A stretch of DNA of 64,000 bases, from the NCBI GenBank assembly GCA_947481575.1, contig CANKGV010000004.1:69487-133486 (forward strand). The letters run 5' to 3'. The notes beneath the pieces are model-generated. The model worked only from the letters and a program-made list of their open reading frames with translations. It was not told the DNA's origin and did no database searches. Position numbers and translations under genes: made by a program. How positions within the stretch are numbered: the stretch's first letter is position 1; each line of letters begins with the position of its first letter. The stretch is from Alphaproteobacteria bacterium. GTDB taxonomy: Bacteria > Pseudomonadota > Alphaproteobacteria > UBA2966 > CAIVPW01. Positions 1 to 64,000 of this stretch are shown here, in pieces.

Positions 1-309
1 GTCGGCGGTGTGTTCGACTGGGCGTACTTCGCGACGTTCGAATCTTCGGTGCTGCGCGGCTCGCCCGGCAAGCGCTTGCTGGGGATGACGGTGGTCGATC
101 TGGCGGGCGAACGGCTGACCTTTGCCCACGCCAGCGGCCGGTACCTGGCGAAGTCAGCTTCGGCCGGTTTGCTGCTGGCGGGCGTGCTGATGATCGCCAG
201 CAGCCCGCGCCGCCAGGGCCTGCACGACCGGATGGCGGGAACCCTGGTGCTGCGCCACCGCCGGCCGCGGGTGACACCGCTGGCGCCGGAGCCGCCCGCC
301 ACGGCGTAA
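1..309 (+). CDS. RDD family membrane protein (C-terminal part, cut by window edge)
   Basis: The frame is open from base 1, so the start lies outside the window and only about 102 C-terminal residues are visible. The GSPGKRLLGMTVVD segment is the characteristic central part of RDD-family integral membrane proteins. It is followed by a hydrophobic stretch (about residues 50-66) and an HDRMAGTLV ending that matches the family's last conserved block. The molecular role of the family is poorly defined, with some members linked to ion or metabolite transport. It converges on glnA across a strong hairpin. Family assignment is fairly safe; function is not. Confidence 0.75.
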   Translation, partial: VGGVFDWAYFATFESSVLRGSPGKRLLGMTVVDLAGERLTFAHASGRYLAKSASAGLLLAGVLMIASSPRRQGLHDRMAGTLVLRHRRPRVTPLAPEPPATA

Positions 310-314
310 ACGAA

Positions 315-341
315 AACGGGGACCGCACCGCGGTCCCCGTT
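315..341. terminator. Bidirectional hairpin terminator between the RDD gene and glnA
   Basis: A perfect 12-bp stem, AACGGGGACCGC (315-326) and GCGGTCCCCGTT (330-341), has a 3-nt loop. On the minus strand it is followed by TTTTCG, a short U tract suited to ending the glnA transcript. On the plus strand it directly follows the RDD stop codon. Confidence 0.75.
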
Positions 342-355
342 CTGTCGTTCGCCAG

Positions 356-376
356 CGTCTCCCGGAACGGGAGACG
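356..376 (-). terminator. Second hairpin directly after the glnA stop
   Basis: A perfect 9-bp stem, CGTCTCCCG (356-364) and CGGGAGACG (368-376), has a GAA loop and lies 5 nt beyond the glnA stop. It has no U tract of its own, so it may protect the mRNA 3' end or act together with the next hairpin (315-341). Confidence 0.5.
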
Positions 377-381
377 GCCAA

Positions 382-1797
382 TTACATCGAGTAGTACATG
401 TCGAATTCGACCGGGTGGGTGGTCATGCGGAAGCGCGTGACCTCTTCCATCTTCAGGCCGATGTAGGCGTCGATCATGTCGTTGGTGAACACGCCGCCGC
501 GGGTCAGGAACTCGCGGTCCTTGTCGAGGTGTTCGAGCGCCTGGTCGAGCGACGAGCACACGGTCGGGATCTTGGCGTCTTCATCGGGCGGCAGGTCGTA
601 GAGGTTCGCGTCGGACGGCGCGCCCGGGTGGATCTTGTTCATCACACCGTCGATGCCCGCCATCGCCATGGCGGCGAACGCCAGGTACGAGTTGCAGGTC
701 GGATCCGGGAAGCGCACTTCGATGCGGCGGCCCTTGGCGTTCGCCACGTACGGGATGCGGATCGAGGCCGAGCGGTTGCGCGCCGAGTAGGCGAGCTTCA
801 CCGGCGCTTCGAAGCCCGGCACCAGGCGCTTGTAGCTGTTGGTGCCCGGGTTGGTGATCGCGTTGAGCGCGCGGGCGTGTTTGATGATCCCGCCGATGTA
901 GTACAGCGCGAACTCCGACAGGCCGGCGTAGCCGGTGCCGGCGAACAGGTTCTTGCCGTCCTTCCACACCGACTGGTGGACGTGCATGCCCGAGCCGTTG
1001 TCGCCGACGATCGGCTTCGGCATGAACGTTGCCGTCTTGCCGTAGGCGTGGGCGACGTTGGTGACGACGTACTTCAGGATCTGGGTCCAGTCGGCGCGCT
1101 GTACGAGCGAGCTGAACTTGGTGCCGATCTCGCACTGGCCGGCGCCGGCCACTTCGTGGTGGTGCACTTCAACCGGCACGCCCATCTTGTCGAGCATCAG
1201 GCACATCTCGGAACGGATGTCCTGCAAGCTGTCGACCGGGGGAACCGGGAAGTAGCCGCCCTTGACGGCCGGACGGTGGGCGAGGTTGCCGCCTTCGTAG
1301 TCGATGTGGGTGGACCACGCGGCCTCTTCCGACTTGATCTTCACGCCGCAGCCCGACATGTCGACGTTCCAGGTGACGCCGTCGAAAATGAAGAATTCGG
1401 GTTCCGGGCCGAAGTACACGGTATCGCCCACGCCGGACGACTTCACGTAGGCTTCGCAGCGGCGGGCGAGCGAGCGCGGATCGCGCGAGTAGCCCTTCAT
1501 GTCGCTGGGTTCGACCACATCGCAGGTGATGTTGAGGGTCGACTCGTCGCGGAACGGATCCATCACGGCGGTGTGGGGATCCGGCATCAGCAACATGTCC
1601 GACGCCTCGATGCCCTTCCAGCCCGCGATCGACGAGCCGTCGAACGCATGGCCGGAAATGAACTTGTCTTCGTCGAACATCTGCGACGGAACGGAGACGT
1701 GCTGCTCCTTGCCACGCGTGTCGGTGAACCGCAGATCAACGAACTTGCATTCGTTGTCCGAAACCATCTTCAGAACGTCTTTGGGGTTGTTGGCCAT
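382..1797 (-). CDS. glnA: Glutamine synthetase type I
   Basis: Cytoplasmic dodecameric enzyme that makes glutamine from glutamate, ammonia and ATP. The 471-residue length is usual for class I-beta GS. Visible landmarks are an N-terminal beta-grasp region, the [10 protein letters not shown] catalytic segment and the NLYDLPP motif carrying the tyrosine adenylylated by GlnE, so activity is probably controlled post-translationally. I chose the ATG at 1797 (MANNPKD) over the TTG two codons upstream; an AGGAG lies 11 nt before the ATG. It is 65 nt downstream of glnB, forming the classical alphaproteobacterial glnBA operon. Confidence 0.97.
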
Positions 1798-1862
1798 GAG
1801 CAACGCTTCTCCTGATCGTGTCTTGTGTGGCGCCGTGTGGGGCTTGGTGCTGGGGCGGGACG

Positions 1863-2435
<573 letters not shown>

Positions 2436-2504
2436 TTAGGCGGTCGCGGGGGCCGACCCCCAGGCTTGACCAGTCTAGCGGTGGGGGCTAAGCCTCGCGC
2501 CGAC

Positions 2505-2582
2505 GGCGAGTGTAGCTCAGTTGGTTAGAGTACCGGACTGTGACTCCGGGTGTCGCGGGTTCGAATCCCGTCACTCGCCCCA
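2505..2582 (+). tRNA. tRNA-His (anticodon GTG)
   Basis: A full cloverleaf is visible: acceptor GCGAGTG with CACTCGC, D arm GCTCAGTTGGTTAGAGT, anticodon loop CTGTGAC, T arm with GGTTCGAATCC, and an encoded CCA at 2580-2582. An extra 5' G (2505) faces C73 (2579), the identity feature of bacterial tRNA-His. It is flanked by glnB (minus) and the GAF gene (minus). Confidence 0.96.
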
Positions 2583-2619
2583 ATTTTCTCCGTGGCGACG
2601 CGCGGCCGGCATGCCACCG

Positions 2620-3165
2620 TCAAGGTGACAGCGCCGCCAGCTCCGCCGCGAGGCGCAGGTTCTCGTCCCCGAGTAGCCGGACGCTGCGCCTGGCTTCCAG
2701 CAGGTCGGTTACGATCGTTGCGAAGTCGCGCAGGCCTTCCCGGGCGTAATCGGGGAATCCGGTCCATGGCTGGTGATCGATGACACACACCGTCCCTAGC
2801 GCGTGCCCGTCCGTCGTGACCAAAGGGGCGCCCGCGTAAAAGGCGACGTGCGGCGCGCCGGTCACCAAAGGATTTTCCGCGAACCGGGGGTCGGCTGCCG
2901 CGTCGGGAACGACGAAGACGCCGTCTTGTTCGATTGCGTGGGCGCAGAACGAGATGGCGCGGGGCGTCTGCTGCGCCTCGAGCCCGACGGACGCCTTGAA
3001 CCACTGACGGTCGCCATCGACGAGCGAAATCAGCGCGATCGGGGAACCAAAGAGTCGCGCGGCCATTCGCACGATGCGGTCGTAGCGTTCCTCGGCTGGC
3101 GTATCGAGAATCTGGTACGAACGCAGGGCGGCTAGGCGGGCTTCTTCTTTGGCGGTCGCAGACAT
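2620..3165 (-). CDS. Stand-alone GAF-domain protein
   Basis: A 181-residue protein made almost entirely of one GAF domain. The N terminus (KEEARLAALRSYQILDTPAEERYDRI) is the usual lead-in of GAF sensors found at the front of histidine kinases and diguanylate cyclases, followed by SLVDGDRQWFK, SFCAHAI and LGTVCVID. No output domain follows; the last 25 residues look like a short helix. Start codons at 3165 and 3180 are both possible; GGGA lies 9 nt before 3165. It diverges from the acyl-ligase fusion at 3380. Ligand and partner are unknown. Confidence 0.8.
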   Translation of the reverse strand: MSATAKEEARLAALRSYQILDTPAEERYDRIVRMAARLFGSPIALISLVDGDRQWFKASVGLEAQQTPRAISFCAHAIEQDGVFVVPDAAADPRFAENPLVTGAPHVAFYAGAPLVTTDGHALGTVCVIDHQPWTGFPDYAREGLRDFATIVTDLLEARRSVRLLGDENLRLAAELAALSP

Positions 3166-3379
3166 AAAGGCAATTCCCATACTACGCGACGATCGCACCG
3201 TGGATGTTGACGACCCGAGTCGGACAAGTGCCCCTCGCGCGCTCACAGGGGGCGGGTAGCTGCGAATAAAGCGTAGTTTGTAGTCCGACGCTCGTCCAGG
3301 GATATAAGGGACTTTCCGCAAGCATGACAAAGACCGGAGGCAACGGTTTTTCCATGCGCCGCTCCCGTATCATGGCGCC

Positions 3380-6211
3380 ATGAACGCTGAATTGCCCTTG
3401 GGAACCGCCGCGCGGGTTGTTGCGCTGGCGCGAGCCGTGGCCGAGGAACAGCACCCCCAGCGCCGCGGGCAGTTCGCCGCCGACGCGCAGAGTTCGCTGG
3501 AGCGCGATTTGGCGCTCGACAGCCTGGGGCGGGTGGAACTGCTGGGGCGGCTGGAAGGCGCGTTCGGGATCGAACTGCCGGAGCAGGTGCTGGGCAGCGC
3601 CGAGACCGTGGAGGATCTGATCGCCGCCGTGGAGCGGGCGCGGCCGCGCGGCGATGCCAAGCTCGCCAGCGTGGCGGTGCGGACGGCGGCGGTGGCGCAG
3701 GTCAGTGCGCCGCTGCAGGCGCTGACGCTCCTCCAAGTGCTGGACCACCACGCCGCGGCGACGCCGGACCGCGTGCATGTGCGGCTGCTGGGCGAGAACG
3801 ATGCTGAGACTCCGCTCACCTACGGCGAACTGCGCGCGGCGTCCAACGAGGTGGCGGCGGGCTTGCGGGCGCGTGGGTTGGAGGCGGGCGCGACGGTGGT
3901 GCTGATGCTGCCGACGTCGCTGGAGTTCTTCTATGCGTACTTCGGCGTGCTGCGGGCGGGCGGCGTGCCGGTGCCGATCTATCCGCCGGCGCGGCTGGCG
4001 CAGATCGAGGAACACCTGCGGCGCCATGCGGCGATTCTGGACAACGCCCAGACGGGGTTGCTGATCACGGTGCCGGAGGCGACGCGGGTGGCGCGGCTGA
4101 TGGGGGCCCAAGCGCGCGCCGGGCTGGACGTGGTGACGATCGCCGATCTGCGCCTGCCGCCGGCGGCCCAACCGTGGCCGGCGGTGAAGCCGAGCGATCT
4201 TGCGTTCATTCAATACACCTCGGGCAGCACCGGCGATCCGAAGGGTGTGATGCTGACCCACGCGAACCTGCTCGCGAATATCCGCGCGATGGGCAAGCCG
4301 TTTGCGCTGGACCCGGCGGTGGACGTGTTCGTGAGCTGGCTGCCGCTGTACCACGACATGGGGCTGATCGGCGCGTGGCTGGGGAGCTTGTACTTCGGCC
4401 TGCCGCTGGTGGTGATGTCGCCGCTGCGGTTTTTGGCGCATCCGGTGCGGTGGTTGCAGGCGATCCACACCTATCGCGGCACGGTCACGGCCTCGCCCAA
4501 CTTCGGCTACGAGCTGGCGCGGTCGCGCAGCACGGACGCGGAACTGGCGGGGCTCGATCTGCGTTCGCTGCGCATCGCCGCCAACGGCGCCGAGGCGGTG
4601 CTGGCGGCGACGCTGCGCGGGTTCCACGAACGTTTCGCCCCATTCGGCCTGCGGCCGGGCACAGTGCGGCCGGTGTATGGGCTCGCCGAGAGTTCGGTGG
4701 GGCTGGCGTTTCCGCCGCAAGACCGCGAGGCGCCGGTGGATCGCATCCGGCGGGCGCCGTTTCTGGCGACCGGCGCGGCGATTCCGGCCGCGGCGGACGA
4801 GGCGGACGCGGTGGAATTCGTTGCGTGCGGGCAGCCGATTCCGGGGCATGAAATCCGTGTGGTGGACGCGGCGGGACGGGAAGTGCCCGAACGCCAGGAG
4901 GGCGCGATCCAGTTCCGCGGGCCGTCATCGACCCAGGGGTATTTCCGCAATCCAACCGCGACGGCGTCACTGATGGACGGAACGTGGCTGCGCACGGGCG
5001 ACCGCGGCTACTTGTGGAACGGCGACATCGTCATCACCGGGCGCGCCAAGGACATCATCATCCGGGCGGGGCGCAATCTGTACCCGGCGGAGATCGAGGC
5101 GGCGGTGGGGGCGGTGCCGGGGATCCGGCGCGGCTGCGTGGCGGTATTCGGCGCGGCACGCACGGCCAAGGGGACCGAGAGCCTCGTGGTGATGGCGGAA
5201 ACGCGCGCGACCGATGCAGAGACGCGGGAAGCGCTGATCAGGGCCGCCACCGCGGCGGTGGTGACGGTGATCGGCGAGCCGCCGGACGATGTGCGGCTGG
5301 TGCCGGCCTACGCGGTGCTGAAGACATCGAGCGGCAAGATCCGGCGCGCGGCCAACCGCGAGCGCTACGAGCGCGGCGACGACCTGGGCGCGCGCGGCGT
5401 GTGGCTGCAGTTCGTCCGCCTTGGGGCGGCGTCGGCGCGCGCGGCAGTGGCGCGGCGGGTGCGGGCAGTGGGGGCAGTGCTGTACGCGGCGTGGTGGTGG
5501 ACGGCGCTGGCGGCGGTGGCGCTGTTTACGTGGCCGGTGGTGACGGTGGCGCTAAGCCGGCCGTTCAACCGGCGCTACGTGCGCGCGGCTGCGCGAGCGT
5601 TCCTGGCCTTGGTCGGTGCGCGTGTGACCCGGACCGGCGGCGCCGTGCCGGACGGTGGGCTGGTGCTGGCCGCCAATCACACGAGCTACATCGACGTGGT
5701 GGCGCTGATCGCGGCGTTGCCGAGCGACGTGGTGTTCGTCGCCAAGAACACGTTCGAACGGTCGGGGCTGACCGGGCCGTTCTTGCGCCATCTGGGCACG
5801 GTGTTTGTCGAGCGTTTCGACGTGCAGCGCGGGGTGTCCGATGCGGCGGCCATTCGCGATGCGGTCAAGGCCGGCGCGCGCGTGGTGTTCTTCCCGGAAG
5901 GCACGTTCACCCGCATGCCGGGGCTGCTGCCGTTCCGCAGCGGTGCGTTCGCGACGGCGGCCGAGGCGGGTGTGCCGGTGCTGCCGGTGGCGGTGCGCGG
6001 CGTGCGCACCTTCCTGCGGGCCCACAGCTGGTTTCCGCGCCACGCGCGGCTCATGGTGGCGGTGGGCGAGGCGGTGCGGCCGGAAGGCAATGCGTGGCAG
6101 GCGATGGTGCACCTGCGCGACGCGACCCGCGCGCAACTGCTGGAACTGAGCGGCGAACCCGACCTGAAGTTCGAGACGGGTGCCGTGGAACGGCTGCGCC
6201 CCAATCCCTAG
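3380..6211 (+). CDS. ACP + fatty-acyl-AMP ligase + acyltransferase fusion protein
   Basis: A 943-residue, three-part protein. Residues 1-95 are an acyl carrier domain with Ser48 in LALDSLGRVEL as the phosphopantetheine site. Residues about 115-680 are an adenylate-forming enzyme of the fatty-acyl-AMP ligase (FAAL) type, with YTSGSTGDPKG at 279 and the FAAL-like WLPLYHDMGLIGAWLGSLYFG block. One or two membrane segments follow (about 700-730). Residues about 740-930 are a PlsC-type acyltransferase with NHTSYID at 766 and FPEGT at 838. Inference: it activates a fatty acid, loads its own carrier and transfers the chain to a lipid acceptor. E. coli Aas has acyltransferase and ligase in the opposite order. 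No Shine-Dalgarno precedes the ATG, and TATCAT at 3368-3373 suggests a possibly leaderless message. Confidence 0.85.
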   Translation: MNAELPLGTAARVVALARAVAEEQHPQRRGQFAADAQSSLERDLALDSLGRVELLGRLEGAFGIELPEQVLGSAETVEDLIAAVERARPRGDAKLASVAVRTAAVAQVSAPLQALTLLQVLDHHAAATPDRVHVRLLGENDAETPLTYGELRAASNEVAAGLRARGLEAGATVVLMLPTSLEFFYAYFGVLRAGGVPVPIYPPARLAQIEEHLRRHAAILDNAQTGLLITVPEATRVARLMGAQARAGLDVVTIADLRLPPAAQPWPAVKPSDLAFIQYTSGSTGDPKGVMLTHANLLANIRAMGKPFALDPAVDVFVSWLPLYHDMGLIGAWLGSLYFGLPLVVMSPLRFLAHPVRWLQAIHTYRGTVTASPNFGYELARSRSTDAELAGLDLRSLRIAANGAEAVLAATLRGFHERFAPFGLRPGTVRPVYGLAESSVGLAFPPQDREAPVDRIRRAPFLATGAAIPAAADEADAVEFVACGQPIPGHEIRVVDAAGREVPERQEGAIQFRGPSSTQGYFRNPTATASLMDGTWLRTGDRGYLWNGDIVITGRAKDIIIRAGRNLYPAEIEAAVGAVPGIRRGCVAVFGAARTAKGTESLVVMAETRATDAETREALIRAATAAVVTVIGEPPDDVRLVPAYAVLKTSSGKIRRAANRERYERGDDLGARGVWLQFVRLGAASARAAVARRVRAVGAVLYAAWWWTALAAVALFTWPVVTVALSRPFNRRYVRAAARAFLALVGARVTRTGGAVPDGGLVLAANHTSYIDVVALIAALPSDVVFVAKNTFERSGLTGPFLRHLGTVFVERFDVQRGVSDAAAIRDAVKAGARVVFFPEGTFTRMPGLLPFRSGAFATAAEAGVPVLPVAVRGVRTFLRAHSWFPRHARLMVAVGEAVRPEGNAWQAMVHLRDATRAQLLELSGEPDLKFETGAVERLRPNP

Positions 6212-6411
6212 CGCCGATCCGCTGGGTGCGGGTCGGCGACGACAGGTTGGCCCTGGGCGTCGTGGTCGACGGCGCGGTTGCGGCCAAACAGGCGGTCCAC
6301 CAGTTTGTCGCCGAGGAAGTGGTCGCGCAATTTGAAGCCGGGCGGCACCGAGCACGCGGCGAGGGTTACGGCGGTGGCCGCGACGATGACGATGCGCAGG
6401 GCCGAATTCAC
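6208..6411 (-). CDS. Small lipoprotein translationally coupled to the DadA-like gene
   Basis: A 67-residue protein starting at a GTG that overlaps the preceding stop codon as GTGA (6408-6411). The N terminus is a type II signal peptide: VNSALR, a hydrophobic core, then LAAC with Cys20 as the lipidated residue. The mature part is short, charged and unrecognised (FKLRDHFLGDKLVDRLFGRN). Its stop overlaps that of the convergent fusion gene by 3 bp. The lipobox and coupling support a real gene; no function is apparent. Confidence 0.65.
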   Translation of the reverse strand: MNSALRIVIVAATAVTLAACSVPPGFKLRDHFLGDKLVDRLFGRNRAVDHDAQGQPVVADPHPADRR

Positions 6412-7688
6412 TGGAACCGCTCGATGGTTAGACCGTCCGTCGCGATGGCGGGCGGGCGGCCGCCGATCCAGTCGGCGAGCATCGCGGCGGACCCCGCCGC
6501 CAGGGTCCAACCCAGCGGGCCGTGGCCGGTGTTGAGGAACAATCCGGCACAGCCGCGCACGGGGCCTAGGATCGGCGGGCCGTCCGGAGTCATCGGCCGC
6601 AGGCCGGTCCACGGGCGGGCGTCCTCCGGCGTTGTTGCCGGCGTGGCGGCGGGCAGCAGTTCGCGGCATGCGGCGAGGATCGGCCGCACCCGGTCGAGGT
6701 CGATGGTCTCGTCGTTGCCGGCGAACTCGGCGGTGCCGGCGGCGCGCAGCCAGCCGCTGACCGGGGTCATCACCACCTTGCGGTCCTCATCGAGAATGCC
6801 GATGCGCGGCAATTGGTCGGCGTGCGGGGGCGTCACGGAAACTGAGTATCCCTTCACCGGATAGATCGGCAAGCGCACGCCGGCGGCCGCCGCGACCGGA
6901 ACGCTGCCGTTGGCCAGCGCCACCACCACGGTGCTTGCGGCAAGCGCGCCGGTGGATGTCGCCACGCCGGTAACCCGGCCGGCGCGACTTTCGATGCCGC
7001 GGGCAACGGCGCCGTAGCGGAACTCGACGCCGAGGGACGCGCAGCGTTGCTCCAACTCCAGGGTGAAGCGGTGTGCGTCGCCGCTTGCGCCGTCCGGCGT
7101 GAACACGGCGCCGGCGAGCAGGCCGGCAGCGACCGCGGGGCCGAGCGCCGGTTCGATGCGCGCGCACTCGGCGGCACTGAGCGGCTGTTCGGTGGCGTCG
7201 CCGGACGCGACCAGGGCGGCAGACTCGGCAGCGCCATGGTCGAACGAGTACGCGGAGCGGTACACCGTGAGCAAGCCGGCGGGGCGATAGTCGAACTCGA
7301 TGCCAGACTGTGCGGCGAGGGCGCGCGTGACGTCGGCGCTGTAGCGGGCGAGGCGGAGCAGGGTCCGTGTGTTGGCGTGGTAGCGCGCGGGAGTGCAGTT
7401 GCCGAGGTAGCGTAACCCCCAGCGCAGCAGGGCGGGGTCCCAGCGCAGCGGCAGGCGCAGCGGTGCGGACTTACGGCCGAGCCAGCGCGCGAGTTGTCCT
7501 GGTGCGGCGGGGGTGGCCCACGGGCGTGCGTGTCCACCGGACAAATGCCCGCCGTTGGCGAGGCTGGTTTCCAAGCCGGGCCCCAATCGGCGGTCCACAA
7601 CCGTCACACGGGCGCCGGCCCGCGCCAGATAATAAGCAGTCGTGACGCCGGAGAGCCCGGCGCCCAGAATAACGATCCGGTCGGACAA
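6408..7688 (-). CDS. DadA-like FAD-dependent D-amino acid dehydrogenase
   Basis: A 426-residue DAO-superfamily oxidoreductase. GAGLSG near residue 9 is the Rossmann FAD-binding motif. The SLANGGHLSGGHARPWATP region resembles the NGGQ(V/L)S..Y..PWA segment of DadA, and the C-terminal GPVRGCAGLFLNTGHGPLGWTLAAGSA block is the conserved FAD-contacting end. Such enzymes oxidise D-amino acids to oxo acids and ammonia, passing electrons to the respiratory chain. The start is TTG at 7688, the only possible one since a stop lies seven codons upstream. It begins 18 nt after glnK and is coupled to the lipoprotein gene. Substrate is not established. Confidence 0.82.
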   Translation of the reverse strand: MSDRIVILGAGLSGVTTAYYLARAGARVTVVDRRLGPGLETSLANGGHLSGGHARPWATPAAPGQLARWLGRKSAPLRLPLRWDPALLRWGLRYLGNCTPARYHANTRTLLRLARYSADVTRALAAQSGIEFDYRPAGLLTVYRSAYSFDHGAAESAALVASGDATEQPLSAAECARIEPALGPAVAAGLLAGAVFTPDGASGDAHRFTLELEQRCASLGVEFRYGAVARGIESRAGRVTGVATSTGALAASTVVVALANGSVPVAAAAGVRLPIYPVKGYSVSVTPPHADQLPRIGILDEDRKVVMTPVSGWLRAAGTAEFAGNDETIDLDRVRPILAACRELLPAATPATTPEDARPWTGLRPMTPDGPPILGPVRGCAGLFLNTGHGPLGWTLAAGSAAMLADWIGGRPPAIATDGLTIERFQ

Positions 7689-7706
7689 CGAAGGCGGGCC
7701 GCGGCC

Positions 7707-8048
<342 letters not shown>

Positions 8049-8147
8049 TTACCCCAGCTCAGTTAGCGGCGCGCCAGCGGGCGCCGTTGCGCCGCGTAGG
8101 CACCCTCAGTTGTAGCGGGAGCGGGCCCTAGGGGCGAGTCCGCGCTG

Positions 8148-8438
8148 CTACAGCTCGTAGGCGCGCTCGCCCTGGGCGGTGATGTCGAGGCCTTCCGCCT
8201 CGTCTTCCCGCGATACGCGCAGTCCGACGAAGGACTCGGAGGCGAGGAACGAGGTGAGCAAGACGCCGGTCATGCCGCCGACGCCGTAGACCGCAAAAAC
8301 GTCGAGCGAATTGTCGATGCGGCGGACCTTTTTCACCCACTGGGTGACGCCGTAGCAAATCACCGACGCGCAGACGCCGATGATCAGCGCACCCACTGGG
8401 CCGACGAAGCCGGATGCGGGCGTGATGGTGGCGAGTCC
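8148..8438 (-). pseudogene. amtB: Truncated second copy of amtB (3' end, internal deletion)
   Basis: This stretch repeats the 3' part of the intact amtB (9469-10761) with about five mismatches over some 285 aligned bases. It lacks 123 bp, exactly 41 codons, between LASE(S/T)F and VGLRVSREDEAEG. The similarity runs from about 8141 (just past the stop) to about 8436 and then stops abruptly. The removed 41 residues include a transmembrane helix, and everything 5' of the TITPASGFVGPVG region is missing. It cannot form a transporter. The high identity implies a recent duplication. Confidence 0.88.
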
Positions 8439-8547
8439 AGTGTGGGGGAAGAAGCGACGCTGAGGTCTACGTTCGAATCGACCTGATCCAACTCGTACGT
8501 GCGTCCGTAAAGAACATTGGAAAGCAGCACGTGCTGGGAAATCTAAA

Positions 8548-9228
8548 ATGAAACGTAACCTTCTTCCGGAGCCCACTTTGGGCGCAAGAGCTGCGGTTGT
8601 GGCTGCTCTTCTTCTCCTAACACCGGTTACCGCAATGGCCATCGAAGAACCGAAGTTCAAAGTTCTTGAGACGAGCGGCAACTTTCAGATCCGCGAATAT
8701 CAACCGGCGCTAATAGCCGAAGTAGAAACCACTGGGGAGCGCAGCGACGCGGCTTCCAGCGGGTTTCGATTGCTCGCGGATTTCATCTTCGGCAATAACC
8801 GTGTCCAGCGGAAGATTGCCATGACTGCGCCAGTCACACAGATGCCGGAGCCAGCGAACACAAGAGTCGCGATGACAGCGCCAGTGATGCAAGCGCCCGC
8901 GGGCTCGGAATGGAATGACCAAACCGCAACGGAGCAGCGATGGCGTGTAGCCTTTATGATGCCCAGTCAGTTCAGCATGGAAACGCTTCCACTACCGAAC
9001 GACCCGCGAATCAAGATCAAAGAAATTCCGGGAAGGAAGATAGTGAGTGTGACGTTCAGCGGATTTTACACCCAGACTAACTTGCGCAAGCATCGGGAAC
9101 TATTGGAGCGGTTTGTCAAAGAGAGAGGTCTGGAAACGTCTGGTCCGTATGAGGTTGCTTTCTATGATGATCCCTTCACTCTCCCATGGAATAGACGCAA
9201 CGAATGGTGGGTAACGGTTACGCCTTGA
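8548..9228 (+). CDS. Periplasmic SOUL-family haem-binding protein
   Basis: A 226-residue protein with an N-terminal signal peptide ending near AMA-IEEP. The SOUL-family core follows: FKVLETSGNFQIREY, two copies of the (I/V)AMTAPV signature, a central FMMPSQFSMETLPLP block and a C-terminal NEWWVTV. SOUL/HBP proteins bind haem or tetrapyrroles; bacterial roles are poorly known. G+C is visibly lower than its neighbours (27 of 60 bases in 8641-8700), and it is opposite in strand to the amtB/glnK genes it separates. Both facts suggest transfer. Confidence 0.85.
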   Translation: MKRNLLPEPTLGARAAVVAALLLLTPVTAMAIEEPKFKVLETSGNFQIREYQPALIAEVETTGERSDAASSGFRLLADFIFGNNRVQRKIAMTAPVTQMPEPANTRVAMTAPVMQAPAGSEWNDQTATEQRWRVAFMMPSQFSMETLPLPNDPRIKIKEIPGRKIVSVTFSGFYTQTNLRKHRELLERFVKERGLETSGPYEVAFYDDPFTLPWNRRNEWWVTVTP

Positions 9229-9468
9229 AGTACAGGCCCGGTTCCGGGCGGTCGCCCGTGGGCGGCGGCCCTCAAGTCTGGAAGGTTTGACCTGAGCCCC
9301 TAAAGTTTCAGGGAGACGAGCAGGTCCTTGCCGGGCAGCACCTTGAAACGGGTCTCGCGTGACCTTGGCCAGAGTCATGGTTGCCGTCAGCAGCAAGTTA
9401 AGGCGGTTGCGCGTCCGCCTAACCAAGACGTAATCGAATTCGGTAAAGGTTGATTCGGGTGCGCGCTA
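9229..9468. other. 240-bp segment between the SOUL gene and amtB, no supportable gene
   Basis: No convincing complete gene is visible. The minus strand can encode a short broken stretch (MTLAKVTR, then in another frame ETRFKVLPGKDLLVSLKL and a stop near 9300) that may be the decayed end of a protein gene. I could not assign it. The segment lies beside the duplication scar. Confidence 0.4.
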
Positions 9469-10761
9469 CTACAGCTCGTAGGCGCGTTCGCCGTGGGCGG
9501 TGATGTCGAGGCCTTCCGCCTCGTCTTCCCGCGATACGCGCAGTCCGACGGTGGCTTGGGTGATCTTGATCAGAACGAAGCTGGCGACTCCCGACCACAG
9601 CGCCACCGCAACGACGCCGATGAGTTGCACGCCGAAGTGCTCGCCCATCGACATGGTGAGGCCTAGGCCCTGAAAGGTTTCGGAGGCGAGGAACGAGGTG
9701 AGCAAGACGCCGGTCATGCCGCCGACGCCGTGGACCGCAAAAACGTCGAGCGAATCGTCGATGCGGCGGACCTTTTTCACCCACTGGGTGACGCCGTAGC
9801 AAATCACCGACGCGCAGACGCCGATGATCAGCGCACCCACCGGGCCGACGAAGCCGGATGCGGGCGTGATGGTGGCGAGGCCGGCGACGGCGCCGGTAAC
9901 GGTGCCCACCATGCTGGGTTTGCCCAAGCGCCACCATTCGATGAACATCCATACCGTGGCGGCGGTCGCGGCGGAGATGTGGGTGACGGCCATCGCCATG
10001 CCCGCGCCGGCACCGGCGCCGAGGCTGCTGCCGGCGTTGAACCCGAACCAGCCGACCCACAGCATGGCCGCGCCGATCATGGTCAGGCTGGGGTTGTGCG
10101 GCGGCTTCATTTCTTGCGGGAAACCCTTGCGGGCGCCGAGCATGACGGCCAGCAACAGGGCCGAAATCCCGGCCGTGGTGTGCACAACCAAACCACCGGC
10201 GAAATCGCGCACGCCCATCTCGAACAGCCAGCCGCCTTCGGCCCACACCCAGTGCGCGACCGGCGCGTAGACGACCAGCACCCACAGCAAGCTGAACAGA
10301 AGCACGGCGGCGAAGCGGATGCGCTCGACGTAGGCGCCGACGATCAGGGCAGGAGTGATGATGGCGAACGTCATCTGGTACATCATGAAGACGGTTTCCG
10401 GCATCGTGCCCCACTCGGCATCGGCGCCGACGCCGCGCAGGAAGGCTTTGGCCAAACCGCCGACGTACGGATTGCCAACGCCGAACGCGAGGGCGTAGCC
10501 GACCAACACCCAGGCGACCGACACGACGCAGGCGATCGCGAATACCTGCTGCAGAACGGAAACCATGTTCCGCGCCCGCACTAGGCCCGCGTAGAACAGC
10601 GCCAAGCCGGGCAAGGTCATGAACAGGACAAGGGCCGTGGAGGTGAGCATCCAGGCGGTGTCGCCGGTGTCCACCGCAGCCATGGCGGCGCCCGGCGCTA
10701 GTCCGACGGTCAAGGCGATACTGATCGCGGTGGCCAATACCCCACTACGGCGCATGCTCAT
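9469..10761 (-). CDS. amtB: Ammonium transporter AmtB
   Basis: A 430-residue inner-membrane channel for ammonium. It begins with a cleavable signal peptide (to about GAAMA-AVDTGD), then eleven predicted hydrophobic segments. Landmarks are the PGLALFYAGLVR region and the conserved DFAGG(L)VVHTTAG segment with the first pore histidine. The C-terminal GLRVSREDEAEGLDITAHGERAYEL tail is the PII-interacting end. ATG at 10761 follows GGAGA at 8-nt spacing. A near-identical 3' fragment lies at 8148-8438. It is probably nitrogen-regulated with glnK, though no clear sigma-54 site was found just upstream. Confidence 0.96.
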   Translation of the reverse strand: MSMRRSGVLATAISIALTVGLAPGAAMAAVDTGDTAWMLTSTALVLFMTLPGLALFYAGLVRARNMVSVLQQVFAIACVVSVAWVLVGYALAFGVGNPYVGGLAKAFLRGVGADAEWGTMPETVFMMYQMTFAIITPALIVGAYVERIRFAAVLLFSLLWVLVVYAPVAHWVWAEGGWLFEMGVRDFAGGLVVHTTAGISALLLAVMLGARKGFPQEMKPPHNPSLTMIGAAMLWVGWFGFNAGSSLGAGAGAGMAMAVTHISAATAATVWMFIEWWRLGKPSMVGTVTGAVAGLATITPASGFVGPVGALIIGVCASVICYGVTQWVKKVRRIDDSLDVFAVHGVGGMTGVLLTSFLASETFQGLGLTMSMGEHFGVQLIGVVAVALWSGVASFVLIKITQATVGLRVSREDEAEGLDITAHGERAYEL

Positions 10762-10859
10762 GAAACTGCTCTCCCCCTAGTCAGTCCAAACGCACAAATC
10801 CGCCCAATTTCTAGGCAATGGGCACGGAATACGCAACGGCGCGCGCCTGTTCCTGGTGC

Positions 10860-10881
10860 GGGGCCAAAGGCCCCTCGTTTT
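10860..10881 (+). terminator. Terminator-like hairpin upstream of ycjX
   Basis: GGGGCC (10860-10865), loop AAA, GGCCCC (10869-10874), then TCGTTTT. It has the form of a short rho-independent terminator, but no plus-strand gene closely precedes it. It supports a ycjX start downstream of this point rather than at the GTG at 10882. Confidence 0.4.
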
Positions 10882-10944
10882 GTGCGGTTGGAATGCCCAC
10901 ATGACGGTTGCGAGCGGGCCACGGCGGTGCCGCGGAATGGTGGC

Positions 10945-12330
10945 ATGGTCCTAGACACGGCACGGGCGCTCGCGCGCAGGGTTGGAGAACGCAATGTCGT
11001 CCGCTTGGCGGTCACCGGTTTACGCCGCTGCGGCAAGACCGTGTTCACCACAGCCTTCATCGACGATCTGCTGTGCGCGGGGCAGTGGCCGGAGCTGCTG
11101 CCGTTCCTCGATGTGGCAGCGCGCGGCGACCTGATCGCGGCCGAAACATTTGCGCCGGAAGGCGATATCCCGGCGTTCCCCTATGTTGAGTCGATTGGTG
11201 CGATCCGGGGTGATCCTGCGGGCTGGCCGAAGGCGACGGAACGCCTGCATGGCCTGCGCGTCAGCATTCGTTATCGCACGCGGAACCGGGTAGCGCGCTT
11301 GCTTGGGTCTGCGACCCGCGTTCTGACGGTCGAACTGGTCGACTACCCCGGCGAGTGGCTGCTGGATTTGCCGCTGCTGGCGAAGTCCTACACCGATTGG
11401 TCGCGCGAGACGCTGGGCATGACCCGGGCGATGCCGCGGGCGGTCCGCTTCGAGCGTTGGCTGACGTTCCTGGCCGGAATCGATCCCGGCGCGCCGGCCG
11501 TTACGGCGACCTTGGACGAGGCAGCCAGGCTATACGCCTCGGCGCTGCGGGACTGCGCCACGTCGGATACCGGGCTGTTCCTGCATCAGCCCGCCCGGAT
11601 CGTCAGCCCGGGGACGTTCGCGCCGGACGATCCGTTGCTGGCCGTGTGCCCATTGCCGCCAGCGCCCAGCGCGGCACCGGGATCGTTCCATGCGGTGATG
11701 GCCGAGCGGTATGCGGCGTACTGCGAACAGGTCGTGGCGCCGTTCTACCGCGATCATTTCCGCCGGTTCGACGCCCAGATCGTGCTGGTGGACGTATTGG
11801 GCGCGCTGCGTCACGGCCAGGCGTCGTTCGACGACATGCGCGCGGCAATCGGCGCGGTGCTGCAGAGCTTCGACTATGGCCGCACGGGACTGCGGGCGTG
11901 GCTGGAGGGTGCCCGCACCGAACGGGTGCTGTTCGCCGCGACCAAGGCCGATCACGTATCGAGCAACCAACACCCCAATCTGCGCCGGTTGCTCGAGGAG
12001 GTGGTGGTGCGCGAAGGCAATCGCATCCGTTTCCGCGGCGTGGCCACCAAGGCGATCGCGTTGTCGTCGGTGCGCTGCACCGAGGACGTGCTCGGCGAGG
12101 TCCAGGGCCAGACCCTGAGCATGGTGCGGGGCCTGCCGGTCGGGCGCACGACTCAGACGGCGCTGTTTCCCGGGGAAATCCCGGCGCACTTTCCGGGCCC
12201 GCAGGATTGGCGCGACGGCCGGTTCCGCTTCCTGGACTTCCTGCCCGCGCCGGTCACCGGCAACCGCGGGCTGCCACACATCGGCATCGATGAGGCGATG
12301 GACTACCTGATCGGGCCCAGGCTGGGATGA
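10945..12330 (+). CDS. ycjX: YcjX-family P-loop protein
   Basis: A 461-residue member of the YcjX (DUF463) family, GTPase-like proteins of uncertain function linked in enterobacteria to stress and phage-shock regulons. The N terminus VVRLAVTGLRRCGKTVFTTAFIDDLL holds a Walker A motif, and VELVDYPGEWLLDLPLL matches the E. coli protein closely. An (F/A)ATKADHV segment resembles the guanine-specificity motif. The ATG at 10945 gives a length near E. coli YcjX (465); a GTG at 10882 is also in frame. The stop overlaps the ycjF start as ATGA. Confidence 0.9.
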   Translation: MVLDTARALARRVGERNVVRLAVTGLRRCGKTVFTTAFIDDLLCAGQWPELLPFLDVAARGDLIAAETFAPEGDIPAFPYVESIGAIRGDPAGWPKATERLHGLRVSIRYRTRNRVARLLGSATRVLTVELVDYPGEWLLDLPLLAKSYTDWSRETLGMTRAMPRAVRFERWLTFLAGIDPGAPAVTATLDEAARLYASALRDCATSDTGLFLHQPARIVSPGTFAPDDPLLAVCPLPPAPSAAPGSFHAVMAERYAAYCEQVVAPFYRDHFRRFDAQIVLVDVLGALRHGQASFDDMRAAIGAVLQSFDYGRTGLRAWLEGARTERVLFAATKADHVSSNQHPNLRRLLEEVVVREGNRIRFRGVATKAIALSSVRCTEDVLGEVQGQTLSMVRGLPVGRTTQTALFPGEIPAHFPGPQDWRDGRFRFLDFLPAPVTGNRGLPHIGIDEAMDYLIGPRLG

Positions 12331-13379
12331 GCGCTCCCCGATCCAACCACGGTCCGGCGCCGGCGGAACTCGATCCTGCCCACGTGCGGCTGGCGTCGCC
12401 CGCGTTCGACGCGGCACCCCCGGCTCCGCTGCCGGCGGAGATCGCGGCAACGGCCAGCCGGTCGTTGCCCGTGGTGGTGCCGCCCCGCGCGGTCACGGTT
12501 CCCCGGCGGCGCTGGCTGGGCCGGGTATTCGGCTGGAGCCTGACGGTATTCGTGACCGGCATGCTGGCGCTGAATGCGTGGAATGCGGTCGAAGCGGCGG
12601 TGACCCGCAACCTCGCGGTGGGCGTTGGACTGGGGGTTGCCCTGGCGCTGGCAACGGTGACCGGAGCCGCGATTTTATTCCGCGAAATCATAGGATTCGA
12701 AGTTCAATCGCGTAGATTACATGAAGTATCGCGGGTGGCCGCCCGGGCGGTCGCGCTGGCCGGTTCCGACGACTACGGCAAGGCGCTGCCGCTGGCGAAC
12801 GACGTGCTGGCGCCCTACCGCTCGCGGGCCGACATGACCGAGCGGATTGACCGGTTCCGGCGGCTTGTTTCCACGGCGCACTCGGACCGGCAGGTGATCG
12901 AACTGCTGTCAGATACTGTCATCCGGCCGCTCGACCAGGAGGCCTACGCCCGGGTCACCCGCGGGGCGCGCGATGCCGCGGTGGGCGTGGCGCTGGTGCC
13001 GTTCGGATTGCTCGACGCCGGAATCGCGGCGTGGCGGGCGCTGCGGATGGTGCGGGAGGTTGCCGATGTGTACGGCTTCCACCCCGGCTGGTTCGGGCGC
13101 ATGGCGCTGCTGCGCCGGGTGCTGTCGGTGGCGGCGACGGCGGGCGCGAGCGACTTCGTCGGTGACGCGCTGCTGGCCCACATGGGCGCCAAGATGGCGG
13201 GAATGCTGTCGGCGCGGATCGGCGAGGGGTTGCTCACGGGGCTGCGTACCGCGCGCCTTGGCGTGGTCGCGATGAGCGTATGCCGCCCGCTGCCGTTCGC
13301 CGAACAGGACCGGCCGGCGATTGCGCGGCTGAGTACCGAACTCCTGAAGGCGCTGCCGGGGCAAAAGGCCGACTCCTAG
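12327..13379 (+). CDS. ycjF: YcjF-family membrane protein (TIGR01620/DUF697)
   Basis: A 350-residue inner-membrane protein that accompanies YcjX. A proline/alanine-rich cytoplasmic start is followed by two transmembrane helices (about residues 70-90 and 98-120), then the DUF697-type C-terminal domain with the conserved REVADVYGFHPGWFGRMALLRRVL block. The 4-bp ATGA overlap with ycjX indicates translational coupling, as expected for a functional pair. The precise role is unknown. Confidence 0.88.
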   Translation: MSAPRSNHGPAPAELDPAHVRLASPAFDAAPPAPLPAEIAATASRSLPVVVPPRAVTVPRRRWLGRVFGWSLTVFVTGMLALNAWNAVEAAVTRNLAVGVGLGVALALATVTGAAILFREIIGFEVQSRRLHEVSRVAARAVALAGSDDYGKALPLANDVLAPYRSRADMTERIDRFRRLVSTAHSDRQVIELLSDTVIRPLDQEAYARVTRGARDAAVGVALVPFGLLDAGIAAWRALRMVREVADVYGFHPGWFGRMALLRRVLSVAATAGASDFVGDALLAHMGAKMAGMLSARIGEGLLTGLRTARLGVVAMSVCRPLPFAEQDRPAIARLSTELLKALPGQKADS

Positions 13380-13419
13380 CGGTTTGTTCCGGCCGGGCGG
13401 GCCTGTAGTGTTGCCCGTC

Positions 13420-14901
13420 ATGCACGAAGTTCTTGCCGTCGCGGAGCACGCGGAGGCCGACCGTTTGGCGGTTGCGGCGGGGGTTTCGCCTGCGGCGCTG
13501 ATGGAGGCCGCCGGCGCCCAAGTCGCCGCCGAAATCCGGCGGCGTTGGACGCCACGCCGGGTTCTTGTGCTTTGCGGCCCCGGCAACAACGGCGGCGACG
13601 GCTTTGTGGTGGCGCGCCACCTCACCAACACCGGCTGGGAAGTCGTGGTCGCCCTGCTATGCGATCCCGCGGACCTGTCCGGCGATGCGGCGGCGATGGC
13701 GCAGCAGTGGCGCGGCGAGGTGACCCCACCGACCGTGCGCGGGGTGGAGGACGCCGAGCTGGTGGTGGACGCGCTGTTCGGCGCCGGCCTGTCGCGGCCC
13801 CTGAGCGGGGCCGCGGCGGCGGTCATCAGCCGGGTGCGCGAGCGCCGCATGCCGACGGTTGCGGTGGATATCCCGAGCGGGGTGTTCGGTGACACTGGCG
13901 CGGCGCCGCTGGCGGCGCCCGCCGATCTGACCGTGACGTTCTTCCGCAAGAAGCCGGGGCATCTGCTGTATCCGGGGCGGAGCCTGTGCGGCGATCTGGT
14001 GGTGGCCGACATCGGCACCCCGGACTCGGTCATCGAACGAATTTCCCCGGCGATCGCCGAGAACGCGCCGGCGGTGTGGGCGTCGCGGTACCCGTGGCCC
14101 ACGCCGGAGCAGCACAAGTACGACCGCGGCCATGCCGTAGTGGTGGCCGGCGGCCCGGCATCCACCGGCGCGGCACGGCTGGCGGCGCGGGCGGCGCAAC
14201 GGGTGGGCGCGGGCGTCGTGACGCTCACCGGCCCGGTGGCGTCGCTGCCGATTCTGGCGGGCGCGGTGACCGAAGTGCTCACCGAAGCCCACGCAACGGC
14301 GAGCCAGTTGGTGACGTTGCTGGGGCAGCGCCATCGCAACGCGGTGCTGATCGGCCCAGGCAATGGCGTGAGTTCCGGGACCCGGGACCGCGTACTGGCG
14401 GTGCTCAACACCCCCTTGGGGTGCGTGGTGGATGCTGACGGCCTGAGCGCGTTCGGCGATGCGGCGGCGGAGCTGTTCCGGGCCATTCACGATCAGTGCG
14501 TGCTGACACCCCACGACGGCGAGTTTGCCCGCTTGTTCCCGGACCTGGCCGCCGGCGAGGGCCGCCTCGTGCGGGCCAGTGCCGCAGCGCGGCGCTCCGG
14601 CGCGGTGGTGCTGCTCAAAGGCGCCGACACAGTGATCGCGGCACCCGACGGCCGGGCGGCGATCAACTCGAACGCGCCTCCGGATTTGGCCACGGCCGGT
14701 TCCGGCGACGTTCTGGCGGGCTTTGTGGTGGGGCTGTTGGCCCAAGGCATGCCGGCGTTTGAGGCGGCCTGCGCGGCGACCTGGCTGCACGGAGAGACCG
14801 CGACGCGGTTCGGACCGGGGCTGGTAGCGGGGGATCTGCCCGAGCATCTGCCGGGCGTGTTGCGGGACCTGCGCGGTCAGTTCGGCGGGCGGTCGCCGTG
14901 A
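13420..14901 (+). CDS. nnr: Bifunctional NAD(P)HX epimerase / ADP-dependent dehydratase
   Basis: A 493-residue repair enzyme that restores hydrated NAD(P)H. The N-terminal half is the YjeF_N epimerase domain with GPGNNGGDGFV (about residues 50-60) and a DALFGAGLSRPL segment. The C-terminal half is the carbohydrate-kinase-like dehydratase, with LTPHDGEFARLFP, VVLLKGADTVIA and the NAPPDLATAGSGDVLAG nucleotide-binding loop. I chose ATG 13420 (MHEVLAVAEHAEAD); an in-frame upstream start would add 12 non-conserved residues. The next gene begins in the stop codon (GTGA). Confidence 0.93.
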   Translation: MHEVLAVAEHAEADRLAVAAGVSPAALMEAAGAQVAAEIRRRWTPRRVLVLCGPGNNGGDGFVVARHLTNTGWEVVVALLCDPADLSGDAAAMAQQWRGEVTPPTVRGVEDAELVVDALFGAGLSRPLSGAAAAVISRVRERRMPTVAVDIPSGVFGDTGAAPLAAPADLTVTFFRKKPGHLLYPGRSLCGDLVVADIGTPDSVIERISPAIAENAPAVWASRYPWPTPEQHKYDRGHAVVVAGGPASTGAARLAARAAQRVGAGVVTLTGPVASLPILAGAVTEVLTEAHATASQLVTLLGQRHRNAVLIGPGNGVSSGTRDRVLAVLNTPLGCVVDADGLSAFGDAAAELFRAIHDQCVLTPHDGEFARLFPDLAAGEGRLVRASAAARRSGAVVLLKGADTVIAAPDGRAAINSNAPPDLATAGSGDVLAGFVVGLLAQGMPAFEAACAATWLHGETATRFGPGLVAGDLPEHLPGVLRDLRGQFGGRSP

Positions 14902-15371
14902 GCGACCCGGACGTAGCGATTCTTACTGCCCCGCCGCGGATTTTGGCGGTGCGCCGGACCACCCTCACGCTCGCGACGATTCAGAATGCCCTGGGGGTTC
15001 TCACGGACGTGTACGAGGCACTGGAGGAGCACGGCCTGCCACACCTTGGCATCAACGTGTTCGTCTACCACAACGCCGCCGGCCAGAACCTGCTGGCAAC
15101 GGAGTCCGGGTGCCCGATGGAAGTGGGCGTAGCGGTCCCGGCCGCGTTCGAGAGCCGCGCCGACGTTGCCTGCTCGGCGACGCCGGGCGGGCGCGTGGCC
15201 CGGGCGGCGCACGTTGGCCCCTATGGCCTGCTGCATCAGACTCACAAGGCGGTGCGGAATTGGTGCTGGCAGAACGGTCAGAAGGTCGCCGGGCCCAATT
15301 GGGAGGTCTATGGGCACGGGAACGAAGATCCTGCGGCATTGCTTACCGATGTGGTGTATTTGCTGAAATGA
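14898..15371 (+). CDS. GyrI-like small-molecule-binding domain protein
   Basis: A 157-residue protein with the fold signature of the GyrI-like/AraC effector-binding (SOUL-barrel) family: GINVFVYHN, a central MEVGVAVPAAFE strand pair, ARAAHVGPYGLLHQTHKAVRNWCWQNG helix and a C-terminal NWEVYGHGNEDPA...LLTDVVYLLK. There is no DNA-binding domain. Stand-alone members bind small or toxic compounds, and some hydrolyse them. It starts at GTG overlapping the nnr stop, so it is probably co-translated with nnr. The ligand is unknown. Confidence 0.75.
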   Translation: MSDPDVAILTAPPRILAVRRTTLTLATIQNALGVLTDVYEALEEHGLPHLGINVFVYHNAAGQNLLATESGCPMEVGVAVPAAFESRADVACSATPGGRVARAAHVGPYGLLHQTHKAVRNWCWQNGQKVAGPNWEVYGHGNEDPAALLTDVVYLLK

Positions 15372-15438
15372 CGGGTCGACGAGGCGCGCTGTGGCCTTCG
15401 CAGAATCAACTGTGATAAGAAGGCGCCCGCGCCGCCGG

Positions 15439-15523
15439 GCGGCTGTGGTGGAATTGGCAGACACGCTTGCCTTAGGAGCAAGTGCCTCCGGGCATGGGGG
15501 TTCGAGTCCCTCCAGCCGCACCA
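15439..15523 (+). tRNA. tRNA-Leu (anticodon TAG)
   Basis: Class II tRNA with a long variable arm. The acceptor GCGGCTG pairs with CAGCCGC, the anticodon stem CTTGC/GCAAG encloses loop CTTAGGA (anticodon TAG), the variable arm TGCCTCCGGGCA pairs internally, the T arm contains GGTTCGAGTCC, and CCA is encoded at 15521-15523. Confidence 0.95.
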
Positions 15524-15587
15524 GTCCGAGGGCGCCCGATGGCTGCCGGCCCCGGACGTTTCCTCATGCAAATGTTGAGCACAACCC

Positions 15588-16922
15588 ATGCAAGTAACTG
15601 AAACTAAGAACGATGGTCTGCGCCGCGAGTTTCTGATTCTCGTGGACGCCAAGGACGTCGAGAACCGCATGGCGGGGCGGCTCAACCAGTTGAGCATGCA
15701 GGTCAACATGCCGGGATTCCGGCCCGGCCGGGTGCCGGTACCGCTACTGCGCCAGCGTTACGGCAGTTCGCTGATGAGCGAAGTCCTGGAAGAAGCCGTG
15801 TCGGTGGCGAGCCAGGCAACGATCGCCGAGCGTTCGCTGCGGCTGGCGATGCAGCCCAAGGTCGAAATCAAGAAGTTCGGCGAAGGCCAGGACCTTGAGT
15901 ACACGCTGGCGGTGGAATTGCTGCCGGAGTTCGATCCGGGCGACTTCTCGACCATTCACGTGGAACGATTTGTGGCCGAGCCGGGCAAGGCCGACATCGA
16001 TGAGGCGATCGACCGCCTGTTGAAGGCCCAGCGTACGTTTGGTCCGGCGCCGGAAGGCTATGCCGCGGTGAAGGGCGATTTGACGACGATCGACTTCGTC
16101 GGCCGTATCGACGGCGAGAAGTTCGACGGCGGCGCGGGCGAGGACCATCGCCTTGAAATCGGCTCGGGCCAGTTCATTCCCGGCTTCGAAGAGCAGATCA
16201 TCGGCGCCAAGGTCGGCGACGAACGCAAGGTGACGGTGACGTTTCCGGCCGACTATGGCGTACCCTACCTAGCGGGCCGCGAGGCGGTGTTCGACGTCAA
16301 GGTGAAGGGCATCAACGCGCCCGAGGAAACTAAGGCGGAGCGTTTGCCGGAACGCCTGGGCCTGGAAAATCTCGACGCTGTGCGGGACGCGGTGAAGGGC
16401 CAATTGGCCAAGGACTTCGACGCGATCTCCAAGCGCCGCTTGAAGCGCGCGATCCTCGACGAATTGTCGAAGCGCCACTCGTTCGGTGTGCCGCAGGGCT
16501 TGGTCGACTCCGAATTCGACGCGATTTGGCGCCAGGTCGAAGAGGCCCGCAAGCAGGGTGAAAGCGATCCGGGCGACGCGAACAAGACCGAGGAAGAACT
16601 CAAGACAACCTATCGCGATATCGCCGAGCGCCGCGTGCGTCTCGGGTTGCTGCTTGCCGAAATCGGTCAGCGCAACAATATCCAGGTCTCGTCGGAGGAA
16701 CTCGAGCGCGCGATCACCGAGCAGGCGATGCGCTTCCCTGGTCAGGAGCGCGCGGTATTCGACTTCTACCGGAAGAACGCGGGCGCGGTTGAGCAACTAC
16801 GCGCGCCGATCCTGGAGGACAAGGTGGTGAACTTCATCGCCGAGATCGCCAAGGTGGCCGAGAAGGTCGTGAGCTCGAAAGAGCTCATCACCGAATCGGA
16901 TGAACCGATCGGCGCCGCCTAG
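15588..16922 (+). CDS. tig: Trigger factor (ribosome-associated chaperone, PPIase)
   Basis: A 444-residue chaperone that meets nascent chains at the ribosome exit. Three domains can be followed. The N-terminal ribosome-binding part has the [19 protein letters not shown] signature (about residues 43-61, FRPG.VP loop). The PPIase (FKBP-like) domain spans about 150-240 ([26 protein letters not shown] boundary). The helical C-terminal arms end in an acidic tail. It precedes clpP-clpX-lon in the order common to alphaproteobacteria. Confidence 0.97.
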
Positions 16923-16975
16923 GCGGATACGGACGGCACAGAAGCGCGTTGAGTCGAGCAGGGCAGGGTACGACG

Positions 16976-17641
16976 ATGAACGACATGGTCACGCGCATGA
17001 ATACGCTGGTGCCGATGGTGGTCGAACAGACCAACCGGGGCGAGCGCGCGTATGACATCTACTCGCGCCTGCTCAAGGAGCGGATCATCTTCATCACCGG
17101 TCCGATCGACGACCACGTGGCCAGCGTGATCACCGCCCAGTTGCTGTTTCTGGAGGCGGAGAACCCGCAAAAAGACATCTCCATGTACATCAACTCGCCG
17201 GGCGGCATCGTGTCCTCGGGCCTAGCGATCTACGACACCATGCAGTACGTGCGGCCCAAGATCGCCACCCTGTGCGTCGGGCAGGCGGCTTCGATGGGTT
17301 CGCTGCTGTTGGCGGCCGGCGCGCCGGGACTGCGCGTGGCGCTGCCGAATGCGCGCGTGATGGTCCACCAGCCTTCGGGCGGGGCCCAGGGCCAGGCGAC
17401 CGACATCGAAATCCAGGCGCGGGAGATCCTCGCGCTGCGCGAACGCCTGAACCGGATCTACGTCAAACACACCGGCCAGACGCTGGAGCGCATTGAAAAG
17501 AGCTTGGACCGCGACAATTTCATGACCGCGGAACAGGCAAAGGAATTCGGCATCGTGGACGAAATCGTTACGCAGCGTCCGCGTCCGCCGGAAGAAGACG
17601 CCAAGGTCGAACGCCTGAAAGACAAGGGCAAGTCCGACTAG
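16976..17641 (+). CDS. clpP: ATP-dependent Clp protease proteolytic subunit
   Basis: A 221-residue serine peptidase that forms the degradation chamber docked by ClpX (or ClpA). The catalytic triad is visible as Ser106 in [11 protein letters not shown], His131 in VMVHQPSGG and Asp180 in LDRDNFM. I chose ATG 16976 because AGGG lies 7 nt upstream and because it gives the short [16 protein letters not shown] leader; an in-frame ATG at 16949 would add nine residues. It lies between tig and clpX. Confidence 0.97.
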
Positions 17642-17666
17642 TTAACGCTGCGGTGCCACCGTTAAC
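17641..17666. repeat. Paired GTTAACG sites between clpP and clpX
   Basis: GTTAACG (17641-17647) and its mirror CGTTAAC (17660-17666) form a 7-bp inverted repeat with a 12-bp gap. Each arm contains the self-palindrome GTTAAC, so the sites also read as direct repeats 20 bp apart. It could be an operator for a dimer binding both sites on one face of the helix. No regulator can be named. Confidence 0.4.
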
Positions 17667-17718
17667 GGAATGGCTACGGTAGTGCTCTACAGTCGGCAAT
17701 AAGGACGCGGTTTCGGGA

Positions 17719-17734
17719 CCCCAAGATGTTGGGG
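17719..17734 (+). promoter_or_regulatory. Hairpin in the clpP-clpX spacer
   Basis: CCCCAA and TTGGGG form a 6-bp stem around GATG. No T run follows, so it is not a standard terminator; it may be an mRNA processing or attenuation element. The 180-bp spacer otherwise holds no gene. Confidence 0.3.
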
Positions 17735-17821
17735 GTTGTCTCTGGAATCGCTCCGCGGCTAGAATCGGGACAATCGGGGAATCGGCTGCTTCCTCCCCGG
17801 CCCCTCTGGGTGGCGTAATTC

Positions 17822-19078
17822 ATGACCAAATCGGGCGACTCCAAGAACACGCTCTACTGCTCGTTCTGCGGCAAGAGCCAGCACGAAGTCCGGAAGCTCA
17901 TTGCCGGTCCGACCGTGTTCATCTGCGATGAATGCGTCGAACTGTGCATGGACATCATCCGCGAGGAGCACAAGAGCGCGCTGGTCAAGACCAGCGACGG
18001 TGTGCCGACCCCGGAAGACATCGCGGGCGTTCTGGCGGACTACGTGATCGGCCAGGATCACGCCAAGCGCGTGCTCGCGGTCGCCGTCCACAACCACTAC
18101 AAGCGGCTCAGCCACAGCACGAAGTCGAACGACGTCGAGCTGGCGAAGTCGAACATCCTGTTGATCGGCCCGACCGGCTCGGGCAAGACGCTGCTGGCCC
18201 AGACGCTGGCGCGCATCCTGGATGTGCCGTTCACCATGGCCGACGCCACCACGCTGACTGAAGCCGGTTACGTGGGCGAGGACGTGGAAAACATCATCCT
18301 CAAGCTGCTGCAGGCGGCCGACTACAACGTCGAGCGGGCCCAACGCGGCATCGTCTACATCGACGAAGTCGACAAGATCAGCCGCAAGTCAGACAACCCG
18401 TCGATCACCCGCGACGTGTCGGGCGAAGGCGTGCAGCAGGCCCTGTTGAAGATCATGGAAGGCACCGTAGCCTCCGTGCCGCCGCAGGGCGGCCGCAAGC
18501 ACCCGCAGCAGGAGTTCCTGCAGGTCGACACGACCAACATCTTATTCATCTGCGGTGGCGCATTCGCCGGCCTGGAGCGGATCATCGCGGCCCGTGGCCA
18601 GGGCACCTCGATCGGCTTCGGCGCCGACGTGCGCTCGCCCGACGACCGCCGCACCGGTCAGGTGCTGAAGCAGGTCGAGCCGGAAGATTTGCTTAAGTTC
18701 GGTCTCATTCCCGAATTCATCGGCCGTCTGCCGGTGATCGCGACCCTGGACGACCTGGACCTCAAGGCCCTGGTCGACATCCTGGTGCGCCCGAAGAACG
18801 CCCTGGTGAAGCAGTACCAGCGGCTGTTCGAGATGGAGAACGTGAAGCTCACGTTCTCGGACGACGCGCTCGCTGCCATCGCCCGCAAGGCGATCGGCCG
18901 CAAGTCCGGAGCCCGCGGCCTGCGCTCGATCATGGAGGCGATCCTGCTCGACACGATGTTCGAGCTGCCCGGCCTCGATGGGGTGGAGGAGGTCGTCATC
19001 AACTCGGAGGTGGTGGAAGGCCGGGCGCAACCCCTCCGCATCTACTCCGAGCGCCGGGAAGACATCTCCTCCGCCTGA
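17822..19078 (+). CDS. clpX: ClpX unfoldase of the ClpXP protease
   Basis: A 418-residue AAA+ ATPase that unfolds substrates and feeds them to ClpP. The N-terminal zinc-binding domain has paired cysteines in YCSFCGKSQ and [10 protein letters not shown]. Walker A GPTGSGKT lies at about 116-123, Walker B in [10 protein letters not shown], and the pore and sensor regions follow; [12 protein letters not shown] includes the IGF-like loop region (TSIGFGADV) used to grip ClpP. Length is normal. It lies downstream of clpP and upstream of lon. Confidence 0.98.
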
Positions 19079-19156
19079 TTTCTGGCCGGTTGCGGGGGCT
19101 TAGCAGGCTCGCCCAAGACGCGACGGCCGCACCGGCGGCCGCTGCGCGAGTGTGAC

Positions 19157-19187
19157 CTTGAAACACCGTCCCCGGTGCGCCACATCC
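19157..19187 (+). promoter_or_regulatory. Heat-shock-like promoter upstream of lon
   Basis: CTTGAAA (19157-19163) is a perfect RpoH -35 core, followed after a suitable gap by CGCCACATCC, which only loosely resembles the CCCCATNT -10. It lies about 100 nt before lon, a gene usually controlled by the heat-shock sigma factor. The -35 is good and the -10 weak. Confidence 0.4.
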
Positions 19188-19287
19188 CTTGCAGCAGGCT
19201 GCGCCTTGTGGTCCGCTTGCGAACCCGGGCCTTTCCGGCTTCGCGTTGTACCCGGCCCCGCACGGGGCCCAGTGAGTAGCAGGAGCC

Positions 19288-21723
<2,436 letters not shown>

Positions 21724-21747
21724 TGCGCTAGCGCAACAGCGATACGG

Positions 21748-21795
21748 AAAGCGCGCCGGAGGCCTGAAAATCGCAGGAATCCGGCGCTTTTTCCC
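21748..21795 (+). terminator. Rho-independent terminator after lon
   Basis: AAAGCG...CCGGA pairs with TCCGGCGCTTT across an 11-bp stem carrying a 2-nt bulge, with an inner CCTG/CAGG hairpin. The T-rich TTTTTCCCTTT follows directly. Confidence 0.65.
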
Positions 21796-21796
21796 T

Positions 21797-21826
21797 TTGA
21801 CGGGCCGTGTTGCAGCGAACTACACT
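21797..21826 (+). promoter_or_regulatory. Sigma-70-type promoter for the HU gene
   Basis: TTGACG (21797-21802, 5 of 6 matches) and TACACT (21821-21826, 4 of 6) are separated by 18 bp, immediately after the lon terminator. The implied leader is about 60 nt. Confidence 0.5.
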
Positions 21827-21894
21827 TCGCCACCCGTCCAAAACCGGTTTCAATTCAGAACAATTCCCGACAAAGAGCAGAGGGGGCCGAAATC

Positions 21895-22167
21895 GTGAAC
21901 AAGAACGATCTCGTGGCAGACGTCGCTCACGCGACTGACCTGTCTCGGGCAGACGCCGCAAAGGCAGTGGAGGGCGTGTTCGACTCCATTACCAAGGCGC
22001 TGTCGCAGGGCAACGAGGTCCGGCTGGTAGGCTTTGGCACGTTTACCGTGGCCAAGCGCGCTGCGGCGACTGGCCGCAATCCCAGGACCGGCGAAACCAT
22101 TCAGATCCCGGCGTCCAAGCAGCCCAAGTTCAAGGCGGGCAAAGCGCTTAAGGACGCAGTTAACTAG
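21895..22167 (+). CDS. hup: DNA-binding protein HU
   Basis: A 90-residue nucleoid-associated protein that bends DNA as a dimer. The whole sequence follows the HU fold: MNKNDLVADVA start, GFGTFTVAKRAA saddle strand, the GRNPRTGETIQIPASKQPKFKAGKALKD beta-arm with the conserved NP intercalating pair, and a short C terminus. The start is GTG. Its place after lon is standard in alphaproteobacteria. It has its own candidate promoter and a strong downstream terminator, so it is probably a monocistronic unit. Confidence 0.97.
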   Translation: MNKNDLVADVAHATDLSRADAAKAVEGVFDSITKALSQGNEVRLVGFGTFTVAKRAAATGRNPRTGETIQIPASKQPKFKAGKALKDAVN

Positions 22168-22198
22168 CCCAATTGGGCAATTAGCCCGTATTCGGGCT
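22167..22198. repeat. Two short palindromes after the HU gene
   Basis: GCCCAATTGGGC (22167-22178, perfect 12-bp palindrome) and AGCCCG-TATT-CGGGCT (22183-22198) follow the stop codon in quick succession, ahead of the main terminator. They could be mRNA 3'-end stabilisers. Confidence 0.4.
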
Positions 22199-22212
22199 CC
22201 GGATTGCATACA

Positions 22213-22245
22213 GACCGGCCGCGAAAGCGGCCGGTCTCTTTTTTT
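22213..22245 (+). terminator. Strong rho-independent terminator of the HU gene
   Basis: GACCGGCCGC (22213-22222), GAAA tetraloop, GCGGCCGGTC (22227-22236), then TCTTTTTTT. The perfect 10-bp GC-rich stem and U tract make this the clearest terminator in the window. Confidence 0.93.
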
Positions 22246-22317
22246 GCCGGTTTTCTGGCGCGGTGTGGCACAGCCGCCTATGCTTTGCTGCTTGAACCCA
22301 GCGGGAGACCCTCCACG

Positions 22318-22629
22318 ATGCTGAACAGGTTGCTTTGCGCCGCCATCGCGTGCGGTTTGGCCGGGACGCCGGCTCTTGCGGCGGTCCCACCGGTAACATC
22401 CCCGCTCGCCGGGACTGCCGCCGCCGCCGCCCAAGTTGCGGCGGCCGATCCGCTGCTGAAGCAGGCCCAGGTGGCGCTGACGCGGCTCAAATTCGATCCG
22501 GGTCCGGCGGATGGTGTGCTCGGGGCCAAGACGGCAGCGGCCTTGCGCGCGTTTCAGAAGTCCAAGGGCTATGCCGAGTCGGGGATTCTGGACACGGCCA
22601 CGGCCCAAGCGCTCGGCGTAAAGCGCTAG
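22318..22629 (+). CDS. Secreted peptidoglycan-binding domain protein
   Basis: A 103-residue protein with a signal peptide (MLNRLLCAAIACGLAGTPALA-AVPP), an alanine-rich linker and one PG_binding_1 domain (about residues 44-100: KQAQVALTRLKFDPGPADGVLGAKTAAALRAFQKSKG). Such domains bind cell-wall peptidoglycan; no catalytic domain is attached. ATG 22318 is supported by GGAG about 10 nt upstream and by the signal peptide beginning exactly there. Confidence 0.85.
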   Translation: MLNRLLCAAIACGLAGTPALAAVPPVTSPLAGTAAAAAQVAAADPLLKQAQVALTRLKFDPGPADGVLGAKTAAALRAFQKSKGYAESGILDTATAQALGVKR

Positions 22630-22717
22630 CAGTCGGCGGACGGGGCTGCGGCTACCATTCGCCGCACGGCCCGAGGCCGCTCTTGTGTTCGCCGGGCTGT
22701 TCCGGGATTCTCCGCGC

Positions 22718-22792
22718 GGGCGATTAGCTCAGCGGTAGAGCGTCTCGTTTACACCGAGAGGGTCGGGGGTTCGAACCCCTCATCGCCCACCA
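22718..22792 (+). tRNA. tRNA-Val (anticodon TAC)
   Basis: Acceptor GGGCGAT pairs with ATCGCCC, the D arm is GCTCAGCGGTAGAGC, the anticodon stem TCTCG/CGAGA has loop TTTACAC (anticodon TAC), the T arm contains GGTTCGAACC, and CCA is encoded at 22790-22792. Confidence 0.96.
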
Positions 22793-22809
22793 CGACCCAT
22801 GCCACCGCC

Positions 22810-24282
22810 CTAGGTGGCTTGCAGGGTCAACCCGAAGAAGCGGCGGATGCCTTCCAGGATGCGGCCGGCGACGGTCTTCACGTCGCGGTCTTGGCTTGCC
22901 GCTTCCTCGATGGGCGGGTTTGCCGTGGCGACCTGACGCTCAGCGGCGACGGTGCTGATCATCTCGGCGATCTCCGGGCGGGAATCGAGCAACGGCTTGA
23001 TGTTGTCCTTGCTGATCTCAAACACCACCGCCGACGCGGCGGCGATGACGGTCGCGGAACGCGGTAGGCCGGTGAGCAACGACATCTCGCCGAAGAACTC
23101 GCCCGGGCGCACCCGGCCGACCTTCACTGTCGTGTCCGAATCCTTGGCAGGGACCATCACTTCCAATACGCCTTCGACCAGGATGAACATCGACGCCCCG
23201 GCATCGCCGTGGCGGATGATGAGGTCGCCGGCGCCGAAATGGCGCAGAGTCATCGTGCTGGCGAGCTCGTCGCGCTCGGCCTGGGTCAGGCCGCGGAACA
23301 GGCTTACGCGCGTCAGCAGCTGGGGGGCGTGCCGGTAATAATCCAGCGCGCGCTCCGGCATCGGCGCGGTGAACGTGTCGCGCTTTGGATAGGCGGGTGT
23401 GAGCCCTGCCTTTTGCAGGTGGTGCAGGACGTATTCGAGGACGACGTGCCGTGTCTTGCCCGGCGGACCGCGGCGGGGATCAAAAACGTACTTGAGCTTG
23501 TATTTGACGCCCGTCTCGTCGATGGCGGAGATCAGCGATCTGGGCGCGGGCTCTGCCGCCAACTTGCCGGCCAATACCGCCTCCTTGAGCGCGGCATCAA
23601 ACACCCGGAGCGCGCGTGAAGACTCGACCGAAAAGTCGAGCACGACGAGGACCTCGGATTCACTCGACGGAACCGGGCGCGACAGATTCGTGATCACACA
23701 GGTTCCGAGGACGCTATTGGGGATGGTCTGAATGTTGCCTTCGACAGTGAGCAACCGAGTGCTGCGCCAATTGCCTTCCTCGACCCGCCCACTGCCATGG
23801 ACTAGGCCGCGCTCGGTGATCGACACGTAGTCGCCGATCTGGAACGGCCGTTCGATGTTGAGCGCCACGCCCGAGAACACGTCCCGGATCATGGTTTGCA
23901 GGGCAAGACCGATGACGAGGCCCATGGCGCCGGACGCGGTGAGGATTCCGGTCAGCGAGCGGTTGAACACGATGCCGACGATGCCGAGGGCGGCGACGAA
24001 GAAGATCGTGGCGCCCGAGAGCTGCATCAACAGCCGCGGCGCTTGGGCGCCGGTCAACCGGACGAACACGGTCTCCCAGACGAAGATGTTGACGAGGCGG
24101 TTGCAGAGGAACGCCGCCGACAGCCACGCGCCGATGCCGAGGAAGTACGGGAAGAACTCGAACGTCCGCCCCAACGCGTTCGAACTGAACTCCCGCAATG
24201 CCGTGTCACCGAACGCGAAGATCGACACGAACACCAGGAAGATGAACGCGGGCAGGAGCAGTTTGCGGGTGATGGGGGCCAT
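22810..24282 (-). CDS. MscS-family channel with C-terminal cyclic-nucleotide-binding domain
   Basis: A 490-residue inner-membrane protein (from ATG 24282). Four hydrophobic segments lie in the first ~150 residues. The pore-lining MscS helix and beta domain follow (GILTASGAMGLVIGLALQTMIRDVFSGVALNIERPFQIGDYV, glycine/alanine-packed). Residues about 340-450 form a CNMP-binding domain (GDAGASMFILVEGVLEV, RPGEFFGEMSLLTGLPRSATV). Fusions of this type (bCNG channels) are known and may be gated by cyclic nucleotides. A TTG at 24351 could extend the N terminus by 23 residues; neither start has a clear ribosome site. Confidence 0.88.
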   Translation of the reverse strand: MAPITRKLLLPAFIFLVFVSIFAFGDTALREFSSNALGRTFEFFPYFLGIGAWLSAAFLCNRLVNIFVWETVFVRLTGAQAPRLLMQLSGATIFFVAALGIVGIVFNRSLTGILTASGAMGLVIGLALQTMIRDVFSGVALNIERPFQIGDYVSITERGLVHGSGRVEEGNWRSTRLLTVEGNIQTIPNSVLGTCVITNLSRPVPSSESEVLVVLDFSVESSRALRVFDAALKEAVLAGKLAAEPAPRSLISAIDETGVKYKLKYVFDPRRGPPGKTRHVVLEYVLHHLQKAGLTPAYPKRDTFTAPMPERALDYYRHAPQLLTRVSLFRGLTQAERDELASTMTLRHFGAGDLIIRHGDAGASMFILVEGVLEVMVPAKDSDTTVKVGRVRPGEFFGEMSLLTGLPRSATVIAAASAVVFEISKDNIKPLLDSRPEIAEMISTVAAERQVATANPPIEEAASQDRDVKTVAGRILEGIRRFFGLTLQAT

Positions 24283-24484
24283 CGATGCTTTGTGCCTGTA
24301 TTCGGCCGCGGCGGGGTAAAAATCTGCCGTGTGCGTATCGCTATTCGGCAAGGCGGCCGCCGCGGCGTTGCCTCAGGGCCCCAAGTTGGGCGCGCCAAGG
24401 AACACCAGATGGGCCTAAAAGGTCAATCGCCGCGCGGGGTTCGGGCCAAATGGGCGCGCGCCCCGGCTTTCTCCGCGGTAGGCC

Positions 24485-24514
24485 TTGCCGACCGCCACCC
24501 CGCAACCCTATGAT
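24485..24514 (+). promoter_or_regulatory. Sigma-70-type promoter for the DUF1344-like gene
   Basis: TTGCCG (24485-24490) and TATGAT (24509-24514, 5 of 6 matches) are 18 bp apart. The ~90-nt leader contains a 6-bp inverted repeat, GGCTCA-N5-TGAGCC (24565-24581). This region separates the divergent MscS-type channel gene and holds no other gene. Confidence 0.5.
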
Positions 24515-24610
24515 TTTGGTGGGAGGCGCGAGTTATTGTGGGGCCCGGATCGTCGTAAGGGCCAGGCTCATCGCGTGAGCCTCTCGGACAAACTCTCGGA
24601 GAGCACGAAA

Positions 24611-24889
24611 ATGAAGAAGATTATGGGCGCCCTGGTGGCGGTCGCCGTGCTGGCGGTTGCCGGAATCGCGACTGCCGGTGACATCACCGGTACTATTAAG
24701 TCGGTCGCTGGTCGCGTTGTGACCTTGAAGGAAGACGGCAAGAGCTACACCGTACCGGCCGCGGTCGCCGGTCAGCCGGACATGATGGCCGGCCTCGGCG
24801 CCGATAACCCGGTGCAGATCACGTTCACCACGGACGCCGCTGGCGTCAACCAGGTGAGCAAGATCGGCTCGGTCAAGGCGACGAAGTAG
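24611..24889 (+). CDS. Small periplasmic DUF1344-like protein
   Basis: A 92-residue protein with a signal peptide (MKKIMGALVAVAVLAVAGIATA-G) and a short beta-rich mature part, DITGTIKSVAGRVVTLKEDGKSYTVP...VQITFTTD. This resembles the DUF1344 family of small alphaproteobacterial secreted proteins of unknown function. The start is well supported: GGAGA lies 8 nt before the ATG. It is convergent with the MarC-family gene. Confidence 0.65.
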   Translation: MKKIMGALVAVAVLAVAGIATAGDITGTIKSVAGRVVTLKEDGKSYTVPAAVAGQPDMMAGLGADNPVQITFTTDAAGVNQVSKIGSVKATK

Positions 24890-24972
24890 TCCTTTGCCTT
24901 TGATCCTGCGGCGTTTGCCGCCGGGCATTGCGGCGCCGGCGCCTTGCCGGTGCTACCAGACATAGAAACGAG

Positions 24973-25003
24973 GGCCAGGAGCGGCGCTGCCGCTTTCCTG
25001 GCC
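24973..25003. terminator. Bidirectional hairpin between convergent genes
   Basis: GGCCAGGA (24973-24980) pairs with TCCTGGCC (24996-25003), and inner GCGGC with GCCGC, around a 3-nt loop with a TT bulge. It is flanked by TTCGCGTTT on the plus side and CTCGTTTC on the minus side. It lies between the DUF1344-like gene and the MarC-family gene. Confidence 0.65.
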
Positions 25004-25018
25004 TTCGCGTTTCCGGGG

Positions 25019-25663
25019 TCAGGCCAGCGCGCGCCAGACCTGCAGGCCGCCGTCGATCATGAACTGAACCGACAACGCGGCGAGGAGAATGCCGAGTACG
25101 CGGGTGACGACGTTCACGCCGGTTACGCCCAGCAGCTTCATCATCCGGTCGGCAAGCCGGAACGCGATGAGGGTGGAAACCAGCACCACGACCAGCTCGA
25201 TCAGAATGCCGCCCTGGATCACCCAGTTGCCGCCGGCGTTACTCCACAGCAGCACGACAGACGTCATCGCGCCGGGACCGGCGATCAACGGAATGCCGAG
25301 CGGGAACACCGAGGGATCCTCCCTGTTGCCCGCTTCCTCGTTTTCGCGCGGCGTGGTGGTGCGCAGGCCGGATTGGCGCGCCATCACCATGTCGATCGAC
25401 AGCAACAGCAGCAGGACCCCACCGGCGATCCGGAAGGCGGGCAGGGAGATCCCCATGAACGCGAGGGTCGGCCGGCCCATTAGCGCAAAGAAGAACAACA
25501 CGCCGCCCGCCACCAGTACGGCGCGTAGCGCGATCTGACGCCGCTCCAGTTCGGGGTGGCTGCGGGTGAGGGTGCCGAACAACGGCGCGATCCCGACGGG
25601 GTCGATGACCACCATCAGGGTGACAAAAGCGGCCAAGAGCTGTGCGGTCACGTCCGGAGTCAT
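25019..25663 (-). CDS. MarC/UPF0056 family integral membrane protein
   Basis: A 214-residue inner-membrane protein with six predicted helices. Family landmarks are DPVGIAPLFGTLT near residue 21, a central GGVLLLLLSIDMV helix, and the FPLGIPLIAGPGAMTSVVLL block. The physiological function of MarC proteins is unknown; early claims of a role in multiple antibiotic resistance were not upheld. It is a lone minus-strand gene between a terminator hairpin and tRNA-Asp. Confidence 0.88.
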   Translation of the reverse strand: MTPDVTAQLLAAFVTLMVVIDPVGIAPLFGTLTRSHPELERRQIALRAVLVAGGVLFFFALMGRPTLAFMGISLPAFRIAGGVLLLLLSIDMVMARQSGLRTTTPRENEEAGNREDPSVFPLGIPLIAGPGAMTSVVLLWSNAGGNWVIQGGILIELVVVLVSTLIAFRLADRMMKLLGVTGVNVVTRVLGILLAALSVQFMIDGGLQVWRALA

Positions 25664-25751
25664 GGGGCCTTATACCGCGGCGTCCCAGGAAGGCGCGACC
25701 CCAGCGAGCTTGACCCTGGTGGTGGGGCCGAGTACACCCAAGCCCGATTTC

Positions 25752-25828
<77 letters not shown>

Positions 25829-25965
25829 GTTCTCCGAACTGGCATTCGGACCCGAAGTCCGTCAGGTACCCGCAATATTTGCGTTCGTTGGCCGCACCGG
25901 GGCACGCCGGAGCGTGTCTGCTCGCGGATGCGGCATCTTGTGCCTCTCGTGCGACCAATCGGAAC

Positions 25966-25995
25966 TTGCATTTACGGAAATCACACCCGTAGACT
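25966..25995 (+). promoter_or_regulatory. Candidate promoter of the nuo operon
   Basis: TTGCAT (25966-25971) and TAGACT (25990-25995) are separated by 18 bp, each matching consensus at four of six positions. They lie about 80 bp before nuoA in a 246-bp region that otherwise holds no gene. Confidence 0.4.
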
Positions 25996-26074
25996 TGTTG
26001 CGCATCCGGTCGCGGGAACGAACGGATGTTGCGCTGGGGGAACAGCGCATTTTTTGTCTTGGGGGGAGCGTGGC

Positions 26075-26440
26075 GTGCCGAGTCTTCTGGCCGAATATCT
26101 TCCGATTGTGATTTTCATGGCCATCGCCGCGGGTCTTGCGGTGGCCTTTATCGGCGGATCGTGGCTGGCAGGACGTCAACGGCCGGACCCGGAAAAGCTG
26201 TCGCCCTACGAATGCGGTTTCGACACGTTTTCGGACGCGCGCCGGGAATTCGATGTGCGCTTCTACCTGGTCGCACTGCTGTTCATCATTTTCGACCTGG
26301 AAGTCGCCTTCCTATTTCCGTGGGCCATTTCCCTTAAGGAAGTCGGCGCGTTCGGCTTTTGGTCGATGATCGTGTTCCTGGGGGTGCTGACCGTGGGCTT
26401 TGCCTACGAGTGGGGCAAGGGAGCGCTGGAATGGGAGTGA
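26075..26440 (+). CDS. nuoA: NADH-quinone oxidoreductase subunit A
   Basis: A 121-residue membrane subunit of Complex I, at the junction of the peripheral and membrane arms. Three transmembrane helices and the [43 protein letters not shown] block are diagnostic. The start is GTG at 26075, supported by GGGGGGAG six nt upstream; an ATG-led longer reading from 25928 is unlikely. First of fourteen nuo genes in the order A-N. Confidence 0.96.
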
Positions 26441-26961
26441 CCGCCAACGTGTCTGTTCCGGTCGCGGGTACGGCGCCGTTCGGGCAGATGTCGGCCGACT
26501 TGGCCGACCGCGGCTTCGTGGTCACCAAGCTCGACGACGTGGTGAACTGGGCGCGTACCGGATCGCTGTGGTGGATGACGTTCGGCCTCGCGTGCTGCGC
26601 GGTCGAAATGATGCACGCCTCCATGCCGCGCTACGACTTGGACCGGTTTGGCGTGGTGCCGCGCGCCAGCCCGCGTCAATCCGACCTGATGATTGTGGCC
26701 GGGACGCTGACCAACAAAATGGCGCCGGCGCTGCGCAAGGTTTACGACCAGATGGCCGAGCCGCGCTGGGTGATCTCGATGGGCAGCTGTGCCAACGGCG
26801 GCGGCTACTATCACTATTCCTATTCGGTGGTGCGCGGGTGCGATCGCATCGTGCCGGTGGATGTATACGTTCCGGGCTGCCCGCCGACCGCTGAAGCACT
26901 CGTGTACGGAATCCTGCAGCTGCAGAAAAAGATCCGCCGCACCGGCACGATTTCTCGCTAA
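26431..26961 (+). CDS. nuoB: NADH-quinone oxidoreductase subunit B
   Basis: A 176-residue peripheral-arm subunit that holds the terminal iron-sulfur cluster N2 next to the quinone site. The ligand cysteines are visible: tandem CC in [12 protein letters not shown] in [12 protein letters not shown], and C in [14 protein letters not shown] 26431 overlaps the end of nuoA by 10 nt and has GGGAG 7 nt upstream. Confidence 0.97.
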
Positions 26962-26987
26962 CGCCCACGGAAACGCGCGGGACACGC

Positions 26988-27641
26988 ATGACCATGGGAA
27001 CCAACAAGACTGCCGAGTTGCAGCAGCTGGCGGAGTACGCCGCGGCGGCGCTGGGCAAGGTCATTACCAAGAGCGAAATCGCCTTTGGGGAACTGACCTT
27101 GAATACCGAGCCTGGCGACCTGCTGGCCGTGCTGCGGTTCCTGCGCGACGATCCCAAGACGCGCTTCCGCCTGCTGATCGACATCGCGGCGGTCGATTAC
27201 CCCGAGCGGGCCCGCCGCTTCGACGTGGTCTACAACATGCTGTCGCTGCCGCTGAACCTGCGGGTGCGGGTGCGGGTGCAGACGGACGAGGACACGCCGG
27301 TGCCTTCGGCGATGCCGGTGTACGTGGCGGCCGATTGGTTCGAGCGCGAGGCGTGGGACCTGTTCGGCGTGCTGTTCTCAGGGCACCCGGACTTGCGCCG
27401 GTTGCTCACCGACTACGGGTTCGAAGGCCACCCGATGCGCAAAGATTTCCCGCTCACCGGGCATGTCGAGGTTCGCTACGACGACGAACTGAAGCGTGTT
27501 GTGTATGAGCCGGTGCGCCTGACTCAGGAATTCCGCCGCTTCGACTTCGTCAGCCCGTGGGAAGGTGCGGCACGCGTGCTGCTGCCCGGCGACGAGAAGG
27601 CGACGCAGTCCGCCGATAAGCCTGCGCCGAAAGCACCGTGA
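26988..27641 (+). CDS. nuoC: NADH-quinone oxidoreductase subunit C
   Basis: A 217-residue peripheral subunit, the 30-kDa homologue, separate from NuoD as is usual outside enterobacteria. Conserved features are [41 protein letters not shown] near residues 118-158. The C-terminal ~35 residues are a charged tail. It ends in TGATG, sharing one base with the nuoD ATG. Confidence 0.96.
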
Positions 27642-28819
27642 TGGCTGAAACCGAAATCGCCAACTACACGATCAACTTCGGGCCGCAGCATCCGGCGGCG
27701 CACGGCGTGTTGCGCCTCGTGATGGAATTGGACGGCGAGGTTGTGGAGCGCGCCGATCCGCACATCGGGCTGCTGCATCGCGGCACCGAGAAGCTGATCG
27801 AGCACAAGACCTACGCCCAGGCGATCCCGTACTTCGACCGCCTCGATTACGTGTCGATGATGTGCCAGGAGCACGCGTTCGTGCTGGCAGCAGAGCGCCT
27901 GCTTGGCTTGCAGGTGCCGCTGCGCGGCCAGTACATCCGCGTTCTGTTCAGCGAGATCACGCGCATCCTCAACCACATTCTGAATGTGACCACCCAGGGG
28001 ATGGACGTGGGCGCCATGACCCCCGTGCTGTGGGGGTTCGAGGAACGCGAGAAGCTGATGGAGTTCTACGAGCGCGTTTCGGGCGCTCGCATGCACGCCA
28101 ACTATTTCCGCGTCGGCGGCGTGCACCAGGACATGCCGGCGGGCATGGCCGACGATATCCGCACGTACATCAAAGGGCTCCCCAAGGTCATCGACGACAT
28201 GGAGGGGCTGCTCACCGAGAACCGGATCTTCAAGCAGCGCAATGTCGATATCGGCGTCGTCACCGCCGAGCAGGCGATGGACTGGGGCTTCAGCGGCGTG
28301 ATGCTGCGCGGCTCGGGCGTCGCCTGGGACCTGCGCAAGTCGCAGCCCTATGAGGTCTATGACCGCATGGACTTCGACATCCCGGTGGGCAAACACGGCG
28401 ACTGCTACGACCGCTACCTGTGCCGCGTCGAAGAAATGCGCCAGAGCATCCGCATCATCCTGCAATGCCTCGACCAGATGCCGGAAGGTCCGGTGATCGC
28501 CGATGATCACAAGATCGTCCCGCCGCGGCGCACCGACATGAAGACGTCGATGGAAGCGCTGATCCATCATTTCAAGTTGTTCACCGAAGGCCACAAGGTG
28601 CCCGCCGGCGAGGTGTACGCGGCGGTCGAGGCGCCGAAGGGCGAGTTCGGCGTGTTCCTAGTTTCGGACGGCGGCAACAAGCCGTACCGCTGCAAGATCC
28701 GGGCGCCGGGCTTCCCGCACCTGCAGGCGCTGGACTTCATGACCCGCGGCCACATGCTCGCCGATACCGTGGCGATCATCGGCACGCTCGATATCGTGTT
28801 CGGGGAGATCGATCGATGA
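27641..28819 (+). CDS. nuoD: NADH-quinone oxidoreductase subunit D
   Basis: A 392-residue 49-kDa-type subunit that forms most of the quinone-binding cavity with Nuo[16 protein letters not shown] near the N terminus contains the quinone-site histidine loop, and the hydrogenase-like C terminus ends VFGEIDR. ATG 27641 is preferred; a GTG one codon earlier is in frame. The nuoE start overlaps its end by 4 bp. Confidence 0.97.
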
Positions 28820-29427
28820 GCGCCGGGCGCGCCGTTGCCGCTGCGGGCGATTCCGCGACCTTTGCGTTTACGGCCGAAAACGTGACCAAGGCCAACGCGA
28901 TTGTCGCCAAGTATCCGCAGGGCAAGCAGCAGAGTGCATTGCTGCCGCTGCTCGATCTTGCCCAGCGCCAGAACGGTGGCTGGTTGCCGCAAGCGGCGCT
29001 GGACTACGTGGCGGACTTTTTGACCCTCGCGCGCATCCGCGTGTACGAGGTCGCGACGTTCTACACGATGTTCAACCTGAAGCCGGTGGGCCAACACCAC
29101 GTGCAGGTGTGCACCACCACGCCGTGCTGGCTGCGGGGCTCGGACCAAGTCCTGGAGGCGTGCCGCCACCACCTGGGCATCGGCGTGGGCGAGACCACGG
29201 CGGACGGGAAGTTCACCTTGAGCGAGGTGGAATGCCTGGCCGCGTGTGTGAACGCGCCGGTGGTGTGGGTCGGCGACGACTACTATGAAGACCTTGATGC
29301 TGCTTCCACCGTGAAGCTGCTGGACGGGCTCGCGGCGGGAAAGCCGCCCAAGGCCGGTCCGCAAGTGAAGCGTCAGACTTCCGCGCCGGCCAACGGCGCC
29401 AAGACCCTCGTGCGCAAGGGAGTGTGA
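28816..29427 (+). CDS. nuoE: NADH-quinone oxidoreductase subunit E
   Basis: A 203-residue 24-kDa-type subunit with a thioredoxin-like [2Fe-2S] domain. The cluster cysteines are in [11 protein letters not shown] (C-x4-C) and [12 protein letters not shown] (C-x3-C). An N-terminal extension and a lysine-rich tail of about 30 residues ([21 protein letters not shown]) flank the core. It starts in the nuoD stop (ATGA). Confidence 0.96.
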
Positions 29428-30719
29428 GCGCCGTGCTGGCCGACAAAGACCGCATCTTCACCAACCTCTACGGCGACCAGGACTGGCGCCTGGCGGCGGC
29501 GCGCGCGCGCGGCGACTGGGACGGCACCAAGGCGATCATCGAGAAGGGCCAGGACTGGATCATCGACGAGATGAAGAAGTCCGGCCTGCGCGGGCGCGGC
29601 GGGGCCGGGTTCCCGACCGGCCTCAAGTGGTCGTTCATGCCGAAGAAGTCGGACGGGCGGCCGTCGTATCTCGTGGTCAACGCCGACGAGGGCGAGCCGG
29701 GGACGTGCAAGGACCGCGACATGATGCGGCACGATCCCCACAAGCTGATCGAGGGCTGTCTGCTCGCGGGCTTCGCGATGCGCGCAGTGGCGGCCTACAT
29801 CTACATCCGCGGCGAGCTGATCCGCGAAGAGCAGACCCTGCAGGCGGCGATCAACGAGGCCTATGCGGCGGGGTTGATTGGCAAGAACGCGTGCGGCTCG
29901 GGCTACGATTTCGATGTGTTCGTGCATCGTGGCGCCGGCGCCTACATCTGCGGCGAGGAAACCGCGCTGATCGAGAGCCTGGAAGGCAAGAAGGGCCAGC
30001 CGCGGCTCAAGCCACCGTTTCCGGCGGCTACCGGCGTGTGGGGCTGCCCGACCACGATCAACAACGTCGAGACGATTGCGGTTGCGCCGACCATTCTGCG
30101 CCGCGGTGCGTCGTGGTTCGCGTCGTTCGGGCGGCCGAACAACACTGGCACCAAGGTGTTCTGCATTGCCGGCCACGTGAACACACCGTGCAACGTGGAA
30201 GAGGCGATGGGCATCCCGATGCGGGAGCTGATCGAGACTCACGCCGGCGGCGTGCGCGGAGGTTGGGACAACCTGCTGGCGGTGATCCCGGGCGGCTCGT
30301 CGACGCCGCTGCTGCCGCGGTCGATCTGCGACACGGTGCTGATGGACTTCGATGCGCTGCGCGACGTGAAGTCCGGCCTTGGCACCGCGGCGGTCATCGT
30401 CATGGACAAGTCCACCGACATCATCCGCGCGATCGGCCGCCTGGCGAAGTTCTACATGCACGAGAGCTGCGGCCAGTGCACGCCGTGCCGGGAGGGCACC
30501 GGCTGGATGTGGCGCGTGCTGGAGCGCATGGCGCGGGGCCAGGCGCGCCTCGAGGAGATCGACCTGTTGCTGGACGTCGCCAACCAGGTGGATGGCCACA
30601 CCATTTGCGCGCTGGGCGATGCCGCGGCGTGGCCGGTGCAAGGGTTGATCCGCCACTTCCGCGGTGAGATCGAAGATCGTATTCGCAAGGCGCATGTTGC
30701 GCCGAGCCGCGCGGCCTAG
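29424..30719 (+). CDS. nuoF: NADH-quinone oxidoreductase subunit F (NADH/FMN-binding)
   Basis: A 431-residue 51-kDa-type subunit where NADH is oxidised. The FMN/NADH site shows [17 protein letters not shown] and [14 protein letters not shown], and cluster N3 ligands are in [12 protein letters not shown] with a later C in [13 protein letters not shown] 29424 overlaps the nuoE stop; another GTG at 29433 is possible. Confidence 0.97.
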
Positions 30720-30727
30720 GGGGATCG

Positions 30728-32791
30728 ATGCCGTCGCTGACCATTAACGGCAAACAGATCACCGTCGACGCGGGCATGACGGTGCTGCAGGCCTGCGAAG
30801 CCGCGGGCGTCGAGATTCCGCGCTTCTGCTACCACGACCGCCTGCAGATCGCCGGCAACTGCCGCATGTGCCTGGTCGAGATGGAAAAGGCGCCGAAGCC
30901 GATTGCTTCGTGTGCAATGCCGGCCGCAGACGGCATGGTGATCCGCACCGATACGCCGCGCGTGACCAAGGCGCGCAACGGTGTGCTGGAGTTCCTGCTG
31001 ATCAACCACCCGCTCGACTGCCCGATTTGCGACCAGGGCGGCGAGTGCGACTTGCAGGACCAGACGCTCGGCTACGGCATGGACCACAGCCGCTACGAAG
31101 AGAACAAGCGCGCGGTCGTGGACAAAGACCTGGGGCCGCTGGTGTCGACTCACATGACGCGATGCATCCACTGCACGCGCTGCATCCGGTTTGCCACCGA
31201 GATTGCCGGGGTCGAGGAGTTGGGGACGCTGGGCCGTGGCGAACACATGGAGATCGGCACTTACGTCGAAAAGGCGCTGTCGTCCGAGCTGTCCGGCAAC
31301 ATGATCGACCTGTGCCCGGTGGGCGCGTTGAACTCGAAGCCGTATGCGTATACCGCGCGGTCGTGGGAATTGATCCGGACCGAGGGCATCGACGCACACG
31401 ACGCCGTTGGCGCCAACATCCGCATCGACGCGCGCGGCCGCGAAGTGATGCGCGTGCTGCCGCGCCTCAATGAGGACGTCAACGAGGAGTGGATCTCGGA
31501 CAAGTCGCGGTTCGCCTACGACGGACTGCGCCGCAACCGCCTGGATCAGCCGTATGTGCGGCGCAACGGGCGGCTGGAGCCGGCGACCTGGGCGGAAGCG
31601 CTGGGCGCAGTGGCGGAGCGTATGCGCGCGCTGGGCGGTGCCCGCATCGCGGCGATCGCCGGCGATATGGCGTGCACCGAATCGATGACCGCGCTCGGCG
31701 ACCTGTTCCGCGCACTCGGCTCGCCGCACCTCGACTGCCGCCAAGACGGCGCCGCGCTGCCGGTGGGAGCGCGCGCGGGCTACGTGTTCAATTCGACGAT
31801 CGCCGGCATCGAGGGTGCCGACACGTGCCTGCTGATCGGCACCAACCCGCGCTGGGAAGCGGCGCTGGTGAATGCGCGGTTGCGCAAGCGCTACCTGGGT
31901 GGCGGCTTTCACGTGTTCTCCGTCGGGCCGGAGCTCGATTTGACGTTCCCGGTGGAACGGCTGGGCGCAGGACCGGAGACGCTGGGCGAGATCGCTGCCG
32001 GGACTCACCGCGTGGCGAAGGCGCTCCAGGGCGCCAAACAGCCGATGCTGATCGTCGGGCAGGGCGCGCTGGCGCGCCCCGACGGCGCAGCGGTGCTGGC
32101 GGCGGCGCGCCGAATCGCCGAGACCTGCGGCATGGTCCGCGACGGATGGAATGGCTTCAACGTGCTGCACACCGCGGCGGCGCGGGTCGGCGGCATGGAT
32201 GTTGGGTTCGTACCGGGGCAGGGCGGTCGCGACACCGCGGGCATTCTGCACGGTGCGGGCGGCCGCGATCTGGGGCTTGTGTACTTGCTTGGCGCCGACG
32301 AGATCGACATGGCGCAGTTGGGCCAGGCGTTCGTCGTGTACCAGGGGCACCACGGCGACGCTGGCGCCAACCGCGCGGACGTGGTGCTGCCCGGCGCTGC
32401 CTACACGGAGAAGTCGGCCACCTGGGTCAACACAGAGGGGCGTCCGCAAGCGGCGCCGGCGGCGGTCGCGCCGCCGGGCGATGCACGCGAGGACTGGGCG
32501 ATCGTGCGCGCGCTCTCGGATACCTTAGGCAAGCCGTTGCCGTACGACTCGCTCGCCCAAGTGCGCGAGCGGATGGTGCGGATTGCGCCGTGGTTCGCCC
32601 GCAGCGGTGAAGTGACGCCCGCCGCGTGGGCGCCATTTGGCACCGAAGGCAAGCTGGGTGCGGCACCGTTCCGCAGCCCGGTCACGGATTTCTACATGAC
32701 CAACGCTATTTGCCGCGCGTCGGCGACGATGGCCGAGTGCAGCGAGTTGTACATGAGCGGCGGCAAGGCAGCGACGGGCACCCATGGCTGA
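30728..32791 (+). CDS. nuoG: NADH-quinone oxidoreductase subunit G
   Basis: A 687-residue 75-kDa-type subunit carrying several iron-sulfur clusters. The N-terminal ferredoxin domain has [20 protein letters not shown], followed by the [13 protein letters not shown] and [15 protein letters not shown] cluster-binding segments, then a molybdopterin-oxidoreductase-like body that no longer binds the cofactor. Its last 8 bp overlap nuoH. Confidence 0.97.
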
Positions 32792-33791
32792 GTTCTGGAG
32801 CGAGTACGCCGCCCCTGGCTTGCTGATCGCCATCGAGGTTCTGGCGGTGGTCATGCCGCTGATGGTCTGCGTCGCGATGCTGACGTGGTTCGAGCGCAAG
32901 GTCATGGCCGCGATGCAACTGCGCATGGGCCCGAACGTGGTGGGTCCGTTCGGCCTGCTGCAACCGTTCGCCGACGCGGTGAAGATGGTGGTTAAGGAAA
33001 CCATCATTCCGACGCGCGCCAATCCGGTGGTGTTCCTGCTGGCGCCGATGCTGACGTTCTTCCTGGCCATGGTCGGCTGGGCTGTCATTCCCTTTGGCGC
33101 GGGCGTCGTGCTGTCCAACATCAACGTGGGTGTGCTGTACCTGTTCGCGATTTCGTCGCTGGGCGTGTACGGCATCGTGATGGCGGGCTGGGCGTCCAAT
33201 TCGCGCTACGCGTTCTTGGGCGCGCTGCGCTCGGCGGCGCAGATGGTGTCCTACGAAGTCTCGATGGGCTTCGTGATCATCAGCGTACTGCTGTGTGTGG
33301 GTTCGCTGAACCTGTCCGACATCGTGATGGCGCAAAAGCACGTGTGGTTCGTGATCCCGCTGCTGCCGATGGCGGTGATCTTCTTTATCTCCGCGTTGGC
33401 CGAGACCAACCGGCATCCGTTCGACTTGCCGGAGGCGGAGTCGGAACTGGTGGCCGGGCACCTGGTCGAATACTCGTCGATGAGCTTCGGCCTGTTCTTC
33501 CTGGGCGAGTACGCGAACATGATTCTCATGAGCGCGCTCACATCGATCCTGTTCCTGGGCGGCTGGCTGCCGCCGATCGATGTCGCGCCGTTCAATTGGA
33601 TTCCGGGCTTCGTCTGGTTCTTCGCCAAGATCGGCGTGCTGCTGTTCGTGTTCGTGTGGGTGCGCGCGACGTTCCCGCGCTACCGCTACGACCAGCTGAT
33701 GCGGTTGGGCTGGAAGGTATTCCTGCCGATTTCGTTGTTCTGGGTTGTGTTGACCGCGGGCGTGCTGCTCGCGTTCGGCTGGGCGCCGTAG
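32784..33791 (+). CDS. nuoH: NADH-quinone oxidoreductase subunit H
   Basis: A 335-residue membrane subunit next to the quinone chamber, with eight predicted helices. Diagnostic segments are [34 protein letters not shown] and [20 protein letters not shown]. Start ATG 32784 overlaps the end of nuoG. Confidence 0.97.
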
Positions 33792-33805
33792 AGGAGGAGA
33801 GGCTC

Positions 33806-34294
33806 GTGGCTGCGATCACCAATGCTCTGCGCTCGACGCTGCTCCTGGAGCTTCTGTCGGGGATGGGACTGACCTTCAGCTACATGTTCAAGCGCCGCAA
33901 GACGCTGAACTACCCGTACGAGAAGGGCCCGCTCAGCCCGCGCTTCCGCGGCGAGCACGCCTTGCGCCGCTACGCCAACGGCGAGGAACGTTGCATCGCC
34001 TGCAAGCTGTGCGAGGCGGTGTGCCCGGCCTTGGCGATCACGATCGAGTCCGAGCCGCGCGACGACGGCAGCCGCCGCACCACGCGCTACGACATCGACA
34101 TGACGAAGTGCATCTACTGCGGCCTGTGCCAGGAGGCCTGCCCGGTGGACGCGATCGTCGAGGGTCCGAATTTCGAATTCGCGACCGAGACGCGCGAGGA
34201 GCTGTATTACGACAAGGCCAAGCTGCTGGCGAACGGCGACCGCTGGGAAGCGGAGATCGCCGCCAACATCGCCGCCGATCAGCCGTATCGCTGA
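33806..34294 (+). CDS. nuoI: NADH-quinone oxidoreductase subunit I
   Basis: A 162-residue ferredoxin-like subunit holding two [4Fe-4S] clusters (N6a, N6b). Two CxxCxxCxxxCP motifs are visible: [12 protein letters not shown] and [12 protein letters not shown]. Start is GTG 33806, preceded by a very strong GAGGAGGAGA; readings from further upstream in this frame overlap nuoH and are not conserved. Confidence 0.97.
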
Positions 34295-34306
34295 GTCCGC
34301 TCGCCC

Positions 34307-34924
34307 ATGATCCTCTCCGCCATTGCCTTCTATGCCTTTGCCGCCGTGCTGATTGCGTGCGCGGCGCTGGTTATTTCGTTGCGCAACCCGGTTCACTCGG
34401 TGTTGTTCCTGATTCTTGGCTTCTTCAGCGCGGCCGGGCTGTTTGTCCTCGTCGGCGCTGAGTTCCTGGCGATGATCCTGGTGATCGTCTACGTCGGCGC
34501 GGTGGCGGTGCTGTTCCTGTTCGTCGTCATGATGATGGACATCAACTTCGTGCAGATGCGCCAAGGCTTCACCGACTACCTGCCGGTCGGTGCGCTGGTG
34601 GGCATCGTGCTGCTGGCCGAACTGCTGTTGGTGGTGGGCGTGCTGGTGTCGGCGCCCGATGGAGCACTCGCCGCCGGGCCAGCCGTGCCGACCCTCGGAA
34701 CCGAGAACAACACCCAGGCGATCGGCGAGGTCCTGTACACGCGCTACCTGTACCTGTTCCAGGCGGCGGGCATGGTGCTGCTTGTGGCGATGATCGGCGC
34801 GATCGTGCTGACCCATCGCGCTCGGCCTGGCGTGCGCCGTCAGCGCATCGCCGATCAGGTTGGGCGCACGCGGGCGAGCGGCGTGGAATTGAAGAAGGTC
34901 ACTCCGGGCGGGGGCATTTCGTGA
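34307..34924 (+). CDS. nuoJ: NADH-quinone oxidoreductase subunit J
   Basis: A 205-residue membrane subunit with five predicted helices. [23 protein letters not shown] is the conserved helix containing the flexible pi-bulge region. It ends in a cytoplasmic lysine/arginine-rich tail and overlaps nuoK as GTGA. Confidence 0.95.
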
Positions 34925-35229
34925 CGATTACCCTGGGTCACTACCTCACCGTCGCAGCGATCCTGTTCACGCTGGGTGTGCTGGGGATCTTCCTGAACCG
35001 CAAGAACGTCATCGTCATCTTGATGTCGATCGAGCTGATGCTTCTCGCTGTGAACCTGAACCTGGTCGCCTTCTCGGCCTACCTGGGCGACTTGGTCGGC
35101 CAGATCTTCGCGATGTTCGTGCTGACCGTGGCGGCAGCAGAAGCGGCGATCGGTCTGGCCATTCTGGTGGTCTACTTCCGCAACCGCGGCACCGTTGCCG
35201 TCGCGGACATCAACATCATGAAGGGCTGA
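34921..35229 (+). CDS. nuoK: NADH-quinone oxidoreductase subunit K
   Basis: A 102-residue membrane subunit with three helices. The conserved glutamates in [12 protein letters not shown] and [13 protein letters not shown], important for proton pumping, are both present. Starts at GTG overlapping the nuoJ stop. Confidence 0.97.
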
Positions 35230-35231
35230 TC

Positions 35232-37160
35232 GTGCTGTACGCCCTCGTCGTATTCCTGCCCTTAGCGGGCGCCCTCGGCGCCGGCTTGTTCGGCCGCTGG
35301 CTCGGCGATCGGGCCGCCATGCTGTTGACCGCGACGCTGGTCAGCACGGCGGCGGTGTTGTCGATGGTCGTGTTCACGCTGGTCGGGATCGGCGGCGAGA
35401 CGGTGACCGTGCCGCTGTTTACCTGGATCCAGGCCGACGGGTTCATCGCCGAGTGGTCGCTCAGGGTGGATCAACTCACCGCGGTCATGCTGGTGGTGGT
35501 GACGGTGGTGTCCTCGGTCGTGCATTGGTACTCGATCGGCTACATGCACGGCGACAAGGGCATTCCGCGGTTCTTCGCCTATCTGTCGCTGTTCACCTTC
35601 GCGATGCTGGCGCTGGTTACGTCGGACAACTTCCTGCAGATGTTCTTCGGCTGGGAAGGGGTGGGCGTGTGCTCGTACCTTCTGATCGGCTTCTGGCACG
35701 ACCGGCCCTCGGCGAATGCGGCCGCGATCAAGGCGTTCATCGTCAACCGCGTCGGCGACTTTGGCTTTGCGCTGGGAATCGTCGGCGTGTTCTTCGTGTT
35801 CGAGTCGATCTCGTTCGGCACGGTGTTCGATGACGCGCCCAGCATGGTCGGGACGTCGCTGGAGTTCCTTGGCGGCCACTTCGACACCCTGACGGTGCTG
35901 ACGGTGCTGCTGTTCATCGGCGCGATGGGCAAATCGGCGCAGATCGGGTTGCACACGTGGCTACCCGACGCGATGGAAGGGCCGACACCGGTTTCCGCGC
36001 TGATCCACGCGGCGACCATGGTAACCGCCGGTGTATTCATGGTGGCGCGCCTGTCGCCGCTGTTCGAATATTCCGACTTCACGTTGGGGCTGGTGACCCT
36101 GGTGGGTGCTGCGACCGCTTTGATGGCGGCCACGATCGGCCTGGTGCAGAACGACATCAAACGCGTGGTTGCGTATTCAACATGCAGCCAGCTCGGGTAC
36201 ATGTTCTTCGCGTGCGGCGTGTCGGCCTATTCGGCCGGCATCTTCCACTTGTTCACCCACGCATTCTTCAAGGCACTGCTGTTCTTGGGCGCCGGCTCCG
36301 TCATCCATGCGCTGTCGGGCGAGCAGGATTTGCGCCGCATGGGTGGTTTGCGCAAGACGATCCCGATCACCTACGTGATGATGTGGATCGGCAGTTTGGC
36401 GCTGGCCGGCATGCCGGTGTTTGCCGGGTTTTTCTCCAAGGACGCGATCCTCGAGTCCGCTTGGGCAGCCCACACCGTCACCGGCAATATCGCTTTCGTG
36501 GCGGGGTTGGTGGCGGCGGTGCTCACGGCGTTCTACTCGTGGCGGCTCTTGTTCCTGGCGTTCCACGGCAAGCCGCGCGCATCGCACGACGTGATGCATC
36601 ACGCCCACGAGTCGCCGCCGATCATGACCGTGCCGCTTGCGGTGCTGGCGTTCGGTGCGATCTTTGCCGGCATCTTCGGCGAAGTGGTGTTCCGAGAAGA
36701 GGGCGGCGAGTTCTGGGGTGAGTCGATCCTGGTGCTGGCGAGCCACCTGCATCACGGCGAGATGCCGGTTTGGGTGCTGGTTCTGCCCACGGCTGCGGGC
36801 CTGGTGGGGATTGCCACGGCGTGGTGGTTCTACATCTACAACCCGGCGCTGCCGGCGCGCCTCGCGGCGAACCTGCCGGGCCTGTACCGGTTCTTCCTCA
36901 ACAAGTGGTACTTCGACGAATTATACGACGCGGTGTTGGTCCGGCCCGCCCGCACCATCGGCTGGGTGCTGTGGCGTGTCGGCGATGGGCAGATCATCGA
37001 CCGCCTGGGTCCGAACGGAGTGGCCGCGCGGGTCGTGGACCTCGCCCGCCGCGCCACGCGGCTGCAGACCGGCTACGTCTATCACTACGCGTTTGTAATG
37101 CTGATCGGGCTCGTTGCCATCGCGACCTGGTTCCTTTGGGCGGTGGGCCTCCAACCATGA
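35232..37160 (+). CDS. nuoL: NADH-quinone oxidoreductase subunit L
   Basis: A 642-residue antiporter-like subunit at the distal end of the membrane arm. [30 protein letters not shown] is the signature of these antiporter-like subunits, and the C-terminal part carries the long lateral helix. GTG 35232 starts 2 nt after the nuoK stop. It overlaps nuoM by 4 bp. Confidence 0.97.
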
Positions 37161-38671
37161 CCGACTTTCCGCTGCTGTCGTTGCTCGTCTTCCTGCCGGC
37201 GGTAGGGGCGCTCTTCCTGCTCGTGTTGCGCGGCGAGGCCGAACTGGTGGCCCGCAACGCACGCAACATTGCGCTGTGGACCAGCGTGATCACGTTCGGG
37301 TTCTCCCTGTTGCTATGGACGGGGTTCGACACTCGCGACCCGGGCTACCAGTTCGAAGAAAGCGCGCCGTGGATCGCGGACGGGATCGGCTATCACCTCG
37401 GCGTCGACGGCATCTCGATGCTGTTCATCATTCTCACGACGTTTCTCACGCCGATCTGCATCCTGGCGAGCTGGAAGTCGATCAAGACGCGGGTGAAGGA
37501 ATACCTGATCGCGTTCCTGATCATGGAAATGCTGATGATCGGCGTGTTCTGCGCGCTCGATTTCGTTCTGTTCTACCTGTTCTTCGAAGCTGGCCTGATC
37601 CCGATGTTCCTGATCATCGGCATCTGGGGCGCCGACAATCGCGTGTACGCGACGTTCAAGTTCTTCCTGTACACGCTGCTCGGCTCGGTCCTGATGCTGC
37701 TCGGGATCCTGTGGCTGTACTTCCACTTCGGCACGACCGACATCCCGACGCTTACCGGCCAGATGATCGATCCGGGTTGGCAGAAGGTACTTTGGTTCGC
37801 CTTCTTCATCGCCTTCGCCGTGAAGATTCCGATGTGGCCGGTCCACACGTGGTTGCCGGACGCTCACGTTGAGGCGCCGACGGCGGGCTCGGTGATCCTG
37901 GCGGCGGTGCTGCTGAAGATCGGCGGCTACGGCATGCTGCGGATCCTGCTGCCGATCTTGCCGGACGCGTCCGCCGCGCTGGCGCCGCTGGTGTTCGCGA
38001 TGTCGGTGATCGCGATCATCTACACCTCGCTGGTGGCGTTGATGCAGGAGGACATGAAGAAGCTCATTGCGTACTCGTCGATTGCGCACATGGGCTTTGT
38101 TACGATCGGCATCTTCACCGCCACGGTCACCGGCATCGAAGGCGCGATTACCGTCATGCTGAGCCACGGGCTCGTCTCGGCAGCGCTCTTCCTGTGCGTG
38201 GGTGTCGTCTACGACCGCATCCATACGCGCCGCATCGATCGCTATGGCGGCCTGGTGCAGCGGATGCCGCTCTACGCCGCAGCGTTCCTGGTGTTCACGA
38301 TGGCCAACGTCGGGCTTCCCGGCACGAGCGGGTTTGTCGGCGAGTTCCTGGTGCTGGTTGGGGCGTTCCAGGTCAGCACGTGGGTGGCGTTCCTGGCGGC
38401 GACCAGTGTTGTCCTCAGCGCGGCCTACGCACTGTGGCTGTACCGGCGCGTGGTGTTCGGCGTGATCACCAGGGACGACTTGAAGGATATCCTCGACTTG
38501 AATCGCCGTGAGATTCTCATCCTGGCCCCGTTGGTCGTGCTGATCTTGTTCTTCGGTGTGTGGCCGATGCCGCTGCTGAACGTGTTCCACGCCGCGGTAG
38601 GCGATCTGGTCGAACGCCACGATGTGGCGTTGGCGGCAGCACGTAACGCGGCAACTCTGGCGGCCCGCTGA
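37157..38671 (+). CDS. nuoM: NADH-quinone oxidoreductase subunit M
   Basis: A 504-residue antiporter-like subunit with about fourteen predicted helices. [25 protein letters not shown] is the conserved half-channel region and [15 protein letters not shown] carries the family glutamate. ATG 37157 overlaps the nuoL stop (ATGA). Confidence 0.97.
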
Positions 38672-38673
38672 GT

Positions 38674-40116
38674 ATGAATACTTTTCCCGATCTCGCTCCG
38701 GCCGTACCGGAAATCTTCCTGGCGGTTTCCGCAATGGGCCTGCTTCTGCTTAGTGTTTCGGGCGGCGACCGCCGCATGCCGTTGGTGTGCTGGCTGGCGG
38801 TGCTGGCGCTAACGGTAACGGGAGTGCTGGTTGTCACCAGCCCATCGGACAACGCCATCACGTTCTCGGGCATGTTCGTCGCCGACGGGTTCTCGGTATT
38901 CATCGACGTGCTGATTTTGATCGGCGGCGCACTCACCCTGGTGATGTCGCCGCAGTACCTGAAGCGCGAGAACGCTCCGCGCGGCGAATTCCCCGTCCTC
39001 ATCGTGCTCGCCACGCTCGGCATGCTGATGATGGTGGCGGCGGGGGACTTCTTGTCGCTGTACGTGGGCCTCGAACTTCAGAGCTTGGCGCTCTATGTGC
39101 TGGCGGCGTTCCGGCGTGACTCGATCCGTTCAACGGAAGCGGGGCTGAAGTACTTCGTTCTGGGCGCGCTTGCGTCGGGCATCCTGCTGTACGGCTCGAC
39201 CCTGGTATATGGGTTCACCGGCTCCACCAACTTTACGGCGATCGCCAACAGCATCGCGGCCAACGAAGCTGGGCCGCCCCTGGGGGTGATCTTCGGCATG
39301 GCGTTCATCGCCGCCGGATTGGCGTTCAAGGTGGCGGCGGTGCCGTTCCACATGTGGACGCCCGATGTGTACGAGGGTTCGCCCACTGCGGTGACCGCGT
39401 TCTTCTCGGTCGCACCCAAGATCGCTGCAGTGGCGCTGCTGACCCGCGTCATGATGGCGCCGTTTGCGGGTCTGGCCGGCGATTGGAGCCAGATCATGAT
39501 GGTTCTGGCAGTGGCCTCAATGGTGCTTGGCGCCTTTGCCGCCATCGGCCAGCGCAACATCAAACGCCTCATGGCCTATAGCTCGATCGCCAACGTCGGT
39601 TATGTATTGATGGGCATCGCGGCGGGGACGGTGAGTGGCGTGCGCGGCGTGCTCGTCTATCTCGCCATCTATCTGGCGATGAGCATCGGGGCCTGGGCGG
39701 TGATCCTAACCATGCGCCGCGGTGCGGGGCTGGTGAAGGATATCGGCGACCTTTCGGGCTTGGCGCGCCGCCAGCCGTTGATGGCTGCCGCCATGGCAAT
39801 CTTCCTGTTTTCGTTGGCCGGTATTCCGCCCTTGGCCGGGTTCTTCGGCAAGTTCTATGTGTTCCTGGCGGCAATCGATGCCGGCATGTACACGGTCGCG
39901 ATCATCGGCGTGCTGGCGACGGTAGTGGGTACGTACTACTACCTGCGCGTCGTGAAGATCATGTACTTCGACGAGCCGGCGGCAGCATTTGAGACGCCAC
40001 CGCGCGCGGCTTCGGCGGTTGCGTTCGTTACGGCGCTGTTTACCCTGCTGTTCTTCGCGTTCCCGGCGCCGATCGTGGCAATGGCTCAGACGGCGGCGAT
40101 GGCATTGTTCCCGTGA
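38674..40116 (+). CDS. nuoN: NADH-quinone oxidoreductase subunit N
   Basis: A 480-residue antiporter-like subunit, the last of the nuo series. Recognisable segments are ELQSLALYVLAAFRRDS, FHMWTPDVYEGSPTAVTAFF and RLMAYSSIANVGYVLMG. The stop overlaps birA as GTGA, so the operon continues without a break into non-Complex-I genes. Confidence 0.97.
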   Translation: MNTFPDLAPAVPEIFLAVSAMGLLLLSVSGGDRRMPLVCWLAVLALTVTGVLVVTSPSDNAITFSGMFVADGFSVFIDVLILIGGALTLVMSPQYLKRENAPRGEFPVLIVLATLGMLMMVAAGDFLSLYVGLELQSLALYVLAAFRRDSIRSTEAGLKYFVLGALASGILLYGSTLVYGFTGSTNFTAIANSIAANEAGPPLGVIFGMAFIAAGLAFKVAAVPFHMWTPDVYEGSPTAVTAFFSVAPKIAAVALLTRVMMAPFAGLAGDWSQIMMVLAVASMVLGAFAAIGQRNIKRLMAYSSIANVGYVLMGIAAGTVSGVRGVLVYLAIYLAMSIGAWAVILTMRRGAGLVKDIGDLSGLARRQPLMAAAMAIFLFSLAGIPPLAGFFGKFYVFLAAIDAGMYTVAIIGVLATVVGTYYYLRVVKIMYFDEPAAAFETPPRAASAVAFVTALFTLLFFAFPAPIVAMAQTAAMALFP

Positions 40117-40853
40117 GCCTGACCACAGGACTCGCGGGCCTGCCGGCGTTCTTTCGCCTCGCATCCCACCAGACCGTCGACTCAACCAACTCCGAAGCGC
40201 TGCGAATGGCGGCGGCCGGGGCACCCGGCGGAACTCTCGTGTGGTCGCGGGCACAGGATCAGGGCCGTGGCCGTCGCGGCCGCGCATGGTCTTCGCCGGC
40301 CGGCAATCTGTATTGCTCGGTGCTGCTGCGCGAAATGGGCTATGGCCCAGCGGTGTCGCACTTGGCGTTCCTCACCGCGCTGGCGTTGCGCGACGGGATT
40401 GCGGCTGCCGCGCCGTCGGTTCCGGTTCGGTTCAAGTGGCCCAACGACTTGCTGGTCCGGCGGCGCAAGATCGCCGGCATTCTGATTGAGGGCGGCCCGG
40501 CCGCTTCGGTAGTGATCGGAACCGGCGTGAACATCGCCAGCCACCCCGATGGGGCCACCGCCCTGGCGTTTGAGGGCGCGGCCGACGTCGGGATTGAAGA
40601 CGTGCTGACCGGGTACGCCGCCGCGCTTCGGACTTGGCTGGACCTGCTCCAGGACGAGGGCTTCGGCGCAGTCCGCGCAGCTTGGCTCGCATCGGCAGAC
40701 GGCATCGGGACCGCGATCGAGGTTCGCCTGCCAACGGCCACGTTGCGTGGTACCTTTGCCGAATTGGACTCCGAGGGGGCGCTGTTGCTGGAAACCGAAA
40801 GCGGCAGGCACAGGATCACCGCTGGCGATGTGTTTCTTGAGGCCCTCAGCTGA
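40113..40853 (+). CDS. birA: Biotin-protein ligase (no DNA-binding domain)
   Basis: A 246-residue monofunctional BirA that attaches biotin to acetyl-CoA carboxylase carrier protein and similar targets. The catalytic domain shows STNSEA, QDQGRGRRGRAWSSPAGNLYCSVLL and KWPNDLLVRRRKIAGILIEG, then a short SH3-like C-terminal domain. The N-terminal helix-turn-helix of E. coli BirA is absent, so it is unlikely to repress transcription. Confidence 0.95.
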   Translation: MSLTTGLAGLPAFFRLASHQTVDSTNSEALRMAAAGAPGGTLVWSRAQDQGRGRRGRAWSSPAGNLYCSVLLREMGYGPAVSHLAFLTALALRDGIAAAAPSVPVRFKWPNDLLVRRRKIAGILIEGGPAASVVIGTGVNIASHPDGATALAFEGAADVGIEDVLTGYAAALRTWLDLLQDEGFGAVRAAWLASADGIGTAIEVRLPTATLRGTFAELDSEGALLLETESGRHRITAGDVFLEALS

Positions 40854-40858
40854 CCCGC

Positions 40859-41638
40859 ATGCTGCTCGCGATTGACGCCGGCAATACCAACGTCGTCGTC
40901 GGCGTGTACGATGGGCCGCGGCGGGTGCACCTCTGGCGCGCAGCGACGATCCGCGAACGCACCGCCGACGAATACGCTGCGCTGGTAACCCAGTGGCTGG
41001 CGATCGAGGGTGTCGACCGGGGCGCGATTGCCGACGTTGCCATCGCCACCGTGGTACCGCGCACGCTGCGGGACCTGCGCGTCTTCGCTGAGCACATCTT
41101 CCATTGCACTGCGCTGGTGATCGGCGACGATGGGGTGGAACTCGGGATCCGCGTCCTGATGGACCGGCCGGCCGAGGTCGGCGCGGATCGCCTCGTGAAC
41201 GCGGTTGGCGCGCACATGGTGCATCAGGGTCCGTTGATCGTGGTCGACTTCGGCACCGCGACGACATTCGACGTGATTGATGGCGATGGAAACTATCGCG
41301 GCGGAATCATCTCGCCGGGCATCAATTTGAGTCTGGATGCGCTTGCGACCGCCACGGCCAAGCTCCCGCGCATCGCGGTCGAGGCTCCGCCGTACGTGAT
41401 CGGGCGCGATACAGTCGGCGCAATGCAGTCAGGCATCTATTGGGGTTACGTAGGGCTGATCGACGGCATCCTGGGGCGCATTCGGGCCGAGTTCGGGGCA
41501 CCCATGAAGGCGATCGCCACGGGCGGCCTGGCCCCACTGTTCGGTAGCGCTACCAAGTCCATCGATCTGGTCGATCCAGATATCACGCTACGGGGCCTCG
41601 TGGAGGTTTACCGGCGCAACCGCGGGAGCAAAGCGTGA
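40859..41638 (+). CDS. coaX: Type III pantothenate kinase
   Basis: A 259-residue ASKHA-fold kinase that catalyses the first step of coenzyme A synthesis. AIDAGNTNVVVGVYDG is the N-terminal phosphate loop, and DFGTATTFDVID, GGIISPGINLSLDAL and ATGGLAPLF are the other family blocks. It lies between birA and rnj, the usual alphaproteobacterial arrangement, and ends in GTGA shared with rnj. Confidence 0.96.
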   Translation: MLLAIDAGNTNVVVGVYDGPRRVHLWRAATIRERTADEYAALVTQWLAIEGVDRGAIADVAIATVVPRTLRDLRVFAEHIFHCTALVIGDDGVELGIRVLMDRPAEVGADRLVNAVGAHMVHQGPLIVVDFGTATTFDVIDGDGNYRGGIISPGINLSLDALATATAKLPRIAVEAPPYVIGRDTVGAMQSGIYWGYVGLIDGILGRIRAEFGAPMKAIATGGLAPLFGSATKSIDLVDPDITLRGLVEVYRRNRGSKA

Positions 41639-43335
41639 CGGCACATGATCCGCGGCATGAGTTGTTGTTTCTGCCGCTCGGCGGGGTCGGCGAGTTTGGT
41701 GCCAACCTTGCGCTGTACGGTTTCGGCGGCAAATGGCTGATGGTCGATTGCGGCCTGTCGTTTGCCGACGAGACGATGCCGGGCGTCGATGTACTTGTGC
41801 CCGACCCGTCCTTCATCGTTGAGCGCAAGGACAAGCTGGTTGGCTTGGTGCTGACCCACGCCCACGAAGATCATCTGGGCGCGTTGCCCTACCTGTGGCC
41901 GCGCTTGGAGTGCCCCGTGTACGCGACGCCGTTCACCGCAGCGCTGGCCCGCCGCAAGCTGGACGAGGCGGGGCTGCTGCACCGGGTGCCGCTCCATGTC
42001 GTGGCTATCGGCGGCCGGGTGAACGTAGGCCCGTTCGAGGTGAGCTACGTCCCGGTCACGCATTCGATTCTCGAAGCGCATTCGCTGGCGATCAAGACGC
42101 CGGTCGGGACCGTTGTGCATTCCGGCGACTGGAAGCTTGACGGCGATCCGCGCGTGGGTGGGCTCACGGACGAGCCGGCGCTGCGGGCATTGGGCGACGC
42201 GGGCGTATTGGCACTCATCGGCGACTCGACCAATGCGCTGGTCCCGGGGCACTCGGGCTCGGAAGGCAGCTTGGTGGCCCACATCTCGGACGTAGTGAAG
42301 GAATGCAAGGGTGCGGTGGCGGCGACGATGTTCGCCTCAAACGCTGCCCGCATTTCCACGATTGCCCAGGCCGCGACCGCCAACGACCGAGTGCTGGTAG
42401 TTGCGGGGCGTTCGTTGTGGCGCACGATCGAGGCCGCGCGCGAGTGCGGTTACCTGCGCGACCTGCCGCCGTTGCTAGATGAGGACGAGGGCGCGCGGAT
42501 TCCGCGCGAGCATGTCCTATACCTGCTCACCGGCTGTCAGGGGGAACCGCGCGGAGCGATGACCCGGGTCGCGACCGGCGAGCACCGCAACATCCACATG
42601 GGCCGTGGCGACACAGTGATCTTTTCCTCGAAGGTGATTCCGGGGAACGAACGCTCGATCGGGCGGGTGGTGAACCACCTGATCCGCGGCGGCGTCAACG
42701 TGGTGACCGAAAAGGACCGCAAGGTTCACGTGTCGGGCCACCCCTACCAGGAAGAGTTGCGCCAGATGCTGCGCTGGTTGCGGCCCAAGATTGCGGTGCC
42801 GGTACACGGTGAACTGCGCAACTTGGCACGCCACGCCGAACTGTCGCGCGAAGAAGGCGTGGCCGAGACGCTGGTGATCGAGGACGGAGCCCTGGTGCGC
42901 CTCGCGCCCGGTCCGGCGGAGGTCATCGATCAGATTCCGACCCAACGCTTGCCGGTTGGCGGGTCGGGTCCGATCGCCGCCGAGGGGCCCGCGCTGTTGG
43001 CGCGGCGCCGCATGATGTTCAACGGGTCTGTAGTGGTGATGTTGGTCCTCGGCGTCAGCGGCGAACTTGCTGCGGCGCCGCGGGTTGTATTGCGCGGCGT
43101 CGACCTTCCCGAGGGTGGTGAGGCATCCGCCCTGGCGGCGGTTGCCGCGCGGGTCGCCGATCTGCCCCGGCCGCGCCGGATGGACGATGAGGAGGTCAAC
43201 CTCGCCGTTCGGCAGGCGCTGCGCAGCGAGTTCCGGCAGGTCACCGGACAGCGCCCTGGCATTGATGTGGAAATCGTGCGGTTGGGCGCACCGGCGGCAT
43301 CGCGTGTGTCCCGTGAAACGGAGACGAATCGATGA
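41635..43335 (+). CDS. rnj: Ribonuclease J
   Basis: A 566-residue metallo-beta-lactamase/beta-CASP ribonuclease with 5'-3' exo- and endonuclease activity on RNA. The zinc-binding THAHEDH motif lies at about residues 74-80, with further ligands in HSGDWKLD and the KVHVSGHPYQEELRQML region. A C-terminal domain completes the protein. RNase J is typical of alphaproteobacteria but absent from E. coli. It is translationally coupled at both ends. Confidence 0.95.
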   Translation: MTAHDPRHELLFLPLGGVGEFGANLALYGFGGKWLMVDCGLSFADETMPGVDVLVPDPSFIVERKDKLVGLVLTHAHEDHLGALPYLWPRLECPVYATPFTAALARRKLDEAGLLHRVPLHVVAIGGRVNVGPFEVSYVPVTHSILEAHSLAIKTPVGTVVHSGDWKLDGDPRVGGLTDEPALRALGDAGVLALIGDSTNALVPGHSGSEGSLVAHISDVVKECKGAVAATMFASNAARISTIAQAATANDRVLVVAGRSLWRTIEAARECGYLRDLPPLLDEDEGARIPREHVLYLLTGCQGEPRGAMTRVATGEHRNIHMGRGDTVIFSSKVIPGNERSIGRVVNHLIRGGVNVVTEKDRKVHVSGHPYQEELRQMLRWLRPKIAVPVHGELRNLARHAELSREEGVAETLVIEDGALVRLAPGPAEVIDQIPTQRLPVGGSGPIAAEGPALLARRRMMFNGSVVVMLVLGVSGELAAAPRVVLRGVDLPEGGEASALAAVAARVADLPRPRRMDDEEVNLAVRQALRSEFRQVTGQRPGIDVEIVRLGAPAASRVSRETETNR

Positions 43336-43565
43336 CGTGGGTCACCTACGCCGCGATCTACTTCGTCGCCTGGTTCATCGTGCTGTTGGCGGTATTGCCG
43401 TTCGGTGCGCAGCGCGTCGACAATCCCGAGCCGGGACATGACGCCGGCGCCCCGGCGCATCACTACATGTGGCAAAAGGCCCTCGCGACGACCCTCATTG
43501 CCGGTATCGTCACGGCGGGGTTCTGGGCCGGCAGCACCTTCGGATGGGTCAGCTTCCGCCCGTAA
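43332..43565 (+). CDS. DUF1467 family membrane protein
   Basis: A 77-residue protein with two transmembrane helices (about 5-25 and 49-70) separated by FGAQRVDNPEPGHDAGAPAHHYMWQKA. This is the DUF1467 pattern, found in alphaproteobacteria directly after rnj. It starts in the rnj stop (ATGA). Function unknown. Confidence 0.88.
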   Translation: MTWVTYAAIYFVAWFIVLLAVLPFGAQRVDNPEPGHDAGAPAHHYMWQKALATTLIAGIVTAGFWAGSTFGWVSFRP

Positions 43566-43657
43566 TCGGGACGCGGCTCCCTCTGGCCGAACGCCGCGAG
43601 GCCTGTTCGAGTAAGCTGCGGTGCATCCAGCGCCGAAGGGGCGCAAGGAGACATCCG

Positions 43658-44116
43658 ATGCGGGCCTATGTGCCAGGACTCCTAATCGTAGCAATAGTGG
43701 CGGGCCAAGCAATCGCTGCCGATGACCCGTCCACCGAGGCGTGCCGGGCCATCGTGGCGGCCGCAGTTCCGTCCGCGGCGTACACGCCGGGGCTCGATGT
43801 GCGCGGCAATGCGGTGCCCGGCGCTGCCTACGTTCCGGGCGTTGATGTGCGTGGCAATGCCGTGGCCGCCGCAGGCCCTGCCGCGCCGAACTACCTGCCG
43901 GACCAGTTCGAGATTCCGGTCAACCCGCGGGTGTTCGACTACCTGGGTGGCACGCCGCCGCGTGGGCTACAGGACCTGACTGTTAACGCGGGCACCCTGA
44001 CCATCCGGCGTTCCGATGGTCAGGCATTCTTCAATGGTATGCCCCTTGGCGTTGACCCCAGCGCAGAACTGGTGCGCGGCTGCCGCCAGTTGCTGGTTCA
44101 GCGCGGCGCTCAGTAG
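43658..44116 (+). CDS. Secreted protein with tandem (A)AYxPGxDVRGNAV repeats
   Basis: A 152-residue exported protein: signal peptide to about AIAA-DDP, then two tandem copies of a 16-residue unit, AAYTPGLDVRGNAVPG and AAYVPGVDVRGNAVAA, then PDQFEIPVNPRVFDYLGG and a short C-terminal domain. Similar x(Y/F)xPGVDVxG motifs occur in other alphaproteobacterial hypothetical proteins, but I know no assigned role. AGGAG lies 7 nt before ATG 43658. It is convergent with proS, overlapping by 7 bp. Confidence 0.75.
   Translation: MRAYVPGLLIVAIVAGQAIAADDPSTEACRAIVAAAVPSAAYTPGLDVRGNAVPGAAYVPGVDVRGNAVAAAGPAAPNYLPDQFEIPVNPRVFDYLGGTPPRGLQDLTVNAGTLTIRRSDGQAFFNGMPLGVDPSAELVRGCRQLLVQRGAQ
43775..43870 (+). repeat. 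Two 48-bp tandem units inside the exported-protein gene
   Basis: 43775-43822 and 43823-43870 encode the near-identical 16-residue units. The DNA copies differ mainly at third positions, so this is an older in-frame duplication retained by selection at the protein level. Confidence 0.75.
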
Positions 44117-45627
44117 GACCGGGCGATCAGGATTTCTTCGGTCGCCGGAGCGCCGGTGAAGATGCATTTGCCGGACGGGCGCTGATCCAACGGCGCATTG
44201 CGGATGGTCAGCGCGAAACCCTTGAGTCGTTCGGTCACCGCTTCAAGCGCGGCGCCCGTGGGCTTGGACCAGCCCGTACGGACCCAACCCTTGGGCTCGG
44301 CTCCGTCGGCTTCCTCGGCGCTGCCGAAATACTCGGCCAACGCCCCGAACTCGTGGATGTCGGTGCGGATGCTGGCGGTCATGCGAGCTTTGGCTTCGCT
44401 GTGGAGCGTGCGCTGGATGTCGGCGAGCAGCGCCGCGGCGCCGCCGACGAAGGCGGCCCGGTCGATGGACTGCATCTTCGCCTTGGCGCCGTCGTACACC
44501 TGATCGCGGCGCAGGAACGTGACCTTGGCCGCCGCGGCGTCGCGTCCGCCGATTTCGACGATCACCGGGGCACCGCGCCGCACCCAGTTCCAACGCTTCT
44601 CCACCGCCTTGGTGGCCTTGCGGTCGATGAAGACGCGGAATGCGCCGAGTTCCTTGGCGATGCTGTCGGCGTAGGCCAGCACGTCGGCGTCTTCTGGCTT
44701 GTCGCGCAGCATAGGCACGATGACGATCTGGTGCGGCGCGATCGCCGGGGGCAGGCGCAGACCGTCGTCGTCGCCGTGGGTCATGATGACGCCGCCGATC
44801 AGGCGGGTGGACACACCCCAACTCGTGGTGTGGCAGAAGGCGAGATCCCCTGCGGCGGTCTGGTAGCGGATGTTCTGCGCCTTGGCGAAGTGCGTGCCGA
44901 GGTAGTGGGATGTTCCCGCCTGGAGCGCCTTGCCGTCCTGCATCATGGCTTCGATCGAATAGGTGTTATCGGCGCCCGGGAAACGCTCGTTCTCCGACTT
45001 CTCGCCGGCGACCACCGGCATGGCCAGCACGTCCTCGGCAAAGCTCCGGTAGACTTCGAGCATCTGGCGGGTTTCGCGCATGGCGTCGTCGTGGTCGACA
45101 TGGGCGGTATGGCCCTCCTGCCACAGGAATTCCGTGGTGCGCAGGAACAGGCGCGGGCGCATTTCCCAGCGCACGACGTTGGCCCACTGGTTCACCAGCA
45201 TCGGCAGGTCGCGGTAACTTTGGATCCAGCGCGAGAACGCGTCGCCGATGATGGTTTCCGAGGTCGGCCGGACGATCAGCGGCTCCTCCAGCAACGCCTC
45301 GGGATCGGGCTGCAACTTGCCGTCGATGGTCTTGAGCCGGTGGTGGGTGACAACGGCCATTTCCTTGGCGAAACCTTCGACGTGTTCAGCTTCCTTGGCC
45401 AGAAAGCTCATCGGGATGAACAGCGGGAAGTAGCAGTTCTCGTGCCCGGTTTCCTTGAAGCGGCGGTCGAGGTCCTGCTGAATCCGCTCCCAGATGCCCC
45501 AGCCCCACGGCTTGATCACCATGCAGCCGCGCACCGGCGAGGTTTCCGCCAAGTCGGCCATTTTCACAACGGCCTGGTACCATTCTGCGAAATTGGCGCG
45601 GCGCGTAATGGGTAGCGCGTGTTCCAT
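44110..45627 (-). CDS. proS: Prolyl-tRNA synthetase, archaeal/eukaryote type
   Basis: A 505-residue class II synthetase charging tRNA-Pro. It is the archaeal/eukaryotic form: FAEWYQAVV start region, VRGCMVIKPWGWGIWERIQ, PLFIPMSFLAKEAEHVEGF, RPTSET, GTSHYLGTHFAKAQNIRYQT and HGDDDGLRLPPAIAPHQIVIVP, then a C-terminal domain ending in the conserved terminal tyrosine (ARSY). The bacterial editing insertion is absent, and the C-terminal zinc cysteines are largely lost. It lies on the opposite strand between DUF1467 and lolC, the site normally holding a co-directional bacterial-type proS. Confidence 0.95.
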   Translation of the reverse strand: MEHALPITRRANFAEWYQAVVKMADLAETSPVRGCMVIKPWGWGIWERIQQDLDRRFKETGHENCYFPLFIPMSFLAKEAEHVEGFAKEMAVVTHHRLKTIDGKLQPDPEALLEEPLIVRPTSETIIGDAFSRWIQSYRDLPMLVNQWANVVRWEMRPRLFLRTTEFLWQEGHTAHVDHDDAMRETRQMLEVYRSFAEDVLAMPVVAGEKSENERFPGADNTYSIEAMMQDGKALQAGTSHYLGTHFAKAQNIRYQTAAGDLAFCHTTSWGVSTRLIGGVIMTHGDDDGLRLPPAIAPHQIVIVPMLRDKPEDADVLAYADSIAKELGAFRVFIDRKATKAVEKRWNWVRRGAPVIVEIGGRDAAAAKVTFLRRDQVYDGAKAKMQSIDRAAFVGGAAALLADIQRTLHSEAKARMTASIRTDIHEFGALAEYFGSAEEADGAEPKGWVRTGWSKPTGAALEAVTERLKGFALTIRNAPLDQRPSGKCIFTGAPATEEILIARSY

Positions 45628-45664
45628 GAGGGGACTCTGATCCGATGGCGATGAAAGGGGCGGC

Positions 45665-45692
45665 AGTATAGGATGGCCGCCGCAAGCGCCAA
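45665..45692 (-). promoter_or_regulatory. Candidate promoter for proS
   Basis: On the minus strand TTGGCG (45692-45687) and TATACT (45670-45665, 5 of 6) are 16 bp apart. The start site would be near 45658, about 30 nt before the proS ATG. It lies in the 94-bp divergent gap shared with lolC. Confidence 0.45.
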
Positions 45693-45721
45693 AGGCAGGG
45701 CTTTAGGCCCAGGGCAGGCAC

Positions 45722-46957
45722 GTGTTCTCCTCACTTGAATGGGCCATTGCCGCGCGCTATCTGCGCGCCCGGCGCGAAGGCTTCATTTCCGTCATCGCCT
45801 GGCTGTCGCTGATTGGCATCGCGCTGGGCGTGGCCACGCTGATCATTGTGATGTCGGTGATGAACGGCTTCCGCGCCGAATTGGTGGGCCGCATCCTTGG
45901 CGTCAGCGGCCACGTGATCGTCCGGTCGCAGAACGGGCCGGTGTCCGACTACGCGGCGCTGGCCGCTCGCATCTCCGGGATCCCCGGCGTCGTGAGCGCG
46001 GTTCCGGTGATCGACGGTCAGGGCATGGCGCTGGCCGGCGACCGCGCCGCGGGCGCCCTGGTGCGCGGCATTCGATCCGAGGACTTGCAGGCCAACGAGT
46101 TGATTGCAAAGGGCGTAGTTGCCGGCGCGCTTTCCGCCTTCACGGGTGACACCGTGGTGCTGGGCAACAGGCTGGCGGTGACCCTTGGTGTTCGCACCGG
46201 GGACACGGTGACTCTGGTCGCCCCCGAGACCACCAGTACGCCATTCGGCCAAATCCCGCGCATGAAGGCCTACAAGGTCGCCGCGCTGTTCGACGTGGGC
46301 ATGTACGAGTACGACTCGGGCATGCTGTTTGTGCCGCTGGAGGCTGCGCAGACCTTCTTCCGGCTGCCGAACCAAGTGTCGTCGATCGAGGTGAAGGTTC
46401 TGGAGCCGGAGGCGCCGGATGCGCAGCGGCGGGCGATTCAGGCCAATATCCCCGGACTACAGGTTTACGACTGGCGCGACACCAACACCCAGTTCTTCAA
46501 CGCGCTGGAGGTGGAGCGGAACGTGATGTTCCTGATCCTCACCCTGATCATCGTGGTGGCGGCGCTGAACGTGATTTCCGGCCTGATCATGCTGGTGAAG
46601 GACAAGCGCGGGGACATCGCCATCCTCCGCACCATGGGCGCATCGCGCGGCATGATCCTGCGGGTGTTCCTGATCGCCGGAGCGAGTGTTGGCGTGATCG
46701 GCACGATTGTCGGTACCGCGCTGGGCATCGGGTTTGCCGACAACATCGAGACCATCCGCGGGTGGATCGAGCACCTGACCGGGTCCCACTTGTTTGCGCC
46801 GGAGATCTACTTCCTGTCGCAGTTGCCGGCGAAGATCGACAGGGGCGAGGTCACGCTGGTCGTCGGCATGGCGCTGTTCGTTTCCTTCGCCGCGACGATC
46901 TATCCGTCGTGGCGCGCCGCCCGCACCGATCCAGTAGAGGTGCTGCGCAGTGAATAG
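45722..46957 (+). CDS. lolC: Lipoprotein-releasing ABC transporter permease
   Basis: A 411-residue inner-membrane permease of the LolCDE system, which extracts lipoproteins for delivery to the outer membrane. One N-terminal transmembrane helix (GVATLIIVMSVMNGF), a large periplasmic MacB-like domain and three C-terminal helices are visible; a cytoplasmic loop has the IAILRTMGASRGMILRVF coupling segment. In alphaproteobacteria one LolC/E-type permease probably serves as a homodimer; no second permease is in the window. Starts at GTG and overlaps lolD by 8 bp. Confidence 0.94.
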   Translation: MFSSLEWAIAARYLRARREGFISVIAWLSLIGIALGVATLIIVMSVMNGFRAELVGRILGVSGHVIVRSQNGPVSDYAALAARISGIPGVVSAVPVIDGQGMALAGDRAAGALVRGIRSEDLQANELIAKGVVAGALSAFTGDTVVLGNRLAVTLGVRTGDTVTLVAPETTSTPFGQIPRMKAYKVAALFDVGMYEYDSGMLFVPLEAAQTFFRLPNQVSSIEVKVLEPEAPDAQRRAIQANIPGLQVYDWRDTNTQFFNALEVERNVMFLILTLIIVVAALNVISGLIMLVKDKRGDIAILRTMGASRGMILRVFLIAGASVGVIGTIVGTALGIGFADNIETIRGWIEHLTGSHLFAPEIYFLSQLPAKIDRGEVTLVVGMALFVSFAATIYPSWRAARTDPVEVLRSE

Positions 46958-47636
46958 CCGCCCGGCCGCGTTGGTGTTGCAGGGTGTCGTCCGCGCCTAC
47001 CGCGAGGGTCCGGGACGCTTGGACGTGCTGCGCGGCGTGAACATCGCGGTGCAGCCCGGCGAGATCGTTGCGCTGGTGGGTCCTTCCGGGTCGGGCAAGA
47101 CCACGCTGCTGCAGATTGCTGGACTGTTGGATCACCCGGATGCGGGTGGGGTGCGCATCGGCGGCGCTCCGTGCGAATCCATGAGCGATGCGGAACGCAC
47201 GCGGACGCGCCGCAAGCGAGTCGGGTTCGTTTACCAGTTCCACCATTTGCTGCCGGAATTCTCGGCACTGGAGAACGTGGCGATGCCGCAGCGCATTGCC
47301 GGCAAGTCCAAGGCCGAGGCAAGCGCCCATGCGCTGACGCTGCTTGACCGCCTGGGCCTTGCCGCGCGCGTGAAACACCGGCCCGGCGAACTATCGGGCG
47401 GCGAGCGCCAACGCGTCGCCATCGCGCGTGCGGTGGCCAACGGCCCGGAGCTGCTGTTGGGCGATGAACCCACGGGCAACCTGGACCACAAGACCGCGGA
47501 GAACGTGTTCGCTTCGCTGCTGGAATTGGTGCGGGAAACGGGATTGGGTGCGTTGATTGCCACCCACAATCTTGAACTGGCGGGGCGGATGGACCGTACG
47601 CTCAACCTGTCGGACGGTGTCGTGGTCCAGCAGTGA
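46950..47636 (+). CDS. lolD: Lipoprotein-releasing ABC transporter ATPase
   Basis: A 228-residue ABC ATPase powering lipoprotein release. Walker A GPSGSGKTT (about 45-53), Q-loop region VGFVYQFHHLLPEFSALENV, ABC signature LSGGERQR and Walker B LLLGDEPTGNLD are all intact. Starts at GTG within the end of lolC. Confidence 0.96.
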   Translation: MNSRPAALVLQGVVRAYREGPGRLDVLRGVNIAVQPGEIVALVGPSGSGKTTLLQIAGLLDHPDAGGVRIGGAPCESMSDAERTRTRRKRVGFVYQFHHLLPEFSALENVAMPQRIAGKSKAEASAHALTLLDRLGLAARVKHRPGELSGGERQRVAIARAVANGPELLLGDEPTGNLDHKTAENVFASLLELVRETGLGALIATHNLELAGRMDRTLNLSDGVVVQQ

Positions 47637-47652
47637 CGCCGCGGTCTCGGTT

Positions 47653-47681
47653 CGGACAAGTCCGCCCGGGGCTGGTATAAA
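47653..47681 (+). promoter_or_regulatory. Promoter for the MAPEG gene
   Basis: CGGACA (47653-47658) and TATAAA (47676-47681) are separated by 17 bp, within the 83-bp lolD-MAPEG gap. It could also serve the downstream dnaE gene. Confidence 0.5.
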
Positions 47682-47719
47682 TGGGTGTCATACATTCGCA
47701 TGATGGGGAGTAGGGCGTC

Positions 47720-48112
47720 ATGACCACGGACCTCACCTATTTGGCTTACACAGCGCTCCTAACTGGCGCGCTGTGGATACCGGTTGTCGTCGCCCAAGTG
47801 GTGACGAACGGATTCCTCCAAGCCCCGAACTATGTTGATCCGACGCCGCGGCCGGTGCCGTTCTGGGGCAAGCGCGCCGATCGCACGCACCTCAATGCGG
47901 TAGAGAGCTTTGCGCCGTTTGCCGCGCTGGTGATCGTTGCCCATCTCACGGGCAAGGCCGATGCGATGACGGCGTTTTGGGCCACGTCGTACTTCTGGTT
48001 GCGCGTGACCCACGCGGTTGTCTACCTGGCGGCCATTCCGTACGTGCGAACCGTGGTGTTCACGTTGGGCTTCGTGTGTGTCGCCGGAATCTTCTGGGAA
48101 GTGATCGCTTGA
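47720..48112 (+). CDS. MAPEG-domain membrane protein
   Basis: A 130-residue four-helix membrane protein. RADRTHLNAVESFAPFAALVIVAHLTGK, with the asparagine-glutamate pair (HLNAVE), and SYFWLRVTHAVVYLAAIPYVRT are typical of bacterial MAPEG proteins, a family that includes glutathione-dependent membrane enzymes. Catalytic activity is not assured. GGAGTAGGG precedes the ATG. It sits between lolD and dnaE, which are usually adjacent. Confidence 0.85.
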   Translation: MTTDLTYLAYTALLTGALWIPVVVAQVVTNGFLQAPNYVDPTPRPVPFWGKRADRTHLNAVESFAPFAALVIVAHLTGKADAMTAFWATSYFWLRVTHAVVYLAAIPYVRTVVFTLGFVCVAGIFWEVIA

Positions 48113-48128
48113 GAATGCGGACGCGGTT

Positions 48129-51100
48129 GTGACTCACGCTGATTTTGTTCATCTGCGGGTTCACACCGCGTACTCGCTGAGCCAGGGCGCCCTCAAGATC
48201 GAGGAGGCGGTGCGGCTCGCCAAAGAGCAGCGCATGCCCGCGCTGGCGATCACCGATACCGGCAATCTGTTTGGCGCGCTGGAATTCTCCGAAGCGGTCG
48301 CTAAGGCCGGCATCCAACCGATTGTCGGCTGTGAACTGGCACTGGCGCGCGAGGGCGAAGAACAGCCGGGGATCGGTGCGCGCGTGCCCGAGCCGGACCG
48401 CATCGTGCTGCTGGCCCAAACCGAGGCCGGGTACCGCAACCTGATGGCGCTTTCCAGCGCGGCGTTTCTGGAAACGGAGCCGACGCAGACGCCCCGCGTC
48501 ACCTGGGCTGCGCTGAAGGCCCACGCGGATGGCCTGATCGCCCTCACGGGCGGTGTGGCGGGACCGGTGGGCCGTCTGCTCGCGGAATCCCGCGAGAAGC
48601 TTGCCGAGGCGGCCCTGGTGCGACTGGCAGATCTCTTCCCGGGGCGGCTGTACGTTGAATTGCAGCGCCACGGCATGGAGATTGAGGACCGGATCGAGGC
48701 GGGGCTCGTGGGCCTTGCCTATGCGCACAACATTCCGCTGGTCGCGACCAACGAGCCGTACTTCGGGGCGGCGGCGATGTACGAAGCGCACGATGCGCTG
48801 TTGTGCATTGCCGACAGCACCTTCCTCGCCGAGACCAACCGGCGCCGCGTGACGCCCGAGCACCGGTTCAAGTCGGCCGAAGAGATGCGGGCGCTGTTCG
48901 CCGACCTGCCCGAAGCGATCGACAACACGCTGGTGATCGCGCGCCGCTGCGCCTACATGCCGCCCAAACGCGAACCGATCCTGCCGGCGTATCACGCTGC
49001 ATCCGGGCGGACGGGCGAGGACGAGCTACGCGTTCAGGCCGAAGCCGGTCTTGAGGAGCGGCTGGTGGAGCGCACCGGCGATGACAAGCCGCGCTACCGC
49101 GAGCGCCTGGCTTATGAGATCAGCGTCATCGTCAAGATGGGCTTCCCCGGGTATTTCCTGGTGGTCGCCGACTTCATCCGGTTCGCGCGGACCAACCGCA
49201 TTCCGGTGGGGCCGGGCCGTGGCTCCGGTGCCGGTTCGGTGGTTGCGTGGGCGCTCGGCATCACCGACCTCGACCCGCTGTACTTCGGGCTGCTGTTCGA
49301 GCGGTTCTTGAACCCGCACCGCGTGTCGATGCCCGACTTCGATATCGACTTTTGCGAAGAGCGCCGCGACGAAGTGATCAACTACGTGCAGCAGCGCTAT
49401 GGCACCGACCGGGTGGCCCAGATCATCACGTTTGGCCGCCTGCAAGCGCGCGCGGTGCTGCGCGATGTCGGGCGCGTGATGGAAATTCCCTACGGCCAGG
49501 TCGACCGGGTCTGCAAGCTCGTGCCGTTCAACCCAGCCAAGCCGGTGACCCTGGCGGAGGCGATCGAGGTCGAGCCGCGGCTCGCGGCGGAACGCGACGG
49601 CGACGAGCGCGTGGCGCGCATGCTCGACATCGGCCAGAAGCTGGAAGGGCTGTATCGCCACGCGTCGACCCACGCCGCCGGTGTGGTGATCGGCGACCGC
49701 CCACTGATCGATTTGGTGCCGCTGTACCGCGATCCACGCTCCACCATGCCGGTGACGCAGTTTTCGATGAAGTACGTCGAGGCGGCGGGGCTGGTGAAAT
49801 TCGACTTTCTCGGCCTCAAGACCCTGACGGTCATCGACAAGACCCTGCGCTTGCTTGACGAGCGCGGGACGCCGCTCAACCTCGGGACTATTCCGCTCGA
49901 CGATCCGGACACCTACGCGATGTTGTCGCGCGGCGAAACGATCGGCGTGTTTCAGCTGGAAAGCGGCGGCATGCGCGACCTGGTCGTGAAGGTCCGCCCC
50001 TCCGGTATCGAGGACATCATCGCCATCGTGGCGTTGTTCCGCCCGGGCCCGATGGAGAACATTCCGAAGTACGTCGCGTGCAAGCACGGACGCGAAGAGC
50101 CGGAGCACCTGCACGAGCTGATCGAGCCGGTGGTGCGCGATACCTACGGCGTCATCATCTATCAGGAACAGGTGATGCAGATCGCCCAGGTGTTCGCCGG
50201 CTTCAGCATGGCTGAGGCCGACAACCTGCGCCGCGCCATGGGCAAGAAGATCAAATCCGAAATGGACGCGATGCGGGATCGCTTCATCAAGGGCGCCATG
50301 GAGAAGGGTGTTGCGGCCGACCGTGCCACCCAGGTGTTCGACCTGGTCGACAAGTTCGCGGGCTATGGCTTCAACAAGGCGCATTCGGCGGGTTACGGGT
50401 TGATCGCGTTCCAGACCGCCTACCTGAAGGCGCACCACCCAGTGGAGTTCCTGGCCGCGTCGATGACCGTCGACATGGGCAACACCGACAAGCTGAGCGT
50501 GTTCAAGGACGAGGCCAAGCGTTTGGGCATTGCCGTGTTGCCGCCGGACGTCAACGCATCGGGCGTGGTGTTCACGGTAGAGGATGCGGGCGGCAAGGCA
50601 GCGATCCGATACGCGCTCGGCGCGATTCGCAACGTCGGCGGCCATGGTGCCGCGTCGCTCGTGGACGAGCGCACGGCGCACGGGCGCTATCGCGACTTGG
50701 CGGACATTGCCGGACGCCTGGATCCGCGCGCGGTGAACCGCCGTCAGCTCGAGAACGTGGCGCGCGCCGGCGGATTCGATTCCCTGAAGATCGAACGGGC
50801 TCATCTGGTGGGCGGGCTCGACTCGGTGATGGCGTATGCGGCTTCGGCGACCGAAGAGCGTGTTGCGGGGCAGGCGAGTCTGTTCGGCGGGGGCGGGGGA
50901 GCTTCGGCGGACCGGTCCTTGCGGCTGCCGGCCGCGGAGCCGTGGAACGTCACGGACCGCCTGCAGCAAGAGCGTGAAGCCATTGGCTTCTACCTTTCGG
51001 CCCATCCGTTGGAGAGCTACGCCGGCCTGCTGGCGGCCCGCCGGGTGGTGCGCGCCGCAGACATTGCCGCGCGTGTGGGTGCGGGCACAGCCAGCTTGGC

Positions 51101-51575
51101 GCTGGCGGGGACCGTGGAGCGCCGCACGGAACGCCGTTCCCAGCGCGGCAGCCGTTACGCACATGTGGCATGTTCGGACCCAAGCGGCACGTTTGAGATC
51201 ACGGTGTTCTCGGAACTATTGGTGTCGGCCCGGAACCTGTTGGAGCCGGGCACCTCGATCATGGCTATGGTCGAAGGGAGTGCCGATGGCGAAAATCTGC
51301 GGCTGACGGCCCAGTCGATCCAGTCCCTGGACGAAGTGGCGACCCAGCAAGCCACGAGCTTGCAGGTCTGGGTGACCGGCCCGGAGCCGATCGGTGACCT
51401 AAAACGCATCCTGGGGCCGGGAAACAATGGCAAAGCCAGCGTTTCCATCGTTGTCCGGCCGCCGGCGGGCGATCGCGAGGTGGAAATCACCTTGCCGGGC
51501 AAGTTTGGGCTGACCCCCGCCACCCGCGAGGCGCTGGCCCGGGTCCCGGGCGTCGGCGCCATGGCCGAAGCCTGA
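48129..51575 (+). CDS. dnaE: DNA polymerase III alpha subunit
   Basis: A 1148-residue replicative polymerase. The N-terminal PHP domain starts [23 protein letters not shown]. The C-family palm holds the aspartates in [19 protein letters not shown] (about 401-419), with [14 protein letters not shown] just before. The middle has the [12 protein letters not shown] and [24 protein letters not shown] blocks, then an OB fold and C-terminal tau/SSB-interacting region. The start is GTG with only a weak ribosome site. Confidence 0.97.
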   Translation: [1148 protein letters not shown]

Positions 51576-51731
51576 GTTTTCCTTGAATCCCGGGGCGGGG
51601 CGGGCTAAGAACCCCCCGGGCGCTCGCTGAGCGCTTAATTCGCACGCAGGAACGGCCGAATTGCAGGCCACCCATCCGGTGCCCCGAGCTTACGGGGCTA
51701 CTCCTGCGGAGGCACAACCGGAGAAGACGCT
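51576..51731 (+). promoter_or_regulatory. rpsB leader region with hairpins
   Basis: This 156-bp gap contains a terminator-like hairpin, GCGCTC (51620-51625)/GAGCGC (51629-51634) followed by TTAATT, probably after dnaE. Then comes GCCCCG (51681-51686)/CGGGGC (51693-51698), with an alternative long-range pairing GTGCC (51679-51683)/GGCAC (51711-51715). The two later pairings exclude each other, which is compatible with an autoregulatory S2 leader. This is an inference from complementarity only. Confidence 0.4.
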
Positions 51732-52583
51732 ATGACCATGCCCACATTTACGATGCGCCAGCTGTTGGAAGCCGGCGTCCATTTCGGCCACCGTACCTAC
51801 CGGTGGAACCCGAAGATGGCGAAGTACATCTATGGTGCCCGCAACGGCATCCATGTGATCGACCTTCAGCAGACGATGCCGATGCTGTACCGCGCGCTCG
51901 AAGCGCTGCGTGATACGGTCGCCAAAGGCGGGCGCGTGCTGTTCGTCGGTACCAAGCACCAGGCCGCGGATGTGGTTTCGGAAGCCGCAAAGCGTTGCGG
52001 CCAGTACTACATTCACCACCGTTGGCTGGGCGGCATGCTCACCAACTGGCAGACCATCTCGGTTTCGATCAACCGGCTCAAGGAGCTGGATAAGCAGGCC
52101 GAGTCGGGCATCCAAGGCCTGACCAAGAAGGAACTGCAGCGCCTCGGCAACGAGCGCACCAAGCTTGAGCGTTCGCTCGGCGGCATCAAGGACATGGGCG
52201 GCCTGCCCGACCTGTTGTTCGTGATCGACACGAACAAGGAAGAACTCGCGATCGAAGAAGCGCGCCGCCTGAATATTCCGGTGGCTGCGATCGTCGATTC
52301 GAACTCGAACCCGGACGGCGTTACGTTCCCGATCCCGGGCAACGATGACGCCTCGCGTGCCATCAACCTCTATTGCGACCTCGCGGCGCAGGCGGTGTTG
52401 GATGGTATCCGCGAAGAGATGGCGAAGGACGGCGATGCCGGCGAAGCTGCCGAGATTCCGGGCGAGACCGTTCCGGTCGCAGCCGGTGCCGCTGCGCCGA
52501 TGGAAGACAAAGACGCCGCTCCGGCGGCGGCTGCGCCCCGTCGCCGTGGCGGCAAGCGCGAAGTAGTTGTTGAGCATAAGTAG
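51732..52583 (+). CDS. rpsB: 30S ribosomal protein S2
   Basis: A 283-residue ribosomal protein. [49 protein letters not shown] and [18 protein letters not shown] are the conserved blocks. A C-terminal alanine/proline-rich, then basic extension of about 45 residues exceeds E. coli S2, as is common in alphaproteobacteria. GGAGA lies 7 nt before ATG 51732. Confidence 0.97.
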
Positions 52584-52631
52584 TAGCTCGAACAATCGTT
52601 TATACGACAATTTTAACTGTGAGGTTTAGCC

Positions 52632-53570
52632 GTGGCTGAAGTCGACGCCGCCAAGGTGAAAGAACTGCGCGAACGTTCCGGCGCGGGGATGATGGACTGC
52701 AAGCGAGCGCTGACCGAGGCCGGCGGCGACATGGACAAGGCCGTGGATTGGCTGCGGTCCAAGGGCCTTGCCGCCGCCGCTAAGAAGGCCGGCCGCGTGG
52801 CCGCGGAAGGCCTCGTCGCGGTGGCCACCGACAAGACTCGTGGCGTGGCGGTGGAGGTCAATTCCGAGACCGATTTCGTTGCCCGCAACGACAAGTTCCA
52901 GGACCTGGTGCGGAATGTCGCCAAGGTCGCGTTGGGCACCAACGGCGACTACGACAAGGCCGTTGGGGCGCCGTATCCGGGCACCAAGCACACGGTCGGT
53001 GACCAGGTGAAGGAGACAGTCGCGGCGATTGGCGAGAACATCCAGTTCCGCCGCGCCAAGTCGCTGAGCGTCGCTCACGGCGCAGTGGTGAGCTACATCC
53101 ACAACGTGATCGCGCCCGATATGGGCAAGATCGCCGTTCTGGTGGCACTCGAATCCACCGGCGACGTCGCCAAACTCGCGGCGCTCGGCAAGCAACTGGC
53201 CATGCACATCGCTGCCGCCAACCCGCAGTCGCTGACGGTCGAAACCCTCGACCCGGCAGCCGTGGAGCGTGAGCGCGCGGTGTTCGCCGAACAGTCGAAG
53301 GCTTCCGGCAAGCCCGCCGACATCATCGCCAAGATGGTCGATGGCCGACTGCGCAAGTTCTACGGCGAAGCGGTGTTGCTCGAGCAGGTGTTCGTGATCG
53401 ACGGCGAGACCAAGGTTGCCCAGGTCGTCGAGAACGCCGCCAAGGACGTAGGCGCGCCGGTGAAGTTGGCCGGGTTCGTTCGCTACGCGCTCGGCGAAGG
53501 CATCGAGAAGAAGCAGGAAGACTTCGCCCAGGAAGTCGCGGCCGTGGCCGGCGTAGCGCCGCGCCGCTAG
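52632..53570 (+). CDS. tsf: Elongation factor Ts
   Basis: A 312-residue nucleotide-exchange factor for EF-Tu. The N-terminal UBA-like region shows KVKELRERSGAGMMDCKRALTEAGGDMDKAVDWLR, followed by the core NSETDFVARND motif that contacts EF-Tu. GTG start with GAGG 7 nt upstream. Follows rpsB by 48 nt in the conserved rpsB-tsf pair. Confidence 0.97.
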   Translation: MAEVDAAKVKELRERSGAGMMDCKRALTEAGGDMDKAVDWLRSKGLAAAAKKAGRVAAEGLVAVATDKTRGVAVEVNSETDFVARNDKFQDLVRNVAKVALGTNGDYDKAVGAPYPGTKHTVGDQVKETVAAIGENIQFRRAKSLSVAHGAVVSYIHNVIAPDMGKIAVLVALESTGDVAKLAALGKQLAMHIAAANPQSLTVETLDPAAVERERAVFAEQSKASGKPADIIAKMVDGRLRKFYGEAVLLEQVFVIDGETKVAQVVENAAKDVGAPVKLAGFVRYALGEGIEKKQEDFAQEVAAVAGVAPRR

Positions 53571-53603
53571 CAACCGCGACCCGTCCGCCACCAGAGACCC
53601 ATC

Positions 53604-54323
53604 ATGGCCAAACCCCGGTACCGCCGCGTGCTGCTGAAGCTCTCGGGCGAGGCGATGATGGGGTCGGGGCCGTCCGGTATCGACTATCCCGAGGTAACAC
53701 GGATCGCGAACGAGATTCGCGGTGTCCATGCCAAGGGGTTCGAGGTCTGCATCGTTATCGGCGGCGGCAACCTCGTGCGCGGGGCGGCGGCGGCGAAGTC
53801 CGGCATGGAACGGGCATCCGCCGACTACATGGGGATGTTGGCGACCGTCATCAATGCGCTGGCCCTCCAGAATTCGCTAGAACAGCTCGGTTCGCCGACC
53901 CGCGTCCTGTCGGCAATCCCGATGGCTAGCGTGTGCGAGCCCTACATCCGCCGCCGTGCGTTGCGGCACCTGGAAAAGGGCCGCGTCGTCATTTTCGCTG
54001 CTGGCACCGGCAATCCGTTCTTCACCACCGACTCGGCGGCGGCGCTGCGCGCAGCCGAGATGAACTGCGATGCCCTGCTCAAGGGTACGCAGGTCGACGG
54101 CGTGTATTCGGCCGATCCCCGCACGGACAAGAAAGCCAAGCGCTATGATAGGCTTAGCTATATGGACGTGCTGTCGCAGGATCTGAAGGTCATGGACGCT
54201 TCGGCCGTGTCGCTGGCGCGGGAAAACAAGATCCCGATCCTAGTGTTTTCCATCCACGAGTCGGGGGCCCTGGCCAATGTTTTGGCGGGCAAGGGCACCT
54301 GGACCACGATTACCGAGGAATAG
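53604..54323 (+). CDS. pyrH: Uridylate kinase
   Basis: A 239-residue hexameric UMP kinase of pyrimidine synthesis. [23 protein letters not shown] and [22 protein letters not shown] are diagnostic; [22 protein letters not shown] ends the protein. It lies 33 nt after tsf and 2 nt before frr. Confidence 0.97.
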
Positions 54324-54325
54324 CC

Positions 54326-54886
54326 GTGGCCGCAAAGTTCGATATGGAAGACCTGAAGCGCCGCATGAACGGTGCACTGGAAGACTTGAAGAAGGACCTC
54401 GGCGGTCTGCGCACCGGACGTGCTTCGGTCAGCCTGCTGGACCCCGTGCAGGTGAACGCCTACGGCAGCAACATGCCGCTCAACCAGTGCGCCAACGTCA
54501 GTGCACCGGAGCCGCGGCTGCTGACCGTGCAGGTATGGGATCGCACGCTGGTCACGGCGGTGGAAAAGGGCATCCGCGCCGCCGACTTGGGGCTGAATCC
54601 GTCGGTGGACGGGCAAACCATCCGCGTCCGCATTCCCGACCTGACCGAGGAACGCCGGCGCGAACTAAGCAAGATCGCAGCCAAGTACGCCGAGCAGCAC
54701 CGCATCTCGATTCGCAATGTGCGACGCGAGGGCATGGAGCAGCTCAAGGCGATGGAAAAGACGGGCGAACTTTCGCAGGACGATCACCGCAAGCGTTCCG
54801 ATGAGGTTCAGAAACTCACCGACGGGCTGATTGCCAAGATCGATGAGACGCTGAGCAACAAGGAACGCGAAATCATGCAGGTGTGA
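54326..54886 (+). CDS. frr: Ribosome recycling factor
   Basis: A 186-residue tRNA-mimicking protein that, with EF-G, splits post-termination ribosomes. [48 protein letters not shown] and [12 protein letters not shown] are canonical. GTG start; its stop overlaps the uppS start (GTGA). Confidence 0.97.
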
Positions 54887-55629
54887 TTCCGCGTATGGAA
54901 GCCGCCGCGACTCGCGAGCTGGCTCCCGCGCCGCCGGCCCACATCGCCATCATCATGGACGGCAACGGCCGTTGGGCGCGCAACCGCGGCCTGCCGCGTG
55001 TTGCCGGCCACGAACGCGGCGCCGAATCCGCCCGTGCGGTCGTGCGGGCGTGCCGCGAACTCGGTGTCGCCTACCTCACGATCTACGCGTTTTCGTCCGA
55101 GAACTGGAACCGGCCGCAGACCGAGGTCAACGACCTCATGGGGCTGCTAAGGATCTATCTGAAGCGCGAGATCAACGAACTCGACTCGCAAGGGGTTCGC
55201 TTGCGCTTCATCGGCGCGCGGGAGCGTCTGCCACCCGATATCATCGCCGAGATCGAAGCGGCCGAGCGCCGTACCCGCGCGAACCAAGGGCTGGTTTTGG
55301 CGGTCGCGCTTAACTACGGCAGCCGCGACGAGATCGTCCATGCCGCGCGCGCGATCGCCGCCGATGTGGCGGCGGGTACGCTGCGCCCGGACCAAGTGAC
55401 CGAGGACGAATTTGCGAAGCACCTCCATACGGTGGGGATGCCCAACCCCGACCTGGTGATCCGCACCAGCGGTGAGCAGCGCCTAAGCAATTTCCTGTTG
55501 TGGCAGTCGGCCTACGCGGAACTTGTCTTCACCGACGTGCTGTGGCCGGATTTCACCAAGGACACCTTGCAACAGGCGATCGCCGAGTATCACCGCCGCG
55601 ACCGCCGCTTCGGCGCCCGTCGTGGCTGA
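54883..55629 (+). CDS. uppS: Undecaprenyl diphosphate synthase
   Basis: A cis-prenyltransferase (248 residues) making the C55 lipid carrier for peptidoglycan and [31 protein letters not shown] carries the catalytic aspartate, and [23 protein letters not shown] is the C-terminal substrate-binding block. Starts are GTG 54883 (coupled to frr) or ATG 54895; the coupling favours the former. Confidence 0.96.
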
Positions 55630-56425
55630 ACGGCTCGGGGCCCGCGCCGCGTCCGGCCTCGTCCTTGGTGCCGCCGCGATCGCCGCCACATATTGGGGCG
55701 GCTGGGTGTTCGTCGTTTTGGCGGCCGCGGTCGGAATGTTGCTGGCCAACGAATGGGACCGCCTGTGCGGCGGTAGTGGCCTCGGCCCGCAAGCACTGAT
55801 CCATGCCGCGGCAATCGCTGCGACGGCGCTGTGCGGTGGCGCCGGATCGGTGGGCACGGCGGCGATCGTCATCGGTGTTGGCACCGTACTGTCGGCGGCC
55901 GCGGCCGCGTTCGCCCAGCGTGGGGTGGCGTGGGCCGTAGGCGGATTGCTGTACACCTGCGTACCGGTGCTGGCGCTGGTTTGGCTGCGCTTGGAGGACG
56001 AGGGCGGGCGCCTTGCCGTGCTGTGGCTGTTTGCTGTGGTGTGGTCCACAGACACGGGCGCCTACTTCGTTGGCCGCGCCGTGGGCGGCCCCAAGCTCGC
56101 GCCCACCATCAGCCCGGGCAAGACATGGTCGGGCAGCTTCGGCGGTATCGCAGCGGCGGCGCTGGCGGGCCTAGCGGTCGCCCTAACTACCGGAGCGCAG
56201 GCGCCGTGGGCGTGGGTTGCGGTCAGCATCGTGTTCTCGATTGTCGGGCAGGCCGGTGATCTGGCGAAGTCGAAGGTGAAGCGCCACTTCCATGTGAAGG
56301 ACTCGGGCCATTTGATCCCCGGCCATGGCGGGGTACTCGACCGCCTCGACAGCACCTTGGCGACGGCACCCCTTGCCGCTGCGCTGCTCGTGGCCGCAGC
56401 ACGGTGGGGAATTCAGTGGCAGTGA
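55622..56425 (+). CDS. cdsA: Phosphatidate cytidylyltransferase
   Basis: A 267-residue integral membrane enzyme making CDP-diacylglycerol. The family signature is KVKRHFHVKDSGHLIPGHGGVLDRLDS near the C terminus, with a DTGAYFVGRAVGGPKLAPTISPGKTW block before it. The start is GTG 55622, overlapping the end of uppS by 8 nt. Confidence 0.94.
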   Translation: MAERLGARAASGLVLGAAAIAATYWGGWVFVVLAAAVGMLLANEWDRLCGGSGLGPQALIHAAAIAATALCGGAGSVGTAAIVIGVGTVLSAAAAAFAQRGVAWAVGGLLYTCVPVLALVWLRLEDEGGRLAVLWLFAVVWSTDTGAYFVGRAVGGPKLAPTISPGKTWSGSFGGIAAAALAGLAVALTTGAQAPWAWVAVSIVFSIVGQAGDLAKSKVKRHFHVKDSGHLIPGHGGVLDRLDSTLATAPLAAALLVAAARWGIQWQ

Positions 56426-57621
56426 CGGCGCCCCACATTGCCGGCGTCGCGTTCGAGCCGGAACTGGCTGCGCGCCGGGTCACGATCCTCGGATCGACCG
56501 GGTCGGTCGGCAAGAACACCGTAGAACTGATTGAGTCGGCCGGCAGCGGCTACGTTGTCGAGGCATTAACGGCCAATTCCAACGTGACGTTGCTGGCCCA
56601 GCAAGCGCGGCGCCTGCGCCCGCGGTTCGTGGCGATCGCCGACCCGACCAAATATGAAGCACTGCGGAGCGCTCTGGACGGATCGGGCATCCAGGTCGGC
56701 TCGGGCCCCGAAGCGGTGACCGAGGCCGCGCAACGCCCCGCGGATTGGGTCATGGCCGCGATTGTGGGCGCCGCCGGCCTGGGCGCGACCCTGGCAGCAA
56801 TCCGGCGCGGCGCGGTCGTGGCGCTGGCCAACAAGGAAACGCTGGTTTGCGCCGGTCCCCTGATGATGGCCGAAGTAACCCGCCACCGGGCGACGCTGCT
56901 GCCGGTCGATTCAGAGCACAACGCAATCTTCCAGGTGTTCGACTTCGACAACCGCGATGCCATCGATCGTATCATCCTGACCGCCTCGGGCGGTCCGTTC
57001 CGCCAGTTGGACCGCGCGGGCATGGCCGGGGTCACCCCGGCCCAGGCGATCGCTCACCCGACCTGGGAGATGGGCCAAAAGATCTCGGTCGATTCGGCGA
57101 CCATGATGAACAAGGGCCTCGAGATCATCGAGGCGCACCACCTGTTCGGGATGCCGCCGGAGAAGATCGAGGTCCTGCTACACCCGCAGTCGGTCGTCCA
57201 CAGTCTGGTGGCCTACGTCGATGGCTCGGTGCTGGCCCAGCTTGGCGCGCCAGATATGCGCACGCCGATCGCCTACACCTTGGCGTGGCCGCAGCGGCTG
57301 GCCTTTGCGGGGCGGCGCCTCGACCTTGCGGCGCTCGGCACGCTCACCTTCGAACCGCCTGACGAACAACGGTTTCCGGCCTTGCGGTTGGCCCGGGAAG
57401 CCTTGCAAAGCGGGGGGGGCGCACCTACAATTCTTAACGCCGCGAACGAGATTGCGGTGGAAGGGTTTATCGCGGGGCGAATTGGCTTTCTCGACATTGC
57501 CGGGGCCGTCGAAGAAGTCCTTGCCCAGGTTCCTGTGGGCACATTCGCTACGCTGGAAGACGTGCTGGAAACGGATGCCATCGCCCGGCGCTTCGCACGT
57601 AAAGTCATTGAACGCATCTAG
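56416..57621 (+). CDS. dxr: 1-deoxy-D-xylulose 5-phosphate reductoisomerase
   Basis: A 401-residue NADPH- and metal-dependent enzyme of the MEP isoprenoid pathway. TILGSTGSVGKNTVELI binds NADPH, ANKETLV and LPVDSEHNAIFQ are active-site segments, and WEMGQKISVDSATMMNKGLEIIEAHHLFG is diagnostic. GTG 56416 follows GGGGA at 5 nt; GTG 56404 is an alternative. An eight-base G run lies at 57412-57419 inside the gene. Confidence 0.96.
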   Translation: MAVTAPHIAGVAFEPELAARRVTILGSTGSVGKNTVELIESAGSGYVVEALTANSNVTLLAQQARRLRPRFVAIADPTKYEALRSALDGSGIQVGSGPEAVTEAAQRPADWVMAAIVGAAGLGATLAAIRRGAVVALANKETLVCAGPLMMAEVTRHRATLLPVDSEHNAIFQVFDFDNRDAIDRIILTASGGPFRQLDRAGMAGVTPAQAIAHPTWEMGQKISVDSATMMNKGLEIIEAHHLFGMPPEKIEVLLHPQSVVHSLVAYVDGSVLAQLGAPDMRTPIAYTLAWPQRLAFAGRRLDLAALGTLTFEPPDEQRFPALRLAREALQSGGGAPTILNAANEIAVEGFIAGRIGFLDIAGAVEEVLAQVPVGTFATLEDVLETDAIARRFARKVIERI

Positions 57622-57649
57622 CGCACGCGGCGCAGGAGCCCGCTAACTC

Positions 57650-58765
57650 ATGGCATTCCTGTCCTCGGCCTTGGCCTTCGTCGTGGTTTTGACCGCCCTC
57701 GTGTTCGTTCACGAGATGGGCCATTACTTGGTTGCGCGCTGGCGCGGCGTGCGGGTCGAGGTGTTCTCCATTGGCTTCGGCCGGGAGATCGCCGGTTGGA
57801 CCGACCGGACCGGCACGCGGTGGAAGATCAGCTGGATTCCGCTCGGCGGCTACGTAAAGTTCGTCGGCGACATGAACGCCGCATCGGCCGGTTCGGCCAA
57901 GGCGCTGCCGCCGGAATTGGCCAAGGACGCGTTCGCCAACAAGCCGCTCGGGAGCAGGGCGGCCGTGGTGGTGGCTGGGCCAGTGGCGAACTTCCTGTTC
58001 GCAATTGTCGTATTCGCGACCCTCTATTCCACCCTGGGCCAGCCGTTCACACCGCCCGTGATCTCGGAACTGGAACCCGGCTCCGTTGCAGAAGCTGCAG
58101 GGTTTCGTGCGGGTGACCGGTTCGTCCGGGTTGATGGCGTCTCGATCGACCGCTTCGAAGACCTGGTGCAGATCGTGTTTGCCAGCCCGGGCCGGATGCT
58201 GGACTTCACGATTCTCCGCGACGGGGCGCAGATGACGATGCGCGCGGCGCCCGGTACCCGCGAGATCGCGGCCAAGTCCGGCAGCAAGCCCCAACAGGTG
58301 GGCTATTTGGGTGTGCGCAGCAGCGGCTACGAGCAAGTGCGCCATAACCCGGCGGTGTCGGTTTGGTACGCCACCAAGCAGACGTGGCTGGTCAGCCGCG
58401 AAACCCTCGTCTCACTCGGGCGCATGGCGACCGGCGCGGGCAGCAGCGAGGACTTGCGTGGCCCGATCGGCATCGCCCAGCTCTCCGGCCAAGTGGCGCA
58501 TTTCGGTGTCGCGCCGCTGTTGGAATTCATGGCGCTTCTGTCGATCAGCCTGGGACTGCTGAATCTTTTTCCGATTCCGCTCCTCGACGGCGGGCATTTG
58601 CTTTATTACGCGTTCGAGTTTGCGCGCGGCCGCCCGTTGGGTGAGCGGGCGCAAGAGTTTGGCTTCCGGATTGGACTTGCCCTGGTGCTAATGCTGATGC
58701 TGTACGCCACGTGGAATGACTTCGTTCAGTTGGACGTCGTCGGGCGAATGCGCGAGTTGTTCTAG
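57650..58765 (+). CDS. rseP: Site-2 intramembrane zinc protease RseP
   Basis: A 371-residue inner-membrane metalloprotease that cuts anti-sigma factors and signal-peptide remnants. HEMGH at residues 21-25 supplies the zinc ligands, NLFPIPLLDGGHL provides the third ligand aspartate, and one PDZ domain lies at about 130-200. Its place between dxr and bamA is standard. Confidence 0.96.
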   Translation: MAFLSSALAFVVVLTALVFVHEMGHYLVARWRGVRVEVFSIGFGREIAGWTDRTGTRWKISWIPLGGYVKFVGDMNAASAGSAKALPPELAKDAFANKPLGSRAAVVVAGPVANFLFAIVVFATLYSTLGQPFTPPVISELEPGSVAEAAGFRAGDRFVRVDGVSIDRFEDLVQIVFASPGRMLDFTILRDGAQMTMRAAPGTREIAAKSGSKPQQVGYLGVRSSGYEQVRHNPAVSVWYATKQTWLVSRETLVSLGRMATGAGSSEDLRGPIGIAQLSGQVAHFGVAPLLEFMALLSISLGLLNLFPIPLLDGGHLLYYAFEFARGRPLGERAQEFGFRIGLALVLMLMLYATWNDFVQLDVVGRMRELF

Positions 58766-58775
58766 GGCTCGCGTG

Positions 58776-61127
58776 GTGAATCGGGGGATGGTTGGTCGGT
58801 GGCTGCGGACGCTCGCAGTCTGCCTGTTGGTTGCGGTCGCCGGGGTCCAGGCTGCACGTCAAGTCATTGGCCAAGCCGCGCCGGGCGTTGCTGCAAACAC
58901 GGTCGCCGGCATCCGGATCGAGGGCAACCAGCGCATCGAGCCGACGACGATCCTGTCGTATTTGGCTTTGTCGGTCGGTGATCCGATCGACGCGGACCGC
59001 ATCAACCGGTCGCTAACCGCGCTATTCGCCACCGGCCTTTTTGCCGACGTGAACATTGCCCGCCAGGGTAACGTGCTGGTTGTGCGGGTCGTGGAAAACC
59101 CCGTCATCAACCGCATCGCGTTCGAGGGCAACAAGGCGGTCGACGACAAGACCCTGTCCGACGAAGTGCAGTTGCGGCCGCGCGTCGTGTTCACCCGCAG
59201 CCGCGCGCAGTCTGACGTTCAGCGCATCATCCAGATCTATCAACGCAACGGGCGGTTTGCGGTCACGGTCGAACCCAAGGTCATTGAGCTCGACCAAAAT
59301 CGCGTTGATTTGGTGTTCGAGGTCAATGAGGGCCCGGTAACGGGCGTCCGCCGCATCTCGTTCATCGGCAACCACGCGTTCTCCGACGATGCCCTGCGCA
59401 GCGCGATCCAAACCAAGGAGGCGCGCTGGTGGCGGTTCTTCTCGTCGGTGGATACCTACGACCCGGACCGCCTGTCGCAGGACCAGGAGATGCTCGGCCT
59501 GTACTACCTTGAGCGCGGGTACGCCGACTTTCGCGTTACCTCAGCGGTGGCTCAGCTCACACCGGACGGGCAGGACTTCTTCCTGACCTTCACCGTTGAG
59601 GAAGGCGAGCGCTACAAGTACGGCCCGCTGACAGTGGTGTCCGACATTCCGGATCTTGCTGCCGCCAGCCTGACGAAGCTGATCCAAGGCAAGCCCGGCG
59701 ACGTCTACAACGCGCACCAAGTCGACAACACGGTCCTCGACCTTACCAACGAGGCGGGGCGCCAGGGCTACGCGTTCGTCGATATTCGCCCCGAGCTCAC
59801 TCGCGACCGGGATCAACGCACGGTCGCGGTCGTCTTCCACATCGCCCAGGGTCCACGCGTCTATGTGAACCGGATCAACGTGACGGGTAACGTCCGCACG
59901 GTGGACGAAGTGATTCGGCGCGAGTTCCGCATCTCCGAAGGCGACGCGTTCAATACCGCCAAGGTCCAGCGCTCGGTGGAGCGTATTCGCGCGCTGCAGT
60001 TCTTCGACAAGGTTGAGCTGTCGCAGCAGCCGGCGCGGCCGGGTGGGCCCGACCAACTTGGCGGGGCCCAGGCCGCCGCCACCGATCGCGTCGACCTCAA
60101 CCTCAGTCTGCGCGAGCGTTCGACGGGTCAGTTGACGTTCGGGTTCGGGTACTCGACCGCCGACAAGTTCCTGACCGACATCGCCATCTCGGAAACGAAC
60201 CTGTTGGGACGCGGGCAGGCGCTTTCGCTGAGCCTTACCGGCGCGGCGCGGCGCCAGGAAGCCCAGTTCTCCTTTACCCAGCCCTACTTCCTCGGCCGCA
60301 ATATTTCGGCGGGGGTGGATGTCTTTGCGCGCCGCCGCGACTACCAGTCGACGTCGCACTACACCTACGCAAGCAAGGGCTTCCAGGTGCGCACCGGATT
60401 CGCCCTGAGTGAGCAATTAACGACCAGCATCCACTACACGCTGCATCGGGACACGGTCGAAGACGTTGATCCGCTGCTGGCATCCCGCCTCGTGGTGCAG
60501 CAGCAGGGAACGCGGGTTATCTCGGCGGTTGGCTACGGCCTCTTGTACGACACGCGCGACGACGTCTTGTTCCCGACCCGCGGCTACTCCCTGAAGCTCT
60601 CGCAGGAATTGGCTGGTCTGGCGGCGCCCGTTCGCTACCTGAAGACGATTGTCGGCGCGCAGATTCACTTTCCGATCCGGCCAGAGTGGGTGTTGAGCCT
60701 GTCGACCGAGGAGGGCCACGTGACTGGCCTGAAGAAGCCGCTGACAGTGGCCGACCGGTTCCTGCTTGGCGGTGATGCGTTCCGCGGGTTCCGCGGGTCG
60801 GGAGTGAGCCCGCGCGACCGCGTCACTGGCGACGCCCTGGGCGGCACCCTCTACACCATCAACTCGATCGAGTTGGCGTTCCCCTTGGCGCTGCCGTCCG
60901 ATCTCGGCGTGCGCGGCAGTGTGTTCACCGACGCGGGCACCGTAACGCGCACCAACTTGGGCGACTCCAACGTACTGGACGCCAGCACACTGCGTGTGGC
61001 GGCTGGGTTCGGCGTGTCCTGGCGCTCCCCGCTCGGTCTATTGCGCTTTGACTTTGCATGGCCGCTGGTGAAAGAGGACTTCGACAAGACCCAGCGCTTC
61101 CAGTTCAATTTCGGCACCCGTTTCTGA
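58776..61127 (+). CDS. bamA: Outer-membrane protein assembly factor BamA
   Basis: A 783-residue outer-membrane protein (from GTG 58776) that inserts beta-barrel proteins. A signal peptide is followed by five POTRA domains (about 45-440), then the 16-strand barrel. GGDAFRGFRGSGVSPRD is the conserved L6 VRGF-type loop region, and the C terminus RFQFNFGTRF ends in phenylalanine as outer-membrane proteins do. Starts at 58773, 58776 and 58788 (ATG) are all in frame; AGGG 8 nt upstream favours 58776. Confidence 0.95.
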   Translation: MNRGMVGRWLRTLAVCLLVAVAGVQAARQVIGQAAPGVAANTVAGIRIEGNQRIEPTTILSYLALSVGDPIDADRINRSLTALFATGLFADVNIARQGNVLVVRVVENPVINRIAFEGNKAVDDKTLSDEVQLRPRVVFTRSRAQSDVQRIIQIYQRNGRFAVTVEPKVIELDQNRVDLVFEVNEGPVTGVRRISFIGNHAFSDDALRSAIQTKEARWWRFFSSVDTYDPDRLSQDQEMLGLYYLERGYADFRVTSAVAQLTPDGQDFFLTFTVEEGERYKYGPLTVVSDIPDLAAASLTKLIQGKPGDVYNAHQVDNTVLDLTNEAGRQGYAFVDIRPELTRDRDQRTVAVVFHIAQGPRVYVNRINVTGNVRTVDEVIRREFRISEGDAFNTAKVQRSVERIRALQFFDKVELSQQPARPGGPDQLGGAQAAATDRVDLNLSLRERSTGQLTFGFGYSTADKFLTDIAISETNLLGRGQALSLSLTGAARRQEAQFSFTQPYFLGRNISAGVDVFARRRDYQSTSHYTYASKGFQVRTGFALSEQLTTSIHYTLHRDTVEDVDPLLASRLVVQQQGTRVISAVGYGLLYDTRDDVLFPTRGYSLKLSQELAGLAAPVRYLKTIVGAQIHFPIRPEWVLSLSTEEGHVTGLKKPLTVADRFLLGGDAFRGFRGSGVSPRDRVTGDALGGTLYTINSIELAFPLALPSDLGVRGSVFTDAGTVTRTNLGDSNVLDASTLRVAAGFGVSWRSPLGLLRFDFAWPLVKEDFDKTQRFQFNFGTRF

Positions 61128-61137
61128 GGCTATGAGA

Positions 61138-61845
61138 ATGACCACGTTGCAACGTATTTTGGCCATGGCCGTGCTGTTGATCGCTGTCCCCAATTTGGCG
61201 CTGGCGCAGGCAGCCGTGCCAAAGGCCACCACCCCCGCGGCCCCTGCTGCGCCGGCTGGCGTGCCGAAGGCGGCGCCGGCCGCGCCAGCGGCCACTCCGG
61301 CACCTGCGGCGGCTGCGGGCAATACCAAGGGCGGCCCCCCCCCAGCGCTGCCGCCAGCAACCAAGTTGCCGACGCCCGTGATCGGCGTGGTCGATTCGAC
61401 CTACGTGCTGTCGAATGCGGCCGCGACCAAGGCGGTCAACGCCCAACTGCAGTCGATCAGCGCAGTCTTTTCGCAGGAGATCGCCAAGTTGGAAGACGAC
61501 CTGCGCAACCGCGACCAAGAACTTACGCGCCAACAGGCGATCATGGCGCCGGATGCGTATAAGGCGCGCCGCGCCGAGTTTGATGCGGCTCTCGACAACG
61601 CGCAGAAGCTGGTCGAGCAGCGCAATGGGCAGTTGGACAAGGCGTACAACGACGCCATGGGCAAAGTGCACGATGAGATGATCAAAGTGCTCGCGGAAAT
61701 CTCGCAGCAGCGCGGCGTCAACCTTGTGCTGGAGCAGACCACGGTCGTGTTCAACGCGCCGGCGCTCGACTTGTCGCGCGACGTGATCAACGGCCTCGAT
61801 ATTCGGCTCCCGAAGGTCGACGTGCCGAACCCGCCCGCTCCGTAG
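61138..61845 (+). CDS. skp: Skp/OmpH-family periplasmic chaperone
   Basis: A 235-residue periplasmic holdase for unfolded outer-membrane proteins. After the signal peptide (to ALAQA) comes an unusually long proline/alanine-rich stretch of about 60 residues, then the conserved IGVVDSTYVLSNAAATKAVNAQL body and coiled-coil arms (EDDLRNRDQELTRQQ... DEMIKVLAEI). The alternative ATG 61132 is too close to GAGG. The gene contains a nine-base C run at about 61335-61343. Confidence 0.88.
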   Translation: MTTLQRILAMAVLLIAVPNLALAQAAVPKATTPAAPAAPAGVPKAAPAAPAATPAPAAAAGNTKGGPPPALPPATKLPTPVIGVVDSTYVLSNAAATKAVNAQLQSISAVFSQEIAKLEDDLRNRDQELTRQQAIMAPDAYKARRAEFDAALDNAQKLVEQRNGQLDKAYNDAMGKVHDEMIKVLAEISQQRGVNLVLEQTTVVFNAPALDLSRDVINGLDIRLPKVDVPNPPAP

Positions 61846-62907
61846 ATGGCGGATCCCCGGTTCTTCCTTACCCGGGGCCCGTTCACCGCTGCGGAGATCG
61901 CCGACCGCTGCGGCGCCGAAGTCGTTGGCGACGGGGCTCGTCCCCTTACCGGTGTTGCTCCGCTGGAGGCCGCCGGGCCGGGGGACATCGCGTACTTCGA
62001 CCGGCCAAGGTATCGCGATGCTCTTGGTGCTTCCCGGGCCGGTGCGATTGCCGTGCATCCCCGCAACCGCGCCGCCGCTCCGGCCGGCGCGGTGCTCTTG
62101 ATCAGCGAGTCGCCGTACCGCGTTTTTGCGACCGCTGGTGCGATGTTCCACCCGCCGGTGGCGCCGACGCCGGGCATTTCTCCGGCGGCACACATAGCTC
62201 CGACGGCGCGGCTCGGGGCAGGGTGCGCAGTTGCGCCCGGCGCAGTGATCGAAGACCGTGCCGAACTTGGCGCGCGGTGCTCCGTGGCCGCCAACGCGGT
62301 GATCGGCGCCGGTGTGGTCGTTGGCGACGACACGCGCATCGGCGCGGGGGCAACGCTCAGCCACTGCCACGTCGGGGCCCGCGTAAGCATCTACCCGGGC
62401 GCGCGCATCGGCCAAGAAGGATTCGGCTTTGTCCCGGACCCGAAGGGCTTCATCAAAATTCCGCAAGTGGGCTGTGTACTGATCGAGGACGACGTGGAGA
62501 TCGGCGCCAATACCACCGTGGATCGCGGCTCGGGCCACGACACGGTCATCGGTGCCGGCACTTGGATCGACAACCTGTGCCACGTTGGCCACAACGTACG
62601 GATCGGGCGGCGCTGCATCATGGCGGGGCTATCCGGGATTTCAGGCAGCACTGTTCTCGGCGACTACGTTGTGCTGGGCGGCAAGGTTGGCGTGGCAGGT
62701 CACCTGACCATCGGGTCCCGGGCACGCGTGGCCGGGGGTAGCGGCGTAATTCGCGATGTTCCGCAGGGGGCTACCGTCGGCGGCTATCCCGCGGTACCCA
62801 TTCGCACCTGGCATCGCCAGACGGCGACCCTGGCCCGCGCGGCACAGACCGCAGGGCTTGGGGACGCGCTTACTGCCGGAGTAGGGTTGCCCACGGAGGA
62901 CCAATGA
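61846..62907 (+). CDS. lpxD: UDP-3-O-(3-hydroxyacyl)glucosamine N-acyltransferase
   Basis: A 353-residue left-handed beta-helix enzyme, third step of lipid A synthesis. An N-terminal uridine-binding domain ([15 protein letters not shown]) precedes many hexapeptide repeats. [20 protein letters not shown] and the GHNVRIG segment with the catalytic histidine are diagnostic. It starts immediately after the skp stop and overlaps fabZ by 4 bp. Confidence 0.97.
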
Positions 62908-63392
62908 CCGAAGTCGCAACGAAAGCGGACGCCCCCACCGGAGCCGAGGTCGGCCCCATCGACATTCTGCGGATCATGCGGGCATTGCCGCACCGCTACC
63001 CGATGCTGATGGTGGACCGGGTCGTGGAGATGGTCGCCAACGACCACGCCGTCGGCATCAAGAACGTCACCATCAACGAGCCTCATTTCACCGGGCACTT
63101 TCCGACGAGGCCGATCATGCCGGGCGTGATGATCATCGAATCGATGGCGCAGACCGCTGCGGTTCTGGTGGTCTATTCGACCGCGGGGATGAACCCGGAA
63201 GGCAAGCTCGTGTACTTCATGTCGATCGACAATGCGCGGTTCCGCAAGCCCGTAGTCCCGGGCGATACCATGCGGGTGCAGGTCACCAAGGTGCACAGCC
63301 GCGGCAACGTTTGGCGCTTCGAGGGTAAGTGCACGGTCGACGGCAAGGCCGTAGCCGAGGCAACGTTCAGCGCCATGGTGATCGACGAGTGA
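62904..63392 (+). CDS. fabZ: 3-hydroxyacyl-[acyl-carrier-protein] dehydratase FabZ
   Basis: A 162-residue hot-dog-fold dehydratase of fatty acid synthesis. [13 protein letters not shown] carries the catalytic histidine, and [24 protein letters not shown] the catalytic glutamate. It lies between lpxD and lpxA, the conserved order that balances phospholipid and lipid A supply. Overlaps both neighbours by 4 bp. Confidence 0.97.
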
Positions 63393-64000
63393 CCGCCGCA
63401 GTCGGTGTGACGAGCGATATCCACTCGACCGCCGTCGTTGAGCGCGGCGCGAAGATCGGCGCCGGCGCGAAGATCGGCGCGTTCTGCTGGATTGGGCCCG
63501 ACGTCACCTTGGGCGATGGCGCAGTGCTGCATTCGCACGTGGTGATCGCCGGCCGCACACGCATCGGCGACGGCGTCCGAATTTTCCCGTTTGCGTCCGT
63601 CGGTCATGCGCCGCAGGACATGAAGTATGCCGGAGAGCCGTCAGAACTAGTGATTGGCGCACGCTGCACGATTCGCGAGCACGTGACGATGAATCCCGGC
63701 ACCGCCGGCGGCGGCATGATCACCAAGGTTGGCAGTGACTGCCTGATTATGGCCGGGGCCCACGTGGCCCACGACTGCACCGTCGGCGACCGGGTCATCC
63801 TGGTCAACCAAGCGACGCTGGCCGGCCACGTGACGGTCGGCGACCACGCGATCGTCGGCGGGCTGTCGGCGGTTCACCAATTCGTGCGGATCGGGCGCCA
63901 CGCCATGATCGGCGGGATGTCGGCGGTGGAATCCGACGTGATCCCGTTCGGCATGGTGATGGGGGAGCGCGCATTTCTTGCCGGGTTGAACTTGGTCGGT
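63389..64000 (+). CDS. lpxA: UDP-N-acetylglucosamine acyltransferase (cut by window edge)
   Basis: An open frame of 204 codons begins at GTG 63389, overlapping the fabZ stop (GTGA), and runs off the right edge. It encodes the left-handed beta-helix of LpxA, the first enzyme of lipid A synthesis. VTMNPGTAGGGMITKVG, MAGAHVAHDCTVGD (with the histidine matching the E. coli catalytic His125), GGLSAVHQFVRIGRHAMIGG and MVMGERAFLAGLNLVG are canonical. The C-terminal helical domain is outside the window. Confidence 0.96.
   Translation, partial: MTAAVGVTSDIHSTAVVERGAKIGAGAKIGAFCWIGPDVTLGDGAVLHSHVVIAGRTRIGDGVRIFPFASVGHAPQDMKYAGEPSELVIGARCTIREHVTMNPGTAGGGMITKVGSDCLIMAGAHVAHDCTVGDRVILVNQATLAGHVTVGDHAIVGGLSAVHQFVRIGRHAMIGGMSAVESDVIPFGMVMGERAFLAGLNLVG

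Follow-up and report, generated by a model that had tools for sequence, protein, structure and literature searches.

Insertion of a foreign SOUL haem-binding protein gene, probably coupled with duplication of the amtB 3' end, between amtB and glnK of an alphaproteobacterium

Background

The genes for the P-II protein GlnK and the ammonium transporter AmtB form a conserved pair, for which the textbook order is glnK-amtB. At the locus described here both genes are present and, as far as their sequences tell, intact, and they are adjacent at this locus in all relatives examined. The differences are their order, amtB-glnK, and a gap of 1423 bp that was found only in the genome of the window (the whole 64,000-nucleotide stretch of DNA that was analysed).

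For single-crossover insertion-duplication and homology-facilitated illegitimate recombination (HFIR), a layout has been described in which foreign DNA has an intact gene on one side and a truncated copy of that gene's end on the other (PMC3240628). In that work, an E. coli lacZ experiment, the product seen most often was a partial duplication of the gene end, 109-950 bp long, next to the inserted plasmid. The present locus shares this layout, but it represents a natural and partly decayed scar. Short-homology tandem duplication by illegitimate recombination, for which the use of 9-bp borders has been reported (PMC11111574), is likewise comparable through a 9-bp GC-rich match at the duplication edges. 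It differs in that foreign DNA lies here at the junction and one copy is both truncated and internally deleted. The inserted gene belongs to the SOUL/HEBP family (PF04832), with a full-length domain match and a sequence relationship to the solved HEBP1 and HEBP2; it is, however, bacterial, carries a signal-peptide-like N-terminus and adjoins mobile DNA in two relatives. Insertion of foreign SOUL DNA coupled with duplication of the amtB 3' end is regarded as the probable origin of this arrangement (probability about 0.7).

Organization of the amtB-glnK locus

The host genome (G000), that of a freshwater bacterium, comprises 2.45 Mb in 47 contigs, and the locus is located on a contig of 151 kb (C4). 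On the minus strand, amtB (10761-9469) is followed by a 1.3-kb stretch, by glnK (8045-7707) and by a gene for a DAO-type oxidoreductase, while a YcjX gene lies upstream of amtB on the opposite strand. The following features were delimited (window coordinates):

7707..8045, minus strand: glnK, P-II protein, 112 aa (Pfam PF00543)
8133..8141, minus strand: site Q, GGACTCGCC, just past the fragment stop codon, the same 9 bp as J (sequence reading)
8148..8438, minus strand: truncated amtB 3' copy, without the 5' two thirds and without net 41 codons, decaying (repeat search and base alignment)
8220..8235, minus strand: deletion junction in the fragment, with short filler (direct sequence reading)
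8430..8438, minus strand: site J, the fragment 5' edge, GGACTCGCC (sequence reading)
8439..9455, no strand: foreign insert, 1017 bp, GC 0.55 versus 0.66 for the window, absent here in relatives; its outer boundary, near 9455-9468, is approximate
8471..9226, plus strand: core matching contig C210 of genome G007 at 94% DNA identity, at another locus in G007
8548..9228, plus strand: SOUL haem-binding protein gene, 226 aa (Pfam PF04832, E 3.8e-46)
9428..9466, no strand: copy of a low-copy dispersed repeat, also in G003, G004 and G005; it abuts the stop of intact amtB
9469..10761, minus strand: intact amtB, ammonium transporter, 430 aa (PF00909 profile, TIGR00836, position orthologous in relatives)
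9874..9882, minus strand: site P, GGCCTCGCC, the intact-amtB counterpart of J (sequence reading)

The intact amtB matched PF00909 along the whole profile (1-399 of 399) and reached 428.6 bits with TIGR00836, the cut-off being 343.3. No known RNA element was detected in 7500-11000 (Rfam). Elsewhere in the window, a single frame of 943 aa (3380-6211) combines a carrier-protein domain, an AMP-binding ligase and an acyltransferase (PF01553).

The comparison covered seven members of the family and several of the order, all of them genomes from outside the genus of the window. The amtB stop and the glnK start were separated by 38-78 bp in nine relatives (G001, G002, G003, G004, G005, G006, G007, G011 and G014), and none of the nine had a SOUL gene or a second amtB end at the amtB-glnK locus. 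The 1.3-kb insertion-duplication is therefore evidently derived in the lineage of the window. A comparison with close relatives thus upheld the proposal of the first-pass annotation that a partial amtB duplication had split glnK from amtB. As a point of wording, amtB lies upstream of glnK (minus strand) at this locus in the family of the window, the reverse of the textbook arrangement. The order of the neighbouring genes (AMP-ligase/acyltransferase, DAO, GlnK, AmtB, YcjX, DUF697, Nnr) was kept in relatives where contigs allow.

In G003, a 777-aa tail-spike-like gene (Peptidase_S74; L042:8037-10370) is found between glnK and the DAO gene; the same neighbourhood therefore appears to have taken a second, different insertion. 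G005 carries an extra glnK-like gene (L041:1691-2026; 62% identical) about 5 kb from its amtB-glnK pair.

The truncated amtB copy

A repeat search paired 8230-8438 with 9674-9882 (97%) and 8135-8229 with 9456-9550 (95%). With 97% identity over 209 bp and a collinear 95% over 95 bp, chance is ruled far out. The spacings of the two blocks (1444 and 1321) give a net 123 bp (41 codons) absent from the fragment, which has 291 nt versus 414 nt for the matching part of intact amtB; apart from this loss the copies align gap-free. Base by base, 11 mismatches were counted over 304 aligned bp. Three of them lie within 13 bp past the stop codon and eight are coding. Of the coding ones, two (8234 and 8235) lie at the deletion junction and one (8436) at the 5' edge, leaving about five ordinary substitutions. 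This agrees with the five or so mismatches reported at first pass for a second amtB 3' end, and the abrupt 5' edge was likewise recovered, at 8438/9882. The 41-codon in-frame deletion, which had been called exact, is so in net length; its junction is not perfectly clean, with filler of some 7 bp (GTCCTTC, read on the minus strand). An inverted repeat, AGTCC-GACGAA-GGACT on the plus strand, occupies 8220-8235, which would fit snap-back copying of the filler.

Three columns with no or almost no variation among nine relatives are altered in the fragment: D to N (fragment codon 42), H to Y (in FAVHGVGG) and H to Q (in the C-terminal HGE). The intact amtB keeps the common base at all three. The last transmembrane segment, as read from the sequence, is absent from the fragment, and with only 261-329 of the profile matched, an H to Y change in FAVHGVGG and 41 codons missing it does not qualify as a complete AmtB. 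Because the changes at conserved sites fall in the fragment and not in the intact gene, the fragment looks like a decaying remnant under relaxed selection. One could instead imagine a short AmtB C-terminal peptide or a glnK promoter, given that the frame is still open (177 aa, counted from a TTG that lies within SOUL) and that glnK may now need transcription from elsewhere than amtB. Such a role is scarcely credible: the fragment has lost one transmembrane segment together with H and D residues that are otherwise conserved, the only listed start is antisense within SOUL, and no sigma-70-type promoter match was found in 7700-11000, although the latter is weak evidence and covers that promoter type only.

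The divergence of about 2% between the copies at ordinary sites suggests a moderately recent event, but gene conversion could mask part of their true age, and the term 'recent' used at first pass should be taken as relative only. The same comparison bears on a false join of SOUL and fragment during metagenome assembly, a concern for a genome in 47 contigs that may be a metagenome bin. Such a chimera is very improbable, as the copies are non-identical (about 2% plus the 123-bp gap), synteny with relatives extends to either side of the locus, contig C4 is long and SOUL is single in the genome.

Origin of the SOUL gene

The gene situated between both amtB 3' copies matched PF04832 with 157.7 bits (cut-off 27) over profile positions 1-172 of 173, and its only occurrence in the host genome is at this site. 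Its product starts with a signal-peptide-like stretch (AAVVAALLLLTPVTAMA/IEEPKF). From the family and this N-terminus, an exported haem-binding protein would be expected, the gene using its own upstream region.

Several lines of evidence relate to its origin. The GC content of the gene was 0.54, and its GC3 was 0.58 versus 0.82-0.87 in neighbouring genes. A codon comparison between the window and G007 gave 94.0% nucleotide identity, with a dN of 0.042 and a dS of 0.138, whereas amtB and glnK of the same genome pair had dS values of 0.74 and 0.80, respectively; G007 is from a different genus, and identity between its amtB and that of the window is only 74%. The dN/dS ratio of about 0.3 is consistent with purifying selection. 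In a tree of 81 SOUL proteins, those of the window, G007 and G006 grouped together (100/99) within a 16-row set that was otherwise betaproteobacterial. SOUL of the window was nearer to that of G007 than SOUL of G006 was, though G006 and G007 share a genus. By the low dS, the GC3 and the gene tree, the SOUL gene is judged to be horizontally acquired, in line with its initial description as a foreign-looking, low-GC gene in divergent orientation. The dS of 0.14 shows that the gene did not come directly from G007 itself. SOUL genes appear to move between beta- and alphaproteobacteria, the records being mostly from lakes and other freshwater.

Mechanism of insertion and duplication

Under the preferred reading, about 1 kb of foreign DNA with SOUL would have been inserted between amtB and glnK, the same rearrangement duplicating the last 0.3 kb or so of amtB. 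The upstream amtB copy would have kept a complete reading frame, and the glnK-side copy would have lost its 5' part and 41 codons and be drifting. Insertion and duplication would then form one coupled event, in which either a molecule with a 3' piece of amtB recombined by a single crossover or short homologies allowed a template switch. The succession of intact gene, foreign DNA and truncated 3' copy is what single-crossover or homology-aided illegitimate insertion produces. The order of events, the vector and the coupling into a single event are what we infer from this layout, as is any choice between a segment that 'arrived with' the duplication and one that 'triggered' it, the two options of the first-pass annotation. 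Searches of genomes, plasmids, phages and viral contigs with the SOUL protein as query revealed no molecule joining amtB 3' DNA to SOUL.

Sites J and Q are identical over 9 bp, and P and Q match at 8 of 9. Matches of 8/9 or better occurred in 0.24% of trials with random pairs from the window (chance about 0.002). The match at the fragment edges points to a short-homology junction, and it fits either an earlier short-homology duplication or a template switch. The J/Q identity counts against the one-event reading, because it is the outcome to be expected from a plain tandem duplication that preceded the insertion. In that case two steps would be involved: first the P/Q homology would have given rise to a tandem duplicate of the amtB 3' end, and the SOUL segment would later have entered the junction. 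Accordingly, the fragment 5' edge (GGACTCGCC) is identical to the 9 bp past its stop codon and differs from the intact-amtB site by one base, as predicted for a P/Q hybrid. Such a hybrid depends, however, on that single informative base, and a second, independent insertion would have had to fall only a few bases from the duplication junction. Without an insert, a 0.3-kb tandem repeat is, moreover, usually unstable. The two-step course is thus considered unlikely, and the single coupled event is preferred because the ends of the insert fall at the duplication junction.

The insertion of this haem-protein gene is a clear but ordinary gene-transfer scar, a natural example of a known process. It offers a readable case of a conserved gene pair that survived the entry of foreign DNA, with a complete target gene and a leftover remnant. 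Two comparisons at one locus, fragment with intact copy and SOUL with its G007 counterpart, provide two rough clocks.

Possible effect on glnK and a second glnK-amtB pair

As glnK is the downstream gene, the insertion would have placed it out of short read-through from amtB. Loss of coupling here may cost little, since the host genome has a second glnK-amtB pair, in textbook order, on contig C19 (L178:2388-4037; GlnK 71% and AmtB 53% identical to those of the window), which may buffer any effect. A wider proposal holds that SOUL is a recurrent mobile cargo of freshwater proteobacteria and that its insertion parted glnK from amtB transcription, changing the link between ammonium uptake and nitrogen sensing; taken together, this is quite doubtful. 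In several family members, amtB matches of 68-70% DNA identity on separate contigs suggest a second pair there too.

SOUL genes and surrounding mobile DNA

SOUL was found at three different sites in three genomes of the family of the window. In G006 it is close to a phage-type integrase adjoining tRNA-Ser; in G007 matches to the two ends of an IS3-type element enclose it, and a recombinase Zn-ribbon remnant as well as tRNA-Met are nearby. Beside SOUL in the window, neither an integrase nor an IS end was recognised. Open frames tried in the 240 bp at 9229-9468 gave no Pfam match to a transposase remnant, and the predicted fold of 9395-9468 was no stronger than that of shuffles. The insert ends (AGTGTGG... 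and AATCAACC...) are not inverted repeats and show only a weak GCACCCG/GGACTCG similarity. Close SOUL relatives were absent from phages and viral contigs, and plasmids yielded distant ones only (<60%).

Attention was also paid to integron cassettes. The attC-like palindromic repeats by SOUL in G006 and G007 turned out to belong to the IS3-type element, for which HTH_Tnp_1 and rve domains were present in G005 (C80), and this candidate was rejected. The ends of the element (L165:5346-6523; repeats L037:2173-2262, L037:3973-4056 and L038:5512-5581) are numerous in G003, G005 and G006, frequently located at the end of a contig. SOUL of G007 is flanked by them, and that of G006 is followed by one palindromic copy.

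The low-copy repeat at window 9428-9466 (consensus TTCGGTAAAGGTTGANNCGGGTCCCCGC) is dispersed in the family, with copies in G003 (C42 and C46), G004 (C6) and G005 (C93). The copy on C46 of G003 seems to interrupt a sulfate-permease-like frame.
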